Part shown: piece after piece, positions 1 to 64,000 of the stretch | How positions within the stretch are numbered: the stretch's first letter is position 1 | How the letters are laid out: each line of letters starts with the position of its first letter | Assembly (NCBI GenBank): GCA_025353725.1 | Contig: JANXOF010000023.1 | Location: 1-64,000 of the forward strand | Direction of reading: 5' to 3' | From: Polyangiaceae bacterium | Lineage (GTDB): Bacteria > Myxococcota_A > Polyangia > Polyangiales > Polyangiaceae | DNA: 64,000 nucleotides | Translations under genes and position numbers: made by a program | Notes under the pieces: generated by a model | Databases searched by the model: none | What the model saw: only the letters and a program-made list of their open reading frames with translations | Told to the model about the DNA's origin: nothing

Positions 1-774
1 GCTATCAATAGTCAGATCGAGCTCGCGACCACGACGCGGCTCAAAGGAGACGTAAAAACGGCGCGAGAGCTCGTGGACGACGCTCTGAGCCGCGGCCGCG
101 CGCTACAGAACTCCGCAAGCGAGATTGACGGGCTAGCAGTACTCGGTGACGTTCTCTACGATACGGGAGATCGGCAAGCCGCTCGAGAGGCTTACGCCGC
201 ATCGCTCGACAAGCGAACCCAGGCCGGCGAAGGCCTCGGTCGAGCCGAAAATTTGCTCGGCCTCGCTCGCGTCGCCATCGAGGAGCAACGACTCGCCGAG
301 GCGGAGGTTCAGGTTGCCGCCGCCTTCGCCGCAGCGGCAACTCCAGTCGCGCGAACCGCGGAGACGGAAGCCCTCGTGCGTGAGGTCGAAGCGCGACTAC
401 TCCTCGCGCGTGGTCGACGCGCGGACGCACGAGCGACGGTAGAGCGCGCGTTCGAGCTGACGCAAACGGCGGAAAATAAGCGTGTGCGAATAGCCGTCGA
501 GTCCGCGCGCGCCTTCATTTACGGCCTTGAGGGTGCGTCGTTGCCGGACGCGAGCGGTGAGCCCATGGTCGCAGAGCGGGCCCTCGAAGCGCTCATCGTC
601 GAGTCGCAGCACCTTGGTCTCGTGACGGCGTCGTTCGAAGCGCGACTCGACCTCGCGCGTCTGTCGCGTGCGCGGGGGCTGCCAAGCGCCAACGCTCGGG
701 CGACGGCGCTCGCTCACGACGCGGTCGCACGCGGCCTGCTGCGAATCGCGGCGCACGCCCGCTCCGCGCAGTAG
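1..774 (+). CDS. C-terminal part of a TPR-like protein (5'-truncated by window edge)
   Basis: The frame is open from the first base, so this is the 3' end of a longer gene; a GTG at 73 is only an internal codon. The roughly 257 residues are Ala/Arg/Leu/Glu-rich helices with a tetratricopeptide rhythm, for example LGDVLYDTGDRQAAREAY and LGLARVAIEEQRLAEAEV. No catalytic motif is visible in the part present. In myxobacteria such TPR tails often follow a Ser/Thr kinase or an AAA/LuxR-type sensor domain, but that N-terminal part lies outside the window, so the function is open. The next gene on the same strand starts 113 bases downstream. Confidence 0.75.
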   Translation, partial: AINSQIELATTTRLKGDVKTARELVDDALSRGRALQNSASEIDGLAVLGDVLYDTGDRQAAREAYAASLDKRTQAGEGLGRAENLLGLARVAIEEQRLAEAEVQVAAAFAAAATPVARTAETEALVREVEARLLLARGRRADARATVERAFELTQTAENKRVRIAVESARAFIYGLEGASLPDASGEPMVAERALEALIVESQHLGLVTASFEARLDLARLSRARGLPSANARATALAHDAVARGLLRIAAHARSAQ

Positions 775-887
775 AGTCAGAGCCAAGCGCCCATGAAATG
801 CCGCCGTAAACTAACGTTCGACGCCGTGCCCGCGTGGACCTCTCTTCCGCATCGCCAGGCGTTGTCGGGAAAGGGTAAGCGTGGGCC

Positions 888-2297
888 GTGAACCGCGGGA
901 GTCATGGGCAATCCGCAGGCACGATCGACGACCCCGCCGACGATGATTTCCGCCAAACGGGACCGACGCTCCGGCGGTTTCTGATGGTGCTCCTCAACGG
1001 CCAGGCGCCCGACAGCGGAAGTGCGCGCGTTGATCTCGAGGGAGTCCGCCAAATCAATGTCGGCCGAGGTGATGCCTTGACCATCCAGCGTGGTCCGTCA
1101 GGGATAGTGACGCTATCCCTTCCGGGCCCCTCGATGTCGGCGCGGCACGCGTCTTTATCGCGAACCGGAAACCGCTGGGTGCTTGAGGATCAGGGCTCGA
1201 GGAACGGCACGCGCCTCCTCGGCGAGCGAGTGACGCGCACGTTGGTAAGCGACCGTGAGCTGATCGAGGTCGGACATGCCTTTGCCTGGCTGACCTCGGA
1301 AGCGACCGACCGAGACGATGAACGCACGGACCTATCCTCCGGCGACCTTGCCTCGACGCCGGTTGGACTGCGGTCGGTCATTCCGAACATCCACGGCGCG
1401 ACAGTTCGGTTGCTCCGCGCCGCTCGTGCAGACGTCCCCATCCTTGTTCGCGGCGCCACGGGCACGGGCAAGGAGCTTGCGGCGCGCGCCATCCACGACG
1501 GTTCCGGACGGTCGGGGGCGTTCGTTGCGGTCAACTGTGCGGCGCTCGCGCCGGCCCTCGTCGAAGCATCGCTCTTCGGGCACGTCCGCGGGGCGTTTTC
1601 GGGGGCGGATCGGAATGAGATAGGTCTCGTGCGCGAGGCCGACAAAGGCACTCTTTTTCTCGACGAAATCGGCGATTTACGCCCCGAGGCTCAGGCGGCA
1701 CTCCTTCGTCTGCTCCAAGAGCGAGAGGTTCTCCCCGTCGGCAGCTCGAGGGCGCTGCGTGTCGATGTCCGCGTGGTCGCGGCAACCCATCGAGACCTTG
1801 ACGCGAGCGTGGCACAGGGGCGGTTTCGGGCCGATCTCCTCGCCCGAATCCGAGGATACGTCCATACCCAGCGCGCACTTGCCGAGCGACGGAGCGACCT
1901 TGGCACGATCGTCGCCGACAGTCTCGGCCGGCTCGACCCCACGCGCGCGACGCGGCTCGACCGGCCCTTCGCGCGACGCCTCGTGGCGCATGCGTTTCCA
2001 GGAAATGCGCGAGAGTTGAGTCAGGTTCTAGCCGCGGCTCTGGCGGTTGCACAAGGCGCCGTCCTCTGCCTCCAAGATCTCCCCGACGGCGTGTTCTTCC
2101 CGGAGCCTGAGGCGGTCGAGACGGAACGCGGAGCGTTGGGCGACGAAGCGTTGCGCTTGCGCGTAGAATCTGCACTTCTCACGCACGGTGGAAACGTAAG
2201 CGCCGCCGCGCGAGCCTTGGGAACGGCGCCCACCCAGCTCCGAAGGTGGCTCATTCGCCTCAAGCTAACCCCAGACTCATTCCGCCCTCGGAGCTGA
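888..2297 (+). CDS. FHA-domain sigma-54-dependent transcriptional activator
   Basis: This is a bacterial enhancer-binding protein of 469 residues that should activate sigma-54 RNA polymerase. The N-terminal part (about residues 50-130) is an FHA phosphothreonine-binding domain with the pattern GR...SARHA...SRNGT. The central AAA+ domain has Walker A GATGTGKE, the sigma-54 contact loop as GAFSGA (family consensus GAFTGA; Ser for Thr is a tolerated variant), Walker B GTLFLDEIGDL and the arginine-rich sensor FPGNAREL. A Fis-type helix-turn-helix closes the protein (GGNVSAAARALGTAPTQLRRWL). The GTG start at 888 is the first in frame. An FHA sensor implies control by a Ser/Thr kinase; the PEGA kinase at 4697-6460 is a nearby but unproven candidate. 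Confidence 0.93.
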   Translation: MNRGSHGQSAGTIDDPADDDFRQTGPTLRRFLMVLLNGQAPDSGSARVDLEGVRQINVGRGDALTIQRGPSGIVTLSLPGPSMSARHASLSRTGNRWVLEDQGSRNGTRLLGERVTRTLVSDRELIEVGHAFAWLTSEATDRDDERTDLSSGDLASTPVGLRSVIPNIHGATVRLLRAARADVPILVRGATGTGKELAARAIHDGSGRSGAFVAVNCAALAPALVEASLFGHVRGAFSGADRNEIGLVREADKGTLFLDEIGDLRPEAQAALLRLLQEREVLPVGSSRALRVDVRVVAATHRDLDASVAQGRFRADLLARIRGYVHTQRALAERRSDLGTIVADSLGRLDPTRATRLDRPFARRLVAHAFPGNARELSQVLAAALAVAQGAVLCLQDLPDGVFFPEPEAVETERGALGDEALRLRVESALLTHGGNVSAAARALGTAPTQLRRWLIRLKLTPDSFRPRS

Positions 2298-2329
2298 CAC
2301 GGCGCGATCTCTCTCGCGTGACAGATGCG

Positions 2330-3862
2330 CTACCAGCCGAGCCATTGATCTTCGAGGAAGATCGTGCGATCGGGTGGCACGCGAACGAGCTTGCCTTGAA
2401 CGTCGACTTTGTAGATGACCTCGGTCGACTGCGGGCGATGATCGCGGGCTTTGAACGTGAGCTTGTCCGTGAGCCCGCCGGTGTCGAAGCGATTGAGTGT
2501 CTCGAGCGCCTCCTTGATCGACTCGCCAGAAATCGCCTTCCCGGACGAGAGCGCGCGCTCTGCGCCGGCCTTCCACAGCAGCGCGCTTACGTAGCCCTGA
2601 ACGTAGCGCACGTTCTTGTAAGCCTGCAACGCCGGCACAGAAGCGTCTCCGCCGTCTGTCGCTCCTTCCCGCTGAGCGGTCTCCAGATCGCGCGCTCGCC
2701 ACTTGTCGTGAAGCGCCATCACCTTCGTCATCTCGGACGCCGCAAGGTCTCCGTAGACGGCGAACGGGAGAAGCCCAAAGAGGTTATCGACGCATGCTGA
2801 GCCACAACTGGCGAAAAGCAGTTCATCGAACCCGAAAGTGTTCGTAATCGCCTTAACCTGAAGTCCCTTTTCCTGATTCACCACCGCGAGTGCCTTCATG
2901 GCCCGAGCAACGGTCGCCGAGGTGTTCCCTAGCCACAGCCAGTCAACGGGTTTGTAGCTCGGCACGGCCACTTTGTGATCGAGCTCCTCTTGAAAGTATT
3001 GGCGAAGCGTAGTGAGGTATTCTGCATCGCTCGAACCTGCGCCGGAGAGGGGCAAGTTGACGTCTCGACCAATCCCGAGCCCTTTTTGCAGCGCATAAGA
3101 CTTTCCCGCGGCGAGCGGTGAAGTGCAGTAGAGGCTGCTCGTGCACTGACCGAATCCGATGCGCTGCCCGCCCGCGAGCGAAACGTAGTAAACGCCGACT
3201 CGGATGGCCGTCGAGGAGTCCGTACCGGCGAAGAAGTTATAGGGGTATCCGTCCGATGTCTTCGCGACGTTCGATGTACCCTCCACGAACGCCGGGGCTG
3301 CGCCGACCTCTGGCACGGAGATGGATTTATTAATGGGCTCTGGCGTCGCGATATCACCCGCGTAGGAGGCGCTAATCAAGACCTTTTTGTCGACTCTGAC
3401 GAGCGGGCCGAGCGCGGCGGTATCGCCACTTCCGAAGCCGAAGACGGTCACGACGTTCGACCACTCGGGCCGGGCCTTCCACTCGTTGTAAATCGAGACA
3501 GCGTTGGTTGGGCTATACGCGTAGTCGCGAGACTCGATATCAACCTTGCAACCTCCAATGCCGCCTGATTCGTTAATCTCTCGAAGGAAGTCAAATTCGC
3601 CCCAAAAGTACGGCACGGAAACCGTCGACGTGGCCCCGGTCGCGTCGTAAAGAATTTTAAGGGGGATACTCCCCGTACAGATCTTCGCAGGTTGGGCGTC
3701 GGGCTGGGTCATCTCACCGCCGGCGTCGGGAGCTTTGTCTTCGACGAACCGCCGATTCGTGTCGATATCGAGCAGCGACGCGCACGCAACGGTACCGACG
3801 GCTGCGAACGGGACGAGCGCGCGGGCAAGTTGACGGCCCCTATGCGAAAAAGAACGTCTCAT
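2330..3862 (-). CDS. LivK-like periplasmic ligand-binding lipoprotein
   Basis: About 510 residues. The start at 3862 was chosen because ATG overlaps the TGA of the upstream gene (ATGA) and is followed by a lipoprotein signal (RRSFSHRGRQLARALVPFAAVGTVACAS; predicted lipidated Cys in VACA). The mature part resembles type-1 periplasmic binding proteins of branched-chain amino acid ABC transporters: IPLKILYDATG near the N-terminus, GGIGGCKVDIESRDY, and later VLISASYAGD. No permease or ATPase gene is adjacent, so it may act as an orphan sensor or scavenging receptor. Translational coupling to the TPR membrane protein suggests that the two work together. Confidence 0.82.
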   Translation of the reverse strand: MRRSFSHRGRQLARALVPFAAVGTVACASLLDIDTNRRFVEDKAPDAGGEMTQPDAQPAKICTGSIPLKILYDATGATSTVSVPYFWGEFDFLREINESGGIGGCKVDIESRDYAYSPTNAVSIYNEWKARPEWSNVVTVFGFGSGDTAALGPLVRVDKKVLISASYAGDIATPEPINKSISVPEVGAAPAFVEGTSNVAKTSDGYPYNFFAGTDSSTAIRVGVYYVSLAGGQRIGFGQCTSSLYCTSPLAAGKSYALQKGLGIGRDVNLPLSGAGSSDAEYLTTLRQYFQEELDHKVAVPSYKPVDWLWLGNTSATVARAMKALAVVNQEKGLQVKAITNTFGFDELLFASCGSACVDNLFGLLPFAVYGDLAASEMTKVMALHDKWRARDLETAQREGATDGGDASVPALQAYKNVRYVQGYVSALLWKAGAERALSSGKAISGESIKEALETLNRFDTGGLTDKLTFKARDHRPQSTEVIYKVDVQGKLVRVPPDRTIFLEDQWLGW

Positions 3863-4674
3863 AGCCACCCCCCGCTCACTTCGATGCCCGCGGCAGACGG
3901 ACCGAAGTGCGGCTCGAAACGCAACGAGGAGGATCGCGTCACCGACCGCGAGGGTGCGAGAAAAAAAAGCGCAGCCCCGGCCGCGAGCGCGACGCCTCCG
4001 GCAACGACGAGAACGGTCGAGGCGGTCGCGGCGCTCGACGCTTCGTCGGTCAGGGTGATGGCGCGACGGCTGGTGCATTCGACGCCATTGCACAACGCCT
4101 TCGCTTCATTGTTTTTCGAACCCGCGGAGAGTCCAAAGACCGCGCCTATGCCCATACTCACTATCCCCGCGCCACCGACGACGAGTCCCGCGCCGCGCAT
4201 CAAGCGACCTGGGTCGTCGCGAACGGGCTCTTCATGAGGGACGAACGCGACGGCGACTTGAACCGGCGGTTTGCCTGTTTGCGCGGTCTCTTTTTCGGCG
4301 CGGAGCGCGTTAACGCGGTCGGTGGAACGGCGAACGAGATCGGGGTCGGCATCGGGCGCACGCAGGAATCGTCTGTAAAAGTCGACGGCCAGATCGGGAT
4401 CATTCAGCTTCCCGTCATAGATTTTGGCGACGTTGTAGAGAATCTCCGACGATGCCAAGGGCGACGCTTGATGCGCGCGTAGGTAAAGCGCCACGGCCTG
4501 CGCGAAGTCACGCTTGCTGTAAGCCTCATACGCCTGGCTCGCGAGGTCATCGCTCGCGGCTTTTCCAGCCGACACTGACGCAGGCGCCAGCGCTGAATCA
4601 GCGCCCGACGCGGGCATACTTGTGCACAGCGCACATACAACAAGCAGCCCACAGAATGTCTTCGTTCCGCGCAT
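3859..4674 (-). CDS. Exported TPR-containing membrane protein
   Basis: 271 residues with an N-terminal signal peptide (MRGTKTFCGLLVVCALCTSMPASGA). Residues about 40-125 form a tetratricopeptide unit (AYEAYSKRDFAQAVALYLRAHQ, then ILYNVAKIY and DLAVDFYRRFLRA). Two hydrophobic helices follow (around GAGLVVGGAGIVSMGIGAVFGL and TVLVVAGGVALAAGAALFFLA). This architecture is common and uncharacterised in Polyangia, often next to PEGA-domain kinases, as here (kinase stop 22 bases away). The stop overlaps the start of the LivK-like gene. Likely a periplasm-facing scaffold; biochemical role unknown. Confidence 0.8.
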   Translation of the reverse strand: MRGTKTFCGLLVVCALCTSMPASGADSALAPASVSAGKAASDDLASQAYEAYSKRDFAQAVALYLRAHQASPLASSEILYNVAKIYDGKLNDPDLAVDFYRRFLRAPDADPDLVRRSTDRVNALRAEKETAQTGKPPVQVAVAFVPHEEPVRDDPGRLMRGAGLVVGGAGIVSMGIGAVFGLSAGSKNNEAKALCNGVECTSRRAITLTDEASSAATASTVLVVAGGVALAAGAALFFLAPSRSVTRSSSLRFEPHFGPSAAGIEVSGGWL

Positions 4675-4696
4675 TCGAGGTCATCTCCTGAGAACA

Positions 4697-6460
4697 TCAA
4701 TCGCCAATGACGCGAACCTTTTGATCCTTCGCCGTATCGTCTTCGATCACGCGGACGACAGCGGTTGGTGCGGTCGTGCCCGCGGCCACGACCGGAGGTG
4801 ACGACGGCGAAGCGACCGTCGCCCTCGCTTGTGGCGCCTCCGCGCTCGGTCCGCGCACGCCCGTAAACGCGCTTCCGCGTGGGGTCGAACGCACGAGCAC
4901 CCGTTCTTTGGTGGGCGTCTTCGCCAGAATTACGGCCTTATGGATCGTTGCTTTAGGGCGCGAGAGCTCGACCTCCCAAGCGATCGTTTGCGGCTCGTAA
5001 CCGTCGTAGGAAAGCGTAATCGCCTGCATGCCGGGAGGAAAGTCACGCACGAGAGGAGTCACCCCGAGCAAGGCGCCGTTCCACGTAACGCGCGCGCCGG
5101 TGGGGACGGACGTGAGCTCGACGCCAAGCGTTCGTGCCTCCTCGACGGGCAAGGCGCTAGCAGGCGGCGCCGACGCGAAGGCTCGCTCGGGCACTCGCGA
5201 ACGTAATCCGAATGCGGCAAAGACGACCGTGGCCGCAGCCGCCGCAGCGGCGGCGAGAAGCAACCGCTTACGACCCGCCGCCGTGAGGTTCGCGTCAGGC
5301 GTTGAAGGGCCTGTCGAGGAGCCCGCGAGCGAAGCACTCTCAGGCGCAGAGACCACGGAGTTCCCGGTCGGTCTCGTCATCGTGCGGACGTCGGCAAGGA
5401 CGGGGTGAGAGGCGCTCCAGGACGAGGCAACGAGCTCCGGAAGCGCGCTCGGGAGCGCCGATGCACTCGAGGCGAGGTAAGCCTGAATCTGCCGCTTCAT
5501 CTCGTCGCGAACCGACGCAAAGTGCGCGGCGATCCTTTTGGCCATCGCAGCGTCGTCAACGTCGGCCCCCGACGCTCGGACGAACCGGTCGAGCTCGCCT
5601 TGCATTTCAAGAGCTGTCGCGTAGCGGTCGTCAGGGTTTTTCTCGAGCGCCCTCGCGACGATCGCATCGAGCACGAGGGGCACGTCGGCGCGCAACTCGG
5701 AAACGCGCGGGAGCCGCTGGTTGAGAAGTGCATGAAGAACCTGCACCTGATCCCCTTTGAGCAATTTTTCGCCGGCCAGCAGCTCCCACAGCACGATTCC
5801 CATCGCGAAGACGTCAGCACGCCGGTCGACGGCGGCCGATCGCGCGTGCTCCGGAGCCATGTAGGCGAGCTTGCCTTTGAGCACGCCCGCCTGCGTGTGG
5901 GTCGAATTGAGAGCCGCTTTCGCGATTCCAAAGTCAACAATCCTCACCTGGCCGGTGTAAGTCACAAAGATGTTGTGAGGGCTGACGTCGCGGTGGACGA
6001 TATCAAGAGGCGAACCGTCGAAGTCAACGACCTCGTGCGCGTAGTGGAGACCCGCCAGCGCCTGAGAGGCGAGCTTCGCCCAAACGACTCCCGTGAAAAA
6101 TGGGTCGCTCTTCGCCGCCCGCGCGAGGCGGTTGAGAGGCTGCCCTTCGAGAAACTCCATCGCAATGAAATACGAACCCTCATCCTCACCAACCTCGAAC
6201 GTTTGAACGACGTTCGGGTGAGCCAGGCGCGCGGCGAGGCGCGCTTCGTCGAAGAACATACTCAGCATCACCTCGTCATCGGCTGTCGCTCGTAGACGCT
6301 TCACGACGACGAGTTTGTTGAACCCCATTGGACCTTGCGCGACAGCCAAGAAAACGTCGGCCATTCCTCCGCGACCGAGAGAGGCGATGAGACGGTACTT
6401 ACCAATCGATGCGACCTTCGGCGCAACATTCCCGGTCGGCTCGAGAACTGGTTCCGCCAT
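4697..6460 (-). CDS. Transmembrane Ser/Thr protein kinase with C-terminal PEGA domain
   Basis: 587 residues. The Hanks-type kinase domain spans about residues 20-295: glycine loop LGRGGMADV, invariant Lys54 in VVKR, catalytic loop HRDVSPHN with Asp158, DFG at 176-178 and APE at 202-204. All catalytic residues are present, so it should be active. A Ser/Pro/Ala-rich linker leads to one membrane helix (about 398-418), and a PEGA domain (about 446-505, VELTSVPTGARVTWNG ... PPGMQAITLSYDGY) lies outside the membrane. Topology therefore suits sensing of an envelope signal and phosphorylation in the cytoplasm. It is the first gene of the minus-strand group ending at 2330; the 360-base gap upstream should hold the promoter. 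Confidence 0.95.
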   Translation of the reverse strand: MAEPVLEPTGNVAPKVASIGKYRLIASLGRGGMADVFLAVAQGPMGFNKLVVVKRLRATADDEVMLSMFFDEARLAARLAHPNVVQTFEVGEDEGSYFIAMEFLEGQPLNRLARAAKSDPFFTGVVWAKLASQALAGLHYAHEVVDFDGSPLDIVHRDVSPHNIFVTYTGQVRIVDFGIAKAALNSTHTQAGVLKGKLAYMAPEHARSAAVDRRADVFAMGIVLWELLAGEKLLKGDQVQVLHALLNQRLPRVSELRADVPLVLDAIVARALEKNPDDRYATALEMQGELDRFVRASGADVDDAAMAKRIAAHFASVRDEMKRQIQAYLASSASALPSALPELVASSWSASHPVLADVRTMTRPTGNSVVSAPESASLAGSSTGPSTPDANLTAAGRKRLLLAAAAAAAATVVFAAFGLRSRVPERAFASAPPASALPVEEARTLGVELTSVPTGARVTWNGALLGVTPLVRDFPPGMQAITLSYDGYEPQTIAWEVELSRPKATIHKAVILAKTPTKERVLVRSTPRGSAFTGVRGPSAEAPQARATVASPSSPPVVAAGTTAPTAVVRVIEDDTAKDQKVRVIGD

Positions 6461-6820
6461 CGCCCCGTCACCCCCTGAACGAACACGTCTATCGATTGTC
6501 CAAGGCTAGGTAATGCATTCTCGCGCGTCAACAATGCACTGGTACACGCCACTCAACGGAGTGGGAGTTTAGAATACTCAGTAGAGCGGGGCCCCACGCT
6601 CACCTAAACGATCGATGCCTCGAAAACTTGATTTAATGCACGGTCAAGATTCGGACGGAACGCGAAGTGCGCCTCAATGCCGCATTCGCCGAACGCCGCG
6701 AAGGTTGCGGTTAATTTCGTCCATGAGCTACATGAGCTGCATGGGCTACAGGTTGGAATTCGACCGATGCAAAATCATTTTCGTGGCTGCTGGCACTTCT
6801 GAATGTCTCTTCCAGATTGT
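6461..6820. other. Intergenic region upstream of the PEGA kinase
   Basis: 360 bases without a convincing gene. It lies between the start of the kinase (6460, minus) and the end of the Cys-rich frame (6821, minus), so it should contain the kinase promoter and perhaps a terminator for the upstream gene. The only clear structure seen is a set of three 9-base direct repeats at 6723-6749. Confidence 0.5.
6723..6749. repeat. Three tandem 9-bp repeats in an intergenic region
   Basis: Three near-identical units, ATGAGCTAC, ATGAGCTGC and ATGGGCTAC, lie head to tail. They are about 265 bases upstream of the kinase start. Spacing near one helical turn would suit cooperative binding of a regulator, but they could also be a chance expansion. 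Confidence 0.5.
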
Positions 6821-7126
6821 TTAGCGGTCGAGGAGCGGCCCGTCGACGCGCGCCTGAAAGAGAAAATAAGGCGGTATACACGCTCCGACATTTTTCGGAG
6901 AGCCAGCGACAGCCGCGCACGCGTAGTCACCACGGCACGGCGTGTCGCTATCGCACGGGGCCACGAACGCGCTCACGAGATGGCGTTCAAGGCAACGCTC
7001 GAGCGGTTCGCGTGAATTCATGCATTCCGTCTCGTAGCCGGCTGCCGGGAGCCGCGCACAAATCGTGGAGCCACGAACTTCGCCGGGCTGCGAGCAGCGC
7101 TGGCTACACATGCCCCCTGTAAATCC
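6821..7126 (-). pseudogene. Out-of-frame Cys-rich C-terminus of the CxxCH protein
   Basis: Continuing past the GA tract in the next reading frame gives 101 residues that look like genuine protein. It begins GFTGGMCSQRCSQPGE, carries nine cysteines (for example TICARLPAAGYETECMN and PCRGDYACAAV) and ends FLFQARVDGPLLDR before TAA at 6821. The other frame in this stretch is basic and low in structure. The segment joins naturally to the upstream text ending DDAFCAPN, so it is very probably the true C-terminus, displaced by a 2-base length change in the microsatellite. It has no start of its own with a visible Shine-Dalgarno sequence. Confidence 0.75.
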
Positions 7127-8538
7127 GAGAGAGAGAGAGAGAGAGAGAGAGAGTTGGGCGCGCAGAACGCATCGTCTGTCGAGGCTTTCGGAACGGGACA
7201 CCTCGAGTCCGCAGGCAACGCCGCCACAACGGGCCCTTCAGGACGCGAGCTCGGCGTCGACCGAACGTCCTCGCATGGTCGTCCGAGCCTGCCCCCCATC
7301 GGCACGGAGCACATTCCGAATGCGGTTCCGTGAGCGTCACGGCAGATAAGGCCCGCGGCGCATCCCCACCCCCGTAGACCTTCCGTCAGCCCGTACTCGT
7401 CTCCTTCCCTTCCGCCGGGATGCGATGCAAACGGACGCGGGGCGGGCGACAGACCGTTCGATGCGCGCTCAAGACCGGTCGCGCGCCATTCGAGCTCACG
7501 CGCGAGGTGCGGTGAATGCCCGAAGGCGTGCGCGTCGTGCGAGCGCGCTACCCGCTCTCGGCCGAGCAAATGAAATCCGGCGACTCCCGACGTCTGATGA
7601 CAGCCCGGACAGCCCATTTCGTCGAGACGCCGGAGCAGCAATTCGGGTGTCTTCACGAGCGACTGACGCGAGAAGTCGACTCTATTGAAGGCGTCACGGC
7701 TCGCGCCAAGGGCACGCGAGAACGTCGCGTTTTCAGGTCTCGACAACGCGCGCGGAGACACGGACACGGAGACATTCGCAAGAAATCGGCGCAGAACGAC
7801 CGCCGTACCCGCGTCGATCGCGTCGACGTTGGCCGCTACCCACGTGCCGAGCTCACGACGCTCCTCTTCCGAAAGCTCGGTCCTTACCGTGTTGAAGAGC
7901 GTGTCTTGACGAAGCTCCCCAGATTCCGGTCGGAACGCTCGGAGGATGTACTCTGCAGAGTCATCCATATCTTCTCGGGTCGCTGGGACGTGAACGGATT
8001 GATAGTTGACCTCCACAGTGGCGAGCCCGATTTGCGACAGAACGAAGGGTAGGAGCGTCGTTGCTCTCCCCCATCTCGTCCCGACGTTTCGGCAGGTCCT
8101 ATCTTCCCTAGGCATCGGCTGCGGGACGCGAACGTTGACCGTCATCGGAAGGCGCGCCGGGGGACGCCCCTCGTTCTGTAAGACGAGGCGATACACCAGC
8201 CTTACTTCGCCACACGCGGCCGGGTCGAAGCCGCGACGATCGACGCGATTCACGACGCCCGTAAGCTCGAAGTGCCCACGGGATAGCCACGCCGGGTCGA
8301 AAAGCCGGCGTGCGTCGCTCGGCGCTCGCTTCTGAAGCTCGTCGATGTCCTGCCCTATCGCTCGAGCGATGGCCGCGCTCCCCTTGGCGTCAATCACGTC
8401 GGGGAACGCGAGCCCACGTTGCTCTAGCTCGGTGACTAACTCCGCGTCGTCAAAGAGCAGATGGTCGCTCGCCGGTGAGCGCCGCGGCGTCGCCAGCGAG
8501 AGCGAGAGGACGCCTACAGCCAACGAGCGCCATCGCAT
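7018..8538 (-). CDS. Exported CxxCH protein, frameshifted at a GA microsatellite
   Basis: As read, 506 residues with an N-terminal signal peptide (MRWRSLAVGVLSLSLATPRRSPA). I do not recognise the family by name. The body contains a conserved-looking segment (GEVRLVYRLVLQNEGR), a possible c-type heme or redox motif CPGCH in DEMGCPGCHQTSGVAGFHLLG, and a Cys-bearing region (GCAAGLICRDAHGTAFGMC) like the EGF/Dickkopf-like repeats in the neighbour at 8551. The frame runs through (GA)13 as alternating Ser-Leu and ends in a Cys-poor, basic tail (from about residue 472) that looks spurious. With one repeat unit fewer the protein would be about 571 residues and keep its Cys-rich end. It lies 12 bases downstream of the Cys-rich lipoprotein gene. 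Confidence 0.75.
   Translation of the reverse strand: MRWRSLAVGVLSLSLATPRRSPASDHLLFDDAELVTELEQRGLAFPDVIDAKGSAAIARAIGQDIDELQKRAPSDARRLFDPAWLSRGHFELTGVVNRVDRRGFDPAACGEVRLVYRLVLQNEGRPPARLPMTVNVRVPQPMPREDRTCRNVGTRWGRATTLLPFVLSQIGLATVEVNYQSVHVPATREDMDDSAEYILRAFRPESGELRQDTLFNTVRTELSEEERRELGTWVAANVDAIDAGTAVVLRRFLANVSVSVSPRALSRPENATFSRALGASRDAFNRVDFSRQSLVKTPELLLRRLDEMGCPGCHQTSGVAGFHLLGRERVARSHDAHAFGHSPHLARELEWRATGLERASNGLSPAPRPFASHPGGREGDEYGLTEGLRGWGCAAGLICRDAHGTAFGMCSVPMGGRLGRPCEDVRSTPSSRPEGPVVAALPADSRCPVPKASTDDAFCAPNSLSLSLSLSDLQGACVASAARSPAKFVAPRFVRGSRQPATRRNA
7127..7153. repeat. (GA)13 dinucleotide microsatellite inside a coding region
   Basis: Thirteen perfect GA units plus a final G on the plus strand, read as Ser-Leu repeats by the minus-strand gene. 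With 13 units the downstream Cys-rich frame is out of register; 12, 15 or 9 units restore it; 14 or 11 units lead to a stop within eight codons (TAG ending at 7104). Long dinucleotide runs like this slip readily during replication. Confidence 0.95.
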
Positions 8539-8550
8539 GAATCAAGTGTA

Positions 8551-9204
8551 TCAGCGCGACGGCTGCGGCAAATCGACCCGCACCGGCGGCCCGCCAGGCA
8601 CACACGTGCCGAAGTCTGCGTCGGTCGGGCCGTTCGGGTCGCTCGGAGCCCTGAAACAGACAAGCCCCGTGTCACACGAACGCGTACCTGGCGACCCCGG
8701 AGCCGCGAACCCTGCATCGCAAATTTCGCCGAGCTGTGCCTTCGTTGCACGCTTACAAACCCCGAAGTCGGCGTCGGAAGGACCGTTCGGGTCTTGGGGA
8801 GTTTTGAAGCAGACGAGGCCACGATCGCACGAGCGGGTAGCCGGCGACCCGGGTGCCGCAAACCCCGACTCGCAGAGCTCGTCGAGCTGTGCCGCCACCT
8901 CGCGAACACAGACACCGACTCTAGCAGGCTGAGGCAAGCCAACCCGCACCGGGCCGCTGCCTGCGTCCACCGGCATCGGCAAGCCAACCCGCACCGGGCC
9001 CGCGCCGGCGTCGACGGACTTACAGGCTAGGCCTACCTGGCAGGAATTCATGGAGTCGCAGCTCGCGCCAAGCTCCCGACCCGTTCGGAGCTCCCCCTCC
9101 TCGGCAACAGGCGCAGCTTCCTCGGTCCCGCTGCAAGCGACGAACGCAAACGTTAGAATGGGCAAAGCGAGCGCGGTGAGTGCGAGAATCAATTTTGAAC
9201 GCAT
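8551..9204 (-). CDS. Cys-rich repeat lipoprotein
   Basis: About 217 residues. The ATG at 9204 was chosen over an upstream in-frame start because it has GAGG in front and begins a lipoprotein signal (MRSKLILALTALALPILTFAFVAC; lipobox FVAC). The mature protein has a first Cys block (LGASCDSMNSCQVGLACK), two copies of a PVRVGLP linker, and two nearly identical Cys modules of about 42 residues, one starting LCESGFAAPGSPATRSCDRG and one starting ICDAGFAAPGSPGTRSCDTG. The pattern resembles the EGF/Dickkopf-like spacing seen in many myxobacterial surface proteins. Likely disulfide-bonded on the cell surface. It is cotranscribed with the CxxCH protein downstream. Confidence 0.85.
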   Translation of the reverse strand: MRSKLILALTALALPILTFAFVACSGTEEAAPVAEEGELRTGRELGASCDSMNSCQVGLACKSVDAGAGPVRVGLPMPVDAGSGPVRVGLPQPARVGVCVREVAAQLDELCESGFAAPGSPATRSCDRGLVCFKTPQDPNGPSDADFGVCKRATKAQLGEICDAGFAAPGSPGTRSCDTGLVCFRAPSDPNGPTDADFGTCVPGGPPVRVDLPQPSR

Positions 9205-9251
9205 TGGAAACCTCGAGTACGGGAATTCGCGACGAAGAAAAGGTGTGACAT

Positions 9252-9266
9252 GCACATACAATGTGC
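9252..9266. promoter_or_regulatory. Inverted repeat in a divergent promoter region
   Basis: A perfect GCACAT-ACA-ATGTGC inverted repeat lies in the 260-base region between the Cys-rich lipoprotein (minus, starts 9204) and the matrixin gene (plus, starts 9465). Its size suits a dimeric repressor or activator site. No regulator is assigned. Confidence 0.35.
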
Positions 9267-9464
9267 GCAACCTCGCAACTCACGTTGCAAGCCCTTCTTC
9301 CCGCACGTCAGCGCGTGGCCCAAACTCACACCCCTGCTGGCGGATCGCGCATCACCCGCTGACGAAGGAGGTCGCCGCCCGGGATCGCGCCAAGCCACGA
9401 AGAATTGCGCACGACACACCTTGTCGCACACGGGCATGACGCGTGCAGCGGGTGGGGTGAAGCC

Positions 9465-10412
9465 ATGAGGAGGACACTCGCAACTGTCATCGGGATCGTC
9501 GGGTTGCTCGGTGCGGCGCGCGACGCTTCAGCGTTTTGCCGATCCACGACGTGCCGTTCGAGCGGAACGAAGCCGTGCGCCGTCGATGAAAACGGCTGTC
9601 CAACCGAGGGCGCAAAACTCTTTTGGAGTTCGAGCTGCATCAGCTACGCGATGAATGAACTCGGCACACAAGATCTCGACCCTAGCGAGACGCGCGCCGT
9701 CATCAAGAAGGCGTTTCAGGCGTGGAGCGACGTCCCGTGCGGGGCGCCAGGAAAAGACAGCGCGTTAAACGTCGCAACCATGACGTTTCAAGAACGCGAG
9801 CCAGTAAGCTGTAAAAAGAGTGAATACAGGAAAGATGGCCGCAATCTAAACGTAATCCTCTTCCAAGATGACGACTGGAAGTACCGAGGCATCGGCGGCA
9901 CGATTGCAAAAACAAGCGTGACCTACAATGACGAAACAGGGGAAATTTACGACGCTGACATCGAAGTCAACGCCGCGAACAACACTGTCACGATAACAGA
10001 GGACCCTCGCAAAATAGAATACGATCTCCGCTCAATACTAACGCACGAGGTGGGCCACTTCATCGGCATTGCTCACTCTCCCCAATCTTCGGCCGTGATG
10101 TTCGAGAGCTACAGTCCGCCGTCGACGGCGCAGCGCAAGCTGACGGCGGACGACGTCGCCGCCGTCTGCGCGATCTACCCGCCGAACCGAAGCGCCGTGT
10201 GCAACGTCGAGCCGCGGGGCGGATTTAGCGCCACGTGCAACCCTAACGATTCAAGCCCCGGACCGTGCGCCGTAGCGACCGCCGGCGTGGGCGCTGCGGG
10301 CGCGGTCAACGAACCAGCCGGAACGTCGGCCGCGCTCGTCATGGTAGGCCTTGGACTCCTTGCTGCGGCACGCGTTTCCTGTCGAACGAAGAGGAGTCGG
10401 AGACCATCATGA
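9465..10412 (+). CDS. Matrixin-type secreted zinc metalloprotease
   Basis: 315 residues from ATG 9465, chosen for the signal peptide that follows (MRRTLATVIGIVGLLGAARDASA, cleavage before FC). The zinc site HEVGHFIGIAHS matches HExxHxxGxxH of the metzincin/matrixin group, followed by a possible Met-turn (SAVMFESY). The pro-region contains several Cys (FCRSTTCRSSGTKPC) that might block the zinc before activation. The C-terminus has a hydrophobic helix (TSAALVMVGLGLLAAARV) and a basic tail (RTKRSRRPS), suggesting membrane anchoring or sorting. The TGA overlaps the ATG of the next lipoprotein gene. Confidence 0.9.
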   Translation: MRRTLATVIGIVGLLGAARDASAFCRSTTCRSSGTKPCAVDENGCPTEGAKLFWSSSCISYAMNELGTQDLDPSETRAVIKKAFQAWSDVPCGAPGKDSALNVATMTFQEREPVSCKKSEYRKDGRNLNVILFQDDDWKYRGIGGTIAKTSVTYNDETGEIYDADIEVNAANNTVTITEDPRKIEYDLRSILTHEVGHFIGIAHSPQSSAVMFESYSPPSTAQRKLTADDVAAVCAIYPPNRSAVCNVEPRGGFSATCNPNDSSPGPCAVATAGVGAAGAVNEPAGTSAALVMVGLGLLAAARVSCRTKRSRRPS

Positions 10413-11650
10413 AGGCCTATTCTGTCTTGCTTGCGTGCGTTTTTACGGGAGTATTTTTCGCGAGCGGGCCGGGTTGCTCCTCGAGTAACGACGCGCAGTC
10501 GGGAATCTCGTGCACTCCGGGCAACTACGTTTTCTGTCGATGCGCCGACCGGGCGGAGGGCACAAAACTGTGCAAGCCGGACGGCGCGAGCTTCGAGGCA
10601 TGCTCGACTACCGCTGCCGCTGCCGGCGCCGGCGGTGGCACGTGCTCCGGCGGTGAAGACCTCACCGACCGCAACACCGGGACCGACGTCAATCCGCCAG
10701 CGCAACAAGCAGGGCCCCCGGGTTCGCCCGTCGACACCTGTCCGGGAAAGCCGACCGCCGTAACGCCAGGCGCGAGCATCGTCATCGACGGAGATACCGC
10801 AGGCGCGACTAGCGATCTAAAAGGGCGCGCGGGCGCGTGCAGAGCAGGCGATGGCAGCGCCGACCACGTCTATCACTTGCAGCCTACGGGAAGCGGGCAG
10901 CTCAACATCACGGTCAAAGGTGAAGGAGAGCTCAATCCCCTTATCTACCTGCGGAGCGCCTGCGCGAACGAGGAGTCGCAGGTCGCGTGCGCTCCTCCCC
11001 TCGGCGCGGCAGCGTCGGTGCAATTGCAAACCAATGTCGTCGCGGGAAGTGACTCCTATCTTGTCGTCGACGCAGCCTCGGGCACTACGGGCAAATACAA
11101 GCTGACCATGAAGCTGACGACGGGCCCCTTTTGCGGGGACGGTAAAGTCGATTCGGGGGAAGCGTGCGACGACGCGAACAAGGTTGAAGGCGATGGTTGC
11201 TCGAACAGTTGCCGTGGCGTGAGCGGAGATCCCGCGGCGGCCGACTGCGCGACGTCTCACGCGGTGCACATGTGGAAGGGCTCGACGGTGTCCGGTACGG
11301 GAAGCACCGCGCCTTATGGCAACACGTTCGCGAAGCCCGGCGCGTCATGCGATCCGAAAGTGACCTCGAACGCCGCTCCCGATCACGTCTACGAAGTAAC
11401 GGCCCACGCCGCAGGCAACCTCAAGGTCACGCTGACGCCGACCGACGCCACGTACAACGTTTTGCTCTCGGCACGAAAGACGTGCGCCGATGCCGCCACG
11501 CAGGGCGCGGGCATGTGCGCCAATGCCAGCGTCGCTGGGGCTCCCGCAACGATGACCTTCGCCGTACAAACCAACGAAAAGGTTTACGTCGCGGCCGATG
11601 GCGCCGCCGACGCAAAAGGCGCTTACACCATCAAGTTCGAGCTCCCCTAG
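10409..11650 (+). CDS. DUF4215 cysteine-rich repeat lipoprotein
   Basis: 413 residues, starting at the ATG that overlaps the matrixin stop (ATGA). The N-terminus MKAYSVLLACVFTGVFFASGPGC ends in a lipobox-like GPGC. Two beta-rich domains of similar design (about residues 115-225 and 280-413, both with a DHVY motif followed by GQLNITV or GNLKVTL) flank a myxobacterial cysteine-rich repeat of the DUF4215 type (FCGDGKVDSGEACDDANK, then EGDGCSNSCR). The paired domains resemble pre-peptidase C-terminal (PPC) modules. Translational coupling suggests a surface partner or substrate of the protease. Confidence 0.85.
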   Translation: MKAYSVLLACVFTGVFFASGPGCSSSNDAQSGISCTPGNYVFCRCADRAEGTKLCKPDGASFEACSTTAAAAGAGGGTCSGGEDLTDRNTGTDVNPPAQQAGPPGSPVDTCPGKPTAVTPGASIVIDGDTAGATSDLKGRAGACRAGDGSADHVYHLQPTGSGQLNITVKGEGELNPLIYLRSACANEESQVACAPPLGAAASVQLQTNVVAGSDSYLVVDAASGTTGKYKLTMKLTTGPFCGDGKVDSGEACDDANKVEGDGCSNSCRGVSGDPAAADCATSHAVHMWKGSTVSGTGSTAPYGNTFAKPGASCDPKVTSNAAPDHVYEVTAHAAGNLKVTLTPTDATYNVLLSARKTCADAATQGAGMCANASVAGAPATMTFAVQTNEKVYVAADGAADAKGAYTIKFELP

Positions 11651-11748
11651 AAACAAGTCACGCGGAGTTCTCCGCCATTTGTGTAGTTCGCGCCACGTTC
11701 AGCCTCGAGCGCTTGGCGCATCCGGGTGGCGTGAGTAGGGTCTCGCGG

Positions 11749-12858
11749 ATGCATCTATCGCTCGCGGGTTGGGCCCTCGTCTGCGGAGCTCTTATGGCCT
11801 GCGCGTCGCTCAAGACGGCGCCGAACGGCCCCGCTGAGTCTGCGGCGGAACCGGTGATCCTCACCGACGCCTCGTCGCACGAGACAACGCGCGATTTGCC
11901 GGAGGCGAGCCCCGACAAGACGGAGCCGAGAGACGCGGACGTTCCGATGGCGGAAGTGAGAATCCTCGCGACTGGCCAGGTCAAGATACATAGCCTCTAC
12001 ACGGACGGTCGCGAGGTTTTCTTTACGCTCGAAGACGGCAAAGCGTCGATTCGCGCCGTCAAGCCAGACGGAAGCGCCCTGCGGACGGTAGCCCCGTTTG
12101 ATATCAACGAGGGGTTCAATCCTTTTGTAGGAGAACTTGCAGCTTTCGAAGGAAAGCTGGCGTGGACAAGCGTATCAGGCGGCTTATTCGTCATTGACAA
12201 GCAGGGACTCGACCGACGTCGCCGGGTTTCGACTGAGGGGGAATACCCCCTAGCGACGGATGCTACGTCTGCAGTATTCGTGGCTCATGGAAGTAACCGA
12301 TCGCTCATCTCACTATCGGTAGGCGCAGACTTCCCCGTCGTACTCGCCACGTATGTCATCCGTCCTCTCTCGATTGCGCTGGACGCGGAGCGTGTTTTTT
12401 GGAGTGAGCGCGGTCCTTCCGGATTGGCGAAAGGTGGCATCAAGTCAATAGCGAGAACACCAGGACTTGAAACGGAAGCTTCCGTCTTATACCGCGAAGG
12501 CCCCGATTGGGACGGCGGCAGCATCGCGCTCACCTCGACCGACGTCTTTTTTGCTGAGCCCGCCAAACAGCGCGTGGTCAAGGTTTCCAAGGTCGGCGGC
12601 GCGGCGCTCGTCGTCGCCGAATCGCTTCCCCGTCCGGTCGCGGTCGCCGTACGCGGTACCGAGCTCTTTATTCTCGACAACGGTATGGGAAAGGCCGACG
12701 GCGCGCTCTATCGCATGCCGATCGGACCGGGCGCGGCAAGGCCCTCGCGGATCGCATCCGGACTTGGGCAGCCGACCTCTCTTTTGGTCGATGAGACAAA
12801 TGTGTATATTGCATGCACAGGAAGCGGCGAGCTCGCCTCACTCCGTTACCTTCCGTAA
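11749..12858 (+). CDS. Beta-propeller-like surface lipoprotein
   Basis: 369 residues from ATG 11749 (a GTG at 11731 is possible). The signal MHLSLAGWALVCGALMAC gives lipobox LMAC. After an acidic, Ser/Pro-rich linker the chain has repeated strands of the form VYIA or VFFAEPAKQRVVKVSKVGG about every 45 residues (EVFFTLEDGKASIRAVKPDG, RVFWSERGP, DVFFAEPAKQRVVKV, ELFILDNG, NVYIACTGSGELASL), typical of six- or seven-bladed NHL/DUF5050-like propellers. No catalytic residues are evident; a binding role outside the cell is inferred. It starts 98 bases after the DUF4215 gene. Confidence 0.75.
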   Translation: MHLSLAGWALVCGALMACASLKTAPNGPAESAAEPVILTDASSHETTRDLPEASPDKTEPRDADVPMAEVRILATGQVKIHSLYTDGREVFFTLEDGKASIRAVKPDGSALRTVAPFDINEGFNPFVGELAAFEGKLAWTSVSGGLFVIDKQGLDRRRRVSTEGEYPLATDATSAVFVAHGSNRSLISLSVGADFPVVLATYVIRPLSIALDAERVFWSERGPSGLAKGGIKSIARTPGLETEASVLYREGPDWDGGSIALTSTDVFFAEPAKQRVVKVSKVGGAALVVAESLPRPVAVAVRGTELFILDNGMGKADGALYRMPIGPGAARPSRIASGLGQPTSLLVDETNVYIACTGSGELASLRYLP

Positions 12859-12906
12859 ACTCGTGATGACTCCCTCCTGTCGTCAAGGGCTCTTGGCCGC
12901 TGCACC

Positions 12907-13932
12907 GTGAAGCGAACGGGCGTTTTTGTTTTCGCCGTTGCAGGGCTTGCGTGTCCGCGTGTCGCTCTGGCTGACCCTCTTCCCGCGAAGCCTCACCGTC
13001 TGGTAAATCTCGAATACGCGGAGCCTGGAGACCGCTCGTGCCTCGATCGGGATGCGTTTGGCTCCGCCATCGCGACTCGTTTAGGCTACGAAGCTATCGC
13101 ACCGACGGTCGAATCACCCGCGCCGGGTCTGATGACGCTTCGTGTCTCGTATCTCGTAGAACGGTCGACGGCGCTGCGCGTCACCCTGCGCCTCGTCAAG
13201 GAGGCAGGAGACGTCGAAGCTGAGAAAACGCTCTTTTCGGACGCGGGTGCGTGCGCCGAGCTCGGAGCTACCGCGGCATTCGCCGCCGCGGTTCTCCTCG
13301 ACCCGCGCGCCTACTTCCCTCGCTCGCCTACGAGCGCCGCAAGCGTAGTTCCCCGTGATTCACTCGACTCAAACTCGCCAGGCACGTGGCCCTGGTACGA
13401 GCCGCGCTCACCGATCCCGCCAGCGTTGACCCCGCAGCCGCCCCCCGTGACTGTACCGTGGAGGTGGCGAGCCGGGTTAGGTGCCAACGCGTGCCTCGGG
13501 TGCGGCCCGTCCCTCAGCGCTGGGGCCTCGCTTCTCGTCGGAGTGGCACGACATCATGTAGGCCTGGACGTAGGCGTAGTCGCGTACGGGTCGACCGCTA
13601 CAGGCTCGATATCCGGCCGATCGGCGTCCGCGTCGCTCGTTGTCGGCGAGGTCTTTCCCAACGCTCGCGTGGGGCCGCTACGCGTCGGCGTCCTTGGCGC
13701 GTTAGGTACGCTATTCGGCGAAAGCGACCGAGACAAGCAGGCCTCGCGGTTCGCTTCAGCGGGCGTTCGCGCCGCCCTCGAGTGGCCTTTTGCGCGTCCG
13801 TTCTTTCTGCGGGCCGCCGTCGATGCCGCGTTCGTTCTGAGTCGCGTGTGCTTGCGGATCGAGAGCGTTGAAGTATGGTCCAGCCCCGCGTTCGCGGCCG
13901 GGGCAAGTATTCATGGCGGCGTCGAATTCTAA
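12907..13932 (+). CDS. Outer-membrane beta-barrel-like protein linked to an ECF sigma factor
   Basis: 341 residues starting at GTG 12907 with a signal peptide (KRTGVFVFAVAGLACPRVALA, cleavage before DP). The middle is a Pro/Ser linker (about residues 135-185); the C-terminal half has alternating short Gly-rich strands ending in an aromatic residue (IHGGVEF), which suits an outer-membrane barrel. The stop is followed two bases later by the ATG of the sigma factor, so the genes form one operon. Such a placement suggests an envelope component of the sigma system or its target. No named family recognised. Confidence 0.7.
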   Translation: MKRTGVFVFAVAGLACPRVALADPLPAKPHRLVNLEYAEPGDRSCLDRDAFGSAIATRLGYEAIAPTVESPAPGLMTLRVSYLVERSTALRVTLRLVKEAGDVEAEKTLFSDAGACAELGATAAFAAAVLLDPRAYFPRSPTSAASVVPRDSLDSNSPGTWPWYEPRSPIPPALTPQPPPVTVPWRWRAGLGANACLGCGPSLSAGASLLVGVARHHVGLDVGVVAYGSTATGSISGRSASASLVVGEVFPNARVGPLRVGVLGALGTLFGESDRDKQASRFASAGVRAALEWPFARPFFLRAAVDAAFVLSRVCLRIESVEVWSSPAFAAGASIHGGVEF

Positions 13933-13934
13933 GC

Positions 13935-14528
13935 ATGGTCGACCGCGCAACGACGAGTAACCAACGACTGACTCCGCGCACGCAAGCGTTGGCAGCCGAT
14001 AGCGTGACGGTCGGTATTCCCGATTTGCGGAGCGTGTTCGAGGAGCACGTTGACCACGTCGGCAACTCGCTACGACGACTCGGCGTAGCGCACTCAGACG
14101 TGCCCGACCTTGTCCAGGAGGTCTTCGTTGTGTTGCACGGCATTCTCCCGGATTACGACCCTGCGCGTCCGCTGTGGCCGTGGATTTTTGGCGTTCTTTA
14201 TCGCGTTGCAGCCGCTCACCGGCGTAAACGTTCGCGCGAGGTTTTGGATGATGGCACGCTCGCCGACGAGCAAGCGGATTCGTCGGCCAACTTGGACGAG
14301 GCCATGCGAAAGGGAGAAGATCGCGAGCTCGTACTGAAGGCTTTGCAGTACGTCGAACTTCACCGTCGCTCCGTCTTTGTCATGGCCGATATCGACGATA
14401 TCGCCGTTCCCGAAATAGCCCACGCGCTAGGTATTTCCGTGAATACGGCATACTCGCGACTCCGCCTCGCGCGAATCGACTTTCGCGACGCTGCGGCACG
14501 CCTCCTGCGACAGCGAGGTGACCGATGA
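13935..14528 (+). CDS. ECF-type RNA polymerase sigma factor
   Basis: 197 residues from ATG 13935. Region 2 is visible at about residues 38-80 (DVPDLVQEVFVVLHGILPDYD, with the promoter-melting helix RPLWPWIFGVLYRVAAAHRR), and region 4 near residues 140-185 (PEIAHALGISVNTAYSRLRLAR), a typical sigma-70 helix-turn-helix. Region 3 is absent, as in the extracytoplasmic function group. The stop overlaps the ATG of the following membrane protein, which is the expected position of an anti-sigma factor. Confidence 0.93.
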   Translation: MVDRATTSNQRLTPRTQALAADSVTVGIPDLRSVFEEHVDHVGNSLRRLGVAHSDVPDLVQEVFVVLHGILPDYDPARPLWPWIFGVLYRVAAAHRRKRSREVLDDGTLADEQADSSANLDEAMRKGEDRELVLKALQYVELHRRSVFVMADIDDIAVPEIAHALGISVNTAYSRLRLARIDFRDAAARLLRQRGDR

Positions 14529-15247
14529 GCGCAAAGGATTTTGCGGACCTACTCAAAGCAGAAAAAGGCCGTCCGGGGTTTTCAGCGCAGGAGCGCGCGC
14601 GCATGTGGAACGGAGTCGCTACCTCGCTCCACGGCGCCTCCGCCGCCTCGGCTTCCGTTGCGACATCGACTGCCGTAGGCAAACGCATTGCCGCATCCAA
14701 GCTTACCGCGCTCATGGCCGTCACCGCTTTGGGCGGGGCAGGGGTCGGAGCCGCGGCACACGCGCGCTGGGCCGAACCGCACGTCGTGCTCGTGACGCCG
14801 CCAGCGACCGTTTCTGTCGTCGCGCCGCCCGCGCCGCCCGCGCCGCCCGCGCCACGACAGACAACAGAGTCACTCGAAACGCCGGCTTCGCGCACGTCGA
14901 CGGGACCGGTCGTGACCACGATGGCGCCACGTCATGATGTACGAAGTCTCTCGCAACCCGGCTCGGCTCAGACGACGACGGATTCTCACCTTGCGCGCGA
15001 CCGCACGCTTCTCGACATCGCGCGAACGGCGCTTACGCGAGGCGATTCCGCCTCGGCTCTCCAGACGTTGGACGTCCATGCACGCGAGTTTCCCGCGAGC
15101 CAACTCGTCGAAGAACGCGAGGTCTTAGCCATTCAAGCCTTGGCCGCGGCCGACAGACTCGTCGACGCGCGGCGCCGAGCAAGTGCCTTCCGTATCGCCT
15201 TCCCGAAAAGCGCTTTGATGCCAATCGTCGACGAATCCACGCAATAA
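14525..15247 (+). CDS. Probable membrane anti-sigma factor with TPR-like C-terminus
   Basis: 240 residues, coupled to the sigma gene by an ATGA overlap. A short N-terminal cytoplasmic part (about 50 residues) precedes one membrane helix (LTALMAVTALGGAGVGAAA), a Pro/Ala linker made of repeated PPA, and a helical C-terminal region with TPR character (LLDIARTALTRGDSASALQTL, VLAIQALAAADRLVDARRRA). There is no zinc-binding HxxxCxxC motif, so it would be a non-ZAS anti-sigma factor. Assignment rests on gene order and topology. Confidence 0.7.
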   Translation: MSAKDFADLLKAEKGRPGFSAQERARMWNGVATSLHGASAASASVATSTAVGKRIAASKLTALMAVTALGGAGVGAAAHARWAEPHVVLVTPPATVSVVAPPAPPAPPAPRQTTESLETPASRTSTGPVVTTMAPRHDVRSLSQPGSAQTTTDSHLARDRTLLDIARTALTRGDSASALQTLDVHAREFPASQLVEEREVLAIQALAAADRLVDARRRASAFRIAFPKSALMPIVDESTQ

Positions 15248-15405
15248 TACGTAAAGGTGCACCGACGGTGCATCGAAGACTTCGGTAAGCGACGCGCCGC
15301 TACGATTGCGTGACGGAACGGGGCGCCTGGCGTCAATAGAGAGACGTAGGTACCGCATCCTCGCCACCGAGCGGCAACCGTCGCTCACTCGAATTCCAGG
15401 AAACG

Positions 15406-16497
15406 ATGAAATCGACGATACAAAAGCTATCTTGCATCGTGGGCACCGCCCTAAGCCTCGCAACCTTCGTTGTTTTGGGAACAGGTTGCTCATCGGAAAC
15501 ACTAATTAAAGCGACACCTGCGACGGCGGAGTCGACAACCCCGGACGCCGGTGAATCAGGCCCCGCCAAGCCGGGGGCATCCGACGTGGAACGGCCTCGA
15601 AACGCAGACGGGGGGACGCGAGCCGAGGGCGAACCGCCGCCGCGAAAGCCCTCCGCGTGGAAAGCGCTCTCGCTGGAGACGAGCATCGGACAAATCACGA
15701 GTTTGTGGGGCTCCTCGGCGTCCGACGTTTGGTTCGTCGCGGGTCGCTCTTCCGGTTCATCGCTTCTGCACTACGACGGCGAAAAAGTGAGAGGGCAAAA
15801 CGTCACCGGAAGGCTCCGCGCCATTTGGGGCACGTCGCAGGACAACGTTTGGGCACTTGGCGAGCGCGGTGCCTACGTCACGTGGAACGGCTCATCGTGG
15901 ACTGGTGAGACGCGATTTACGTCAGGCGATATCATGGCCACGTGGGGGACCGATACGGCGTGGGTCGTCGGGGAATACATCGGCGGAAGCAACCTGCACC
16001 GGACGTATACGAACCACACAGATTGGAATCTAGGTTCGACCTACGATCTGCCGCGCGAGGCGAGCGCTAAACTCAATACGGTCTCGGGCTCAGGAGGCCA
16101 CGTCTACGTTTCCGGCGTGCCGGGCACATGGGAGTGGAACGGCGAATGGACACGCCTAACGACCCGCGAGATGCTCCAAGTCTATGGCCTTCCCGGAGGC
16201 GCTGTCGCAACCGATAGCTTCAACGTTTGGTTTTTTGTTGGCGGCGAGGTCATTCGCACAGACGCTCAACCGCCGGACGTTTCGGTCTCCACGTCGCTCC
16301 TCAAAGCTGTTTGGGGCACGAGTAGCCGGGACGTTTGGGTGGCAGGCACCAAAGGCTATCTTGCCCACTTCGATGGGGCGGCTTGGACGCGAATCCCCGC
16401 GGTAACGACGTCCGATCTGAAATGCATTTGGGGAACATCGGCAGGTGACATCTGGGCCGGCGGCGACGAAGCACTTCTGCACTATGCATCGCCGTGA
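15406..16497 (+). CDS. Beta-propeller lipoprotein with WGTSxxDVW repeats
   Basis: 363 residues. The signal MKSTIQKLSCIVGTALSLATFVVLGTGC ends in lipobox GTGC, and an AGGAAACG Shine-Dalgarno region precedes ATG 15406. After a Pro/Glu/Ala linker the domain carries the repeat signature WGSSASDVWFVAGR, WGTSQDNVWALGE, WGTSSRDVWVAGT and WGTSAGDIWAGGD, each followed by a HYDG or HFDG strand. This is a recurrent, poorly characterised propeller family in myxobacteria. The gene converges, 19 bases apart, on a second propeller lipoprotein of the same style. Confidence 0.82.
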   Translation: MKSTIQKLSCIVGTALSLATFVVLGTGCSSETLIKATPATAESTTPDAGESGPAKPGASDVERPRNADGGTRAEGEPPPRKPSAWKALSLETSIGQITSLWGSSASDVWFVAGRSSGSSLLHYDGEKVRGQNVTGRLRAIWGTSQDNVWALGERGAYVTWNGSSWTGETRFTSGDIMATWGTDTAWVVGEYIGGSNLHRTYTNHTDWNLGSTYDLPREASAKLNTVSGSGGHVYVSGVPGTWEWNGEWTRLTTREMLQVYGLPGGAVATDSFNVWFFVGGEVIRTDAQPPDVSVSTSLLKAVWGTSSRDVWVAGTKGYLAHFDGAAWTRIPAVTTSDLKCIWGTSAGDIWAGGDEALLHYASP

Positions 16498-16516
16498 CCT
16501 TCAAAAGTCTCTATCT

Positions 16517-18589
16517 CTAGCGGAGTGGCGGCAGCGCGAAGCGTAGGCTCGCGCCGCCGTCGCCTATGGCCCAAAGTTGGTTCGCGCGGCCGCGGATCGT
16601 GCGAAGCGGCAGGTCCGAGGAGAGCTGCTCGACAAGCTGAGTGCGGGAGGGGTCGAAGCGCAAAAGGGTCGTCCCCGTAGAGCGCGCCGTCAGGACAAAA
16701 ACGTCGCCGGCCGTACTCTCGGCGATCCCCGTGACCTTCCACTCCGTGGCGGCGTGAAGTGCCTTTTCGACAGGCGTGATCGTCGTGCCGTCATACAGCA
16801 CCGCGGCGTCGCCCCAGAGCCAAACGCGCCCTTGAGCGCCCGCCCATATGCCCGTGAACTGCCCTTTGAGAGCCGGCACCGGAGTAAGTGCATGACCATC
16901 CCAATGCGCGGCACCTTCGCCCGCCAGCCACACGTCGCTTGGCCGTGTACCGTGGATCGCTCGATAGACGCCTTGGGTGACAAAGACGGACCACGCCTTT
17001 CCGTCGAAATGCGCGGCAAAGGACGTCTGCGCCGTCTCGCACGGTTTCGTATCGCTACGAAGCGCTTCTGGACAGAGCTCCCGGCCGGTCAGCCAGACGT
17101 CGTCGGAGGCAGGGGCCCACATCGCGAGCACCTCCTCGCGAACGCCTGCCGGGCCGCGGACGAGAAGAGGCTCGTGAAAGCGTCCTGTAAAATGCGTAAC
17201 TCCGACGCGACCGTTCTCGTCCGAGGCGATCCACGCGTCGTTTGCTCCGAGGACCGTCAAGGCGATCGGAGCTGCGGGGCCTTCGTGGGACGCGGGGCGG
17301 CTCTTCACCTTCCAGCGGTCCTCCCAAGCCAAGACCTCGCCCCCCGCCGGGACGACCGTTCGTAGGGTATCGACGGCCATCACCGCGCCGTCGAATCCGA
17401 CGTCGACATCGCGAAGGTCGTTTCGGAGGGTCGGGCCAGGTTCCGTCCAATCGTCGAACCTGTCCGCTTTCCATGGCCGTTGCAGGAAGAGGCCGTGATC
17501 CCCGACCACGTAGGCATTCTGCCCGTCAAACGACCACGCGGCGTGCTTCAGGATGGCGAGCTCGGTCCGCGAGCCTTTTTCGATCTCCCCGTCGAGCGAG
17601 ACCTGCATGATGTCGCGGCCTCCGACGATGTATCCGCCGCCTCCGCGAACGCATGCCGACGTGGCGCCCACCGCCGGACGGTCGAGCAGCGAGGCCGGAG
17701 CTCGAACGCCCGTTTGCCATCGGGTTTGGTCGTACAGCAAGAACCCGAGGCCGTCGTGGCGCCCTCCCGTCGCCGGCGTCGCCGCCGAGTAAAAAGCGCA
17801 TCCGAATGGGCCCGCGCCCGCGATCGAGAGCCCCGTGGTACCCGCAGGGAGCTCAGGTCCCGTGCGTTCCCACGCTTGCGACCCCGCGCGGATCTGAAAC
17901 AACGCCGGAGGTGCAAAAGCCCCCGTCGTGATGCCCCAAGCGTCGTTCGAGGGCGTGACCCAAATGTCGACGAATCGGCCCCGTTCGAGGAGGCTCGACC
18001 CCGCCGCGCTGGGCCGCCAGACGCCGTCCGTCGCGAGCTCTAAAACGCCCGCGTTGACGATCGCGAAAAGTCGATTTCCAGCGCCGTGACTGAACCCGCC
18101 AAAGACGCTGCCCGCAAACGGGTAGCTCGTCGTCCACGTCGTGCCGTCGAAGTGGAGAACGCTCGCTTGATCGTTCGTACCGCTCGCGATCCAAACGTCT
18201 TTCGGACCGCGAACGCCGATGGCGAACGATGTGACGCCGTCCGCGGTGAGCCTTCGTCGGTCCCAAACGGCGCCGTTCCAGTGGGCGACAATGCCCTCGC
18301 CGGCGACCCAAATGTCGCTGTCCGACGTTCCATTGATGGCGTGGAGGCCGTTCCCGGTGGGCGCCGGATTGACCCACTCCCAGCGCCACGAACCCGGCTC
18401 GCCTGACGCCGCACTGAAATTTGGCGGCTCGCTGGCCGCAGAAGGAGGCGGGACGACGCCCGCGCCGTCGAAGTCCTGCACCGAGAGGCAAGACGCGCCG
18501 AGCCAGACAAAGACCATCGTGGCCACGCGTAACGACGCCCTTGCGGCGCTTCCCGCGCTCGTGGGCGCAGCCGCTTCCACTCCTGCCAC
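16517..18589 (-). CDS. Large beta-propeller lipoprotein (SDIWVAGE type)
   Basis: About 690 residues from GTG 18589; the start is uncertain (GTG 18580, GTG 18526 and ATG 18517 are in frame). 18589 was preferred because it lies one base after the upstream stop (TAACGTG) and gives a normal signal with lipobox LGASC (ARASLRVATMVFVWLGASC); ATG 18517 leaves too short a signal. Propeller repeats include GTSDSDIWVAGEGIVAHWNG, GPKDVWIASG, GANDAWIASDENG, ASDDVWLTGRE, TRPSDVWLAGEGAAHWDG and a final RGRANQLWAIGDGGASLRF. Probably two propellers in tandem. Confidence 0.78.
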   Translation of the reverse strand: MAGVEAAAPTSAGSAARASLRVATMVFVWLGASCLSVQDFDGAGVVPPPSAASEPPNFSAASGEPGSWRWEWVNPAPTGNGLHAINGTSDSDIWVAGEGIVAHWNGAVWDRRRLTADGVTSFAIGVRGPKDVWIASGTNDQASVLHFDGTTWTTSYPFAGSVFGGFSHGAGNRLFAIVNAGVLELATDGVWRPSAAGSSLLERGRFVDIWVTPSNDAWGITTGAFAPPALFQIRAGSQAWERTGPELPAGTTGLSIAGAGPFGCAFYSAATPATGGRHDGLGFLLYDQTRWQTGVRAPASLLDRPAVGATSACVRGGGGYIVGGRDIMQVSLDGEIEKGSRTELAILKHAAWSFDGQNAYVVGDHGLFLQRPWKADRFDDWTEPGPTLRNDLRDVDVGFDGAVMAVDTLRTVVPAGGEVLAWEDRWKVKSRPASHEGPAAPIALTVLGANDAWIASDENGRVGVTHFTGRFHEPLLVRGPAGVREEVLAMWAPASDDVWLTGRELCPEALRSDTKPCETAQTSFAAHFDGKAWSVFVTQGVYRAIHGTRPSDVWLAGEGAAHWDGHALTPVPALKGQFTGIWAGAQGRVWLWGDAAVLYDGTTITPVEKALHAATEWKVTGIAESTAGDVFVLTARSTGTTLLRFDPSRTQLVEQLSSDLPLRTIRGRANQLWAIGDGGASLRFALPPLR

Positions 18590-18590
18590 G

Positions 18591-19109
18591 TTATCGGCCA
18601 CCCTCGCTCGCGCGCCCCGCGTCGATGCCTCCGTCGAGGTTCCGAAGAACGCAGCGAAGCAGCTGCATAGCCTCGGCGGTGCATTGGCCGCTCGGGCCAG
18701 TTCCCTTCGCCGCGCCGTTGACACACCGCCAGGATCCCTTTTCGTCAATGCACGCCTCGGCCGCAGAGACGTAAGGGGTGCATAGTGCAGGGATAACCGC
18801 CGCCTCCGCCGCGCACAGCTCCACACACGCCTCGACGTCGGCGCAGCCCGACTTTTCGCACCGGGCGCGGCAGATAGGGCCACCATCAACGCGACCGACG
18901 CGACCGACGCGACCGACGCTTTCGCCCGCCCCCACGGGTTCCTCGCCGTTCGCGGGCCTACCTTCAAAGGAAGCTTCAGGAGCCGACACCGCGCCGTCCG
19001 AACGACCTGCGTCCACGCTGTCGTTAGCGTCACGGACGTCGTTCGTGGTCACGCACGCGACCGCGGCCAACACCGCACTCACTCCGAACGTCATCACGCG
19101 AAACTTCAT
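18591..19109 (-). CDS. Small Cys-rich lipoprotein
   Basis: 172 residues with a strong Shine-Dalgarno (GGGAGAAAGC before ATG) and lipoprotein signal MKFRVMTFGVSAVLAAVAC. A low-complexity linker contains a VGR tripeptide repeated three times, encoded by a 9-base repeat at 18891-18917. The C-terminal half has ten or more cysteines (CRARCEKSGCADVEACVELC, then ACIDEKGSWRCVNG and LLRCVLRN), suggesting a compact disulfide-rich fold. It is the first gene of a two-gene operon with the large propeller lipoprotein. Function unknown. Confidence 0.78.
   Translation of the reverse strand: MKFRVMTFGVSAVLAAVACVTTNDVRDANDSVDAGRSDGAVSAPEASFEGRPANGEEPVGAGESVGRVGRVGRVDGGPICRARCEKSGCADVEACVELCAAEAAVIPALCTPYVSAAEACIDEKGSWRCVNGAAKGTGPSGQCTAEAMQLLRCVLRNLDGGIDAGRASEGGR
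18891..18917. repeat. 9-bp tandem repeat (3 copies) in a lipoprotein linker
   Basis: GCGACCGAC occurs three times without a mismatch and encodes Val-Gly-Arg repeats on the minus strand. Copy-number change would stay in frame and alter only linker length. Confidence 0.9.
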
Positions 19110-19268
19110 GCTTTCTCCCTCACGAAGGGCGGTTCATACACCAGCACTTCTCAAGCGCCACCGAGCATGGTGAGGAAAGAGTCTTCGTCGTCCGATTTCG
19201 TGACGGATCACGCGCTCACCCGTCAATGGGGTGTAGTGCTTACTCAAAACGGTCCGACGGAACGAATC

Positions 19269-19946
19269 ATGGTCCAAATTTCGCGCGCAGGTGTCGCCTG
19301 TGCCTTAGCGTCAGTGTTCTCTGTCGCGTGTACCGCCACAACGGTGTTGGCCCCTCCAACGGCGACCGAGAATGACGGAGGCCCGGGTGCCGATGGCACG
19401 AATTCGACCCCCGAACGTTTTGATGCCGGAAGCGTCACCGCCGATGGCCGCGGGAGTCCGAAACCTAGAGAACAGATCGGAACGCGAAGCGATAAAGGGT
19501 ATAAATCTGTGGACGTAAACTTATCAAACCAGGGCTCTTACACGTGCGACGAAACGTGCCGCGCTGCTGGCGGGACCTGCAACGACACCACGGGCAACAG
19601 CGCCGGCGAAGTAAGCCGCAAGTATACGAACGGGAGCGGAACGACGGACAATCGTATACCGAGCTGTCGCCTTTCGGAGAGCTATGAGTCTTTCAACACA
19701 ACGATGACCCGCATGGTTTGCTACTGCGACGGCATGACCGTTCCCCCCACCATGCGGGTGGCGAGAGAAGAGGGACTTTTCACGTGCTCCACGGTCTGTC
19801 GCTCCTGGTCGCTTGCATGCGGCACGGATCGCAAGAGCCATCAATACGGTAACCCGCAAGAAACTGTCTCCGCGACAGTCGCTTGCGACGCGAGCCTTGC
19901 AACAGGCACCCATCATTACACCTGCGCGTGCGACGGAGCGCCATAG
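19269..19946 (+). CDS. Cys-rich secreted lipoprotein
   Basis: 225 residues from ATG 19269, chosen because MVQISRAGVACALASVFSVAC is a good lipoprotein signal with lipobox SVAC. The mature part begins with an Asp/Gly/Thr-rich linker and then has paired cysteines (YTCDETCRAAGGTCND, MVCYCDG, FTCSTVCRSWSLACG, HYTCACDGAP) that suggest two related disulfide modules. It is divergent from the small Cys-rich lipoprotein at 19109, with 159 bases between them. No known family recognised. Confidence 0.75.
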   Translation: MVQISRAGVACALASVFSVACTATTVLAPPTATENDGGPGADGTNSTPERFDAGSVTADGRGSPKPREQIGTRSDKGYKSVDVNLSNQGSYTCDETCRAAGGTCNDTTGNSAGEVSRKYTNGSGTTDNRIPSCRLSESYESFNTTMTRMVCYCDGMTVPPTMRVAREEGLFTCSTVCRSWSLACGTDRKSHQYGNPQETVSATVACDASLATGTHHYTCACDGAP

Positions 19947-20020
19947 GCTCTGGCACGCGCACGGACGATGCTGCACGCGTCACCTGCGTGCGAAAAAGCT
20001 GGCTCGGTTTGGCGAGGCGC

Positions 20021-21052
20021 TCAGCGCGGCGGGAGCTGCGGAAACGAGACGTAGCCGAGCGGCTTCCAGCTCCTCGAGCATTCTGCGTCGCACTTCCGAG
20101 AGAGTTCTGAGGCGCCGGTCACTGTGGCGTCGCTCAGAAGCCATGTCGAGACCTGACCCGTCGTCGGGTTGTGCCAGGTAAGGTCGAGACGGCCGTCACG
20201 GTTCACGTCGGCCGCGCCAACGACCTTCCACTGCTGGGCACAGCCCGAAGCGGTATCGCACTTCCACGAAAGCTCACGTGTGCCGACGACCGTGGCTCCC
20301 TTCACCATCCACGCCGAAACTGCGCCCGTGGCGGCGTTGTGCCAGAGAACATCACTGTTACCATCGTTATCAAAGTCCGCCGTGAGAATGGGCTTCCAGG
20401 CCTGCGAGCAACCATCGGTCGGACCGCATTTCCACGAAAGCGCGGTCTTCCCACTCACGTTGGTGCCAGACGTCGCGGGAGTTCCAGAAGAGTCGAGATC
20501 CCAGCGCGAAACCTCGCCAGTGGTCGAGTTGTGCCAGAGCAATCCGTCCTGACTAAAGCATCCGAGGTCTCCGCAATCGCCCGTTCCGGGGGTCGACGTC
20601 CGGCCGATGGGTTTCCACGCCGCCTCGCAACCCGAGGCGTTGGTACATGTCCAAGAGAGCGGCCGCTTGGGCCTCGTTACATTGCCATTGTAGTCGAACT
20701 GCCACTCTTGATACTGCCCAGTCGCCGGATTGTTCCAAAGGATGGTGTTATCCCGCGTCTGAACCGCCTTCCACGACAAATTGAAACAGCTGTTGGTGGC
20801 TCGGCACCGCAGCGAGTCGACAAGAAGAATCCCCGACGCGTCCAGCGGCTGCTTATCGACGACGTTCGTGCCGTTCAAGACCCATGCGCTTAGCTCGCCT
20901 GTCGTTGTGTTCTGCCAAAGGAGATGCGGGCCGCCCGTGGTGAGCGCGGCCTCGCTCTCCCCCAGACTTTCCGGTGACTCCGCCACGGCACACCCGGAGG
21001 CCCCCATGATGGCAAGAAGGAAGGAAGAAACAGTCGTTTGAAGTGAGTTCAT
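20021..21052 (-). CDS. FG-GAP/VCBS-like repeat lipoprotein
   Basis: 343 residues with lipoprotein signal MNSLQTTVSSFLLAIMGASGC. The chain has about five repeats of roughly 55 residues, best seen as DVLWHNAATGAVSAWMVKGA and LDLTWHNPTTGQVSTWLL, each followed by LSWKC and a Cys pair, with Asp-rich loops (DFDNDGNSD, DVNRDGRLD) typical of calcium-binding FG-GAP/VCBS propeller blades. Each repeat ends in W(K/R)xxG. Likely a surface-exposed, disulfide-stabilised propeller. The 275 bases to mutL hold a long palindrome. Confidence 0.85.
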   Translation of the reverse strand: MNSLQTTVSSFLLAIMGASGCAVAESPESLGESEAALTTGGPHLLWQNTTTGELSAWVLNGTNVVDKQPLDASGILLVDSLRCRATNSCFNLSWKAVQTRDNTILWNNPATGQYQEWQFDYNGNVTRPKRPLSWTCTNASGCEAAWKPIGRTSTPGTGDCGDLGCFSQDGLLWHNSTTGEVSRWDLDSSGTPATSGTNVSGKTALSWKCGPTDGCSQAWKPILTADFDNDGNSDVLWHNAATGAVSAWMVKGATVVGTRELSWKCDTASGCAQQWKVVGAADVNRDGRLDLTWHNPTTGQVSTWLLSDATVTGASELSRKCDAECSRSWKPLGYVSFPQLPPR

Positions 21053-21242
21053 GAAATGAATTCCTCGGTTTAACGTGCGTACCGACCAGGTGGCGAGTGC
21101 TCGTCACGGCGGTGATGCGGGCGCTCTCAGCACGGCACGTGCCACATCGCAGTGCGCAAGTTCTGCTCGCGCCGATGACGGCGTTTCGCGCGCATCCGGA
21201 CCGAATCGCGGCATTTGACGCAAATCACGCGTGGCGACTGTG

Positions 21243-21277
21243 GCCCGTTGTGTTGACACTGTGTCGACACAACGGGC
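21243..21277. promoter_or_regulatory. 35-bp near-perfect palindrome upstream of mutL
   Basis: Outer arms GCCCGTTGTGT (21243-21253) and ACACAACGGGC (21267-21277) are perfect; the inner arms GACAC and GTGTC flank a single central T at 21260. The only mismatch is T21254 against G21266, which is a U-G wobble in RNA. There is no T-run after it, so a classical terminator is unlikely. It ends 51 bases before the mutL start. Candidate operator, RNA hairpin or protein recognition site. Confidence 0.8.
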
Positions 21278-21327
21278 TTGCCCCTGAGAAGACATCGCGG
21301 TCAGGTCCGTGCTAGCAAGCGTGCACT

Positions 21328-23232
21328 TTGGTCGTTGAAGCCGCGCGAATTCATAGGCTCTCGAGTGAGCTCGCGAATCAAATCGCGGCCGGCGAGGTCG
21401 TCGAGCGGCCGTCGAGCGTCGTGAAGGAACTCGTTGAGAACGCGCTCGATGCCGGCGCGACGCGCGTGGTCGTCGACGTGGAAACGGGCGGCACCACGCT
21501 CGTTCGCGTTTGCGACGACGGTGAGGGCATGAGCCGAGGCGACGCGGAGCTCTGCCTCGAACGACACGCGACCAGCAAAATTGCGCGTTTTTCAGACCTT
21601 TCCGATCTCGATACGTTCGGGTTCCGCGGCGAGGCGCTTCCGAGCATCGCTTCGGTCTCACGACTGACGTTGCGAACGCGCACGCGCGGCACGACGGAAG
21701 GCGTCGAGGTCTCCGTCGAAGGCGGAACGTCGGCCTCGGTACGACCTACAGGCGGCGCGGTGGGTACGACGATCGAGGTGCGCGACCTATTTTTCAACGT
21801 GCCGGCAAGGCGCAAGTTTCTCAAGGCCACCGCGACGGAGAGCGCGCATATCGGCGACGTCCTCCTCGGTATGGCCCTCGCGCGCTACGACGCAACGTTC
21901 GTACTCACGCGTGACGGCCGCACCGTTCGTGAGTACTTACGGGCTACCTCGCGCGCCGACAGAGCTCGTGCCGTCATGAGTCACGACGGCGCGAGTCTCG
22001 TCGAATGCCGCGGGGAGCGAGGCGCACTGCGCATCGAGGCCATGCTGGCGCCGCCTGAACGCGCACGCACGGGCGCGACGGGCCTCTCGATTCTCGTCAA
22101 CGGTAGACCCGTCCGCGACCGCCAACTCGCGCGCGCCGTCGCCCAGGCCTACGGCTCCGTGCTCGAGTCGGGCCGCTACCCCCTCGGCGTCGTGTGGGTC
22201 GACGTGCCGCCCGAAGTCGTTGACGTCAACGTTCACCCACAAAAAGCCGAGGTTCGGTTCCAAGACGCACGTGGCATTTTCGATGCTGTCACCCGTGAGC
22301 TCCACGCGTCGCTCGCCCACGCGTTTGGACTGCCAACGCTCGCCGCCCATCCTCAGGCGCCTGTCGCGAGGCCGCCCATTCCGATGTTCAAGGCCATGGA
22401 GAGCACGGCACGGGAAGCCATTGCATCTACCGAGAGGGGCGCGCGCGCTTCGCTTTTTCCCGACGTCAATCTGTTCGGACTCATCGCGGACAGTCGCTCT
22501 CTTCCCTTCGCTTCGTCGCTTCCCTCCCCCGAACGGGCGCACGAAGCTCTTCGCACGCGTCCGAGTCCGAGTCCGAGTGCGAGTGCGAGTCCGAGTGCGA
22601 GTCCGAGTCCGAGTCACATCGCCTATGAGGTGCCCGCCCCAACTCGTGACGTCAGGTCATACTCCGCACTTCGCTATATAGGGCAGGTGCGCGGCACATT
22701 TTTGATGTGTGAGGGCGAAGACGGCCTTTATGTCATCGACCAACACGCCGCCGCCGAACGCGTCACGTTCGATAGACTTCGACGGGCGCATACGGCGCAC
22801 GGCGTCGGAATGCAGCGTTTGCTCGTGCCCGAACTCGTGGAACTCGCGGCAAGCGAGGTGGCCATGCTCGAGGAGAACGCCGAAGAGATAGCGCGACTCG
22901 GCGTCGAGGTGCGGTCCGTCGGCGATGCCACGGTCGCCGTTCATGGCGTTCCCGAACTGCTGCTCCGTGCCGAACCCACCCGGCTCGTGCGTGACCTCGT
23001 CGCGGAATTTGCGCGCACCTCAGCGCGCCCCTTTCGCGGCGCTGTGGACCTCGTTTTAGCCACGATGGCCTGTCACGGCTCGCTGCGCGCGGGCGACGCC
23101 GTCGGCACGTCCGAGGTTCAAGCGCTGCTTCAAGCGCTCGATGGCGTCGACTTCGCAGGCCATTGCCCCCATGGTCGACCACTCGTCATGCGGATACCCT
23201 TCGGAGATTTGGAGCGCGGCGTTGGACGCTGA
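21328..23232 (+). CDS. mutL: DNA mismatch repair protein MutL
   Basis: 634 residues. The start is TTG 21328: an in-frame TAG lies just upstream at 21313 and the family N-terminus (LANQIAAGEVVERPSSVVKELV) begins about 14 residues in. The GHKL ATPase motifs are intact: KELVENALDAG with Glu34, DDGEGM near 63 and TFGFRGEAL near 96-103. The linker contains nine 6-base repeats (22562-22615) coding Ser-Pro/Ser-Ala. The C-terminal dimerisation domain has IDQHAAAERVTFDRL (471-485), close to the endonuclease motif DQHAx2Ex4E but with Asp where the last Glu should be, plus ACHGSLRAGD and CPHGRP. It should coordinate mismatch repair, and probably nicks DNA. miaA overlaps its end. Confidence 0.97.
   Translation: MVVEAARIHRLSSELANQIAAGEVVERPSSVVKELVENALDAGATRVVVDVETGGTTLVRVCDDGEGMSRGDAELCLERHATSKIARFSDLSDLDTFGFRGEALPSIASVSRLTLRTRTRGTTEGVEVSVEGGTSASVRPTGGAVGTTIEVRDLFFNVPARRKFLKATATESAHIGDVLLGMALARYDATFVLTRDGRTVREYLRATSRADRARAVMSHDGASLVECRGERGALRIEAMLAPPERARTGATGLSILVNGRPVRDRQLARAVAQAYGSVLESGRYPLGVVWVDVPPEVVDVNVHPQKAEVRFQDARGIFDAVTRELHASLAHAFGLPTLAAHPQAPVARPPIPMFKAMESTAREAIASTERGARASLFPDVNLFGLIADSRSLPFASSLPSPERAHEALRTRPSPSPSASASPSASPSPSHIAYEVPAPTRDVRSYSALRYIGQVRGTFLMCEGEDGLYVIDQHAAAERVTFDRLRRAHTAHGVGMQRLLVPELVELAASEVAMLEENAEEIARLGVEVRSVGDATVAVHGVPELLLRAEPTRLVRDLVAEFARTSARPFRGAVDLVLATMACHGSLRAGDAVGTSEVQALLQALDGVDFAGHCPHGRPLVMRIPFGDLERGVGR
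22562..22615. repeat. Hexanucleotide repeat array in the mutL linker
   Basis: Nine tandem 6-base units, CGAGTC or CGAGTG in the order C, C, G, G, C, G, C, C, C. Unit changes stay in frame and only lengthen or shorten the flexible Ser-Pro/Ser-Ala linker between the ATPase and dimerisation domains of MutL. Confidence 0.95.
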
Positions 23233-24139
23233 GCGCGCGCATGATGCTCGCGTCGAGCACGCCGCCTGTCTGATCAAAGACAACCCCGAGCGCCTGGTAT
23301 GCGTCGTCGGCCCGACGGCGTCCGGCAAGACCGCGCTCGCTGTGGACGTTTGCGCGCGCGTAGGCGGCGAACTCATCTCTGCGGACAGCGTGCAGATCTA
23401 CCGCGGCTTCGACATCGGCTCAGGAAAGCCCAACGCGGAAGAACGAGCAAAGGCGGTGCACCACGTGATTGACGCGCTCGATCCGCTCGAGACGGCCGAC
23501 GCGATGGGCTACGCGATCCTGGCCGACGCGGCGATAGCGGACGTTCGCGCGCGCGGTAAAATCCCAGTGCTCTGCGGAGGCACATTTTTTTGGGTGCGCG
23601 CGCTCGTCCTGGGCTTAGCCCCTGCCCCCGCGGCCAACGAGGCCATACGGGAGAAGCATCGGGCGATCGTCGAAGCCAGTGGTCGTTTGAAACTTCACGA
23701 AGCGCTCGCGCGCGTCGACCCAACGTCTGCGGCACGACTGCACCCCAACGACACGGTACGCGTAAGCCGCGCGCTCGAGGTCCACGAGCTTTCCGGCCGC
23801 ACGCTGTCCGACTTTCACTCGGCACACGGCTTTCGAGTACCTCGGATGGAGTCGACTCTCATCGGCCTTCGAATGACCCCCGAAGAGCTGACCGCACGCA
23901 TCGAGCGGCGCGTCGACGGCTGGCTTGCTGAGGGTTGGATTGACGAGGTGAACGACCTTGTGAGCTCGGGCTTCGGCCGCGCAAGGGCGATGCATTCCGT
24001 CGGCTACGAACAGGTCTATGCGCACGTCAGCGGCTCACTCAGACGCGAAGCCCTCCGCGACGCTATCGTGCAAGCAACACGCGTGTTCGCACGCAGGCAG
24101 CGTACTTGGCTCAATACCGCTGCCGTCGAGTGGCTTTAG
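23222..24139 (+). CDS. miaA: tRNA dimethylallyltransferase MiaA
   Basis: About 305 residues from TTG 23222, which overlaps the mutL stop by 11 bases; an ATG at 23171 would give a longer, non-conserved N-terminus. The enzyme isopentenylates A37 of tRNAs that read UNN codons. Visible motifs: P-loop VVGPTASGKT, then LISADSVQIYRGFDIGSGKP (family pattern DSxQxYxxxDIGTxKP), HHVIDALDP, and the conserved PVLCGGTFFWVRAL (usually GGTGLY, here GGTFFW) and a C-terminal RQRTWLN. The mutL-miaA order is a classical arrangement. The last four bases overlap the convergent gene at 24136. Confidence 0.95.
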   Translation: MDAERAHDARVEHAACLIKDNPERLVCVVGPTASGKTALAVDVCARVGGELISADSVQIYRGFDIGSGKPNAEERAKAVHHVIDALDPLETADAMGYAILADAAIADVRARGKIPVLCGGTFFWVRALVLGLAPAPAANEAIREKHRAIVEASGRLKLHEALARVDPTSAARLHPNDTVRVSRALEVHELSGRTLSDFHSAHGFRVPRMESTLIGLRMTPEELTARIERRVDGWLAEGWIDEVNDLVSSGFGRARAMHSVGYEQVYAHVSGSLRREALRDAIVQATRVFARRQRTWLNTAAVEWL

Positions 24140-24504
24140 ACAGGCTTTTTTCGCGACCCCGCGCACGGCTTACCGAACCCCTTTTGATGGTTCGCGAGGA
24201 GCCCCTGACTCGTCGGCTTCATCTTGCCGCACTCGGGACACTTGCCCTGTTCCGCGGTCTTCGTCGCGGCCGCGATCTTCGCCTTGCTCATCGCAGCCGA
24301 CGCGCGTGTTGGGCGCGAGGGCTGCGCGGGCTCGGGCTCTGCACCCTCATGACTCGGGACCAGCGGAACCCGCGGGACCGGCGGGAGGACAGCTGCGGCG
24401 TCGCGCGAGGGCGCGGCGTCTACGGGCGGCGCTTTCCCTTTTCGCTTTTCGGCCTCCGCGAATTGCTGCTCGCGAAGTCGGCGCATGTCGTCGATTTTAC
24501 TCAT
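24136..24504 (-). CDS. Small protein with C-terminal zinc-finger-like motif
   Basis: 122 residues. The N-terminus is charged and helical (MSKIDDMRRLREQQFAEAEKR), followed by a Pro/Ala/Ser-rich linker and a C-terminal motif KCPECGKMKPTSQGLLANHQ ... KPCAG, i.e. CxxC with a later His and Cys, which could bind one zinc. Family not recognised. It follows two genes on the same strand and may share their transcript; it overlaps miaA by four bases tail to tail. Confidence 0.65.
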   Translation of the reverse strand: MSKIDDMRRLREQQFAEAEKRKGKAPPVDAAPSRDAAAVLPPVPRVPLVPSHEGAEPEPAQPSRPTRASAAMSKAKIAAATKTAEQGKCPECGKMKPTSQGLLANHQKGFGKPCAGSRKKPV

Positions 24505-24537
24505 GCTGCAGCTCGGACCGTAAGAGCCTAGTCCGCA

Positions 24538-25530
24538 TTAGAGACTTAGCGTCAAGTCAAGCAGCGCCCCGAGTGTCGCCGACCGTAGAGCCGGCAACGC
24601 ACCTTCGAATGAAGCCACATTCGCGGCTGCGTTCAGGTCCGGCGAGGTTAGATAGGGGACCATCGGCGAATCACTCGCGTCCGTGGACAGGCGCGTCCCT
24701 GAAGGCTGCGCAAGCATGGGGGGGGCCGAATGCGGCGTGAACTCGGCGGGCGGCAACGTCCCGCGTGCCAGCACGGGACCATGAAGGCCCGCACTGCCGA
24801 CGGCCATCGCGAATTGCGACGCGCCAAGCCCAGGCTCACGCCAACCGCCCACGAGCGTATGCCCCTCGAGCGATGCCGGTGGAAGGCTCGGGAGAAGTGA
24901 GGGGGCCGGGTACGACGGCCCACTCGACACCTGCTTGCCTGACTCAGGAGGCGGCGTGTGGCGCGGCAACGCGTCTTCGGGCGCTTCGCTCGCGATCGGA
25001 CGGCGCGACGACGAGGGCGGTGGCTCCTCGATTTCGTTCGCGGGCGCCATGTGAAGGACTTCGTCCAACGCTTCCACCTCTTCGACTTCCTCGAGCTCGT
25101 CGGCAGGCAAGGCTCCGTGAGCCACGAGGTGCGCGCCGCTCGCGGCTTGGGCGCGAACTCCCTCGGCATCAAGCTCGAGGTCGGGCCCACGATTCGGCTC
25201 GAGATCGGGCTCAAGATCGGGCTCAAGATCGAGATCGACCTCGACCTCTTCGGACGAGACCTCCACATCCGTATCTGCGCCTCGCATGTCGGCGACCACC
25301 GCGTGGGGCGCGACAGACGCGAACGGCACGACGGACACGGGCGGTCGCGACAACCGCGGCAGGTCCGCCGCATCGCGCGCCTCCGCCGTCACGGGCTCTT
25401 CCGCAAAAAGAGTCGAGGTCGAGATCGGGCTTGAGGCCTCCGACGTCCCACGCGGCGCCGCCGCACGCGCCTGCACGCGAGCAAGGAGTTGCTGCAAACG
25501 ACTTACGGCTTGTGACTCTTGTAAGCTCAT
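24538..25530 (-). CDS. Acidic low-complexity protein with LEPD repeats
   Basis: 330 residues, no signal peptide and no membrane segment. A short N-terminal helix (QESQAVSRLQQLLARVQARAAA) is followed by a long disordered acidic region with LEPDLEPDLEP and EELEEVEEVEALDEV-like stretches and a Pro/Ser-rich part. The acidic repeat is encoded by 12-base DNA repeats at 25203-25226. The ATG overlaps the stop of the upstream gene (ATGA). Not recognised; it may be an adaptor or scaffold for its neighbour at 25527. Confidence 0.65.
   Translation of the reverse strand: MSLQESQAVSRLQQLLARVQARAAAPRGTSEASSPISTSTLFAEEPVTAEARDAADLPRLSRPPVSVVPFASVAPHAVVADMRGADTDVEVSSEEVEVDLDLEPDLEPDLEPNRGPDLELDAEGVRAQAASGAHLVAHGALPADELEEVEEVEALDEVLHMAPANEIEEPPPSSSRRPIASEAPEDALPRHTPPPESGKQVSSGPSYPAPSLLPSLPPASLEGHTLVGGWREPGLGASQFAMAVGSAGLHGPVLARGTLPPAEFTPHSAPPMLAQPSGTRLSTDASDSPMVPYLTSPDLNAAANVASFEGALPALRSATLGALLDLTLSL
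25203..25226. repeat. 12-bp tandem repeat in the acidic protein gene
   Basis: GATCGGGCTCAA occurs twice exactly, with a degenerate third copy at 25227-25238. It encodes the Leu-Glu-Pro-Asp repeat on the minus strand and stays in frame whatever the copy number. Confidence 0.85.
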
Positions 25531-26084
25531 GAGGCACCGCCTTGCAGAGTCGATAGGACTTCGGCAAAGCGTTGCCCTTGAGCGACGAGTTCGCGAACCC
25601 GCGCCCCGGTGGCCGCCGACCCAACGAAGTAACGCCGCGTGTCGCCCTCCCCGCCAAGCGCAGCGGCGGCGACAGCCCTTCCTGAAGCCGCCGAGAGCGC
25701 GCCGGTAAGCACGGAGGAGGTGAAGGCGTCATCCGCGATACTTGCGTTCGACACGACCGCGACCATGGCACGACCCCACTGCTCAATTTGCACACTTCCG
25801 AGGCCCGCGACAGCAAGCTCGCCCGCGAGATGCGTCGCCACAGACGCAAGCTCCATGGCGCACACACCGTCGGCCCCGCCGAACCGCGTCGCCACGCGCG
25901 ACCCACACGCGCGACCGAGGTGAGCCCCGACTTGCGCGAGCGCCGCGCTATCCAGGCTCTCCAGCGCAGAGCTAGGCACCAAAAGAAGTCGGGCTCCGCG
26001 CGAATCGGACGCGCTTCCGCGGCTCAAATCGAATCGCACGGCGCGCGCGGGGTCGAAGCTTGTGTCGAAGGACGGAGAAGCCAT
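25527..26084 (-). CDS. Conserved-looking cytoplasmic protein of unknown function
   Basis: 185 residues from ATG 26084, which has a strong Shine-Dalgarno (AGAGGAAAC). No signal peptide. The sequence is an alpha/beta pattern with Gly/Ala-rich strands (RLLLVPSSALESLDSAALAQ, IEQWGRAMVAVVSNAS, TRRYFVGSAATGARVRELV). The fold could be a V4R- or roadblock-like sensing domain, but I see no decisive motif. It is the first gene of a three-gene minus-strand group and is divergent from 26126. Confidence 0.65.
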   Translation of the reverse strand: MASPSFDTSFDPARAVRFDLSRGSASDSRGARLLLVPSSALESLDSAALAQVGAHLGRACGSRVATRFGGADGVCAMELASVATHLAGELAVAGLGSVQIEQWGRAMVAVVSNASIADDAFTSSVLTGALSAASGRAVAAAALGGEGDTRRYFVGSAATGARVRELVAQGQRFAEVLSTLQGGAS

Positions 26085-26125
26085 GTTTCCTCTTGCACCT
26101 CGGTTAGAGAGGGCTGCGAAAGAAC

Positions 26126-27532
26126 GTGTCAAAGCAGCTTACGATAGAGCGCGTGAAGGTTTGGCTCTCATTCGCACCCGCCGCGTTCGTGGCTGCTTTT
26201 GGCACGTTTGTTCCTTTGATGACGTTCGCCGCGGAGGGCGATGAAGCAAGGGAGGCAGCCGACTCGGCCTCCGCGTCGAGTCGGGAGAGCGTCTCTGGCG
26301 CTTATGTCGGATACGCGACCACGCCGACGCTCGCGCACGAAACGCGCGTGTGCTCGTTCCGCGTGCCGCTCTGTATCCACGCCGCAGGGACGAGCCGCCA
26401 GCGCACGATTCTCAACGTCCTCGGCGCTTCGGAGCGCGCTTGGGAGGCCCTAACCGGCGCCCTTCGATTGCCTGCGCCCGATGTCGATGTCGACGATTTG
26501 CGGTACCACCTCTACTTGGTCGAGGGCGCGAGTGAGCGCGGAGTGACCCGCGTTGCGGCGCGCGACGTCCGTTCTCGCGTCGACCGCGCGCACGCGTTTA
26601 CCGTGCTGGACGCGGCGATTCACGAGGGGTGCGAGCTCGACGCACTCGTGAGCCGTGAGCTTGCCCGCGCGGTTCTTTTCCGCGTCTCGCCGGCGACGAC
26701 AGAAGGCATCGCGCGCGCCCAGACGACGTACCTCGCGGCGTTGCTCGCGCCTTGCGCCGTCGGTCCGGCTACCGATTCAGCGCGCGCGTTTCAGACGCAG
26801 CCAAATCGCGCGGTCTGCGACGCACGCGCCGAAGAGGAGGGTTCGGCCGCGTCCGACGAACTCGCAAACGGTCCGCGGGCGCGCGCGTTCAGTGAGGGCG
26901 CCTCGCTCTTTTGGTCGCGCATCGACCGAGCGTTCGCCCGCACGCCTTTCGCCATCGTCATGGCGTCGTGGGCGCTCTCCCCTACGATGACCCCGGTGGC
27001 GGCGATGCGGTGGGAAGGCGAGCCTGACGCGTTCGACGTGCTTCGGGTGAGCTTCCAAAACGCACTTTCGACCGGCTCTACGCTCGACGATCTGTTGCTC
27101 GACACGGCGGTCGCTCGAGCCTCTCGCGACGAGGTCTCGCCCGTCACGCTCGACTGGGACATCGCTTGGCCCGCGTCACCGAAACGCCTTGCCCCACGCG
27201 CCCCCGTCTTTCCTACGGGCTCGAGCTACGTGAAAATAAGGCGTGAGGGCGCAGCGGTAGGCGCCCGCCTCCGCGTCGAGATCACCTGGGAGGAGCACGC
27301 GCTCTTCCGCTGGACGCTCGTGAAACTCGACGCCGACGGCCGCGAGCTCGGACGTGTCGGCATCAAAGCGCCCAACCGAGCCACAGAAGCGCAGATGACG
27401 CTCGCCGACCTCGGCGGCGTCGACAGCCTTTTGCTTGTCGGCACGAATGTGGGCGATCCGACCTACCGGTTCGACCCCGACGACGACGTCTGGGAGCCCC
27501 ACGGGTGGCTCGTCACGCTAGCCTCCGAGTGA
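26126..27532 (+). CDS. Exported protein of unknown function
   Basis: 468 residues from GTG 26126, with GTG 26153 equally possible. Either start gives a signal peptide (VKVWLSFAPAAFVAAFGTFVPLMTFA). Three cysteines lie early in the mature chain (RVCSFRVPLCIHAAGTSRQ), and a conserved-looking AIHEGCELDALVSRELARAVLF suggests a helical core, reminiscent of metallopeptidase-like lipoproteins but without an HExxH. The C-terminal 130 residues look beta-rich (AVGARLRVEITWEEHALFRW). Function not recognised. The next gene starts at or before its stop (GTGA at 27529). Confidence 0.72.
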   Translation: MSKQLTIERVKVWLSFAPAAFVAAFGTFVPLMTFAAEGDEAREAADSASASSRESVSGAYVGYATTPTLAHETRVCSFRVPLCIHAAGTSRQRTILNVLGASERAWEALTGALRLPAPDVDVDDLRYHLYLVEGASERGVTRVAARDVRSRVDRAHAFTVLDAAIHEGCELDALVSRELARAVLFRVSPATTEGIARAQTTYLAALLAPCAVGPATDSARAFQTQPNRAVCDARAEEEGSAASDELANGPRARAFSEGASLFWSRIDRAFARTPFAIVMASWALSPTMTPVAAMRWEGEPDAFDVLRVSFQNALSTGSTLDDLLLDTAVARASRDEVSPVTLDWDIAWPASPKRLAPRAPVFPTGSSYVKIRREGAAVGARLRVEITWEEHALFRWTLVKLDADGRELGRVGIKAPNRATEAQMTLADLGGVDSLLLVGTNVGDPTYRFDPDDDVWEPHGWLVTLASE

Positions 27533-27537
27533 CCGCG

Positions 27538-28857
27538 ATGCGCAGCCCTCAAAAGCCTCTCACCAACGCGCCCACGGAAACCGCTCAGCCACAAGCGGCG
27601 GCCGAGACGATCTCAGCACGCGCTCGCGTATGGGAGACCGTCGCAGCTCATCGATCCGTGTGGCGAGGGGTTGCGCGGTCGCCTCCAAACCCCGGGCTCA
27701 ATAGCGGTTTTGCCCACGGCTTTCTCCTGCCGTTTTCGCTCTTCGCGTTAGCTCTAGGAGACGCCAAACTGCGTACCACGTACCTACGCGTGGCCTTGGT
27801 TCGAGCCTGCATCGTAGGGATCGTGGGAATCGTCGCAGCTACGCAGGGTGATCTCGCGCAATTTTCACGCGAATCGAAAAGAGCGCCCGATGTTGCGGAC
27901 GTCGCGCCTTCTGCGAGTCGGGAAACAGACGGCAACGGCAACGGTCACGACGAACGCGACGAGGAGACCGACACGCGAACAAGCGCGAAAAGCGTGCATA
28001 TCGACTTACCCGGCGTAAAGGTCGATGTCGAAGGACCCAAGCACGAAGCCTTCGTCTCATTGCTCGGGCGGAAGCTGCCCGTCACAATGGGGGATGGCTC
28101 GGCAAGCGAGAACCGAGACGTGAACGCTCCTCGCGGAGTCCTGCTTCGCGCACGCGATCGCCTCAAAGACGGCTGGCAATGGCTCCTACAACTTGTCGCT
28201 ATCGTGTCGGCGGCCGAATTCGTCCTCGTGGCGCTCTCCCGCCGGTGGGACGACTGGGTGTCCTTTCACGCGTCACGCCTCGCGGCGATTCGCCCCGAAG
28301 AGGAGTTCCCGAAACCACCGAAAATCGCGCTCGACGTGCGCTGGTTATACCGCAAGCTGAAACGGCGCATCCGAGGCTACATCGTCTTTGCCTCAGGCAT
28401 TCCGGCACTCGTTCCGCTCCGCCTCCTTCCGACCGTCGGGCCGTGGCTTTTCACCCTCGCCGTGACACTCTGGGGTTGGTATTGGCTGGGCGTCTTCACG
28501 GCCGCAAAGAGCGCGCACGCGTGGGTCGACGAAGAAACGGCCCTCCCGCCGGCTCCGATTCGCTCGCTCAACCATCACGTTCCTGACCACGCGTGGCTTC
28601 GCCCGTTGCGTTGGTACGGGCGCACGTGGGCGCGGATCACACACGCGGTGAACCCTGCGTCGGCCACCTTCGAGAGAAGCCCCGCGGCGTTTCTTGGTCT
28701 TGCCGCGGCTCGCGTCGTTCTTTCGCTTCCGGGATTCTACCTCTTGGCTCGACCCCTCGTCCCCGTCGCGGCGGGGCGTTTGTGCGCAGAAAGCGACCCG
28801 CAGAACCGGTTTTCGGAGAGCCGACTTGCGCCGGAAGTTCGAGGTCCTCGGACGTGA
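27538..28857 (+). CDS. Multi-pass membrane protein of unknown function
   Basis: 439 residues from ATG 27538; GTG 27529 would give a GTGA overlap with the previous stop. Hydrophobic segments are visible near LLPFSLFALALGD, ALVRACIVGIVGIVAA, WQWLLQLVAIVSAAEFVLVAL, IVFASGIPALVPLRLLP, GPWLFTLAVTLWGWYWLGVF and AARVVLSLPGFYLLARPLV. Between the second and third is a charged extramembrane domain (about residues 115-210). No family recognised. It may act with the exported protein encoded just upstream. Confidence 0.7.
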   Translation: MRSPQKPLTNAPTETAQPQAAAETISARARVWETVAAHRSVWRGVARSPPNPGLNSGFAHGFLLPFSLFALALGDAKLRTTYLRVALVRACIVGIVGIVAATQGDLAQFSRESKRAPDVADVAPSASRETDGNGNGHDERDEETDTRTSAKSVHIDLPGVKVDVEGPKHEAFVSLLGRKLPVTMGDGSASENRDVNAPRGVLLRARDRLKDGWQWLLQLVAIVSAAEFVLVALSRRWDDWVSFHASRLAAIRPEEEFPKPPKIALDVRWLYRKLKRRIRGYIVFASGIPALVPLRLLPTVGPWLFTLAVTLWGWYWLGVFTAAKSAHAWVDEETALPPAPIRSLNHHVPDHAWLRPLRWYGRTWARITHAVNPASATFERSPAAFLGLAAARVVLSLPGFYLLARPLVPVAAGRLCAESDPQNRFSESRLAPEVRGPRT

Positions 28858-28885
28858 ATCAGCGGCTACTCTTCTCCTCCTCGCC

Positions 28886-30520
28886 ATGAGAAGAATGGGG
28901 TCTTTGGCGCTCGCCGTCGCTGTTGCTGGCGGATGCGCCCTGTCAGCCGATGTGCCTACCGATCTCCCGAACGTGGTCGGTCCCGCACCGCTTCGCCGCT
29001 TGAGCAATACCGAATATCTCCACGCGCTTCACGACCTCTTCCCGAGCCAAGTTCACGCTTTACCTCTGCTACCCAACGACTCTTCAAACTCAGGATTCGA
29101 CAATGAGACCGAAGCCCAACAGCCTTCGGACGTTCGAATCGCACGCTATGAAGCCATCGCAAATCTCTATGCCGAGGACGCTACGCGAACGACAGAAGCG
29201 ATTCAAAAACTTGCACATTGCACCGAATGGCAAACTCCAACGTCTGCCGAGGCGTGTAGGGCAAAGTTCATCGAGAGCGTAGGTGGCTTCGTTTTCAGGC
29301 GGCCACTCACGTCCGACGAGCGTGACCGTCTCACGCTTCGTTTCCAGGCTTGGACCACCGCCGTCGACTTCGAGGCCGCGGTGCGTTTGACCCTCAGCGC
29401 CATGCTTCAGTCGCCGCAGTTTCTGTATCGGGCTGAGCCTCTGCCCGACCTACCCTCGCTGCCCAGCGCGCCCCTCGCGGTGGAGCCGTATGCCATGGCG
29501 AGCCGTCTCTCGTTTTTCCTTTGGCAGAGCATTCCAGACAACTTTTTGCTCGAGGCCGCGTCGAAAAACGAGCTGGGTTCGACCGACCAAGTTCGCGCGC
29601 AGGCCACGCGCATGCTGAACGACGACCGCGCGCGTCGAGTGTTTTGGAACTTCCACAGGCAGTGGCTCGGCCTCGACCGCGTGCTCGGCGAGGAGCACAG
29701 CGTGAGAACGCCGCAGGTCGACCCCATGTGGACGTCGAAAAGCCAATACGCCGCAAGCGAAGAATCGCGATACTTCGTCGAAAATACAATGATGTCCACG
29801 GGCACTCTCCGCGAGCTCCTCATGAGTCGGAGAGCTTGGGTCAATGACGAGATGGCACGAACCTACGATCTCGCGCCGACAGGCGACGCGTCGGCGTGGC
29901 GCGAGGTCCTCCTCCCCGACGCGAATCGCGCGGGTATTCTTACACGCGCCGCGTTCCTCGCAGGCTTTTCCCACCGCGGCGCGACGTCACCTCCCATTCG
30001 CGGAAGTGCCATTCAGCTTCATTGGCTTTGCAAGCTGCCAAGCGCACCTCCCCCCGGGGTCGATCTCTCCATGCCGAAAGCTTTACCGGAGGACGGAGCT
30101 CAAACGAACCGTACGCTTTTCGAGCGGCGCACCGCGCCCGGGCCGTGTCAGGGATGCCACATCGGGTTGAACGGGTTCGGCTTCGGATTCGAGAACTACA
30201 CGGCTGCGGGAGCCTTCCAAACCCAGGAGCAAGGATTACCGATCGACGCACGCGGAACCGTCGTCGGCACAGACGTCGACCGTCCGTTCGACGGCGCCGT
30301 CGACTTGTCGGCCGCACTCGAGGGAAGCGAGGCGGTCCGCAGCTGCGTGACGAGGCAGTGGATGACCTACGCGCTTGGACGAGCTCCCGCAACCGAGGAG
30401 CGCGCCCTCGAGGACGCGCTGAAAACACGCCTGACGTCGAGCGGCGGCAACCTTCGCGAGCTCCTCGTCGACATCGTGACTTCGCCGACTTTCCGCCTCC
30501 AACCGATAAAGGAGAAATGA
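28886..30520 (+). CDS. DUF1592-family exported protein with CxxCH motif
   Basis: 544 residues from ATG 28886 with a lipoprotein signal (MRRMGSLALAVAVAGGC). The order of segments matches the PSD1/DUF1592 multidomain family: LRRLSNTEYLHALHDLFP (DUF1587-like), GGFVFRRPLTSDERDRL (DUF1595), LSAMLQSPQFLYR (DUF1592), AGILTRAAFLAGFSHRGATS (DUF1588) with GPCQGCHIGLNGFGF carrying a CxxCH heme-type motif, and a C-terminal DUF1585. Such proteins are common in Planctomycetes and myxobacteria and are always paired with a DUF1552 protein, as here (next gene two bases downstream). Substrate unknown. Confidence 0.92.
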   Translation: MRRMGSLALAVAVAGGCALSADVPTDLPNVVGPAPLRRLSNTEYLHALHDLFPSQVHALPLLPNDSSNSGFDNETEAQQPSDVRIARYEAIANLYAEDATRTTEAIQKLAHCTEWQTPTSAEACRAKFIESVGGFVFRRPLTSDERDRLTLRFQAWTTAVDFEAAVRLTLSAMLQSPQFLYRAEPLPDLPSLPSAPLAVEPYAMASRLSFFLWQSIPDNFLLEAASKNELGSTDQVRAQATRMLNDDRARRVFWNFHRQWLGLDRVLGEEHSVRTPQVDPMWTSKSQYAASEESRYFVENTMMSTGTLRELLMSRRAWVNDEMARTYDLAPTGDASAWREVLLPDANRAGILTRAAFLAGFSHRGATSPPIRGSAIQLHWLCKLPSAPPPGVDLSMPKALPEDGAQTNRTLFERRTAPGPCQGCHIGLNGFGFGFENYTAAGAFQTQEQGLPIDARGTVVGTDVDRPFDGAVDLSAALEGSEAVRSCVTRQWMTYALGRAPATEERALEDALKTRLTSSGGNLRELLVDIVTSPTFRLQPIKEK

Positions 30521-30521
30521 C

Positions 30522-31970
30522 GTGCAACTCCACCGACGACAACTCCTCAAGGCTCTCGGCCTAAGTGCACTATGCACTCTTGCGGGCCGAGGACCGGCCG
30601 CGTTGGCGGCGCCGGGCGCGATCGAGACGACCCCACGGAGAATTGTTTTCTTCGTTACGCCACACGGCCTTGTGCCAAATTCGTGGACCATGCCGATTCC
30701 CGATGCGCGAGCGGAGGCCTTCGCGGAGCGCTCTCTTTTGGGTCTTCCACCGGCAGACTTTAGCGAAGTTCTTCGGCCGCTTCATCCCTTCCGCGACAGG
30801 TTTGTCGCCATTGAGGGCTTGTCGCACGCGACCGTCCTCGCAGATATCCGCGAGGTAATGCGCTCGGGCGGTGACCTCAACAACCACTCCATCGGCGTCG
30901 CGGGGTTGCTGACGGCCACGCGCGCACTTCAAAAAACGGGAATCCCGTGCACAGGCGGCGCGAGGTCGCTCGACCAGGAACTGGCGGCGCGGACGGGAGG
31001 CGGCGGTCGCTTCGCCTCCCGCGTGTATGGCTTTGACCACGTCCCCAATTCAACGGTCGCACCGTTTTCTTTTCTGGGCCCCGGGCAGGCATCCCCGGTC
31101 GTAGCCGACCCCGCCGCCGCTTTCGCAGACTTGATGGGCTTTCGCATTCCTTCGGCAAACGCAAGCCGTCCCACAACGCGGGAGGCGTCCATCGCGGCGC
31201 TGCGCCCTTCGGTCCTCGACAGCGTCTCGCGCGAATACGAGCTGCTCGCGCCACGTCTCGATTCGGCGGGAAAGCGAAAACTCGAGGACCACCGCGATCT
31301 GATTCGCCAGCTCGAGTCGAGCCTCGGCGCCGGACTCTCGGCCAAGTGCGACCAGAACATCGACCGGAGTGGCGACAAGACAACGCAGTTTATGCGTCTT
31401 ATCAAACTTGCTTTTTCGTGTGACTTGACACGCGTGGCGACCTTCGTAGCGCCCGTTCCGCAATGCCCAGAATTTGGCTACCCGGCCGACGCCGCTGTCC
31501 ATACCTATGCCCATCAGTCCATCAAAGGCGCGACGTCGTGCGGAGAGACGTTCAACCCGACGGCTGCACGCGCAATGACTGATCTCGGCGTTTGGTACGC
31601 GGGCCATTTCGCGACGCTGCTGCGCGAACTCGACTCCGTCGTGGAGGGCTCGGGCACGTTGCTCGACCACTCTGTCGTGGTGTGGCTTACGGAGCTCGCG
31701 ACACCGACCCATCTTCACACCGATCACTTTGCACTCGTCGCGGGGTCTGGCGACTTTTTCAAGACGGGTCGCTATGTTCGTTACCCGAGAGACACGTCGA
31801 ACCCCATTTCGGGAATGGCCGCGATGGGCCCAGGGCATAACCGACTCTTCGTTAGCCTCATGCGCGCGATGGGGCAGCCCGATACGAGCTTCGGTCAACG
31901 CGAAGTACGCGGAGCCGACGGCAGCACAATCTCACTGACTGGACCACTGAGCGAACTCCACAGATCGTGA
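30522..31970 (+). CDS. DUF1552-family exported protein (Tat-like signal)
   Basis: 482 residues, GTG 30522, one base after the preceding stop. The N-terminus HRRQLLKALGLSALCTLAG is a twin-arginine-like signal. The mature chain shows DUF1552 features: RIVFFVTPHGLVPNSWTM, RFVAIEGLSHATV, and near the C-terminus DHSVVVWLTELATPTHLHTDH, which resembles the sulfatase/alkaline-phosphatase-like core of DUF1501/1552 proteins. Works as a pair with the DUF1592 protein, probably in an exported oxidative or hydrolytic step; chemistry unknown. Confidence 0.92.
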   Translation: MQLHRRQLLKALGLSALCTLAGRGPAALAAPGAIETTPRRIVFFVTPHGLVPNSWTMPIPDARAEAFAERSLLGLPPADFSEVLRPLHPFRDRFVAIEGLSHATVLADIREVMRSGGDLNNHSIGVAGLLTATRALQKTGIPCTGGARSLDQELAARTGGGGRFASRVYGFDHVPNSTVAPFSFLGPGQASPVVADPAAAFADLMGFRIPSANASRPTTREASIAALRPSVLDSVSREYELLAPRLDSAGKRKLEDHRDLIRQLESSLGAGLSAKCDQNIDRSGDKTTQFMRLIKLAFSCDLTRVATFVAPVPQCPEFGYPADAAVHTYAHQSIKGATSCGETFNPTAARAMTDLGVWYAGHFATLLRELDSVVEGSGTLLDHSVVVWLTELATPTHLHTDHFALVAGSGDFFKTGRYVRYPRDTSNPISGMAAMGPGHNRLFVSLMRAMGQPDTSFGQREVRGADGSTISLTGPLSELHRS

Positions 31971-32036
31971 GCGAAGCGAGCACAATCAGCGTCGGTCCAG
32001 CTTGTACTCATGCGGCAAGGTGGCATACCGGTACCT

Positions 32037-33074
32037 ATGCCTCACCTTCGAACCACAGCACTGACACTCGCTGCGCTGAGTGCTTCGGCGCTCTTCCTCG
32101 CATGCGCCGCTTCACCTAGACCCGCGGACTCTTCGGCGTCGAGCGAAGACGCACTCACGAACGACGTGGTAAAAGCGAATCCGCTGCCGGCTGGGTTCGA
32201 TAAGAAACCGGCAGAGGAGAAACGAGCCGAGCTCATGCGCCGTATTGTAGCGTCGCGCTACGCCATCGATCGCGTCGGCGACGTCGCTCCACTGCGCGAT
32301 CTCGACCTCGCGCGGTTCGGCTTATCGCTTCTCGACACGTGGTTTACGGGCGGCAACATCGACTCAAAGCGCCTTATCAAACAAACGATGGACCACGTCG
32401 GTGACGACATGCCCATCGAGCACGACGCCAAGTTGATTCACGCGATTGGCTCGGTGGCCGAAGTCGAACTCGTCTCAGTGCCGAGTAAGTACACCGGACT
32501 TTACAAAGGAGCGCGCGGACTCGCCCGATTTTCGCTCGCGATCAAGCCCGGAAGCTTCACCCCTGGCATGGGGCTAAAGCTCTTTGTCGACGGCAAGCCC
32601 TCCGCAAACGTCCTCGCGATGCAAACCGTCGCTGGCCAAGGCGATGACACGAACTTTTTCGCCCACGAATTCAGCAATATCATTCCCCTCGCGCCAAGCG
32701 GCCCCCTCCAGCTGCTCGAAGGCTTGTTCAAGCTCGCCGTCGAAAAAACCAACATGCTTAGCGTAGCGCCGCTCGCGCGCGTGGAAGGAGGCGGAACCTC
32801 AGTGGCTGCTCCGGTGGCACCTTGCCAACTCTACTTCACGCCGACAGCCGCCACGCACGCGCTCATCTCATCGCGCTCCGCCAACGATTTCCGTGTCGAT
32901 CTCGCGCGCGCGGCACAAGGCACTTCGCTCTACGACGTTTCAGGAACAGACACGTGCGGTGAAACAAGGCCCGAAGCGCGCATTCGCATCGGCGTGCTCC
33001 AAACCACCTCCGAAATGATTCCCTCCGAATACGGCGACGCAGCACTCTTCTTCAAACACGAAGAGTTCCGCTGA
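32037..33074 (+). CDS. Secreted lipoprotein, family not recognised
   Basis: 345 residues from ATG 32037, chosen because MPHLRTTALTLAALSASALFLAC is a lipoprotein signal (ATG 32010 is also in frame). The central region (TGLYKGARGLARFSLAI, GMGLKLFVDGKPSANVLAM, DTNFFAHEFSNIIPLAP) recalls the barrel of catalase-related proteins, but the canonical heme-binding motifs were not seen, so this is only a resemblance. Function unknown. A 782-base gap follows. Confidence 0.72.
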   Translation: MPHLRTTALTLAALSASALFLACAASPRPADSSASSEDALTNDVVKANPLPAGFDKKPAEEKRAELMRRIVASRYAIDRVGDVAPLRDLDLARFGLSLLDTWFTGGNIDSKRLIKQTMDHVGDDMPIEHDAKLIHAIGSVAEVELVSVPSKYTGLYKGARGLARFSLAIKPGSFTPGMGLKLFVDGKPSANVLAMQTVAGQGDDTNFFAHEFSNIIPLAPSGPLQLLEGLFKLAVEKTNMLSVAPLARVEGGGTSVAAPVAPCQLYFTPTAATHALISSRSANDFRVDLARAAQGTSLYDVSGTDTCGETRPEARIRIGVLQTTSEMIPSEYGDAALFFKHEEFR

Positions 33075-33856
33075 GCGCGAGTCTTTCGTCTCCGAATGCA
33101 TTCAACGGACCGTCCGGGTCAGGAAACTCGCGGGCCATTTTCTGTAACTCACGGACACGTTGAACATCGGACCGCAAGGATGACCTCACAACAACTCCAC
33201 GGGTCGACGTCGTCGCACAAAGGATCGTCTCACTGACCCATGGCAGGGCTTCGCAAAATGCTTATTCGCCGAGCATCTCGACAAGGATGTGCGCAGCCTT
33301 GCTTTCAAGAGCGTCCGACCTGGAAGTCAAACCGCGCACCGTGTGCCGCTGGGGCATCGAGGTGGTTTCCCTCGCCCTTGCACCAACAGGAACGTTTTTC
33401 ATGAGACATCAAGCGAAACTCAGCAAACAGCTTCAATCCTAACAATCTGGTTAGCCGGCCTTACTTCGGTTTGCCGAACGCCGCGCAGCGTCGAGCGCTG
33501 CGTCCGCTCAAGGAGCAAATAATAGCAAATCTTAAGTCACACTGAAGAGCATTTTATATTTCGATTTACGGCTAATCAACGCCCGGCGTTCTGCGTTCTC
33601 TCGACGAGCATCGCTTTCGCAATCAGGCCCAGATTGTCCTCGACAACTAAATTGGCTTGACCTGCGATGCGTGCGCAGTGGACACCATGGGACGCACTGC
33701 ATTGCATATTATGCACTTTGCATTGGATACACGACATTATGTATTTTTAACAAGCCGGCGCACGGATACGGGAAGCGCGAAAGCGCGCGGGCACGGCTTG
33801 GGCTTTCAAGAGCACTGTCAGGGTAACGTACGTATAAAAAGAGGCTTCGCACGCGC
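33075..33856. other. Long intergenic region without a supported gene
   Basis: 782 bases between two convergent genes. The short open frames here lack Shine-Dalgarno sequences, codon bias and recognisable product. The stretch from about 33510 to 33760 is visibly richer in A and T than the surroundings. A 7-base-pair hairpin (CGCAGCG/CGCTGCG, loop TCGAG) lies at 33484-33502. It could be degenerate sequence or encode an untested RNA. Confidence 0.5.
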
Positions 33857-34627
33857 TCATTGGAAGATGTAGCCGAGCGATACATTGAGAATCAGGGGCG
33901 TGTCGGCAATGCCGATGTTCGCCGCCTTGTGAGTCTCCCATTGCCCTGTCGTCGTATTGTTGTAGCCTACTTCGTTGCCGGAGAGCGTCGTCGCGACCTT
34001 TGGCCAGAAACGTAAACTCGTCGATACGTTTAGGCCGCGAAGCAAATTCGTACGGTGCGAAAATGGCACGAGCGTCCAGTACGCGCCGCCTCCGAGCGTC
34101 ACCGTAGTGTAGTTTACAATCGACGTTTTTTGGCTCCCGTCGGCGGACGCAAACGACGCCTCGAACCTATGCAGTTTCGGTTCGAACCGGATGTCGAAAG
34201 TAGAGCGCAATGCGTCTACGTGTGCCGAGTAGCCGAAGCCAAACCCGGTAGTGTACGGGATGCGCAGCGACACTTTTTGACGACTCATTTCTCCAATGAT
34301 CGACGAACCGTCCAAGTTCAGGTTCCAACCGTGGGAGTAGTCAACGACGAGGTGCCCCATCCGAAAATCTGCCTCGACGTTGGCTCCTCCGAGAAGCACG
34401 GGCTGAATCAAGCCGAGCTGCAGCGAGATCGACGGCGCATCGAAGTCGAGGCCGCGCAGCTCGCTTGGCGAAGCCCGCGTAGCAGCGGCCTCGCTCGACG
34501 TTACCTCTGCGCCCGCGAGCGGTAGGCCACCTTCGATCGCCGGCGGCGATTCGGCCGCGTGAGCGATGCCCAGATGCGTGAGCGCGGGCAAGGCATTCAG
34601 GAGCGCAAAGATTGGCTTAAAACGCAT
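33857..34627 (-). CDS. Outer-membrane beta-barrel-like protein
   Basis: 256 residues from ATG 34627, chosen for the Shine-Dalgarno GGGAG and the signal peptide MRFKPIFALLNALPALTHLGIAHAA. After a short linker the chain has alternating strands with aromatic girdles (HLVVDYSHGWNLNLDG, SLRIPYTTGFGFGYSAHVDAL, TVTLGGGAYWTLVPF, LNVSLGYIFQ) and ends in a terminal aromatic/Gln, as in outer-membrane barrels. Probable substrate or regulatory partner of the divergent LysR regulator. Confidence 0.75.
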   Translation of the reverse strand: MRFKPIFALLNALPALTHLGIAHAAESPPAIEGGLPLAGAEVTSSEAAATRASPSELRGLDFDAPSISLQLGLIQPVLLGGANVEADFRMGHLVVDYSHGWNLNLDGSSIIGEMSRQKVSLRIPYTTGFGFGYSAHVDALRSTFDIRFEPKLHRFEASFASADGSQKTSIVNYTTVTLGGGAYWTLVPFSHRTNLLRGLNVSTSLRFWPKVATTLSGNEVGYNNTTTGQWETHKAANIGIADTPLILNVSLGYIFQ

Positions 34628-34866
34628 ATTGATTCTCCCATGTGTTTGAGTACAGACCACCGAAGGAACCGCCGACACATCACCACTCGAATCCGCCGAT
34701 ACTTGGCATCGTTGCGACGGCTCAAACGTTCGAAGGTGCCTCGCTCATGTCGACCTCGACCGAGCGGCCGGCGTATCCGCTTTTCGATCGTCGTATTCTC
34801 CGCACGCGCGACGCCCGACAGAAGAACTAGCGAGGTCGCCGCCGCGGCAAGAAGCGTTTGTTTCAT
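34597..34866 (-). pseudogene. Short exported frame, possibly a frameshifted remnant
   Basis: A good signal peptide (MKQTLLAAAATSLVLLSGVARA) leads into an arginine-rich, unlikely mature sequence that runs into the start of the next gene. In the +1 frame the text reads SGYAGRSVEVDMSEAPSNV followed by a stop, which looks more protein-like, so a one-base change may have broken a small secreted protein. An intact but very small gene cannot be excluded. Confidence 0.35.
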
Positions 34867-34898
34867 GAGAATCTCGTCCTCTCGGGTAGTGGCTTCAA

Positions 34899-34910
34899 TT
34901 AGCAAGCTAA
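34899..34910. promoter_or_regulatory. Palindrome in the LysR divergent promoter
   Basis: TTAGCAAGCTAA is a perfect inverted repeat located between the LysR-type gene (start 34965) and the divergent minus-strand frames. Position and symmetry suit autoregulation by the LysR protein, although it lacks the full T-N11-A layout. Confidence 0.4.
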
Positions 34911-34964
34911 GGTTGCCAATTTTATAAGCACAACACTATCGCTATAAGTGGCACTCATTGTTTC

Positions 34965-35888
34965 ATGGATGAAACGGTTGGCGTCCTCTCTGGAGTGGAA
35001 CTCTTGCTCGCAGCCGCACGCACGGGGAGCGCAACACGCGCGGCGGCACAGCTCGGCACCACCACGGCGACCGTGCTCCGCCGACTGAAGGCGCTCGAAT
35101 CGTCGATCGGTACGCGCCTGTTCGATAGGCTTCCGACGGGACTTCGCGCAACGCCGGCGCTCGGACTCGTTAGGCCCTGGGCCGAACAGGCAGAGGCCGC
35201 CGCGACCGGGATGCTGCGTGAGCTATCCGGCCTCGAAAGTCAGCCTGTCGGGACGGTTCGACTTGCTGTCGTGCCCACGGTCGCGACGCTCTTCGTGGTG
35301 CCAGCGTTCGGCGTACTCCAAACGATGTTTCCCGACATCACCCTCGAGATCGTACCGGCCGTGGCCGTTGTAAACCTCACGCTTCGTGAGGCCGATATTG
35401 CCCTTCGCGTCGTAAAGCATGAGCGCGGGGATCTGGTCGTTCAGCGCCTCGCGTCGTTCGCGATGTGCGTGGTGCGGTCGCCGAAACTCACGATCCCGCG
35501 AGGTGCGAAACTCTCCGACTTACCCTGGCTCGCGTGGGATCGATCGTTGGCACACCTACCCGAAGCGCAGTGGCTCCAAACACATGTTCCCAAGGCGCGG
35601 GTCGTCTTGCGATCCTCCGACCTCGGCACACTCTTGGTCGCCGCGCAGAAGGGCATCGGCGTGCTCGCTGTCGCAGGCGTTACGGCCGAACGAGCCGGTG
35701 GGCTAGTCCCGGTCGACCTGCCGTATACGAAAGGACCGGACGGCGCCGTCTGGATCGTTGCGCACGCGGCGTTGCGACCCGTCGCAAGGGTTGCCGCCGT
35801 ATGGGATTGGCTGGTTGCCTCCATTTCAGAATCCAGCGTACCCGCCGAGAGTCCGCGACGGCGTCGGGCGCCGAAAGGTCTTCCGTAA
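34965..35888 (+). CDS. LysR-family transcriptional regulator
   Basis: 307 residues. The N-terminal winged helix-turn-helix shows the family pattern: LLLAAARTGSATRAAAQLGTTTATVLRRLKALESSIGTRLF (about residues 12-52). The effector-binding domain follows with GTVRLAVVPTVATLFVVPAF, and a hinge near residue 90. Transcribed away from the beta-barrel gene, which is the usual location of a LysR target. The inducer is unknown. A hairpin terminator lies downstream. Confidence 0.93.
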   Translation: MDETVGVLSGVELLLAAARTGSATRAAAQLGTTTATVLRRLKALESSIGTRLFDRLPTGLRATPALGLVRPWAEQAEAAATGMLRELSGLESQPVGTVRLAVVPTVATLFVVPAFGVLQTMFPDITLEIVPAVAVVNLTLREADIALRVVKHERGDLVVQRLASFAMCVVRSPKLTIPRGAKLSDLPWLAWDRSLAHLPEAQWLQTHVPKARVVLRSSDLGTLLVAAQKGIGVLAVAGVTAERAGGLVPVDLPYTKGPDGAVWIVAHAALRPVARVAAVWDWLVASISESSVPAESPRRRRAPKGLP

Positions 35889-36229
35889 ACACCAAAAAAC
35901 CTCGCGGAAAGAGCGCTTCTCGAAAAGCCGCGAACGGCTTTTGCCAAGGTAATTCCAGACTTCGAACTACGACCGCAGCCCGATGGCGCGCGCGCTCATG
36001 CGTGCCGTCGGGCCCGCGGAGCGTCCGTGAACGCGAGCCGACATCTCGAACGGCTTCCTAAGCAGATCTTGAACGATGTATCCTACATATACAAGGTCGT
36101 CTTGACTCCTCATGCCAAGACTATTCCGCCGTCAACATGTTCGCATCCCGGGCAATCGGTTTTTCGAGGGAAGTGGGCCCCCGACCACCCTCGCGGTGAG
36201 GAAGGATGGTCGCTTCACGCGCCGTGAAC
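35889..36229. other. Intergenic region between convergent genes
   Basis: 341 bases after the LysR gene and before the end of the convergent subtilase gene. Apart from the terminator-like hairpin at 35923-35942 nothing was identified. Confidence 0.5.
35923..35942 (+). terminator. Rho-independent terminator after the LysR gene
   Basis: Stem AAAAGCCG (35923-35930), loop CGAA, stem CGGCTTTT (35935-35942), eight perfect pairs ending in T residues, about 35 bases after the stop codon. Confidence 0.75.
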
Positions 36230-38818
36230 TTACGCTCTTCGTACACGTCTGCGGACTGTGCGACACCGCGTTAGCGCGGCGGCCAGGCCGACGGCGACGA
36301 GCCCCAGTGTGCTATTCGCGCCTCGCGGGCTCGAGCCGTTGAGTCCACACCCGCTACCCGCGGCGTGACTCGGATAGGCCGCATTCCAACGATCGGTCGC
36401 TATCGGGAGCGTCCGCGACGCGACAATCGGCTCGGAGTCGAACGTGGCGCCAAACGTCGCGCGCGACCCACCGAGGCCCGGCGTCGGCTTCCACTTGAAG
36501 AGCCAAACGCCCGGGCCGCGACGAACGATGCTCGGCGGCGCGTCGACCGCGACGCCGTCGATCGCAAGCGAGGCGCTGAGGCGACCGCTATTGAAAAAAT
36601 CTGCCCGATGTTCGCCGTCAGCCGTGCGAAGTTCGACGACCGCCGTTACCTCCGTCGAGCCGTCGGCCGGTACGAACTCCGAGCTCAACGTGAGCCAGCT
36701 GGTCACCGCAGCGGGCAGCTGCAGCGAAGGATTTTTCATTTGGTCGAGGGCGTCGAGCGCGCCCATGGCATCCACCTCACCAGGCCCGCCTTGGTCTTGA
36801 AAGAGCGACGCCCCGCGAAAGCGATGCGCGCCCGCTTGGAGCAACGCGAGAATCTTGTCTTGCGTGAGCGTCGGGTCTTTTTGAAGCAGCAGCGCGACCA
36901 CCCCCGCGACGACAGGCGACGACATCGAAGTTCCGACAGCGATTCCGTGATTATCGTCAATTTGGAGGCAGCGCGCATCGCTCGCGCCTTCCTTCGTCTT
37001 TGGACACGACGGATTCGTGAATACGCTTCCCGGCGCGCCGGGCTTCGCGTTTCGGCTCAATGCCGAGATGACAAGGGCTCCCGGTGCCGAGATCTCGGGC
37101 TTCGGCGCTCCCGTCGCGGTAGGCCCCGAGCTCGAAAACCAACACACCTCGCCCTCGGTGAGATCACGCGACGGCAAGCCTGCGGCGAGCCCTCCCGCGC
37201 GGTCGAGCACCGGCACGCGCAGGCCGACGTCCGCGCCTGCGATGCTCATCCACCGAGGTCGGTTCACTGTGCATCCGACGCCGATGATACTTGGATGTGT
37301 AGCGGGCAAGTTTATTGTCCCTTCGCGAACGCCGTGGGCGAACGTCGCCTGCCTGCTACCTCCGAGCGCAGCGCCGCCAATCCCCTGCAAGTAGAGTTCG
37401 GCCATGCCCGAGCCCTCCAACGTCACCGCGTACGTCCCCGTGGGCCACTTTCCCGCCCAAACGACGACCGCACCGCGCGAGCTCGTGGGAATAGGGCTCC
37501 CCTCCTGCCCTGCCCCGTAGACGACTCCGGCGTTATACTCGGCGGTATTTTTTCCGTTTTGACGCCCCTCCTCGATGGGCGCTATCCACTCGCCGTCCGG
37601 GCCATCCAGGCCAATCTTGAGGTCTGCGCCCTCGCGCAACGTAATCCATACCTGAACGGAGCCCGAGTCCGCGCCGCCCGTCACAATCGGCACGCGCATG
37701 ACCGCGCCTTTGGTCACGCGCACGCTTTGATGAATCGGGGTTTCGATGATTGAACCCGAATTGCCCGCGGCGGCGACCACCGAGTGGCCGGGAAAGTTAG
37801 GACCAATATAACTCGCGATGACTTGCTCCCAAAGGAACGTGCCATCGTGCGGGCCAAAGTCGCTTCCGAGCGACAAGTTCACGACCATCGGGCGCTTTTC
37901 GGCATCGGCACGGTCGAACATGAACTGGACGGCGCGAACGAGATCATCGTTTTCGATACCGTCGCTGGCGCCGCGGGTCACGCGCACGAAAACGATATCT
38001 GATTTAGGTGCTATGCCCGGAAACTTGCCATCTTTTCCACTCGCTGCGGCAATGCCCGTGACATGCGTGCCGTGTCCGACTTCGTCCGAAGGCGCGCACG
38101 TCTTCCCCGATTTTTCAACGCAGCTTCCGCGAGCGATTTGCCCGAGAAGCGCGTCGATCATGTCTTTCGAGAGTACGGCGCCCGACGTGATCCGCCCACT
38201 CTGCGCATCTTTGATACCGAACTTCTTTTCGACGTCGGGATAAACGCCCAAAGGCTCCAGCGAGAGATCAAGCATCCAGGCAACGCGCGATTTGCCGTTC
38301 TCATCGAGCATTTCGGGATTCGTGACGTCGAGTCCCGTGTCGGCCACTCCGACCATCACGCCGGCTCCGGTCGCCCCACGCGTGCGGCGGGCAACGTCGG
38401 CAAGCACCCATTGGCCTGCGCGATCCATAAGCGTATGAAGCGGGGGCGCGACTTCAAGGTGAAGTTCGGGGTGGTTGAATCCAAAGTCCTCGATACGCGC
38501 CGGCGCCGCTCGCAAGCGCGCGATTCCGGGTGCGACTTCCTCGAGTCCGTAGTCGGCCGCCCGCTTCCCTCGCGGCAGGGCGACGAGTGCTCCGACGGCG
38601 CCACTGTTGGGCGCGAGCGTTTCAGCCGCGCGCGCCCCGAGCACATGAAGATAGCTCGTTCCGTTGGAACTACCGTTCGCAGGCTTCGCGGACTGCGCCC
38701 ACGAAGGCGCCGCAAAGGCGACCGCTGAGACGAGCCAAGGCGCGATACGGAGCCCATTCTGAATCGCCCGCGCCGTGCCGGAGAGAAGACGCGAACGCGA
38801 CAAGCGACGAGCGAGCAT
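36230..38818 (-). CDS. S8 subtilisin-type serine protease with MYXO-CTERM-like tail
   Basis: 862 residues with a signal peptide (cleavage near PSWAQS). The catalytic triad is intact: Asp160 in VADTGLD, His249 in VGHGTHVTG, and Ser631 in GIAVGTSMSSPVVAG. An insertion of about 340 residues between His and Ser includes a PPC-like or PA-like beta domain (VQVWITLREGADLKIGLDGP). The C-terminus has GSGCGLNG, a Ser/Gly/Pro linker, a membrane helix (LGLVAVGLAAAL) and a basic tail (RCRTVRRRVRRA), which resembles the MYXO-CTERM sorting signal used for surface attachment. A secreted predatory or nutritional protease is inferred. Confidence 0.95.
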   Translation of the reverse strand: MLARRLSRSRLLSGTARAIQNGLRIAPWLVSAVAFAAPSWAQSAKPANGSSNGTSYLHVLGARAAETLAPNSGAVGALVALPRGKRAADYGLEEVAPGIARLRAAPARIEDFGFNHPELHLEVAPPLHTLMDRAGQWVLADVARRTRGATGAGVMVGVADTGLDVTNPEMLDENGKSRVAWMLDLSLEPLGVYPDVEKKFGIKDAQSGRITSGAVLSKDMIDALLGQIARGSCVEKSGKTCAPSDEVGHGTHVTGIAAASGKDGKFPGIAPKSDIVFVRVTRGASDGIENDDLVRAVQFMFDRADAEKRPMVVNLSLGSDFGPHDGTFLWEQVIASYIGPNFPGHSVVAAAGNSGSIIETPIHQSVRVTKGAVMRVPIVTGGADSGSVQVWITLREGADLKIGLDGPDGEWIAPIEEGRQNGKNTAEYNAGVVYGAGQEGSPIPTSSRGAVVVWAGKWPTGTYAVTLEGSGMAELYLQGIGGAALGGSRQATFAHGVREGTINLPATHPSIIGVGCTVNRPRWMSIAGADVGLRVPVLDRAGGLAAGLPSRDLTEGEVCWFSSSGPTATGAPKPEISAPGALVISALSRNAKPGAPGSVFTNPSCPKTKEGASDARCLQIDDNHGIAVGTSMSSPVVAGVVALLLQKDPTLTQDKILALLQAGAHRFRGASLFQDQGGPGEVDAMGALDALDQMKNPSLQLPAAVTSWLTLSSEFVPADGSTEVTAVVELRTADGEHRADFFNSGRLSASLAIDGVAVDAPPSIVRRGPGVWLFKWKPTPGLGGSRATFGATFDSEPIVASRTLPIATDRWNAAYPSHAAGSGCGLNGSSPRGANSTLGLVAVGLAAALTRCRTVRRRVRRA

Positions 38819-38925
38819 GCTGCGAAGGTACGCGAAAAAGACCGACAGCTACGTGTGAGTCTACGCCCACACGGCGTCGAAAACCGGAGAAGGCCGCACG
38901 ACCGAAAGACAGCGCGCGCCCCGAG

Positions 38926-39537
38926 TCAAAGGGTCCCGACGACGACCCACGAAACGGCATGCGCTATCGCCAGCGCGAGGCCACCAAGGATGAGTCCAAT
39001 GGCCATCTTGCTCGCGAGGGCCATCGGGCTCGGAGTCAGGTGGTACAGCGCAAAAACCAAGGCCGTGACGGGGACCGCGACCCAAGGCCCAAACCGTTTG
39101 ATAAGCAACGGTTGGAGGTTCCCGCGAAAAAGCGATTCTTCGATAAACGCGGCCTGTACCCCGATGCAGGCAAACAGCGCTCGTTCCGGCATGGAGTAGC
39201 CTTTGAGCTGCGCCAAGATCACCGAAGCTGGGACCCCGAGCACAAGGAGCAGGCCAACCAAGAAGCCCACGCAGGCCCCCGCTCCGAGGAGACCGAAGAC
39301 GACTTGCGAAGGCCATCCCTCTACACGCCACCCGAGCTGACGAAACGATCCCCAGCCCTGCTTCACGCTCCCGAGGAAAACGAGCAGGCCACCGCCGAAG
39401 AGCGCGGCCACGCCAAGCGCTCCGAAATTTACAGCGGACGGAGCGAAAGGAACCGTCTGTTTAGCTATAAACAAGGCCGCAAACAAGACGATAGCGGCCT
39501 CAATAGCAATCAAGACGAACGCGCGTCGAAGGGTCAT
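38926..39537 (-). CDS. CPBP-family intramembrane metalloprotease
   Basis: 203 residues from ATG 39537. Six or so hydrophobic segments are visible (LIAIEAAIVLFAALFIA, FGALGVAALFGGGLLVFLG, VFGLLGAGACVGFLVGLLLVL, and later). The active-site motif EESLFRG matches EExxxR of CAAX proteases and bacteriocin-processing enzymes (CPBP/ABI family), with the second motif in FALYHLTPS (FxxxH). It acts in the inner membrane; substrate unknown. It lies upstream of the subtilase on the same strand, 108 bases away. Confidence 0.9.
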   Translation of the reverse strand: MTLRRAFVLIAIEAAIVLFAALFIAKQTVPFAPSAVNFGALGVAALFGGGLLVFLGSVKQGWGSFRQLGWRVEGWPSQVVFGLLGAGACVGFLVGLLLVLGVPASVILAQLKGYSMPERALFACIGVQAAFIEESLFRGNLQPLLIKRFGPWVAVPVTALVFALYHLTPSPMALASKMAIGLILGGLALAIAHAVSWVVVGTL

Positions 39538-39666
39538 GTGGGTCGCCTCATCGAAGATAACGCGACCCACGCCAAAGTGTGACGACACTTAAACGCTCCG
39601 CCAATGCGAGCGCGCGGCGGGCAACGACATCGCGCTCTCCTCCCTTACATCCGCTAGTCTGGGCGC

Positions 39667-40839
39667 GTGACTACACCTGGACGCAGCACGCTCGTGCTTT
39701 CGATGTTCATCGTTCTCGCAACGACATCGTGTACGCGACATGCAGACCCCACCGCGGCAGCACCGACGCCCGTGGCAAGCTCCGTCACGGTGGCGCCTCT
39801 ACCGCCAAGTTCACCTCCGTCGCTTCTTTCAGTTCCTTCGGGGTCGCCTGCCGCGGCCCCGTCGCCGCGGGTCCGGTTCGTTGGACGCTTTGACACCCGC
39901 GATTCGGCCGCGGCAAAGTTCGCGTGGTCGGGCAGCACGATCGTCGGGAGGTTCAAAGGGACGGGCATAGCGGCTCGGCTCCGCGATGACGGCAAGAATC
40001 GCTTCCAAGTGCTCATCGACGGCGAGCCGAAGGCGGTCCTCCATCCAGACCCGTCAAAAGAGATGTACACGCTCGCCGAAGGCCTCCCCGAAGGCCTTCA
40101 CGACGTGGCACTCTACAAGCGAACCGAAGCACGGGTCGGTGAGACTACGTTTCTAGGCTTCGTGCCGCTCGCGCAGGGAACGATGGTGCCCGCTTCGCCG
40201 CCGCCTGACCGCAGAATCGAGCTCCTTGGAGACTCCATCACCGCAGCCTATGGCAACGAGGGGCCCAACGCCGAGTGCACCTTTAGCCCCGCCGATCAGA
40301 ACCACTATACCTCCTACGGCGCCGTCGCGGCGCGCGCACTCCACGCCGATCAGGTCACGCTCGCATGGTCCGGCAAGACCATCGGAGAGATGACCGACTA
40401 CTTCGATAAGACACTTCCCGCACGCGCGGAGCCCCTTTGGGACTTCGCCGCATGGATTCCGCAGCTCGTCGTATTGAACTTAGGAACGAACAACTTCGCG
40501 AGGGTTGACCCCGGCGAGACGAAGTACGTTCGCATCTACACGCACTTGTTCGACCGAGTTCGCAAGGTCTACCCAAAAGCCCTTATTGTCTGCATGCTCG
40601 GTCCCATGCTTACGGACGTCTACCCGCCTGGGCGGCAGAACCTAACGCTCGCGCGGCGTTACATGGTGGCGACCATGGCAAAAATCCGAGCCTCCGGTGA
40701 AGCCAATTTCGAGTACGTCGACCTGCCGGAGCAAAAGCACTCCGACGGCCTCGGCTGCGGATTTCATCCAAGTGTCAAAACCCACCAGTTGATGGCCGAC
40801 CGCCTCGTCGAGGTCGCTAAAGAGCGGCTCGGCTGGTGA
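39667..40839 (+). CDS. SGNH hydrolase, carbohydrate esterase family 2-like lipoprotein
   Basis: 390 residues from GTG 39667 with a lipoprotein signal (MTTPGRSTLVLSMFIVLATTSC). A beta-sandwich domain (about residues 65-175, VRFVGRFDTR ... HDVALYKRTEARVG) precedes an SGNH domain: block I ELLGDSITAAYG (Ser), GTNN in block III and a C-terminal GCGFHPSVKTH with the catalytic His. This two-domain order matches CE2 acetyl-xylan and glucomannan esterases. Acts outside the cell, deacetylating polysaccharide. Confidence 0.92.
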   Translation: MTTPGRSTLVLSMFIVLATTSCTRHADPTAAAPTPVASSVTVAPLPPSSPPSLLSVPSGSPAAAPSPRVRFVGRFDTRDSAAAKFAWSGSTIVGRFKGTGIAARLRDDGKNRFQVLIDGEPKAVLHPDPSKEMYTLAEGLPEGLHDVALYKRTEARVGETTFLGFVPLAQGTMVPASPPPDRRIELLGDSITAAYGNEGPNAECTFSPADQNHYTSYGAVAARALHADQVTLAWSGKTIGEMTDYFDKTLPARAEPLWDFAAWIPQLVVLNLGTNNFARVDPGETKYVRIYTHLFDRVRKVYPKALIVCMLGPMLTDVYPPGRQNLTLARRYMVATMAKIRASGEANFEYVDLPEQKHSDGLGCGFHPSVKTHQLMADRLVEVAKERLGW

Positions 40840-40869
40840 CGTTCGTAACCGCCGCGCCTTTTTTCTCTC

Positions 40870-41763
40870 ATGCTGCACGCTGAGCTCCTCGCCCAACTTC
40901 CCCTTTTCGACACGCTCGCCCCGGAGGATCTCCAAGCCCTCGCCGACCGCATGACCGTGCGTCAGTACGACGCTGCTGAAACGGTCTTTGCCAAAGACGA
41001 TGCCGGGTCGAGCATGTACATCGTGCTCTCAGGCGCTGTGCGCATCTTTCTTCCCGGGGGCGCGGCGGGCGAGCCGCCTGTCGTGCTCAAAGACGCGCGA
41101 ACCGGCGAATACTTTGGGGAGCTTTCGCTTTTCGACGACAAGCCTCGCTCGGCGAGCGTCGCGGCGACCGTGGAGACCGCGCTGCTCGAGCTGACCCGCG
41201 CTGACTTTAGCGCTCATCTGTCGACGTCGAAGAACGCGGCGCTCGCGATTCTGGCGGAGATGGCCGAGCGGCTCCGCGAGACCAACGCGCTACTTTCTCA
41301 GCGTGCGGCGCGCGACCGAGTCAAAGAGTTCGAGGAGAGCCTGAGCTGGAGCCAGAAGCTTGCCGACAAGGTCGCCGAACTCAATGGGAGTTGGGCGTTC
41401 ATCCTATTTCTTCTAAGCCTCTCAGTGGTTTGGGCTGTCGCGAACAAGGTCCTTGCCAACCCTTTCGACGACTATCCTTTTCAGTTTTACAACTTAGCTC
41501 TCGCGATCCTCGTCGCCCTCCAGGGACCGCTCATCGTGATGAGCCAAAATCGCCAGTCATCGAAGGATCGCGCGACGGCCGAAACCGACTTTCGCGTCAA
41601 TCTTAAAAACGAACTCGGAATCGAGACGCTGCTCCGTGAAGTAGGCGCCCTGCGTGCCGAAACCAACACGCGTTTCGAAAATCTCGAGCGATCGCAGCAG
41701 AGCGAGCGGCTCCGAGCAGGGGCCCCGACAAAGCAGCCGGGGGGCCCCTTCGGCCATCCTTGA
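40870..41763 (+). CDS. Cyclic nucleotide-binding DUF1003 membrane protein
   Basis: 297 residues. An N-terminal cNMP-binding domain (about residues 8-130) has the phosphate-binding pattern YFGELSLFDDKPRSASVAA (family FGExxLxxxxxRxA). A helical linker leads to a DUF1003 membrane segment with two helices (SWAFILFLLSLSVVWAVAN and FYNLALAILVALQGPLIVMSQNRQ, the latter with the DUF1003 signature QxPxIMMSQNRQ). Probably a membrane-bound sensor of cAMP or a related nucleotide. Confidence 0.93.
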   Translation: MLHAELLAQLPLFDTLAPEDLQALADRMTVRQYDAAETVFAKDDAGSSMYIVLSGAVRIFLPGGAAGEPPVVLKDARTGEYFGELSLFDDKPRSASVAATVETALLELTRADFSAHLSTSKNAALAILAEMAERLRETNALLSQRAARDRVKEFEESLSWSQKLADKVAELNGSWAFILFLLSLSVVWAVANKVLANPFDDYPFQFYNLALAILVALQGPLIVMSQNRQSSKDRATAETDFRVNLKNELGIETLLREVGALRAETNTRFENLERSQQSERLRAGAPTKQPGGPFGHP

Positions 41764-41824
41764 GACGTCCGCGGTAGCGGGAGGTGAGCCAATGTCGTAG
41801 AGCGTGCCCCAAGGAATCAAACGA

Positions 41825-42625
41825 ATGACATCCACTCCTGCCGCATCAAAGAACCTCAAAGCGCTGCTTACACGTGCCGTTCCAGGGCTTTTCGCGGTCG
41901 CGTGCGCCGTCGCGTGTTCTTCCGAGTCGGAAGATTCCCCCGTCGATGCGCGTCCCGTCCTCTCCCTTGGCGATGCCGTGGCCTCCGGCGATTCGAGACC
42001 TGCCGCCAACGTCGTCGACGGCGGCGTACTTCGCGCCGACCGTTTCGCCACGAAGGTCGTCAGCCGCACGTTCGGCGGTTGCGCAGGTTTCGGCGCGGCG
42101 TCGATGCCCGGAGTTGTCCTCGGGCCCCCCGTCGGCGCCGGCGCGCGCGCGGGCGGGCTCGACGTGGTGTCGCTCGGGTTCAAGGGGGAGATTGTTCTCT
42201 CCTTCGAGCCCAATGCGATCGTCAACGGTCCGGGCGCAGATTTCATCGTTTTCGAAAATGCGTTTTTGGTGAACGGCAATCCGGCGACGCCCAACGCAGA
42301 GCTCGCCGAGGTGAGCGTCAGCGACGACGGCGTCACGTGGAAGACGTTTCCGTGCACGCCTGGTGAGTCCGCGCCGTACGGAATGTGCGCCGGGTGGCGC
42401 CCCGTGTACGCGTCGCCCGGCAATGGCATCTCTCCCGTCGATCCCGCAACGGCAGGAGGCGATCCCTTCGACCTGAGCGACGTCGGAGTCGAGCGCGCGC
42501 GCTTCGTTCGCATCCGCGACATGGGTACGATCGCGTGTCCCAATCCCGATGCGCCTGCGAACGCGTCGACCACGGTCGGGTTCGACCTCGACGCCGTAGC
42601 CCTCGTTCACGCCGAGACGCCGTAA
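41825..42625 (+). CDS. Cell-surface lipoprotein
   Basis: 266 residues from ATG 41825. The signal MTSTPAASKNLKALLTRAVPGLFAVACAVAC ends in AVAC. The mature chain resembles a recurrent bacterial cell-surface family: LSLGFKGEIVLSFEPNAIVN, FIVFENAFLVNG, PNAELAEVSVSDDGVTWKTFPC, and GGDPFDLSDVG followed by ARFVRIRD, where the protein displays a beta-sandwich of the discoidin/PPC-like type. Three or more cysteines form probable disulfides. No catalytic motif. Confidence 0.82.
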   Translation: MTSTPAASKNLKALLTRAVPGLFAVACAVACSSESEDSPVDARPVLSLGDAVASGDSRPAANVVDGGVLRADRFATKVVSRTFGGCAGFGAASMPGVVLGPPVGAGARAGGLDVVSLGFKGEIVLSFEPNAIVNGPGADFIVFENAFLVNGNPATPNAELAEVSVSDDGVTWKTFPCTPGESAPYGMCAGWRPVYASPGNGISPVDPATAGGDPFDLSDVGVERARFVRIRDMGTIACPNPDAPANASTTVGFDLDAVALVHAETP

Positions 42626-42748
42626 ACGGTCCGTCACGCGTGGGCTGCGTCGCCGCGCGCTTCCGCCCACATTCCCCTTCGCGCAGGCGGCAGGTTCCGA
42701 GTTATGCTCGCGCCTCTAAACTTCCGTCTGCCACCAAGGAGCTTTGCC

Positions 42749-43486
42749 GTGACCCGTACTGGCCTCTCGTTCTCGCTTGCCTTCGTCTTGGCTGTCTCAG
42801 CGTCCGCCGGGTCGGTCGCATGCAGCAAAGATCCGCCCCCCGTGCAGCCCCAACCCTACTCAGGCGGCTACCCACAGCAAGGTGGCCAACCCGGCCAGCC
42901 CGGCGGTTATCCGCAGCAGCCCGGGACGGCGCCGCAGCAGCCCGGTTACCCGCAGCAGCCCGGCATGCCACCCCAGCCCGGTCCCGCACCGCAGCCGGGT
43001 CAGCCGGCCCCAGCAGGCACACCGTCTCCGTTCCCAGGTCTTCCGGGCACCGGTACCGCACCGGCCGCGGGCGGCGGAACCGCGCAGGCGATGGACCCGA
43101 ACGTAGCGGCACTTGCCGCAGGGCCTCTCGGGTTGTTCGCGAACAGCGAAGCCCCGGGCATGCAAAAAGACGGCGCGATGATCGCCGGCAACTTCCAGGC
43201 AGGCCAAACGCTCGAAGCGGCGTTCACGTTTCAGCCTGGCAAGTGCTACACGCTCGTCGCGCAAGGCGTCGGGATCACGAGCCTCGGCCTCGAGATGCAA
43301 TACGTCACGCCGATCCCCGGGCTCGCCCCGAGCATCGGTAAAAGCGCGCAAAACGGCGCGCAAGCGTCCATCGGCGGAAAGACCTCGTGCCTCCGCCCGA
43401 TAAGCCCGTTCCCCGCGCAAGCGAAGTTCATCGTCACGGCGAAGACCGGCGCCGGCATGGCCGCGGCGCAGCTCTTCTCAAAGTAG
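42749..43486 (+). CDS. Pro/Gln-rich lipoprotein
   Basis: 245 residues. GTG 42749 was chosen because AAGGAG lies seven bases upstream and the following MTRTGLSFSLAFVLAVSASAGSVAC is a lipoprotein signal. Residues about 30-105 are a Pro/Gln/Gly linker built from units such as GYPQQPG. The C-terminal domain of about 115 residues (QTLEAAFTFQPGKCYTLVAQG ... AKFIVTAKTGAGMAAAQLF) is compact with two cysteines; this domain recurs in Polyangia without known function. The transcript ends in a strong terminator. Confidence 0.85.
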   Translation: MTRTGLSFSLAFVLAVSASAGSVACSKDPPPVQPQPYSGGYPQQGGQPGQPGGYPQQPGTAPQQPGYPQQPGMPPQPGPAPQPGQPAPAGTPSPFPGLPGTGTAPAAGGGTAQAMDPNVAALAAGPLGLFANSEAPGMQKDGAMIAGNFQAGQTLEAAFTFQPGKCYTLVAQGVGITSLGLEMQYVTPIPGLAPSIGKSAQNGAQASIGGKTSCLRPISPFPAQAKFIVTAKTGAGMAAAQLFSK

Positions 43487-43547
43487 CTCGAGACCGCAGA
43501 CGGACCCGCCCCAAGGCGCGATAGGCCTTCTGAAAGAAGAAAACGGC

Positions 43548-43580
43548 AAACGGCGCGATGCGATTCGCGCCGTTTTCGTT
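43548..43580 (+). terminator. Rho-independent terminator
   Basis: Stem AAACGGCGCGA (43548-43558), loop TGCGAT, stem TCGCGCCGTTT (43565-43575), eleven perfect pairs followed by a T-rich stretch. It separates the Pro/Gln-rich lipoprotein gene from serS. Confidence 0.93.
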
Positions 43581-43598
43581 TAAGGTCGGTTACCTCCT

Positions 43599-44888
43599 AT
43601 GCTGGACATTGCCTTCATTCGCCAGAACGCCGACACCGTCCGCGCGGCTATCAAAAACAAACGCGTAGTTCTCGACTTGGACACGCTTCTTGCCGCCGAC
43701 AAGGAGCGCCGCGACGTCCTCCTCGAGATCGAGAAACGGAGGGCCCGCAAGAACGAAATCGCGCAGCTCATTCCAAAGGCCTCGAAAGAGGAGCGCCCCG
43801 TGCTGATCGAGGAGGGCAAGGCTGTAAAGGTCGCGCTCGAGCAACTCGAGCCATCCCTCACGGCCGCGCAACGAGCCTACGACGACTTGATGCTCAGGGT
43901 TCCGAGCCTTCCGCGACCGGAAGTGCCCCTCGGCGCGAGTGAAGACGACAACGTTGAAATTCGCAAGGTCGGCACGCCACGCGCGTTCCCGTTCAAGGCA
44001 AAGGACCACGTCGAGCTCATGACGCTCCACAAAATGGTCGATTGGGACGGTCCTCGAAAGTACGCAGGCGGTCGCTCCTACGCGCTCATGGGTGCGGGAG
44101 CCCTGCTCGAACTTGCGGTCACGCGACTTGCCGTCGACACGCTCGTCGAGCGTGGACTCACCATCGTGATTCCACCGGTGATGGTGAGGGAGCGCGCGAT
44201 GACCGGAACGGGGTTTTTCCCGCTCGGCCGTGAAGAGGCGTACGCGATTTCCGCCGACGAGCTGTTCCTCGTAGGGACGAGCGAGGTCCCCCTCGTGTCA
44301 CTTCATTGCGACGAAACGCTCGACGCAGCCTCCCTGCCGATTCGCTATGCCGGAGTCTCGAACTGTTTTCGTCGGGAAGCAGGCGCGTCAGGCAAGGATA
44401 CGAAGGGGCTTTACCGCGTTCACCAGTTCACGAAAGTCGAGCAAGTTGTATTCTGCATGCCGGACGAGCAGGTCGCTGAAAAAGAGCACTACCAGCTCCT
44501 CGGCAACGCCGAGGCTATCCTCGAGAAGCTCGAAATTCCGTACCGCGTAGCCCTTGCCTGCACGGGCGAAATCGGTCTCGGCCAAACGCGGAAACACGAA
44601 GTCGAATCGTGGATGCCCGGCCGTAACGACGGGAAGGGAGCCTACAACGAAACGCACTCGTGCTCGACCCTCGGCGACTTCCAAGCGAGGCGCTCGAACA
44701 TCCGTGTTCGCCTCCCGGATGGGACACTCGGCTACCCGTACACGCTCAACAATACGGCCATCGCGAGCCCGCGCATCTTGATTCCGTTGCTCGAGAACCA
44801 TCAAAACGAAGACGGCTCAGTGACGCTACCGAAGGCGCTTGTGCCATACATGAACGGCGTGACAGTCCTTAGGCCGCGCGCGCTCTAA
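43599..44888 (+). CDS. serS: Seryl-tRNA synthetase
   Basis: 429 residues, ATG 43599. The N-terminal long coiled-coil tRNA-binding arm is present (residues about 30-105, with LEIEKRRARKNEIAQLIPKA). Class II aminoacyl-tRNA synthetase motifs are clear: motif 2 NCFRREAGASGKDTKGLYRVHQF (starting with FRREAG) and motif 3 near NGTLGYPYTLNNTAIASPR (serine enzyme TLN.S.LA.xR). It charges tRNA-Ser and, for SelC when present, selenocysteine tRNA. Ordinary housekeeping gene. Confidence 0.98.
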   Translation: MLDIAFIRQNADTVRAAIKNKRVVLDLDTLLAADKERRDVLLEIEKRRARKNEIAQLIPKASKEERPVLIEEGKAVKVALEQLEPSLTAAQRAYDDLMLRVPSLPRPEVPLGASEDDNVEIRKVGTPRAFPFKAKDHVELMTLHKMVDWDGPRKYAGGRSYALMGAGALLELAVTRLAVDTLVERGLTIVIPPVMVRERAMTGTGFFPLGREEAYAISADELFLVGTSEVPLVSLHCDETLDAASLPIRYAGVSNCFRREAGASGKDTKGLYRVHQFTKVEQVVFCMPDEQVAEKEHYQLLGNAEAILEKLEIPYRVALACTGEIGLGQTRKHEVESWMPGRNDGKGAYNETHSCSTLGDFQARRSNIRVRLPDGTLGYPYTLNNTAIASPRILIPLLENHQNEDGSVTLPKALVPYMNGVTVLRPRAL

Positions 44889-44912
44889 GCGGTGCTAAGC
44901 AGCTCCGCTTAG
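44885..44912. terminator. Terminator-like hairpin between convergent genes
   Basis: CTAAGCGG (44885-44892) pairs with CCGCTTAG (44905-44912); the stem includes the serS stop codon. No T-run follows on either strand, so it may act as a bidirectional pause or processing site. Confidence 0.55.
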
Positions 44913-44970
44913 CGAAACGCGCCGGGTGAGCGGGTGCACCGGTGAGCGATTCGCGACGAGGCGAAGGTTT

Positions 44971-45867
44971 TCAGTGCTTTGCCCCACCGACGGGTTTGGG
45001 TGTAGGTGCGGAGGTCTTTCGAATCGCGCTCGAACTCGAAATAGCTTTCGCGCGAGGCTCCGGCATCGTTTGCACATCGCGTTCTGGCACGGAAGGGTCG
45101 GGGTGTGACACGAGCTCGGGCGGGTGTCGAAGCACGAGATAGAGGAGGACGGGCACGGCGAGCGAGGCTGCGGCCGACAATGCGACCAGAAGGCCGTAGC
45201 GCGGTGGTTTGCCAAAATCACCCTCGCCATCGCGAAACAACGCGAGGGGACTTCGTCCAACGCTTTCGGGTGGCCTGCCGCGTTCGGTGCTCGCGAGCGC
45301 CGGCGGGTCGACCATCAGCGCTCCAATCGACGCGTAAGAGGCCGGAGCGGGCTCCGCGCGCACGGTCGCGAGGCCGCTCACCGATGACGGAACGGGGGGC
45401 CGGGCAGACTCGAGCGTTCGCGCGAGCCCATCGGCGTGCCTCTCGGAAAAGGCCGCGTGGGGCATTACCTTCGTGCAATTTTCTTCGGAGTCGTCGGCGT
45501 GACTCAGGAGCTCCAACGAACTCGGGAGGCGATGCGAAAACGAGACAGGCGGCGCCAGCGCTTGCGTGGTTTCATAGTCGTCGTAAGAGCCAACAGGAGA
45601 ACTTCGTGCCGTTACGCTGTCGTCGTCCTCCTCCGCGCTCGAGCGTCTTACGTACGTGCGTAACGGTCGCGGCTGAGACGGCTTGTCGACCGAACGCGAG
45701 TCACGAAGCACGGTCGGAACCGCGAGCGTTAACGGATCCGGCCACGGACGTACCTGAGTTTCGTCTTGCAGGTCGTCGACCGCCGCGGGCTCACCACCGC
45801 GAGGCTCGTTAGAACCGTCCGCCGGTCGAGCAAGCGTCGCGACATCCTCCTCAACCGGGGCTGTCAC
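44971..45867 (-). CDS. Single-span membrane protein of unknown function
   Basis: 298 residues, GTG 45867. The first 220 residues are acidic, Pro/Ser-rich and probably disordered, then one membrane helix (YGLLVALSAAASLAVPVLLYLVL) and a short Pro/Ala-rich periplasmic tail. No recognisable domain. The tail lies opposite serS. Confidence 0.6.
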   Translation of the reverse strand: MTAPVEEDVATLARPADGSNEPRGGEPAAVDDLQDETQVRPWPDPLTLAVPTVLRDSRSVDKPSQPRPLRTYVRRSSAEEDDDSVTARSSPVGSYDDYETTQALAPPVSFSHRLPSSLELLSHADDSEENCTKVMPHAAFSERHADGLARTLESARPPVPSSVSGLATVRAEPAPASYASIGALMVDPPALASTERGRPPESVGRSPLALFRDGEGDFGKPPRYGLLVALSAAASLAVPVLLYLVLRHPPELVSHPDPSVPERDVQTMPEPRAKAISSSSAIRKTSAPTPKPVGGAKH

Positions 45868-45969
45868 ACTCCTAGACTACAGCGTCGCGCGACCGGACGC
45901 CTAGTCGGCTTGCACGCAAGCTGACTGCGGTTGACGTTCCTGCAGGAGCCAAGTATTCGTTGGGCTCAG

Positions 45970-46041
45970 GGTGCGGTAGCCAAGTGGTTAGGCATCGGTT
46001 TGCAAAACCGACATATGTGGGTTCAAATCCCATCCGCACCT
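45970..46041 (+). tRNA. tRNA-Cys (anticodon GCA)
   Basis: A complete cloverleaf can be drawn: acceptor GGTGCGG with CCGCACC, D-arm with AGTGGTTAGGCA, anticodon stem TCGGT/ACCGA with loop TTGCAAA (anticodon GCA), T-arm GTGGG/CCCAT (one G-T wobble) with loop TTCAAAT, and discriminator T, as expected for cysteine. CCA is not encoded. This may be important for a genome with so many Cys-rich proteins. Confidence 0.97.
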
Positions 46042-46106
46042 CAAGAGTCACTGGCCGCTACGTCAGTTGAGCACTCGGTCCTGTAGCCGTTCAGCCATCC
46101 AGTCAC

Positions 46107-46586
46107 TCAGTCACTGAGCGCGGGTGGCGGCTTTGTGGGGTTGAGGGGCGACGCCAAACCGATGCTTCCGAGCATCCCAAGCGTCATCGCGGCGGCGAAG
46201 ACCAAGGCGGTAGCCGACCCTCCGCCAAGGGCCACCAAGGCTGGCCCGGGGCAAAGTCCGCTGAGTCCCCAACCAATGCCGAACAGCGCGGCCCCTAGGA
46301 CGAGGCGAGCGTCCACATCGCGCCGCGTCGGGAGGGAGAAGGTGACTGAAAACAGCGGAGATCCTTGAAGCGCAACGATGCGATACGCGAAGAAGTGGAC
46401 GGTTACGGCGCCGAACATGACGCACGCGAGGCTCGGGTCCCACGCGCCGCAGAGGTCCAAAAAGCCTACGACCTTCGACGGTTTGGTCATTCCTGAGACG
46501 GCGAGTCCAACCGCGAAAAGAGCGCCTATGCAAAAGGCAGCCACGTGCGCGGCGCGCCGACGCCATCCGCCGCTACCTTCTGTCAC
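46107..46586 (-). CDS. YeeE/YedE-family half-transporter (DUF6691)
   Basis: 159 residues, GTG 46586, which overlaps the stop of the upstream gene (GTGA) and has GGAGG in front. About four membrane helices. The characteristic conserved loop is [16 protein letters not shown], with the Cys that in TsuA-like proteins carries thiosulfate through the membrane. Together with the gene at 46583 it reconstitutes a full YeeE/YedE transporter for sulfur compounds. Confidence 0.92.
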
Positions 46587-47014
46587 CTGCCACCTCCGAA
46601 CACGTGATGCGCCAGGAAGACGGTCGCGAAGCCCGTCGCCATAAACGTGGCCGTCGCGACGAGCGATCGGTTTGACCCCCGGCTTATCCCGCAGACCCCA
46701 TGGCCGCTGGTGCAGCCGTTACCAAGCTGCGTTCCAAAGCCGACGAGCAGCCCAGCCACGACAACGACGAGCCACGAAGGCCGAAACGACGTCACGAAAG
46801 CGGCTGGGTAAAGGACGCGTATGCCCGCGCCCGCGACCACGAGACCTGCCAAAAACCAAACCCTGAGCGCGCGTGAGCTCGTAGGGCGCTGCAGCAGGCC
46901 GCCGTAGAGACCGCTTATCCCGGCCACTTTCCCGTAACTTAGAAGGAAAATCGACGCCGCGAAACCGATCAACGCGCCGCCTGCAAGCGAAGCTACGGGC
47001 GTAAAGTCATTCAT
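46583..47014 (-). CDS. YeeE/YedE-family half-transporter
   Basis: 143 residues from ATG 47014, which overlaps the stop of the radical SAM gene (ATGA). About four membrane helices. The motif [15 protein letters not shown] is the signature of YeeE/YedE proteins ([12 protein letters not shown]) with the thiosulfate-transferring cysteines. Coupled on both sides, so all three products should be made in equal amounts. Confidence 0.93.
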
Positions 47015-48129
47015 GACGCGACAGGCGCCACCGACGCCGCAAGCAGACCGGGAAGAACCTCTCCACACGCCGGGCACGCCGCGCCAAGGAGGAGGTTTTT
47101 GGTCGTGGCGAGGTTTCGCCGCTCAACGACAGTCGCGTGGCATTTCGGACATCGCGTGTGTTCAAGCTCGCTGAACGTGCCCGTGACGTTCCCGACGTAG
47201 ACGAAATTCATGCCTCGCGCGTAGGCAGATCCGGCCACGGACACGAGCAGTTCCGGATGCATCGCGGGTCGTTCGGCCAGTTTGTAACGCGGTTGAAACG
47301 CATTGAGATGCCAGGGCATCGAGGTGTCGATAGCCGCCAGCTTCCGTGCAAGCCCTCTCAAGCCCGCCAGGTCGTCGTTGAACCCGGGCACGACCAGCGT
47401 AACCACCTCGACCCAATAGCCGAGGCGGCGCGCTTCGACGATCGCCTCGAGGACCGGCTCGAGCCTTCCGCCTAGCGCCTTGTAATGCTCCGGCGCGAAC
47501 CCCTTCAAGTCGACGCGGTACGCATCGGTAACGGCCCTCAGGTAGGCAAGAGCCTCCGGCGTCGTATGACCGTCCGAAACGACCACCGTTCGAAGCCCGC
47601 TCGCCTTCGCCTCCTCGAACACGGCACGCACCCACTCGGCGGCAATCATCGGTTCGTTGTAAGCTGCACACACCACACGGCACCCCGCGGCCAGAGCCTC
47701 ATCGACGAGCGCACGCGCCGTAATCGGAAAGGGCGCTTCACCCGCGACGTCTTCGCGAAGCGCCTGCGAAACACGCCAGTTATGGCAATAAGGACATCGA
47801 AGGTCGCAACCGTACATGCCAAACGTCAGCGACCTTGAGCCAGGCTCGACATGATAAACCGTGTTCGTCTCGACGGCGCGAACGTAGCGCCGAGCGACGT
47901 ATCCGAACGGCACGAAGATCTGGCCGTCTCTTCCCTCGCGAACGCCGCAAGCCCCCGTGCGACCGTCACTCATGACGCACCGATGCGCGCACGCCGTGCA
48001 GCGCAGGAGGCTCCCCTCGTTGACCTGAAGCCCACCCGCCACCGCGAAGCGCGAGAGGTCGACACGAAGCTCCGCAGACTTACGCCTCAGCGCGGTAACG
48101 GGGAGTAGTTCGTCGTCGGAGTCGTCCAT
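47011..48129 (-). CDS. amrS: AmrS-like radical SAM protein (AmmeMemoRadiSam family)
   Basis: About 372 residues from ATG 48129 (GTG 48141 is also in frame). The radical SAM cluster motif is [20 protein letters not shown], i.e. CxxxCxxC. An N-terminal zinc-type Cys set ([10 protein letters not shown] ... ACGVR) and a C-terminal ribbon (CPKCHATV ... CPACGE) flank the barrel. It matches the AmmeMemoRadiSam radical SAM component, whose exact product is unknown. AmrS usually occurs with MEMO and AMMECR1 proteins, which are absent here; its coupling to two YeeE/YedE halves is unusual. Confidence 0.9.
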
Positions 48130-48185
48130 CGCCAAGCGCACTTAGCATGGCGCTCGCGACGACGCCGAACTCCCCTTCACGAGAA

Positions 48186-49097
48186 TCAGCGAGCGATGCA
48201 GGCGAGATTGGCAATTTGCTCGGTGCCTACGACGGAGATTTGCGCGACGCGCGCGAACACAACTCCGCCGATGTTTCCGCTAGTCAAGCCGATGCTGTAA
48301 CCGCCGTCAAAAAGGCTGGGGTCACCAAACGACTGCACGACGCGCGGGAGATCTGCCGCCACCAAACCGTCGTTGACGGCGACACTGTTCGTGTAGTCGG
48401 CGACGAGCTTGCCTTTGAGAAACAACTTCGCTCGCGACGTCTCGGCGCTGAGGCGCGGCGCGTAGAATTCGACTTTCGCTTCACTCGCGGCGCTGCTGCA
48501 CGTAAGAACCTTGACCGCCGCCTTCGGCGACGGAGCTGCGGGGAACGCGACGAGCGCTTCACCCTCGAACGCCGCGAATCCGTGCGCTTCTCTTGCCGTC
48601 TGCCGATTGTAGCTGTCGACGCTGAGGTGAACGAGAGTAGCACTCGGTCCCTGCGCACATGCCGCGCCGCCAAGAGCCTGACTACGATCGATCACCGTAA
48701 TCTCGGTGCGCCAACCGTCAACCGGCCGCTTGTCCGTGAATCCACTCACGGTACGCACGTTGCAAAAATCGTAGAAGTCCGTTGTCTTTCGAACGCGGTA
48801 TTCCGCAACGCCTTGACCCGCGAATCCTCCACCGATGTCGACCTGCGTTTCGCTGGGCATCGTGAGAGAAATCTCGCCCCCGGTTAGGATGCGGATTTCG
48901 GCTTTCTTCGATGGCAGCACGATGCCGTCAACGCTCGTCGCGGTGACGCTCGCCCCCATATAGACGGAGAGCATCGGGCGACCACGAAGGTCATCGGTAC
49001 CCTCTTCCGTCGTGTCAGCGGCCTGCGTCGGCGCGGCGCAACCGGCGACGAGCGCGAGGAAGAGTGATGCGAGGCCGGTAACGCTTTGAATCTTCAT
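48186..49097 (-). CDS. Secreted lipoprotein of unknown function
   Basis: 303 residues from ATG 49097, chosen for the lipoprotein signal MKIQSVTGLASLFLALVAGC. The mature protein is beta-rich (VYMGASVTATSVDGIVLP, AEIRILTGGEISLTM, GGYSIGLTSGNIGGVVFA), with four or five cysteines. Family not recognised. It is divergent from the HIT-family gene, with about 205 bases between. Confidence 0.72.
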   Translation of the reverse strand: MKIQSVTGLASLFLALVAGCAAPTQAADTTEEGTDDLRGRPMLSVYMGASVTATSVDGIVLPSKKAEIRILTGGEISLTMPSETQVDIGGGFAGQGVAEYRVRKTTDFYDFCNVRTVSGFTDKRPVDGWRTEITVIDRSQALGGAACAQGPSATLVHLSVDSYNRQTAREAHGFAAFEGEALVAFPAAPSPKAAVKVLTCSSAASEAKVEFYAPRLSAETSRAKLFLKGKLVADYTNSVAVNDGLVAADLPRVVQSFGDPSLFDGGYSIGLTSGNIGGVVFARVAQISVVGTEQIANLACIAR

Positions 49098-49301
49098 GGT
49101 GAATTCTCGTTTGAAGTCGAGCAACTACGACGAAACACTCACCTCGAGTGTGGTCGCGCAGGCCCGAGCCAACGCGGCGCACCCTAGCGCGACATGTAAG
49201 GCGCGCAAGGACACCGGCGCACATTGTTTTACTTTTCAGCTGAAGGTGCACATTTGCCGTAGGCACTCGCACCGCCTACCCAAGCCACGTAAGGTGCGCT
49301 G

Positions 49302-49643
49302 ATGGACTGCTTATTCTGCAAGATCGTGGAGAAAAGGGTGCCTTGCGACGTGGTCTACGAAGACGCCTATGCCGTCGCGTTCCGCGATATCCGGCCCGTC
49401 GCCCCGACCCATGTATTAGTCATTCCACGAGTTCACCTTGCGGCTATTCACCACCTTCGAGACGCCGACATCTCGACCGTAGGCCACGTCATGCTCGCCG
49501 CACGGAATGTCGCCCACCAGCTCGGTCTCGATAGCAACGGCTACCGCCTTGTCATCAACGACGGCGACGCGGCAGGGCAGAGCGTCGACCATGTTCACGT
49601 TCACGTCTTAGGCGGCCGCACGCTCATGTGGCCACCAGGCTGA
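49302..49643 (+). CDS. HIT-family nucleotide hydrolase (HinT-like)
   Basis: 113 residues. Short histidine-triad protein with CLFCKIV at the N-terminus and the active site QSVDHVHVHVLGGR (HxHxHxx; the central His is the nucleophile). It hydrolyses adenosine phosphoramidates and related nucleotides. Length and motif match the HinT branch. ATG 49302. Confidence 0.96.
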   Translation: MDCLFCKIVEKRVPCDVVYEDAYAVAFRDIRPVAPTHVLVIPRVHLAAIHHLRDADISTVGHVMLAARNVAHQLGLDSNGYRLVINDGDAAGQSVDHVHVHVLGGRTLMWPPG

Positions 49644-49825
49644 GGCCGCTCGCTCGGCACATCGCACCCCTTCGAGCATCGCCACGGCGCGCTCCCCTCG
49701 TAACACTCGGCGCACATCGGCAACGTGTGGCGAAATCGACACCCACGCCCGAAACCGAAACCGTATCTCGCCGTACATCAGCGCAAGACCGCGCTTTTGC
49801 CTGACCAACGGTCGTCGAGATTTGT

Positions 49826-50473
49826 ATGAAAACGGACATCCTTTCCATCCTTGAATTCGCATGCGTCGCGGGCACCCTCGCACTCGTCGGATGCAGCTCG
49901 GATTCCCCTGCCTCGTCGCCTGCAACCGCGCCACGAAACGCCGCCGAACTTCTCGGCATGGAAGGAGGTCCGGTGACTGCCGACGCGGGTTGTCCGGCGG
50001 TGCCCGCAGGCTGCCCCGCTGCCGATGCAGGCCCGCTCGCGGAGGTGCAACTTCCCCCAACCGGCGGAGACGCCGAAATTTCCGCCTGGATCGCCAAGGG
50101 CTACTACAAGAGCTGGACGTGTGAACCGTCGCCCCATCCCGCTCGTCCGAATGGGGCTCACGGCGTCAACCGCGTTTGCTCGAATGCCGTGTTGAGTGCT
50201 CACGGCGCGGGCGAATTCCCAGTAGGCTCGGCAGGCGTCAAAGAGCTTTACAACGAGGCCGGCACCCTCATCATCGGCTACGCGAGCTACCGAAAAGTAG
50301 CTGCAGGCGCGGGCGGCGCCTGGTACTGGTACGAAAAAACGACGGAAGACGGCCTGATTGCCAATGGCCTCGGTACGTCTGGCGTCCCGAAAACCGTATG
50401 CGCATCGTGTCATTCAAGTGCCGGCACGGGTCGTCTCTCCGGGCACGATTTCGTTTACACCCAAGTGCGGTGA
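49826..50473 (+). CDS. Cytochrome P460-like lipoprotein with CxxCH
   Basis: 215 residues. The signal MKTDILSILEFACVAGTLALVGC is a lipoprotein signal (lipobox VGC). A Pro/Ala-rich linker contains the Cys-bearing DAGCPAVPAGCPAADAG. The C-terminal part has the P460 pattern: GGAWYWYEK, then TVCASCHSSAGTGR with heme motif CASCH at 192-196 and the ending DFVYTQVR (P460 family: WYW ... CxxCH ... DYVFT). Its stop is overlapped by the next gene at GTG 50470 or followed at ATG 50479. A possible exported substrate or partner of the DUF692 enzyme. Confidence 0.8.
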   Translation: MKTDILSILEFACVAGTLALVGCSSDSPASSPATAPRNAAELLGMEGGPVTADAGCPAVPAGCPAADAGPLAEVQLPPTGGDAEISAWIAKGYYKSWTCEPSPHPARPNGAHGVNRVCSNAVLSAHGAGEFPVGSAGVKELYNEAGTLIIGYASYRKVAAGAGGAWYWYEKTTEDGLIANGLGTSGVPKTVCASCHSSAGTGRLSGHDFVYTQVR

Positions 50474-50478
50474 CAGGC

Positions 50479-51294
50479 ATGGCAGGCTTTCGTGCGGTCC
50501 GTGGCGTTGGAATCGGATTGCGACGTGAATTTCACGACGCCATCCTGAAAACGACGCGCCGCATCGACTGGTTGGAGATCGTGGCTGAAAACTTCATGAG
50601 CATGGAAGGCCGTCCGCGGTACGTCCTCGATGCCTGCCTCGAGCGGTGGCCCGTCGTTTCTCACGGCGTGGCCGCTTCGGTGGGTACGCAGCGAGTCGAC
50701 CGTTACGATGAGTCTCTTGCGAGGCTCGTAGCCAAACTCGACGCCCAGTTTTTCAGCGACCACCTTTGCTACTCGTCGGCCTTTGGCCATGAATCATTCG
50801 ACTTACTTCCCTTGCCCTTTACCGACGAAGCCGTGGCGGCCGTCGCGACACGGGCAAGCGAGATGGCGACGCGCGTAGGGCGTCCGATGTTGCTCGAGAA
50901 CATTACGTATTACGCCGAGATGCCGGGTTCAAAAATGCGAGAGCACGAGTTCGTGCGGCGGGCTCTCGACGCTTCCGGATGCGGACTTCTCCTCGACTTG
51001 AACAACCTCTATCTCAACGCGCGCAATCATGGGCACGACGCGATGAAGGCCTTGCGTCAGCTGCCACTCGAAAGAGTTCAGCAGATTCACTTGGCCGGAT
51101 ACAGCACGGAGGGAGACATCCTCCTCGACACGCATTCCTCAGCGATAGCCGACCCCGTGTGGGACCTCTATCGGGAGACAATCAAACGCATCGGTCAAGT
51201 TCCGACCCTCATCGAGTGGGACCAGCGCATCCCCTCCCTCGATGCCGTGATCGACGAGGCAGACAAGGCACGCGCCCTCCTGGAGTCACCGTGA
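50479..51294 (+). CDS. DUF692-family multinuclear iron-dependent oxidase (MNIO)
   Basis: 271 residues from ATG 50479 (GTG 50470 gives a GTGA overlap with the previous stop). Conserved metal-binding positions of DUF692/MbnB/TglH-type enzymes are all present: E33, N38 (EIVAENFM), H62 (SHGVA), D94-H95 (SDHLC), E140-N141 (LLENI), D173-N175-N176 (LLDLNN), H204 (QIHLAGY), D217-H219 (LLDTHS) and E246-D248 (IEWD). Known members use two or three iron ions to install oxazolone/thioamide groups or to excise or modify Cys residues of ribosomal peptides. It is coupled to its partner gene by a GTGA overlap. Confidence 0.95.
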   Translation: MAGFRAVRGVGIGLRREFHDAILKTTRRIDWLEIVAENFMSMEGRPRYVLDACLERWPVVSHGVAASVGTQRVDRYDESLARLVAKLDAQFFSDHLCYSSAFGHESFDLLPLPFTDEAVAAVATRASEMATRVGRPMLLENITYYAEMPGSKMREHEFVRRALDASGCGLLLDLNNLYLNARNHGHDAMKALRQLPLERVQQIHLAGYSTEGDILLDTHSSAIADPVWDLYRETIKRIGQVPTLIEWDQRIPSLDAVIDEADKARALLESP

Positions 51295-52031
51295 AACCCG
51301 TACCTTTAAGCGATTTTTTCGAGGCGATATGGCCGTTCATGAACCACCGCACGGGAGTTGCGGAGACGGTTCGCGCGCTCGGCCCCAGCTCGTCCGGGGT
51401 CGCTCGTTTAGCGTTGTACCCGGAACTCATTCGTCGTCAGAAGCAGAGCATCCTCGACCATTTTTTCTCTTCCGTTCGCGCAGCTTTTGGTTCGAGCGAT
51501 GCGGGACGGTGGGAGCGCCTGACTGCAGAGTACATGCGCAAAGCTTCGCCCCACCACTGGGAGCCAAATCATTATGCGCAGCCCATGGTCGCCTTTCTCG
51601 AGGCTGAGCAAGCAAGCGATGCTTCGATTCCTTACGCGGCTGTCGAGCTCGCAGATTTCGCATGGATTCGCTTCGAAGCAATGATGTCCGCTCACCCGCC
51701 TTATCCCGATCCGGGCCTCGGAAGTGCCGTGTTCGTTAGGCAGTATGCTCACGAGATTTCGACGTTCGCGTTCGCCGCGGAGACCCGAACACTTGCGCCC
51801 GGCGCGCTTCCGTCACCCGTGCCTTGTACCGTGCTGGTGTACCGCTCTCGATCGACTCAGCGCCTTGAGATCCTCCGACCTTCCGTCGCGACACTTATCG
51901 CACTTCGGCGGCGCGAAGCGCCTGGTGCCCCCTTCACTCTTCCCTCGGCTCTCGTGGAAAGCGACGTTGACCACGAAGAGACGGATCTCATCCAGCGGGG
52001 TGTACTCGCTGCCCGTCCGACCGCCGCATGA
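51291..52031 (+). CDS. DUF2063-like partner of the DUF692 enzyme
   Basis: 246 residues from GTG 51291, which overlaps the DUF692 stop. It resembles the DUF2063 (MbnC/BufC-like) partner proteins that present the substrate peptide to DUF692 enzymes: helical N-terminal domain (LYPELIRRQKQSILDHFFSSV, VAFLEAEQAS, AAVELADFAWIRFEAM) and a beta-rich C-terminal half (LEILRPSVATLIALRRREAPG). Sequence conservation is low in this family, so the assignment relies partly on gene order and length. Its stop overlaps the next gene (ATGA). Confidence 0.8.
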   Translation: MKPVPLSDFFEAIWPFMNHRTGVAETVRALGPSSSGVARLALYPELIRRQKQSILDHFFSSVRAAFGSSDAGRWERLTAEYMRKASPHHWEPNHYAQPMVAFLEAEQASDASIPYAAVELADFAWIRFEAMMSAHPPYPDPGLGSAVFVRQYAHEISTFAFAAETRTLAPGALPSPVPCTVLVYRSRSTQRLEILRPSVATLIALRRREAPGAPFTLPSALVESDVDHEETDLIQRGVLAARPTAA

Positions 52032-53044
52032 GTGGCAAGTACTCGTGGCGGCGCGCCCGACGTGGCTTCCTCGCGCTCGGTTTTGCGGTCTCCGTCGCCT
52101 ACGCCTTCAAGCCAATGAGGAGCATGACGCCGGCGCCGAAGCTACCGGATGGCGTTCGTTACGACGCTTCACATTGGAATGCTTCCGATTGGATACGCGA
52201 AGGCTATGCGGAAATGGTGAGTCCCATTCGCCCGCCAAGCTCCGAGGATGGTCAAACGCGCATTGCCGTATTCCTTCGTCTTCCCCCTTCCGGCCTTCTT
52301 CGTGCTGTAAAGGTCGGAGAAAGCTTTTCTCTCGAACTCCCTTCGGGAACGCGCTCCGAACGCGTCGAATTCGCGGGTGACGGACCGCGCGATTCGATCC
52401 CCGCGAATACCTGGCGCGTCCTCGACGTACGCGGGATTACGTTTGACGGACCAAACGCGACGCTGCGCGTTCTTCGACCAAAAGCAGGCGTGCCGGGAGA
52501 GCTACTCGGCGTCAGCTGGGAGCGCGGCGTCGCTCAAGCGGCGGCAACGCTCGCGCTCGGGGACCTCGTCCTACGCGCTCAGGTTGCGGCGCCTGCAAAA
52601 GCCGACGACCGAGAGCGCGCTGCAGCGAGGTTACGCGGTCTCAACGATTGCCCTTCGTGTCACACTCCGCATCAGGGCGGTCGTCGCTCCGAAAAGGACG
52701 TGGGAATCGTCAATCGCGGGACAGATGCCTCGGGAATGTTCCAAGTGACATCGATATTTAAGAGCCGACTGCCTTTTGAAACGTATCGCCCAAAAGATAT
52801 GAATCTGGATGACCCGTTCATGGCTCGCTACTGCGGCAGCGTGAAGGTCGACCCCCGGACCGTGCGGTGTCCGGACGGTACTCTCTTGGAGGGCGAACTC
52901 GACGTCCGCGGAGGTCTCCGTGCCGGAGACATGCACGTCCAACGCGTGTGCTCCGCGAGACGGCTGCTGGCTGAAAACCTCGACGAATCAGGCCGGGCGG
53001 CTTTTAGCGCCTCGCTCGCCGAGTGCAGCATCGCACCGCGCTGA
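52028..53044 (+). CDS. Exported CxxCH protein, last gene of the DUF692 operon
   Basis: 338 residues starting at ATG 52028, which overlaps the preceding stop. The N-terminus SWRRARRGFLALGFAVSVAYAF resembles a twin-arginine signal. The heme-type motif CPSCH is at 208-212 (LNDCPSCHTPHQGGRR). Residues about 45-200 look beta-rich; the C-terminus has two more cysteines. In the P460 family position one would expect a catalytic heme; this protein could be the electron-transfer or substrate component. No known family by name. Confidence 0.78.
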   Translation: MSGKYSWRRARRGFLALGFAVSVAYAFKPMRSMTPAPKLPDGVRYDASHWNASDWIREGYAEMVSPIRPPSSEDGQTRIAVFLRLPPSGLLRAVKVGESFSLELPSGTRSERVEFAGDGPRDSIPANTWRVLDVRGITFDGPNATLRVLRPKAGVPGELLGVSWERGVAQAAATLALGDLVLRAQVAAPAKADDRERAAARLRGLNDCPSCHTPHQGGRRSEKDVGIVNRGTDASGMFQVTSIFKSRLPFETYRPKDMNLDDPFMARYCGSVKVDPRTVRCPDGTLLEGELDVRGGLRAGDMHVQRVCSARRLLAENLDESGRAAFSASLAECSIAPR

Positions 53045-53093
53045 GCACCTCATCTCGCGTCGCTCGGCTGACGCCGATCCTGGTCGAGCAACG

Positions 53094-53618
53094 CTAGCTC
53101 CCCGAGGCCCGGTCCTGGGCGGCCCGCGCGAGCGGACCCGCGTTTCCCGGCAAGGCCATCAAGCTCGCTAACGACGTCTCGATGAGTGCGCGATCCATCG
53201 CCTCGACGGCAAGCCACGAAGCCGACGGCAACGAGGCGGTCGCCGTGGCCTGCGCCGCAAGAACACGCAACGTTGCCAACTCCACACGCGAAAGTTCGAC
53301 CACGCGCGAGAGGCTCACAACCGGCATCCCGTAGCGAAGCACAAACGCGCACGCGGTCGTCGACTCGGGCGTCTCCGCGTCTTGATCCAAGCGCATGTCC
53401 GTGGCGCGCGTCAGGTGCTTCACGATACCGCGAAGTACGGCCGCCCGAGCCTTGGCGCGTCGCACGGCCGCACTCGCGAAAAAGTCGAACATGCGATTTC
53501 GCGTGTACACGCCAGGCGCGAGGGCCATCGCGACGGTAAGTGCTTGAACGTGAGCTTCCTCCGCCGGAGTCAGCACCGGGGTCTCGCGCGGCCGCCTGGC
53601 GCGAGTCGGGCGCTTCAT
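53094..53618 (-). CDS. Hypothetical helical protein downstream of prfA
   Basis: 174 residues, overlapping the prfA stop by the ATGA junction. Mostly helical and Ala/Arg-rich, without signal or membrane segments. One local pattern, YTRNRMFDFFASAAVRRAKARAAVLRGIV, suggests a DNA- or RNA-binding helix bundle, but no family is recognised. In many bacteria this position holds prmC, the methyltransferase of release factors; there is no trace of its NPPY motif here. Confidence 0.65.
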   Translation of the reverse strand: MKRPTRARRPRETPVLTPAEEAHVQALTVAMALAPGVYTRNRMFDFFASAAVRRAKARAAVLRGIVKHLTRATDMRLDQDAETPESTTACAFVLRYGMPVVSLSRVVELSRVELATLRVLAAQATATASLPSASWLAVEAMDRALIETSLASLMALPGNAGPLARAAQDRASGS

Positions 53619-54724
53619 GCGTCGTCCTCGTTGTCATACCTCGGCATGCCACTCGCGCCCCCGGTTACCTCGTTAAGCAGCGCCGCTTGGCGATGCGTTC
53701 GGAGCGCGGTGACAAGCTCTTCGAGATCGCCCTCGATGACGCGATCCAGCTTATTCAGGGTCAGCTTGATCCGGTGGTCGCTCACGCGATTCTGAGCGTA
53801 GTTGTACGTGCGGATTTTCGAACTACGCTCGCCGGTGCCGACCATACCCTTGCGCTCGGCGGAGATCGCGGCCTCGTGCTTTTGAATCTCGAGGTCGAGC
53901 AGGCGGCTTTTTAGCACCTTCATCGCCTTCGCCTTATTTTTCAGCTGCGAGCGCTCGTCTTGGCATTTCACGAGCAGCCCCGACGGCTTGTGCTGAATCT
54001 GCACCGCGCTGTTGGTCGTATTCACCCCTTGGCCGCCGGGTCCGCCGCTCGCGGCGATCGAGATTTCGAGATCTTTTTCGTCGATCTGTACGTCGACGTC
54101 GTCCGCCTCGGGCATGACCGCCACGGTGGCCGTCGACGTGTGAATCCTCCCTTGAGTCTCCGTGGCAGGGACGCGCTGTACGCGGTGCACGCCGCCCTCG
54201 AATCGCATGGTCGAGTAGACGTCTTTGCCGCTGACAAGCGCGATGCACTCTTTGTAACCGCCCGAGGCGCTTTCGCTGAGTGACAAGATCTCGAGGTTCC
54301 AGCCCTTGGTCTCGGCGTAGCGCGAGTACATTCGGAAGAGGTCGGCCGCGAAGAGTGAAGCCTCTTCACCGCCTTCGCCGCCGCGAACTTCGAGCACGAC
54401 GTTCTTCGTGTCGTTCGGGTCCGTCGGAAGGAGCAAGAGTTGAACTTTGTTCTCCAGCGCCGAGAGCTCGAGACGAAGCTCGGGGAGCTCAAGCTCCACC
54501 AACTCGCGAAGTTCTGGGTCGGCGAGAACCTCCTCATCCTCGCGGATTTTCTTTTCGACCGCGCGATACCGAGCAAACGCCTGCACCAGCGGCTCGACGT
54601 CGGAACGCTCTTTGTTTAGCTTCGAGAGCTGCGTTCGGTCGGACAGAACGCGCGGATCACACAATAGGTCGTCGAGCTCGGTATACCGCCTCGCGAGCTG
54701 CTCGAGCTTGTCGAGAGGAAGCAT
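53615..54724 (-). CDS. prfA: Peptide chain release factor 1
   Basis: 369 residues. The GGQ motif that reaches the peptidyl-transferase centre is present (SGGPGGQGVNTT), and the anticodon-reading PxT motif appears as PATETQGR, as in RF1 (which recognises UAA and UAG). The helical N-terminal domain starts MLPLDKLEQLARRYTELDDLL. ATG 54724 with the DUF1385 gene 12 bases upstream. Confidence 0.98.
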   Translation of the reverse strand: MLPLDKLEQLARRYTELDDLLCDPRVLSDRTQLSKLNKERSDVEPLVQAFARYRAVEKKIREDEEVLADPELRELVELELPELRLELSALENKVQLLLLPTDPNDTKNVVLEVRGGEGGEEASLFAADLFRMYSRYAETKGWNLEILSLSESASGGYKECIALVSGKDVYSTMRFEGGVHRVQRVPATETQGRIHTSTATVAVMPEADDVDVQIDEKDLEISIAASGGPGGQGVNTTNSAVQIQHKPSGLLVKCQDERSQLKNKAKAMKVLKSRLLDLEIQKHEAAISAERKGMVGTGERSSKIRTYNYAQNRVSDHRIKLTLNKLDRVIEGDLEELVTALRTHRQAALLNEVTGGASGMPRYDNEDDA

Positions 54725-54736
54725 TTTTTCACTCTT

Positions 54737-56074
54737 TCAGGCGGGACGACGTAGGCGCCCGGAAGTCATCAAGGAGTCGAAGGTCGCGTAACGAACGTCG
54801 GCGGGCACGGCCTCGTTGGCGGCCTGTGCGGAATCAGGAAGCTTCGCCACGTCGCCGAGCTTGCTGCTTTCCTCACGGAAAAGTGTGACCCGGAGCGACG
54901 CCAGCGCGACCTCGAGCTGGTCGTCATCCGGCTCGATGGTCGTTATCTTCTGAACGATAAACCCTGGCCAGAGGAGCGCTCGGAGCGGACCCGTCGTGCA
55001 GTACTTCGCGAACACGCGCTGAATCTCGAACGTCACCGCGGCAATGAGCGGGAGAAAGGGAAGCTTCTCGAAGAAAAAGATCGCGTTATCAAGCCATACA
55101 TTTCCGGTGCTGATTTTCGGGAGAAACCCGCCTACGGCCGTGAAGACGAGGATCGAGACGAGCGCCACCATGACGAGAAACGTCGTGCCGCAACGGGGGT
55201 GCAGCGTCGTCTTCGCGCGCGCATTCGCGACGGTGAGCGCCTCGCCGGCCTCGTAGGTACTGATCGTCTTGTGCTCAGCACCGTGGTACTGAAAAACGCG
55301 GCGAATATCGGGAATTAAGCGGCGAACGAGGAAGAGATAGCTGACGACGATCGTGAGTTTGAACGCGCCCGTCAACGCCTGGAATCCCGGCGACTGCACT
55401 TCGAGATTGAGCCCAAACCACTTGTTCACGCCAGCCGCAGCAGCCTGAGGCAGCGCGATCATGAAACCGATCATCATGACGAGCATGAGCGCCATCGGCC
55501 CTTTCGGAGCCTTCTTTTCCTCTCCTTGGCTCGCGCTCTCGGCGTCGGCGCTCAGCAAGAGAAACGTCGTGTATCCGACGGCCATGAGCGCGCGCAACGC
55601 GTTTGACCCGAGCCCCGAGCCTGCCGGGCCTTTCCGCTTCGGTGGGTGCGTCTGGCCCGCCTCGTCGACACCGCCCACGGCGCGCGACGGAGCGGTCTGG
55701 ACGTTGGGATTTTTGGACGCCGCGGCCGCGGCTTCTTCCGCCTCAAGCGCTACGAGGTCGCGCTCCATTTGCTCGGCGGAGAACCGGAGCGACTCGCCTC
55801 CAAGCTTCAAGCTCTCCACGAGCGAAGCAACGCCGCGAACGAGGGGCAGCTTCGCAAACCCCTTTCGCGTGTCGCTCATGCCGCGCTCGCGAACATGAAG
55901 AGAGCCGTCGCGACGCCGCACGACCACGGCGAAGGACGTCGGTGAGCGCATCATCACGCCTTCAAGGACTGCCTGGCCCCCAATGTAGGGGCCAGCAGCT
56001 GCCGGATTCTCTCGAGCCGAGGTCGGACCGGAGCTCTTCACGCGCGGCGATTCGGTGGATGCGGTGTCGGACAT
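54737..56074 (-). CDS. DUF1385-family membrane protein
   Basis: 445 residues. An N-terminal Ser/Pro tail precedes the family signature GGQAVLEGVMMRSPTSFAVVVRR and RGMSDTRKGFAKLPLVRG, then membrane helices (LMLVMMIGFMIALPQAAAAG, LTIVVSYLFLVRRLIP, FLVMVALVSILVFTAVGGFLP) and HGAEHKTISTYEAGEALT, typical of DUF1385 (YqhQ). The DUF1385-prfA order is conserved across many bacteria. Function unknown. Confidence 0.92.
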   Translation of the reverse strand: MSDTASTESPRVKSSGPTSARENPAAAGPYIGGQAVLEGVMMRSPTSFAVVVRRRDGSLHVRERGMSDTRKGFAKLPLVRGVASLVESLKLGGESLRFSAEQMERDLVALEAEEAAAAASKNPNVQTAPSRAVGGVDEAGQTHPPKRKGPAGSGLGSNALRALMAVGYTTFLLLSADAESASQGEEKKAPKGPMALMLVMMIGFMIALPQAAAAGVNKWFGLNLEVQSPGFQALTGAFKLTIVVSYLFLVRRLIPDIRRVFQYHGAEHKTISTYEAGEALTVANARAKTTLHPRCGTTFLVMVALVSILVFTAVGGFLPKISTGNVWLDNAIFFFEKLPFLPLIAAVTFEIQRVFAKYCTTGPLRALLWPGFIVQKITTIEPDDDQLEVALASLRVTLFREESSKLGDVAKLPDSAQAANEAVPADVRYATFDSLMTSGRLRRPA

Positions 56075-56109
56075 GCTTGTTCGACTCTACGCGCCGCGAG
56101 GCGCAGGAG

Positions 56110-56382
56110 CTACTCGCCCGGAGTGGGATCTGCCGGAAGCTCGGGAGCGGCTTGGTTGGCCTTGGGAGCGGTGTCCGCGGCCGCCTTCGTGCCGTACCGC
56201 TTGCGGAAGCGATCCACGCGGCCGGCGGTATCCATCAGCTTCTGCGTACCCGTGTAAAACGGATGGCAGTTCGAGCAGACGTCGACTTGGAAATCGCCGC
56301 GTGTCGACTTGGTCACGAACGCGTTACCGCAAGCGCAACGCACACTTGCAGCCGGGTAGTCGGGGTGAATGCCTTCTTTCAT
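56110..56382 (-). CDS. rpmE: 50S ribosomal protein L31
   Basis: 90 residues from ATG 56382 (GAGGAAAAG Shine-Dalgarno). Starts [20 protein letters not shown] and keeps the Cys set CACG ... [12 protein letters not shown] of the zinc-binding (C+) form, with the family ending [18 protein letters not shown] Pro/Ala/Glu extension of about 18 residues follows the usual end. The 3' end is near the divergent DUF1385 start. Confidence 0.96.
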
Positions 56383-56485
56383 CTTTTCCTCTTCGACCCC
56401 TCCGGACATAGGACGGGGTGGGCGTTCGTAGCGGAACCACCCCGCCTCTGCAAGCACGGCCTACCTCACTTCAGAAGCAACGCCC

Positions 56486-57028
56486 TCAGAATGGAATTTC
56501 GTCGTCTCCACCGCCGCCGCTGTAGTCGTTGAAGTCGTCGCCCGGCGCGGCAGCCGGAGGAGCGCTTTGTTGACGCGGAGGGTCCTGGTCGCGCGCTCCA
56601 AAGTTCGAGTTCGAGTTCGCGCTCGAGTTCGCGTTCGGGCGGCGCTCGTAACCTCCGCCGCCGCTGCTCCCGCCGCCCATCTCGTCGCCCTGCCCCTTGC
56701 CGCGCCCCGCGAGGATGATGTTGCTCGCGTTGATCTCGGTGCTGTAGCGCTTTTCGCCGTTTTTCTCGTAGCTCGAGGTCCGAAGCGAACCCTCTACGAA
56801 AATGCGCTCACCTTTCGCTAAGAACTTCGCGAGTGCCTCACCGCGCTTGCCCCACATCGTCACGGAGTGCCACTCCGTCTTCTCCTGACGCGTCTGGTTC
56901 TTGTCGAGGTAAGTCTCCGTCGTCGCGAGGCGGAGCTTGAGAACCGCCTGCCCGCCCTGGGTCATCTTCAGCTCCGGATCGGCGCCGAGATTCCCGAGCA
57001 GCATCACCTTGTTCAAACCTTCCGCCAT
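56486..57028 (-). CDS. ssb: Single-stranded DNA-binding protein
   Basis: 180 residues from ATG 57028, preceded by AAGGAG. The OB-fold starts MAEGLNKVMLLGNLGADPEL and includes TEWHSVTMWGKRGEALAKFL. A flexible Gly/Ser/Asn linker with a 6-base repeat in DNA (56604-56637) leads to the acidic tip DDEIPF that recruits partners. Same strand as rpmE. Confidence 0.97.
   Translation of the reverse strand: MAEGLNKVMLLGNLGADPELKMTQGGQAVLKLRLATTETYLDKNQTRQEKTEWHSVTMWGKRGEALAKFLAKGERIFVEGSLRTSSYEKNGEKRYSTEINASNIILAGRGKGQGDEMGGGSSGGGGYERRPNANSSANSNSNFGARDQDPPRQQSAPPAAAPGDDFNDYSGGGGDDEIPF
56604..56637. repeat. Imperfect hexanucleotide repeat in the ssb linker
   Basis: Five 6-base units (TTCGAG, TTCGAG, TTCGCG, CTCGAG, TTCGCG) plus TTCG. 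They encode a Ser/Asn-rich flexible linker on the minus strand; unit changes remain in frame. Confidence 0.75.
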
Positions 57029-57127
57029 CGCACGCTCCTTGGTCGCGACTTTCCTCGTACAGCAGCGCCGACGTGTCAACCGTAGGCGCACATGGGCATG
57101 TAACCTCCCGTCGAGAGGGGCAGGGCT

Positions 57128-58279
57128 TTAGCGGGCGGCCGATCCGGGAACTTCGAACGTGTTCTTCAGCTTGGCGAGCTCGGCCACCGCTTGCTTCTGG
57201 CCCGTCTTCGGGTCCGTAACCTCGATGCGACGCGTGATCGCCATCTCACCCTCAACACGCTTCGAAACGTGGTCGAGCGTAAAAGCATAGGTGTAGGCCC
57301 CCTTCCCGCTGACCTCTTCCGTGGCTCCCGGCGGAACGCCACGCTGCTGGAACGGATGCTTCGGCACGGAAACGTCCACGGTCGTGGCTACGACGCCGCC
57401 TTCGGCTGACGCCTCTTTGAGTATAAATGTATGTTTCGCGGCATTTTCCGTGCCGCGTTCGTTGCGCTGAACCTTGCGTTCCCACGTCGCGCCGACGCCA
57501 ATCGGGGCGTCCGGGAACGGCGGTACCACCAACTCGAGCGCCTGCTGCAGGCTTTGAAGAATCATCTCCGCGCCACCCGCGGCCATTTTCTCATCGGCCT
57601 TGAATTCGACCTCCCCGACCTCGCCGCGGGACGTGATGTCAAACGTGCCCGTCAAACCGGTGAACGCCGCAAGCTGCGCCGTGGCTTGCGCCTTTTGCGC
57701 CGCAGGAACGCCCGGAAGGTCGATCTTGACGATCTTCAGCTCGAATCTTGTCGAGGTCGGCTTCACGGCTTTGGGTGTGAAGTCGGCGGTGAGCGCGAAA
57801 GCCACCTCCTGTGCCGGGCCTCCGCCCTCCCGACCGGCGCTCTGGCGAATCGTAATCAGGCGCCGGTCCGTGCGGTTCGCCACGAACGCGTACTTTCTTG
57901 GAAGCCGCGGCTCGGCCCCGGCGTCGGTCACCACAAGTTTCGCGGCGGCTTCGGGCAAAGCGCCCGGGTCGCCAGCGGGTGCCGTGGCGGCGCCGGTTCC
58001 CTCGAAGCCTGCCATTCCAGTCTCGAGTGCACCTCCGTCGTGCTTCACGCCTGTCACGGCGCCCGAACCACCCGAGGGGGGGACGAAGTCGTTAAAAACC
58101 ATGTCTGTCGGCACGGGTGTGGTTTTCGGCGGCCCCTCGTCGACCTTTTTCGGCGCGTCTTTCCCGCACGCGGTCACGACCATAAAAAGAGCTGCCGCAA
58201 CGACACCGCTCTTCAAGGAAATATCGGGAGAAATCTTCAAAGCTTGCGCCGAAGCGCGAGGGAATTTGACGCCGTTCAT
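57128..58279 (-). CDS. Lipoprotein of unknown function
   Basis: 383 residues from ATG 58279. A long N-terminus leads to lipobox VVTAC (SGVVAAALFMVVTAC), so the true start may be slightly later. A Pro/Gly/Ala-rich stretch (to about 125) precedes a beta-rich domain of about 240 residues (LKIVKIDLPGVPAAQKAQAT, TGTFDITSRGEVGEVEFKA, AYTYAFTLDHVSKRVEGEMA), which resembles the DUF6263-type fold in which repeated strands cover a hydrophobic cavity. It is divergent from the glycosyltransferase. Confidence 0.75.
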   Translation of the reverse strand: MNGVKFPRASAQALKISPDISLKSGVVAAALFMVVTACGKDAPKKVDEGPPKTTPVPTDMVFNDFVPPSGGSGAVTGVKHDGGALETGMAGFEGTGAATAPAGDPGALPEAAAKLVVTDAGAEPRLPRKYAFVANRTDRRLITIRQSAGREGGGPAQEVAFALTADFTPKAVKPTSTRFELKIVKIDLPGVPAAQKAQATAQLAAFTGLTGTFDITSRGEVGEVEFKADEKMAAGGAEMILQSLQQALELVVPPFPDAPIGVGATWERKVQRNERGTENAAKHTFILKEASAEGGVVATTVDVSVPKHPFQQRGVPPGATEEVSGKGAYTYAFTLDHVSKRVEGEMAITRRIEVTDPKTGQKQAVAELAKLKNTFEVPGSAAR

Positions 58280-58369
58280 CGCAGCGGCGACCCTACTACG
58301 ACACTGTCGACTTGGCGACCGCGTGTGAACCGTACTAAGACCGCCTCGGGCCTCGGGCCCCAACGTCAA

Positions 58370-59149
58370 ATGCCATCGAGCCCCTCGCTTTCAGAGTCCG
58401 AGTCCTCCGAGTCTGGCCGCGACGTGCCGCGTATCTCGATCGTCATCCCTGTTTACAATGAGGAGTCCATCCTCCAAGACGCGATTGTGGACTTGCGAAG
58501 GCGCCTCGAACCCTTCGGTTGGAAGTACGAGATCATCCTCGCCGAAAACGGCTCGAAGGACCGCACCGTAGCCATCGGACAAGAGCTCGCCAATACGTAC
58601 GGTGCGTCCACCGGAGCTGGAGGCCAGGTGAAGATCCTGAGTCTCGGTGAGCCAAACTACGGGAAGGCCCTGAAGCAAGGCATCTTACTCGCTCGCGGCC
58701 ACTTCATTATTTGCGACGAAATCGACCTCTGCGACGTCGATTTTCACCAGCGCGCCATCGCGCTTCTCGAGACTGGCGAGAGCGACCTTGTCATCGGTTC
58801 CAAACTCCTCGCCGGCGCAGAAGACGACCGACCTGCCGTCCGTCACGTCGCGAGCCTCGCCTACTCGGGCATGCTGAAGGTGCTCCTCGGCTTCCGCGGA
58901 ACCGATACGCACGGCCTGAAAGCCTTCCGCCGCCTTGCCATGATCGACATCGTTCGCTCGTGCCTCATCGAGAAGGACGTGTTCGCAAGTGAGCTCGTGA
59001 TCCGAGCGGACCGCGGAGGCGTCCGGACCCGTGAAATTCCGGTGCGGGTCATGGAGAAGCGCCCTCCGTCCATCAACCTGTTCAAACGCGTTCCCAACGT
59101 GCTCAAAAGCGTCGCCAAGCTCACGTACGCCATCCGCATCCGCGGCTAG
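58370..59149 (+). CDS. Family 2 glycosyltransferase
   Basis: 259 residues from ATG 58370. GT-A fold signature: ISIVIPVYNEESILQDAIVDL, AENGSKDRTVAIGQEL (usual NDGSxDxT replaced by ENGSKDRT), the DxD-like metal site DEIDLCDVD and KALKQGILLARG. Resembles dolichol-phosphate-type glycosyltransferases, with no membrane segments. Its likely role is transfer of a sugar to a lipid carrier in the cytoplasm; acceptor unknown. The next gene is nearly contiguous. Confidence 0.92.
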   Translation: MPSSPSLSESESSESGRDVPRISIVIPVYNEESILQDAIVDLRRRLEPFGWKYEIILAENGSKDRTVAIGQELANTYGASTGAGGQVKILSLGEPNYGKALKQGILLARGHFIICDEIDLCDVDFHQRAIALLETGESDLVIGSKLLAGAEDDRPAVRHVASLAYSGMLKVLLGFRGTDTHGLKAFRRLAMIDIVRSCLIEKDVFASELVIRADRGGVRTREIPVRVMEKRPPSINLFKRVPNVLKSVAKLTYAIRIRG

Positions 59150-59154
59150 ACCTC

Positions 59155-59517
59155 GTGGATGACCCGGCTTCCAAGCGAGCCGCCTTCGCCGCGTCGGCCG
59201 CGTCCGTCGCGCTTTTCGTTTTCGCTACGCTTACCCTGTTTGCCGTCTTTTTCTGGTTCAGGCGAACGCCGGCCCCCTGGACTTGGAAAGGACTGCTGGC
59301 CGGTGGCTGCGCCGCTCTTGCCCTCGCCACCAGTGCGTTGATGTGGAGCACGCCCTCGCGCGAGTACGCGATGCTCGGGGCCATTATCATGCTGGCCTCG
59401 CTCGTCCGCGTCGGGCTTCCTGGTGATTGGTCATGGACGACGCTCACGGTTCTGGCGGTAACGGTCGTGCTCTCCATGCCCGTGGTGCACGCGGCGATCG
59501 TTCTCAAGGACGGCTAA
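59155..59517 (+). CDS. Small membrane protein
   Basis: 120 residues from GTG 59155, five bases after the glycosyltransferase stop. Four hydrophobic segments (ASVALFVFATLTLFAVFFWF, LLAGGCAALALATSALMW, AMLGAIIMLASLVRVGL, TVLAVTVVLSMPVVHAAIVL). Probably works with the glycosyltransferase as a membrane partner, as small GtrA-like proteins do; homology not recognised. Confidence 0.68.
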   Translation: MDDPASKRAAFAASAASVALFVFATLTLFAVFFWFRRTPAPWTWKGLLAGGCAALALATSALMWSTPSREYAMLGAIIMLASLVRVGLPGDWSWTTLTVLAVTVVLSMPVVHAAIVLKDG

Positions 59518-59543
59518 ACCCGCACGGTGCCGAAAAGCTCGGC

Positions 59544-60989
59544 TCAGCGCACGGGGACTCTCTTCGCACTGACCATCGCTTTAAGCCGCTCGTAGCCGAC
59601 GCGGAGAACGGCATCGGAGGACGCTGACGGGTCGAGCGGCACGTCCCGGGCCTGGACGGCCGCACTCAGGTCGTACAGGCCGCCGTCGACCACGACAGCC
59701 CCTCCGTCGCGGACCGCGCGACCCGCCTGCGGCCCCTCTGGCGTAAGGTGGCCTGGCAAGTCCCGCTCACGCGTAGTTTTAGGCACGCTCTCCGTGCCAA
59801 GCGGGCGGTGAACCGACTCGACCACGACATCGGGGTGAATGCCGTCGGCCTGAATCGCGTGGCCACTCGGCGTATAATAGCGCGCGGTCGTAAGCTTGAG
59901 CCCGGCGCCGTTCGGAAGCGGCAAGATGGACTGCACGCTGCCTTTACCGAACGTGTTGGCTCCTACGACGGTCGCGCGCTTGTTGTCTTGAAGCGCGCCG
60001 ACGAGCAGTTCGCTGGCGCTTGCGCTCCATTCGTTGACAAGCGCCACGCACGGCAGATCGACAAACGCTCCACCGCTTCGTGCCTTCAAGTCTTCAATGA
60101 TTTCGCCGCGGTGACGCATGGCGTAAATGCCGCCAGACGAAAGGAACTCATCCGCGATTTCGGTGGCTTCATCGACGAGACCACCGGGATTGCTGCGCAC
60201 ATCGAGTAAAATCCCGGAGATCTGGGTGCCTTTTGCCTCCTCGCGAAGCTTCGCAGCAGCCGCCATCATCTCGGCGTGGGCTCTCTCCTGAAACTGCTTG
60301 ATACGGATGTAGGCAACGTTTCCGTCGAGCAGTTTAAACGTGATGCTCGACACGTGGATGACCTCACGCGTGAGGTCAAACGTTAGGGTCTGCGCCGTCC
60401 GCTCGAGGCTTGTAGGGCTCGTCGGCATTCCGCCGTCGGAATTCCGGTTCTTGTCGTCGCGGCGATCGCGTGCCGTGCCGCGAAGTATGGTGATTTTTAC
60501 CCTCGTACCGGCGGCGCCGCGCATCTTTTTGACCACCTTGTCGAGGGCTTGCGGAACGACATCTTCGCCGTCGACATTGACGATCTGGTCGCCGCTTCGG
60601 AGGCCGGCACGCTCTGCAGGAGACCCCTCGATAGGCGCGATGACGATAAGCTTTTCGCCACGGCCATCAACCTCGAGCCCAACCCCGCCGAACTTCCCCT
60701 CGGTGTCGCTCTGAAATTGCTTCCACTCCTCAGGGGGCAGATACGCCGAATGAGGGTCGAGATTCTCGACCATCCCCTTGATCGCGCCCTCGAGGAGCTT
60801 CCCGCGCTCGACGGGATCGACGTAGTTATTTTCGATCTGAACCAACACGCGGCTCAGTTGGCCGACGGCCTGGTACGGGTTTTGGACCTCGGGCGTAGCC
60901 TCTGCTCGCAGCCCTCCAAGGGCTAAACCGCCCCCAAAAGCGGCCACAACGGGCAGGAGGATACGCCGGATCTGCTTCGCGCGATTCAC
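59544..60989 (-). CDS. C-terminal processing protease (S41 family, CtpA-like)
   Basis: 481 residues from GTG 60989 (signal MNRAKQIRRILLPVVAAFGGGLALGG). A PDZ domain (about residues 95-170: GLEVDGRGEKLIVIAPIEGS) precedes the S41 peptidase core: ISGILLDVRSNPGGLVDEA, VNEWSASASELLVGALQDN (catalytic Ser in the SAS motif) and the Lys in FGKGSVQ. Periplasmic, ATP-independent; usually trims envelope proteins such as penicillin-binding proteins. Some C-terminal sequence beyond the core is unusual. Confidence 0.96.
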   Translation of the reverse strand: MNRAKQIRRILLPVVAAFGGGLALGGLRAEATPEVQNPYQAVGQLSRVLVQIENNYVDPVERGKLLEGAIKGMVENLDPHSAYLPPEEWKQFQSDTEGKFGGVGLEVDGRGEKLIVIAPIEGSPAERAGLRSGDQIVNVDGEDVVPQALDKVVKKMRGAAGTRVKITILRGTARDRRDDKNRNSDGGMPTSPTSLERTAQTLTFDLTREVIHVSSITFKLLDGNVAYIRIKQFQERAHAEMMAAAAKLREEAKGTQISGILLDVRSNPGGLVDEATEIADEFLSSGGIYAMRHRGEIIEDLKARSGGAFVDLPCVALVNEWSASASELLVGALQDNKRATVVGANTFGKGSVQSILPLPNGAGLKLTTARYYTPSGHAIQADGIHPDVVVESVHRPLGTESVPKTTRERDLPGHLTPEGPQAGRAVRDGGAVVVDGGLYDLSAAVQARDVPLDPSASSDAVLRVGYERLKAMVSAKRVPVR

Positions 60990-61103
60990 GGGCCGGACAC
61001 TACCAGTCCAACCGGCAGGCACGACTGGGAAGCGGCACACAAATAAACCGCTGGACGGATCACCTCCAGAAGTGGATCATCCTCTGAGTAAAGGCCCCAC
61101 ACG

Positions 61104-61129
61104 GCGGATATCCCTGAACAGGTATCCGC
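61104..61129. promoter_or_regulatory. Hairpin in the leader of the TIGR04563 gene
   Basis: GCGGATA (61104-61110) and TATCCGC (61123-61129) can form a 7-base-pair stem with a 12-base loop. A second, weaker repeat ACTT/AAGT lies just after. Could be an operator or an RNA leader element. Confidence 0.5.
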
Positions 61130-61178
61130 AGTACCTACTTCCAGCGAAGTGGGATAACGGCCTCAAGACGCAAACATC

Positions 61179-61184
61179 AGGAGG
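61179..61184 (+). promoter_or_regulatory. Ribosome-binding site that supports a TTG start
   Basis: AGGAGG, a full Shine-Dalgarno, lies six bases before the TTG at 61190 and is the reason this otherwise rare start codon is accepted. Confidence 0.8.
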
Positions 61185-61189
61185 CTCTC

Positions 61190-61429
61190 TTGGCGAACGA
61201 CAAGGACTCGATTTCAAATCTCCGTACCGAGAGCTCCAAGACCGATAAAAGGAAGCAGAGTCTCTACTTCCCCGAGTCGATGCTTCAGGAGATCAAAGAA
61301 GAGGCAGCTCGCCTCGACCGCTCGCTCTCCTGGGTTGTCCAACGCGCGTGGAAGATCTCTCGGTTGGAGATTAAGAAGCTGCCGAGCGTGAATGAGGTCG
61401 AGGGCGGCGACGACGACGACGACACCTGA
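61190..61429 (+). CDS. TIGR04563-type ribbon-helix-helix-like protein
   Basis: 79 residues from TTG 61190 with AGGAGG six bases upstream. The core KRKQSLYFPESMLQEIKEEAARLDRSLSWVVQRAWKIS reads as a ribbon-helix-helix (CopG/Arc-like) DNA-binding unit and agrees with TIGR04563, a small family characteristic of myxobacteria. A conserved acidic end (GGDDDDDT) follows. The unusual start and leader hairpin suggest tight control, possibly by its own product. Confidence 0.88.
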   Translation: MANDKDSISNLRTESSKTDKRKQSLYFPESMLQEIKEEAARLDRSLSWVVQRAWKISRLEIKKLPSVNEVEGGDDDDDT

Positions 61430-61447
61430 TTCGCGTCGAATCGGCCC

Positions 61448-62416
61448 GTGAGCGAGAGCATTCGTCCGCCGTGGCTTGTACCGTCCAGTGACGGTGCAGG
61501 CCGCTCAGCCGAAGACGGCGTTGAAAGCCGCGAAACCGTTACGACGGTCGAGGCGGACGACGGCACTCGCTTGTTTCTTCGCTCGGCGAGTCCGCGCGAG
61601 GCACGCACTACGGGAACCCGACTCCACACATTTTTCTGCGACGGTATTCTCTGCGACGGCTTTATCTGGAAGTACCTCTGGAGCGAGTTGGCAGAGACGA
61701 ATCATGTAGTGCATTGGCACTACCGCGGTCACGGGCGGAGCGGGGCTCCGGCGGAAACGCTAAACGTGGATATCGCGCAGCACGCGAAGGACCTCATGGC
61801 CGTGCGCCGAACCATGGGCAATCCGCCATGTGTCCTCCTGGGGCACTCGATGGGCACTCAAGTGTGCCTCGAAGAATGGCGACTCTTTCCCGATCACATC
61901 CGAGGCATTGTGCTCATTTGCGGCAGCTACGGAAAAGTGACTCAATCTTTCCGGGGCATACCTATCCTCGATGCGATCTTGCCAAAGCTCGCGCGCATGG
62001 CGGACAAGCAACCCGACTTGGTGCGCGCCATCTGGTCACGGATTCCGCCTGAAATGGCGTTCCGCGCCGCGCTACTCGTTGGTGATGTCGACCCCGACAA
62101 CGTAAGGCGTGAAGATATCTTGCCCTATCTCAGGCATATGACCCACGTGGACTTCTCGATGTTCGTGCGGATGCTTCGCGCGGCCGGCGAGCACAGCGCC
62201 GAAGACTACTTACAAAGCATCGACGTGCCGGTTCTCATCGTCGCCGGCGAGCGCGATACGTTCACGCCGGGCTCACTTTCCCAGTGGATGGCGGAGCAAA
62301 TTCCAGGCGCTGAACTGCTTCTCGTTCCGGCCGGGACGCACGTGGCGCCGATTGAGCAGCCGGAGCTCATCGGAGCGAAGATACGCGCGTTCGTCGACCG
62401 TGTCTCGGCGACGTAG
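61448..62416 (+). CDS. Alpha/beta hydrolase
   Basis: 322 residues from GTG 61448. Hydrolase fold: RLFLRSASPREARTT, oxyanion region HWHYRGHGRSG, nucleophile elbow LLGHSMGTQVCLEEW (Ser in GHSMG), acid in VAGERDTFTP and His in PAGTHVAPIEQ. Looks like lipase/esterase or epoxide-hydrolase-related proteins. Substrate unknown. It is 18 bases after the TIGR04563 gene and overlaps the kinase gene by 17 bases. Confidence 0.93.
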   Translation: MSESIRPPWLVPSSDGAGRSAEDGVESRETVTTVEADDGTRLFLRSASPREARTTGTRLHTFFCDGILCDGFIWKYLWSELAETNHVVHWHYRGHGRSGAPAETLNVDIAQHAKDLMAVRRTMGNPPCVLLGHSMGTQVCLEEWRLFPDHIRGIVLICGSYGKVTQSFRGIPILDAILPKLARMADKQPDLVRAIWSRIPPEMAFRAALLVGDVDPDNVRREDILPYLRHMTHVDFSMFVRMLRAAGEHSAEDYLQSIDVPVLIVAGERDTFTPGSLSQWMAEQIPGAELLLVPAGTHVAPIEQPELIGAKIRAFVDRVSAT

Positions 62417-63401
62417 CGCGTTGCTCGCACGGGCTGCGCTGCTCGCGTCCGTCGTGAGCTGCAGGCACTCACCAGCGACGCTCGAACCGCCTGCGGATAC
62501 GTTTGGTGACGGCGCCAGTAAGGCCGTCGACGCGGCCATCCTTCCACGTGTAGCGCCGGTTTCGCACGACGGCGGTAGGCTCGCGACGTCCCACGCGCAC
62601 GACGACGATCAGGCCTATGCGTCCTCCGCGCCGGTGGCGGTGCGGAGCATTGGTCACACCTCGATCGTCTTCAAAATCGAGTTCGCGAACGGCAGAAAAG
62701 CGGCCTTTAAGCCTGCCTCACGCCGAGGTCCGACGAGGTACAAGGGCGAACTTGCAGCGCGAAGGCTCGCCATCCTTCTCGGTTTAAACAACGTACCGCC
62801 CGTTTTTTTCAGAACCTTCGACGCAGGTCTGCTCGCCGCTGCCAAAGGTAGCGACGAGATGATCGTCAAAAACGGTGTCGTCCGCGGCGCACTGATCCCC
62901 TGGGTCGACGGCCTGCAGTTCCTCGACCTCGAGAAGGCACCGCTCGTCAACGAATGGAAACGCTGGCTCGTGAACTCCGAGCCCATCGAAGACGCCAAAC
63001 GCGGCCTTGCGGGGCAGATTAGCGCCCTCATCGTGTTCGATTTTCTCACGGCGAACTGGGATCGCTTTAGCGGCGGCAACGTCGGGTTCGACAAGGCCAC
63101 CGGCACGCTTCTCTACATCGACAACGACGGCGCGTTCTTCGAAACCCCGCCCGAGGACGGTCTCGCGAGAAACCAAAAACTCCTCGAGAGTGATGACAAG
63201 CTCTCGCGTAGTTTGATTACCCACGTGCGCGCACTCGACGACACGTCGCTTGTCGGCGCGCTCGGCGATGAAACGCCTGGCGTACCGCTGCTTTCCTCGA
63301 AGGCGATAGCGGGCGTCGTGAGGCGGAGGCTGCAGCTTCTCTCGATCGTCGACGCGAAAATCGCGACGCATGGCGAGTCCGAAACGCTCGCCTTTCCGTA
63401 A
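62400..63401 (+). CDS. Lipoprotein with an atypical (FAM20/HipA-like) kinase fold
   Basis: 333 residues from GTG 62400, overlapping the hydrolase gene. The N-terminus VSRRRSALLARAALLASVVSC is a lipoprotein signal (lipobox VVSC). The mature chain shows atypical-kinase features: SIVFKIEFANGRKAAFKPAS with the ATP-binding Lys104, YKGELAARRLAILLGLNNVP with a C-helix Glu, then DFLTANWDRFSGGNVGFD (catalytic D221/N227 in a DxxxxNxDRxxxN pattern as in FAM20C and HipA) and YIDNDGAFFE (metal-binding Asp). A kinase outside the cytoplasm would be remarkable. Confidence 0.82.
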   Translation: MSRRRSALLARAALLASVVSCRHSPATLEPPADTFGDGASKAVDAAILPRVAPVSHDGGRLATSHAHDDDQAYASSAPVAVRSIGHTSIVFKIEFANGRKAAFKPASRRGPTRYKGELAARRLAILLGLNNVPPVFFRTFDAGLLAAAKGSDEMIVKNGVVRGALIPWVDGLQFLDLEKAPLVNEWKRWLVNSEPIEDAKRGLAGQISALIVFDFLTANWDRFSGGNVGFDKATGTLLYIDNDGAFFETPPEDGLARNQKLLESDDKLSRSLITHVRALDDTSLVGALGDETPGVPLLSSKAIAGVVRRRLQLLSIVDAKIATHGESETLAFP

Positions 63402-63438
63402 GTCATCCTTTGCAGCCGGAGGGTAGCGCCCGTCCTCG

Positions 63439-63774
63439 CTAGCTGGGCAGTACCGTCCCGACTCGGAAAAACACGTCGCGGCGCGTTCCGCAGCGTGAGC
63501 ATCGAAGGCGCACCACCCGCAGTCGACGCGCGGGCTCGCGGCCGTCAGGCGACACGGTGACCGCGACGTGCTCGTCAACGCGTTGCGCGTGAGCCCCGCA
63601 TGCCGCGCACTCAAGGTTAGCCGCGTGCGGCTCGGCGATCGACGCGCTCGCTACCTCGATCGGCCGATCCGCGGCGCCGCCTCGCTCGAGCGCGGCGAGC
63701 TTCGCGCGCGTTTGCGCAAGTTTCGCGAGGTCACGCGCTGCCTCACGCCGTTCCGTACGCAATCGTTTGGTCAT
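63439..63774 (-). CDS. Small zinc-ribbon protein
   Basis: 111 residues. The first 45 residues are a basic coiled helix (RLRTERREAARDLAKLAQTRAKLAALE); the rest has two CxxC pairs (LECAACGAH and LRCSRCGTR) spaced about 35 residues apart, a typical four-Cys zinc ribbon. ATG 63774. Not assigned to a known family; a nucleic-acid-binding role is possible. Confidence 0.7.
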   Translation of the reverse strand: MTKRLRTERREAARDLAKLAQTRAKLAALERGGAADRPIEVASASIAEPHAANLECAACGAHAQRVDEHVAVTVSPDGREPARRLRVVRLRCSRCGTRRDVFFRVGTVLPS

Positions 63775-63799
63775 TTAAAGCCACTGTACGGCACGCGCG

Positions 63800-64000
63800 C
63801 TATCGAACGGCCGCTCGCTCGTCGAGGCGTCGTCTTCCGACCGCCGTCAGCATGGCGGTGAGCGCAAGGAACGAAAAGCCGAGAATCAGAGGAGCGGTCG
63901 ACTCTGACAATCCGTCGACAATGAGCCGCGCCGCGTCTGACGGGTAGCTGACTCGCGCATCGGCCGAAGCATGACTCGCGCTGCGAAGCGTAGCCCCCAC
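63800..64000 (-). CDS. C-terminal end of a membrane protein (truncated by window edge)
   Basis: The frame is open to the window edge, so only the last 66 residues are seen. They include one membrane helix (STAPLILGFSFLALTAMLTAVG) after SDAARLIVDGLSE and end RRRLDERAAVR. The pattern recalls the last helix of MotA/TolQ/ExbB proton channels (LARGISEAL...), but this is weak evidence. Confidence 0.6.
   Translation of the reverse strand: MGATLRSASHASADARVSYPSDAARLIVDGLSESTAPLILGFSFLALTAMLTAVGRRRLDERAAVR

Follow-up and report, generated by a model that had tools for sequence, protein, structure and literature searches.

A GCP-repeat linker in a P460-like lipoprotein as a candidate fused substrate of an MNIO in Polyangiaceae

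Which protein does an MNIO (DUF692 enzyme) modify when its operon encodes two exported haem-motif proteins? In the analysed window, a stretch of 64,000 nucleotides from a Polyangiaceae contig, such an operon lacks a short precursor peptide, and the sequence-only reading had proposed that the enzyme acts on a Cys of a larger exported protein or on the cytochrome itself. Our comparative sequence analysis suggests that the first protein, A, naturally joins an MNIO RiPP precursor to a haem protein, a reading to which we assign a probability of about 0.7. The Cys residues of its GCP motifs are very probably the MNIO substrate.

Operon layout and the MNIO pair

Four plus-strand ORFs, A to D, were confirmed as an overlapping set, as had been claimed, each junction being a 4-base overlap (GTGA for A/B, GTGA for B/C, ATGA for C/D). 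Both B (from 50470) and C start with GTG. An in-frame ATG at 50479 is an alternative start for B, with which the A/B overlap would be gone. The features are listed below.

49826..50473, + strand: gene A, lipoprotein combining a RiPP-like leader, a GCP core of two units and a CxxCH domain that is P460/c'-beta-like (ORF, precursor family, predicted fold)
49826..49894, + strand: A signal peptide and putative leader MKTDILSILEFACVAGTLALVGC, ending at the lipobox Cys23 (23-row alignment)
49982..50032, + strand: A putative core DAGCPAVPAGCPAADAG, residues 53-69 (23-row alignment, predicted disorder)
49991-49993 and 50012-50014, + strand: A Cys56 and Cys63, proposed MNIO targets (conserved GCP units)
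50060..50470, + strand: A P460/c'-beta-like haem domain, about residues 79-215 (structure comparison of the predicted fold)
50240-50242 and 50399-50413, + strand: A haem-domain sites Lys139 and CASCH (17-row alignment)
50470..51294, + strand: gene B, MNIO (DUF692, PF05114; Pfam 2e-90)
51291..52031, + strand: gene C, DUF2063/HvfC-like partner, PME type 1-like (profile scores near or below cut-offs)
52028..53044, + strand: gene D, exported CxxCH protein with CPSCH at 52649-52663, of a family without Pfam match (Pfam scan)

B matches PF05114 with 303 bits (cut-off 25). Ten residues (H65, H98, E143, N144, D176, N179, H207, D220, H222 and E249), which we take to be the metal ligands of the MNIO, are invariant in a 22-row alignment and most align to identical residues of MbnB (7dz9), in agreement with the earlier claim that the catalytic positions are intact. 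The best-scoring NCBIfam models for B are BufB and HvfB, with BufB closest at 288.6 bits, below its cut-off of 310. The partner C scores 27.1 bits against Pfam DUF2063 (cut-off 27.2) and 36 bits against NCBIfam HvfC (cut-off 142), and matches PDB 3dee with E 0.023. The gene order of B and C is that of PME type 1 systems. In the MNIO phylogeny, the GCP/D-linked enzymes form one side of a branch (96/89).

The two exported haem-motif proteins

The putative signal peptide of A ends in a lipobox-like context at Cys23. Among 23 aligned rows, Met1 and Cys23 of the leader are invariant and Leu9 nearly so; in the core, G55, C56, G62, C63 and P64 are invariant and P57 nearly so, in rows that were picked for the motif. 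Residues 33-67 have pLDDT below 50 in the structure model and are predicted to be disordered. The most plausible interpretation of the linker DAGCPAVPAGCPAADAG is a RiPP core of two units joined to a cytochrome. A second, unlinked leader-GCP/P460-like fusion, a paralogue of A, is carried by the same genome.

The domain behind the linker is predicted to have a cytochrome P460/c'-beta fold. Its modelled structure has 7ead as top Foldseek match (E 1.1e-3, probability 1.00). In the VIA comparison the best row reaches Z 9.4 (117 residues, 3.5 A), and the top 17 rows are all P460 or c'-beta proteins (Z 9.4-6.8), followed by a row at 3.5. The Pfam P460 match is sub-threshold (E 0.032), and a profile of A searched against PDB sequences matched cytochrome P460 alone (E 0.58 and 0.78). 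The haem site (C192, C195, H196) and Lys139 are invariant in a 17-row alignment. In the weak P460 alignment (E 0.78), Lys139 pairs with the cross-link Lys78 of McP460, and no acid is seen at the place of the distal carboxylate.

Protein D carries a CPSCH motif. Its start had been described as Tat-like, a feature that does not extend across the family, as a loose twin-Arg pattern occurs in 4 of 27 relatives. The structure model (pLDDT 89.6) gave no Foldseek match at E≤0.001, and its fold scores are all weak: LOV (PAS) domains at Z 6.0, 7s5o at Z 5.1 (125 residues, 4.1 A) and 6hiu at Z 4.5. One relative has a sub-threshold Tll0287-like Pfam match (E 0.014). Because hhalign aligned D with A over the CxxCH stretch alone (probability 4.6), we do not claim that the two share an origin.

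Candidate repeat precursors beside related MNIOs

An MNIO gene adjoins D in 22 of the 29 relatives of D that were fetched. In 21 of these 22 D-MNIO loci from the host's class, an ORF with leader and Cys repeats adjoins the MNIO (20 with GCP, one with AGCG); the 22nd genome (G100) instead encodes two unlinked leader-GCP-P460-like proteins. The precursors share an MKxDLxxILEA-like lipoprotein leader followed by tandem repeats such as AGCPGTT, GGCPTTD and AGCGGGG, with units of about 7-8 residues that contain GCP or AGCG and no Lys. Most loci encode the repeat as a free peptide; in the window and in L095, L099, L108 and L123 it is fused to a P460/c'-beta-like haem domain. The earlier statement that no short precursor is present is therefore correct for the window, and across the family the short repeat peptide predominates. 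The same four loci repeat the order A-B-C-D, and L198, outside the host's class, has a free precursor followed by B-C-D, so the operon order is not accidental. Free peptides contain 2 to 14 GCP units within the class and up to 17 outside it; fusions contain 2 to 9. In locus L102, a leader and three GCP are fused to a P460-type domain.

Seven free repeat peptides had no Pfam match, and five had no NCBIfam match at cut-off; neither scan reported a DUF2282 or Buf2 signature. Low-complexity sequence accounted for many matches of the precursor profile (103 of 317 genomes), and only matches starting at model position 1-2 were used. Among the matches listed, 27 start there; every one of the 21 genomes that contain them has D, and five of the 27 lay outside the profile's own members. 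A search for recurrent neighbours of the clusters returned A to D, P460 genes, repeat peptides, one family in three loci and shadow ORFs; DoxX was not among the recurring genes, and no copper gene was identified at the family level. A LysR-type regulator was found by Pfam at four cluster loci.

GCP occurs in 9 of 47 P460-like proteins, all from genomes with the MNIO cluster. At least two GCP are present in 5 of 6 MNIO-adjacent P460-like proteins versus 4 of 41 others, a contrast favoured by the partial selection of the sample through the leader-GCP search. The four non-adjacent proteins with at least two GCP come from genomes G000, G092 and G100, each with the cluster. The adjacent exception, L109, lacks GCP, and a seven-GCP ORF lies in its cluster. 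The set of 47 excludes rows below 60 bits. Among these are L169, which has four GCP and is a second but truncated copy in G241, and the clusters' canonical P460 proteins, which all lack GCP; the L102 fusion also lies outside the set. The 38 GCP-free controls include L176, and a scripted recount gave 37 because its duplicate rule dropped that protein. Counting the Cys of the linker, from lipobox to domain, proved unreliable, since the rule for locating the domain start put several linkers in the wrong place; GCP per protein was used instead. The loose leader pattern of that script also fitted two controls, L020 and L179.

Judged by sequence, leader and GCP repeats are one family, tied to the MNIO clade and to D, whether free or fused. 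Of the proposed targets, the Cys of an exported protein finds support in the linker, whose leader and GCP units recur free or fused beside sister MNIOs; the haem domain and the CPSCH of D do not.

Proposed pathway, alternatives and known systems

In the fused-substrate reading, the N-terminal signal peptide of A would also act as the leader held by C. B would then oxidise the Cys of both GCP units, Cys56 and Cys63, in the cytoplasm before A folds; by analogy with relatives of B, the likeliest products are thiooxazole-type sulfur ligands. Sec export, lipidation at Cys23 and attachment of haem c at CASCH would follow, as the motifs of A suggest. The modified linker might finally lie at the membrane beside the P460/c'-beta-like haem and work with the exported D; its Cys might bind copper or a different soft metal, with the haems perhaps handling the associated redox chemistry. 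We regard metal binding by the product as an even-odds prediction, and functional coupling of the modified linker to the haem domain as a tentative one, somewhat short of even odds.

The substrate may be right and the product different. The Cys-Pro core could be modified otherwise than to a copper-binding thiooxazole and could serve NO, hydroxylamine, peroxide or electron-transfer chemistry with both haem proteins, a possibility that we rank a little lower still. Cys-Pro falls outside the three published captophorin groups, and FonBC accepted no Pro in its repeats (PMC12668002, excerpts), so what close relatives do chemically may not apply to the GCP core. P460/c'-beta proteins bind NO and some oxidise hydroxylamine (PMC11928373, excerpts), and a P460-like gene or domain is present in 18 of 22 clusters. 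However, B scores best against BufB and HvfB, whose products bind copper (PMC12452194, PMC13419390 and PMC12668002, excerpts), and the AGC-Gly repeats of the free peptide in G304 resemble the Cys-Gly of known thiooxazole cores. A further DUF2063-dependent MNIO product class, built on Cys-Pro repeats, made as lipoproteins and with a core fusible to a c-type haem domain, seems rather unlikely at present.

It is improbable that the GCP linker is an ordinary low-complexity spacer and that the substrate peptide is encoded elsewhere. Long linkers rich in Ser, Thr, Asp and Gly are common in P460-like lipoproteins of the host's class, and a second MNIO of the host genome has another short Cys peptide beside it. 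Nevertheless, linkers are without any GCP in 38 of 47 P460-like proteins, free repeat peptides adjoin sister MNIOs, and the leader-GCP profile finds in the host genome, among the matches listed, A and its paralogue only. Least probable of all is that the MNIO modifies a haem-domain Cys of A or a Cys of D, or builds on the cytochrome itself. In its favour, the operon encodes the two haem proteins, and D tracks the MNIO clade. Against it, the free peptides next to sister MNIOs lack a haem domain, the near-invariance of A's domain Cys extends to P460-like proteins away from any MNIO, and four copies of D with flanks (L096, L097, L116 and L118, in three genomes) have no nearby MNIO, so D can exist apart from it.

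In the literature searched, "cytochrome P460" and "DUF692" were not found together, and the strings AGCPG, AGCPA and GCPGTT were absent from its MNIO or DUF692 papers, which supports, but does not prove, that the GCP precursor family is not yet in print. The "adjamnio-3" family or a small ORF listed in PMC12452194 (excerpts) may be related to it. The fused-substrate reading suggests that an MNIO substrate could pass from a free repeat peptide to a folded protein that is exported, a point of direct relevance to the open question whether MNIOs modify proper proteins. If the further Cys-Pro product class exists, the sulfur/metal site built post-translationally next to a haem would make a redox metalloprotein of a new kind, and its Cys-Pro-specific chemistry might lie beyond the known thiooxazole MNIOs. 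The loci offer a test set of free peptides and fusions with varied GCP number and one genome with in-trans substrates only. They also link MNIO chemistry to two haem proteins, one of them (D) from a family without a Pfam entry.

The captophorins/oxazolins (HvfA, FonA, EGKCG repeats; HvfBC, FonBC) share with this system the MNIO and DUF2063-type partner, the order precursor-MNIO-partner and an exported precursor with tandem short Cys repeats. FonBC needed two repeats (PMC12668002, excerpts), the same number as in A. They differ in that the GCP/AGCG units lack Lys, A is fused to a P460-like domain, and the clusters contain D and P460-type haem proteins and no recurrent DoxX; the GCP core also adds Cys-Pro to a field where the enzyme pair tested with Pro variants, FonBC, refuses it. 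The GCP/AGCG precursors match none of the DUF2282, Buf2, Lys-Cys (EGKCG) and Cys-Lys groups. Bufferins (BufA1/BufA2 with BufBC) likewise have an exported Cys-bearing precursor, and the Buf1-Cytochrom_C fusions (PMC12452194, excerpts) are a precedent for joining an MNIO core to cytochrome c as in A, whereas the GCP peptides lack the DUF2282/Buf2 signature of Pfam/NCBIfam and B falls below the BufB cut-off. Lipoprotein MNIO RiPPs also have precedent in the DAG-RiPPs DybA and NedA (PMC12636315, excerpts), whose lipoprotein signal and lipobox Cys have a lipobox-like counterpart in A, with lipidation putative here; they differ in core motif, and the haem-domain fusion is a feature of A. With the cytochrome P460/c'-beta superfamily, A shares the predicted fold and the CxxCH motif, and its invariant Lys139 aligns weakly with McP460 Lys78; it differs in its sub-threshold Pfam match and in the RiPP-like leader and core in front of the domain.

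Operon genes and protein A

The coordinates proposed for four ORFs by the sequence-only reading were confirmed.

49826-50473, + strand: gene A, lipoprotein with linker
50470-51294, + strand: gene B, MNIO (PF05114, 2e-90)
51291-52031, + strand: gene C, DUF2063/HvfC-like partner, a borderline match
52028-53044, + strand: gene D, CxxCH protein without a Pfam match

A CxxCH motif is present in both A and D. Pfam searches yielded only a sub-threshold P460 match for A and no match for D. D is modelled well (pLDDT 89.6), but structure comparison gave no clear fold for it. The Tat-like start suggested earlier for D is not common to its relatives (a loose pattern fits 4 of 27).

Protein A begins with the leader MKTDILSILE, followed by Cys23 and two Gly-Cys-Pro (GCP) units at residues 55-57 and 62-64. 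M1, C23, G55, C56, G62, C63, and P64 are invariant and P57 is nearly so across 23 aligned precursors, although these were picked for having the motif and their alignment on its own is no proof. Residues 33-67 are modelled with pLDDT below 50. For the domain that follows, the best 17 rows are all cytochrome c'-beta or P460 (Z 9.4 to 6.8, then 3.5). Lys139 is invariant in a 17-row alignment and aligns, weakly, on Lys78 of Methylococcus capsulatus P460, the haem cross-link residue according to PMC11928373.

The 98 contigs of the window's own genome (G000) encode one more MNIO, on contig 74. It adjoins a short lipoprotein-like ORF with terminal GSCGAGTCSAKK, and therefore seems to represent a separate, further bufferin-like system. 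This locus (L002, 551-3000, minus strand) contains the MNIO, a possible partner ORF, and the short Cys-bearing lipoprotein-like ORF.

Relatives of D and the GCP precursors

Relatives of D were identified in 30 of the 317 genomes of the class, own genome counted. From 32 listed places 29 were fetched, leaving out the window itself and two weak ones (G279 and G280). B was recognisable in 22 of the 29 loci and C in 21; L122 ends within B at a contig end, so C is uncounted there. Seven fetched D copies have no MNIO in the stretch. In three cases (L106, L111, and L121) the copy borders the end of a contig or is on a short one. L121 and L123 belong to one genome and may hold two halves of a single D. 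The four others (L096, L097, L116, and L118, from G312, G313, and G238) have flanks of several kb without an MNIO, which points to a possible independent role for D.

Of the 22 D-MNIO loci, 20 have an ORF adjoining B with at least two GCP units. The B-adjoining ORFs have three features in common: a leader of the form M-K-x-(D/N)-L-x-x-(I/V)-L-E-A, a Cys in a lipobox-like context, and a region of low complexity in which Cys repeats occur, for example TAGCPGT or DGGCPTT. In most loci the ORF stops after these repeats, forming a free peptide (2 to 14 GCP units in the class), and in L095, L099, L108, and L123 it continues into the P460-like CxxCH domain that protein A of the window also has. The 21st locus, L100 (re-read as L201), has six AGC within an AGCGGGG repeat and no GCP. 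The 22nd, L103, has no local repeat peptide; its genome, G100, encodes two unlinked leader-GCP-P460-like proteins, L167 (nine GCP) and L168 (four GCP). Locus L102 (G099) contains a separate ORF of ten units that ends in a short tail with Cys; another ORF, upstream of D, joins the leader and three units to a P460-type domain (22.3 bits against a cut-off of 27). In the unlinked G099 protein L165 (G099:C1) the leader and six AGC units (five GCP) precede another kind of domain, rich in Cys, which suggests that the leader-repeat module is portable. A second leader-GCP protein in G241 (L169, contig C34) has four GCP and a haem domain cut short, as if decaying.

A paralogue of A, 59% identical and with a similar leader and two GCP units, is encoded on contig 90 of G000:

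4945-5556 of L124 (G000:C90:79444-80052): second leader-GCP-P460-like protein of G000

No B, C, or D was found in the 10.5 kb fetched around L124, which is likely a second substrate in trans.

A search of 377 genomes from the phylum detected D in 14, including three that do not belong to the class. In L198 (G488) a free 17-GCP peptide precedes B, C, and D, which is the order of the window. L199 (G560) has a free 15-GCP peptide together with a P460-like gene and D; the 7 kb fetched around it contain no B. L200 contains D without the rest of the cluster.

Haem partners, controls, and MNIO phylogeny

Of the 22 clusters, 18 include a P460-like gene or domain that carries CxxCH. BLAST clustering revealed 12 of these and Pfam those of L104 and L109 (L109 below the cut-off); in the other four the domain is fused as in protein A. 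None was found in L103, L114, L117, or L122. A LysR-type regulator family, Pfam-checked on the L100 copy, lies beside four clusters (L095 1602-2480, L099 2336-3253, L100 3565-4443, and L108 near 1-852), and in L109 a sigma-70-family factor (6562-7146, minus strand) separates the P460-like gene from D.

The control sample comprised 47 distinct P460-like proteins of at least 60 bits. At least two GCP occur in five of six such proteins next to an MNIO versus four of 41 others (Fisher p 4.5e-4), in a sample that is partial (P0001 matches occur in 83 of 317 genomes) and biased, since the leader-GCP profile guided the choice of some loci. The four GCP-bearing others (L124, L166, L167, and L168) come from G000, G092, and G100, all with a D-MNIO cluster. 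The remaining 38 have zero GCP, several despite long Ser/Thr/Asp linkers; they include the L109 protein, whose cluster has a separate seven-GCP ORF. The leader-GCP profile was searched against all 317 genomes, and its tally of 103 genomes is mostly low-complexity matching. Among the matches listed, 27 begin at model position 1-2, in 21 genomes, all with D; five of these are not rows of the profile (G099:C1, G092:C32, G100:C6, G100:C59, and G241:C34).

A tree of 54 MNIOs contained 23 GCP/D-linked enzymes and 31 others, the latter an incomplete set made up of the contig-74 enzyme and the 30 PF05114 places that score highest in the class. All 23 fall on one side of a branch (support 96/89), and the MNIOs of window-type fusions (window, L095, L108, L099, and L123) form one group (100/98). 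The contig-74 MNIO sits on a long branch next to the GCP clade. Short Cys-bearing ORFs before the other 31, where found, are often of CKGKGGCK or CSGAKE type and never carry a GCP repeat; for several enzymes no such ORF, or a doubtful one, was detected.

Putative modification and comparison with known systems

According to PMC13419390 and PMC12668002, the MNIOs of HvfBC and FonBC, with the partner protein taking part, perform a four-electron oxidation of repeated Cys to 5-thiooxazole, and the products bind copper. FonBC modifies a two-repeat but not a single-repeat peptide, and Pro is not tolerated at any site (PMC12668002). The core of A is made of exactly two units, although Pro follows the Cys in each. 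Modification of Cys56 and Cys63 is therefore proposed, with thiooxazole-type chemistry as the initial assumption and a novel Cys-Pro product as the alternative. Either modification would precede export, with lipidation and haem attachment of A following. The recurrence of D and P460-like proteins suggests that the GCP system may be linked to haem redox chemistry.

None of seven free repeat peptides matched Pfam and none of five reached an NCBIfam cut-off; one of two fusions scanned gave a sub-threshold P460 match. No words starting with myxo, P460, or GCP occur in the main text of PMC12452194. Within that text, Buf1-cytochrome c fusions are reported and MNIOs are argued to perhaps modify proteins, giving an MNIO core on a cytochrome a precedent.
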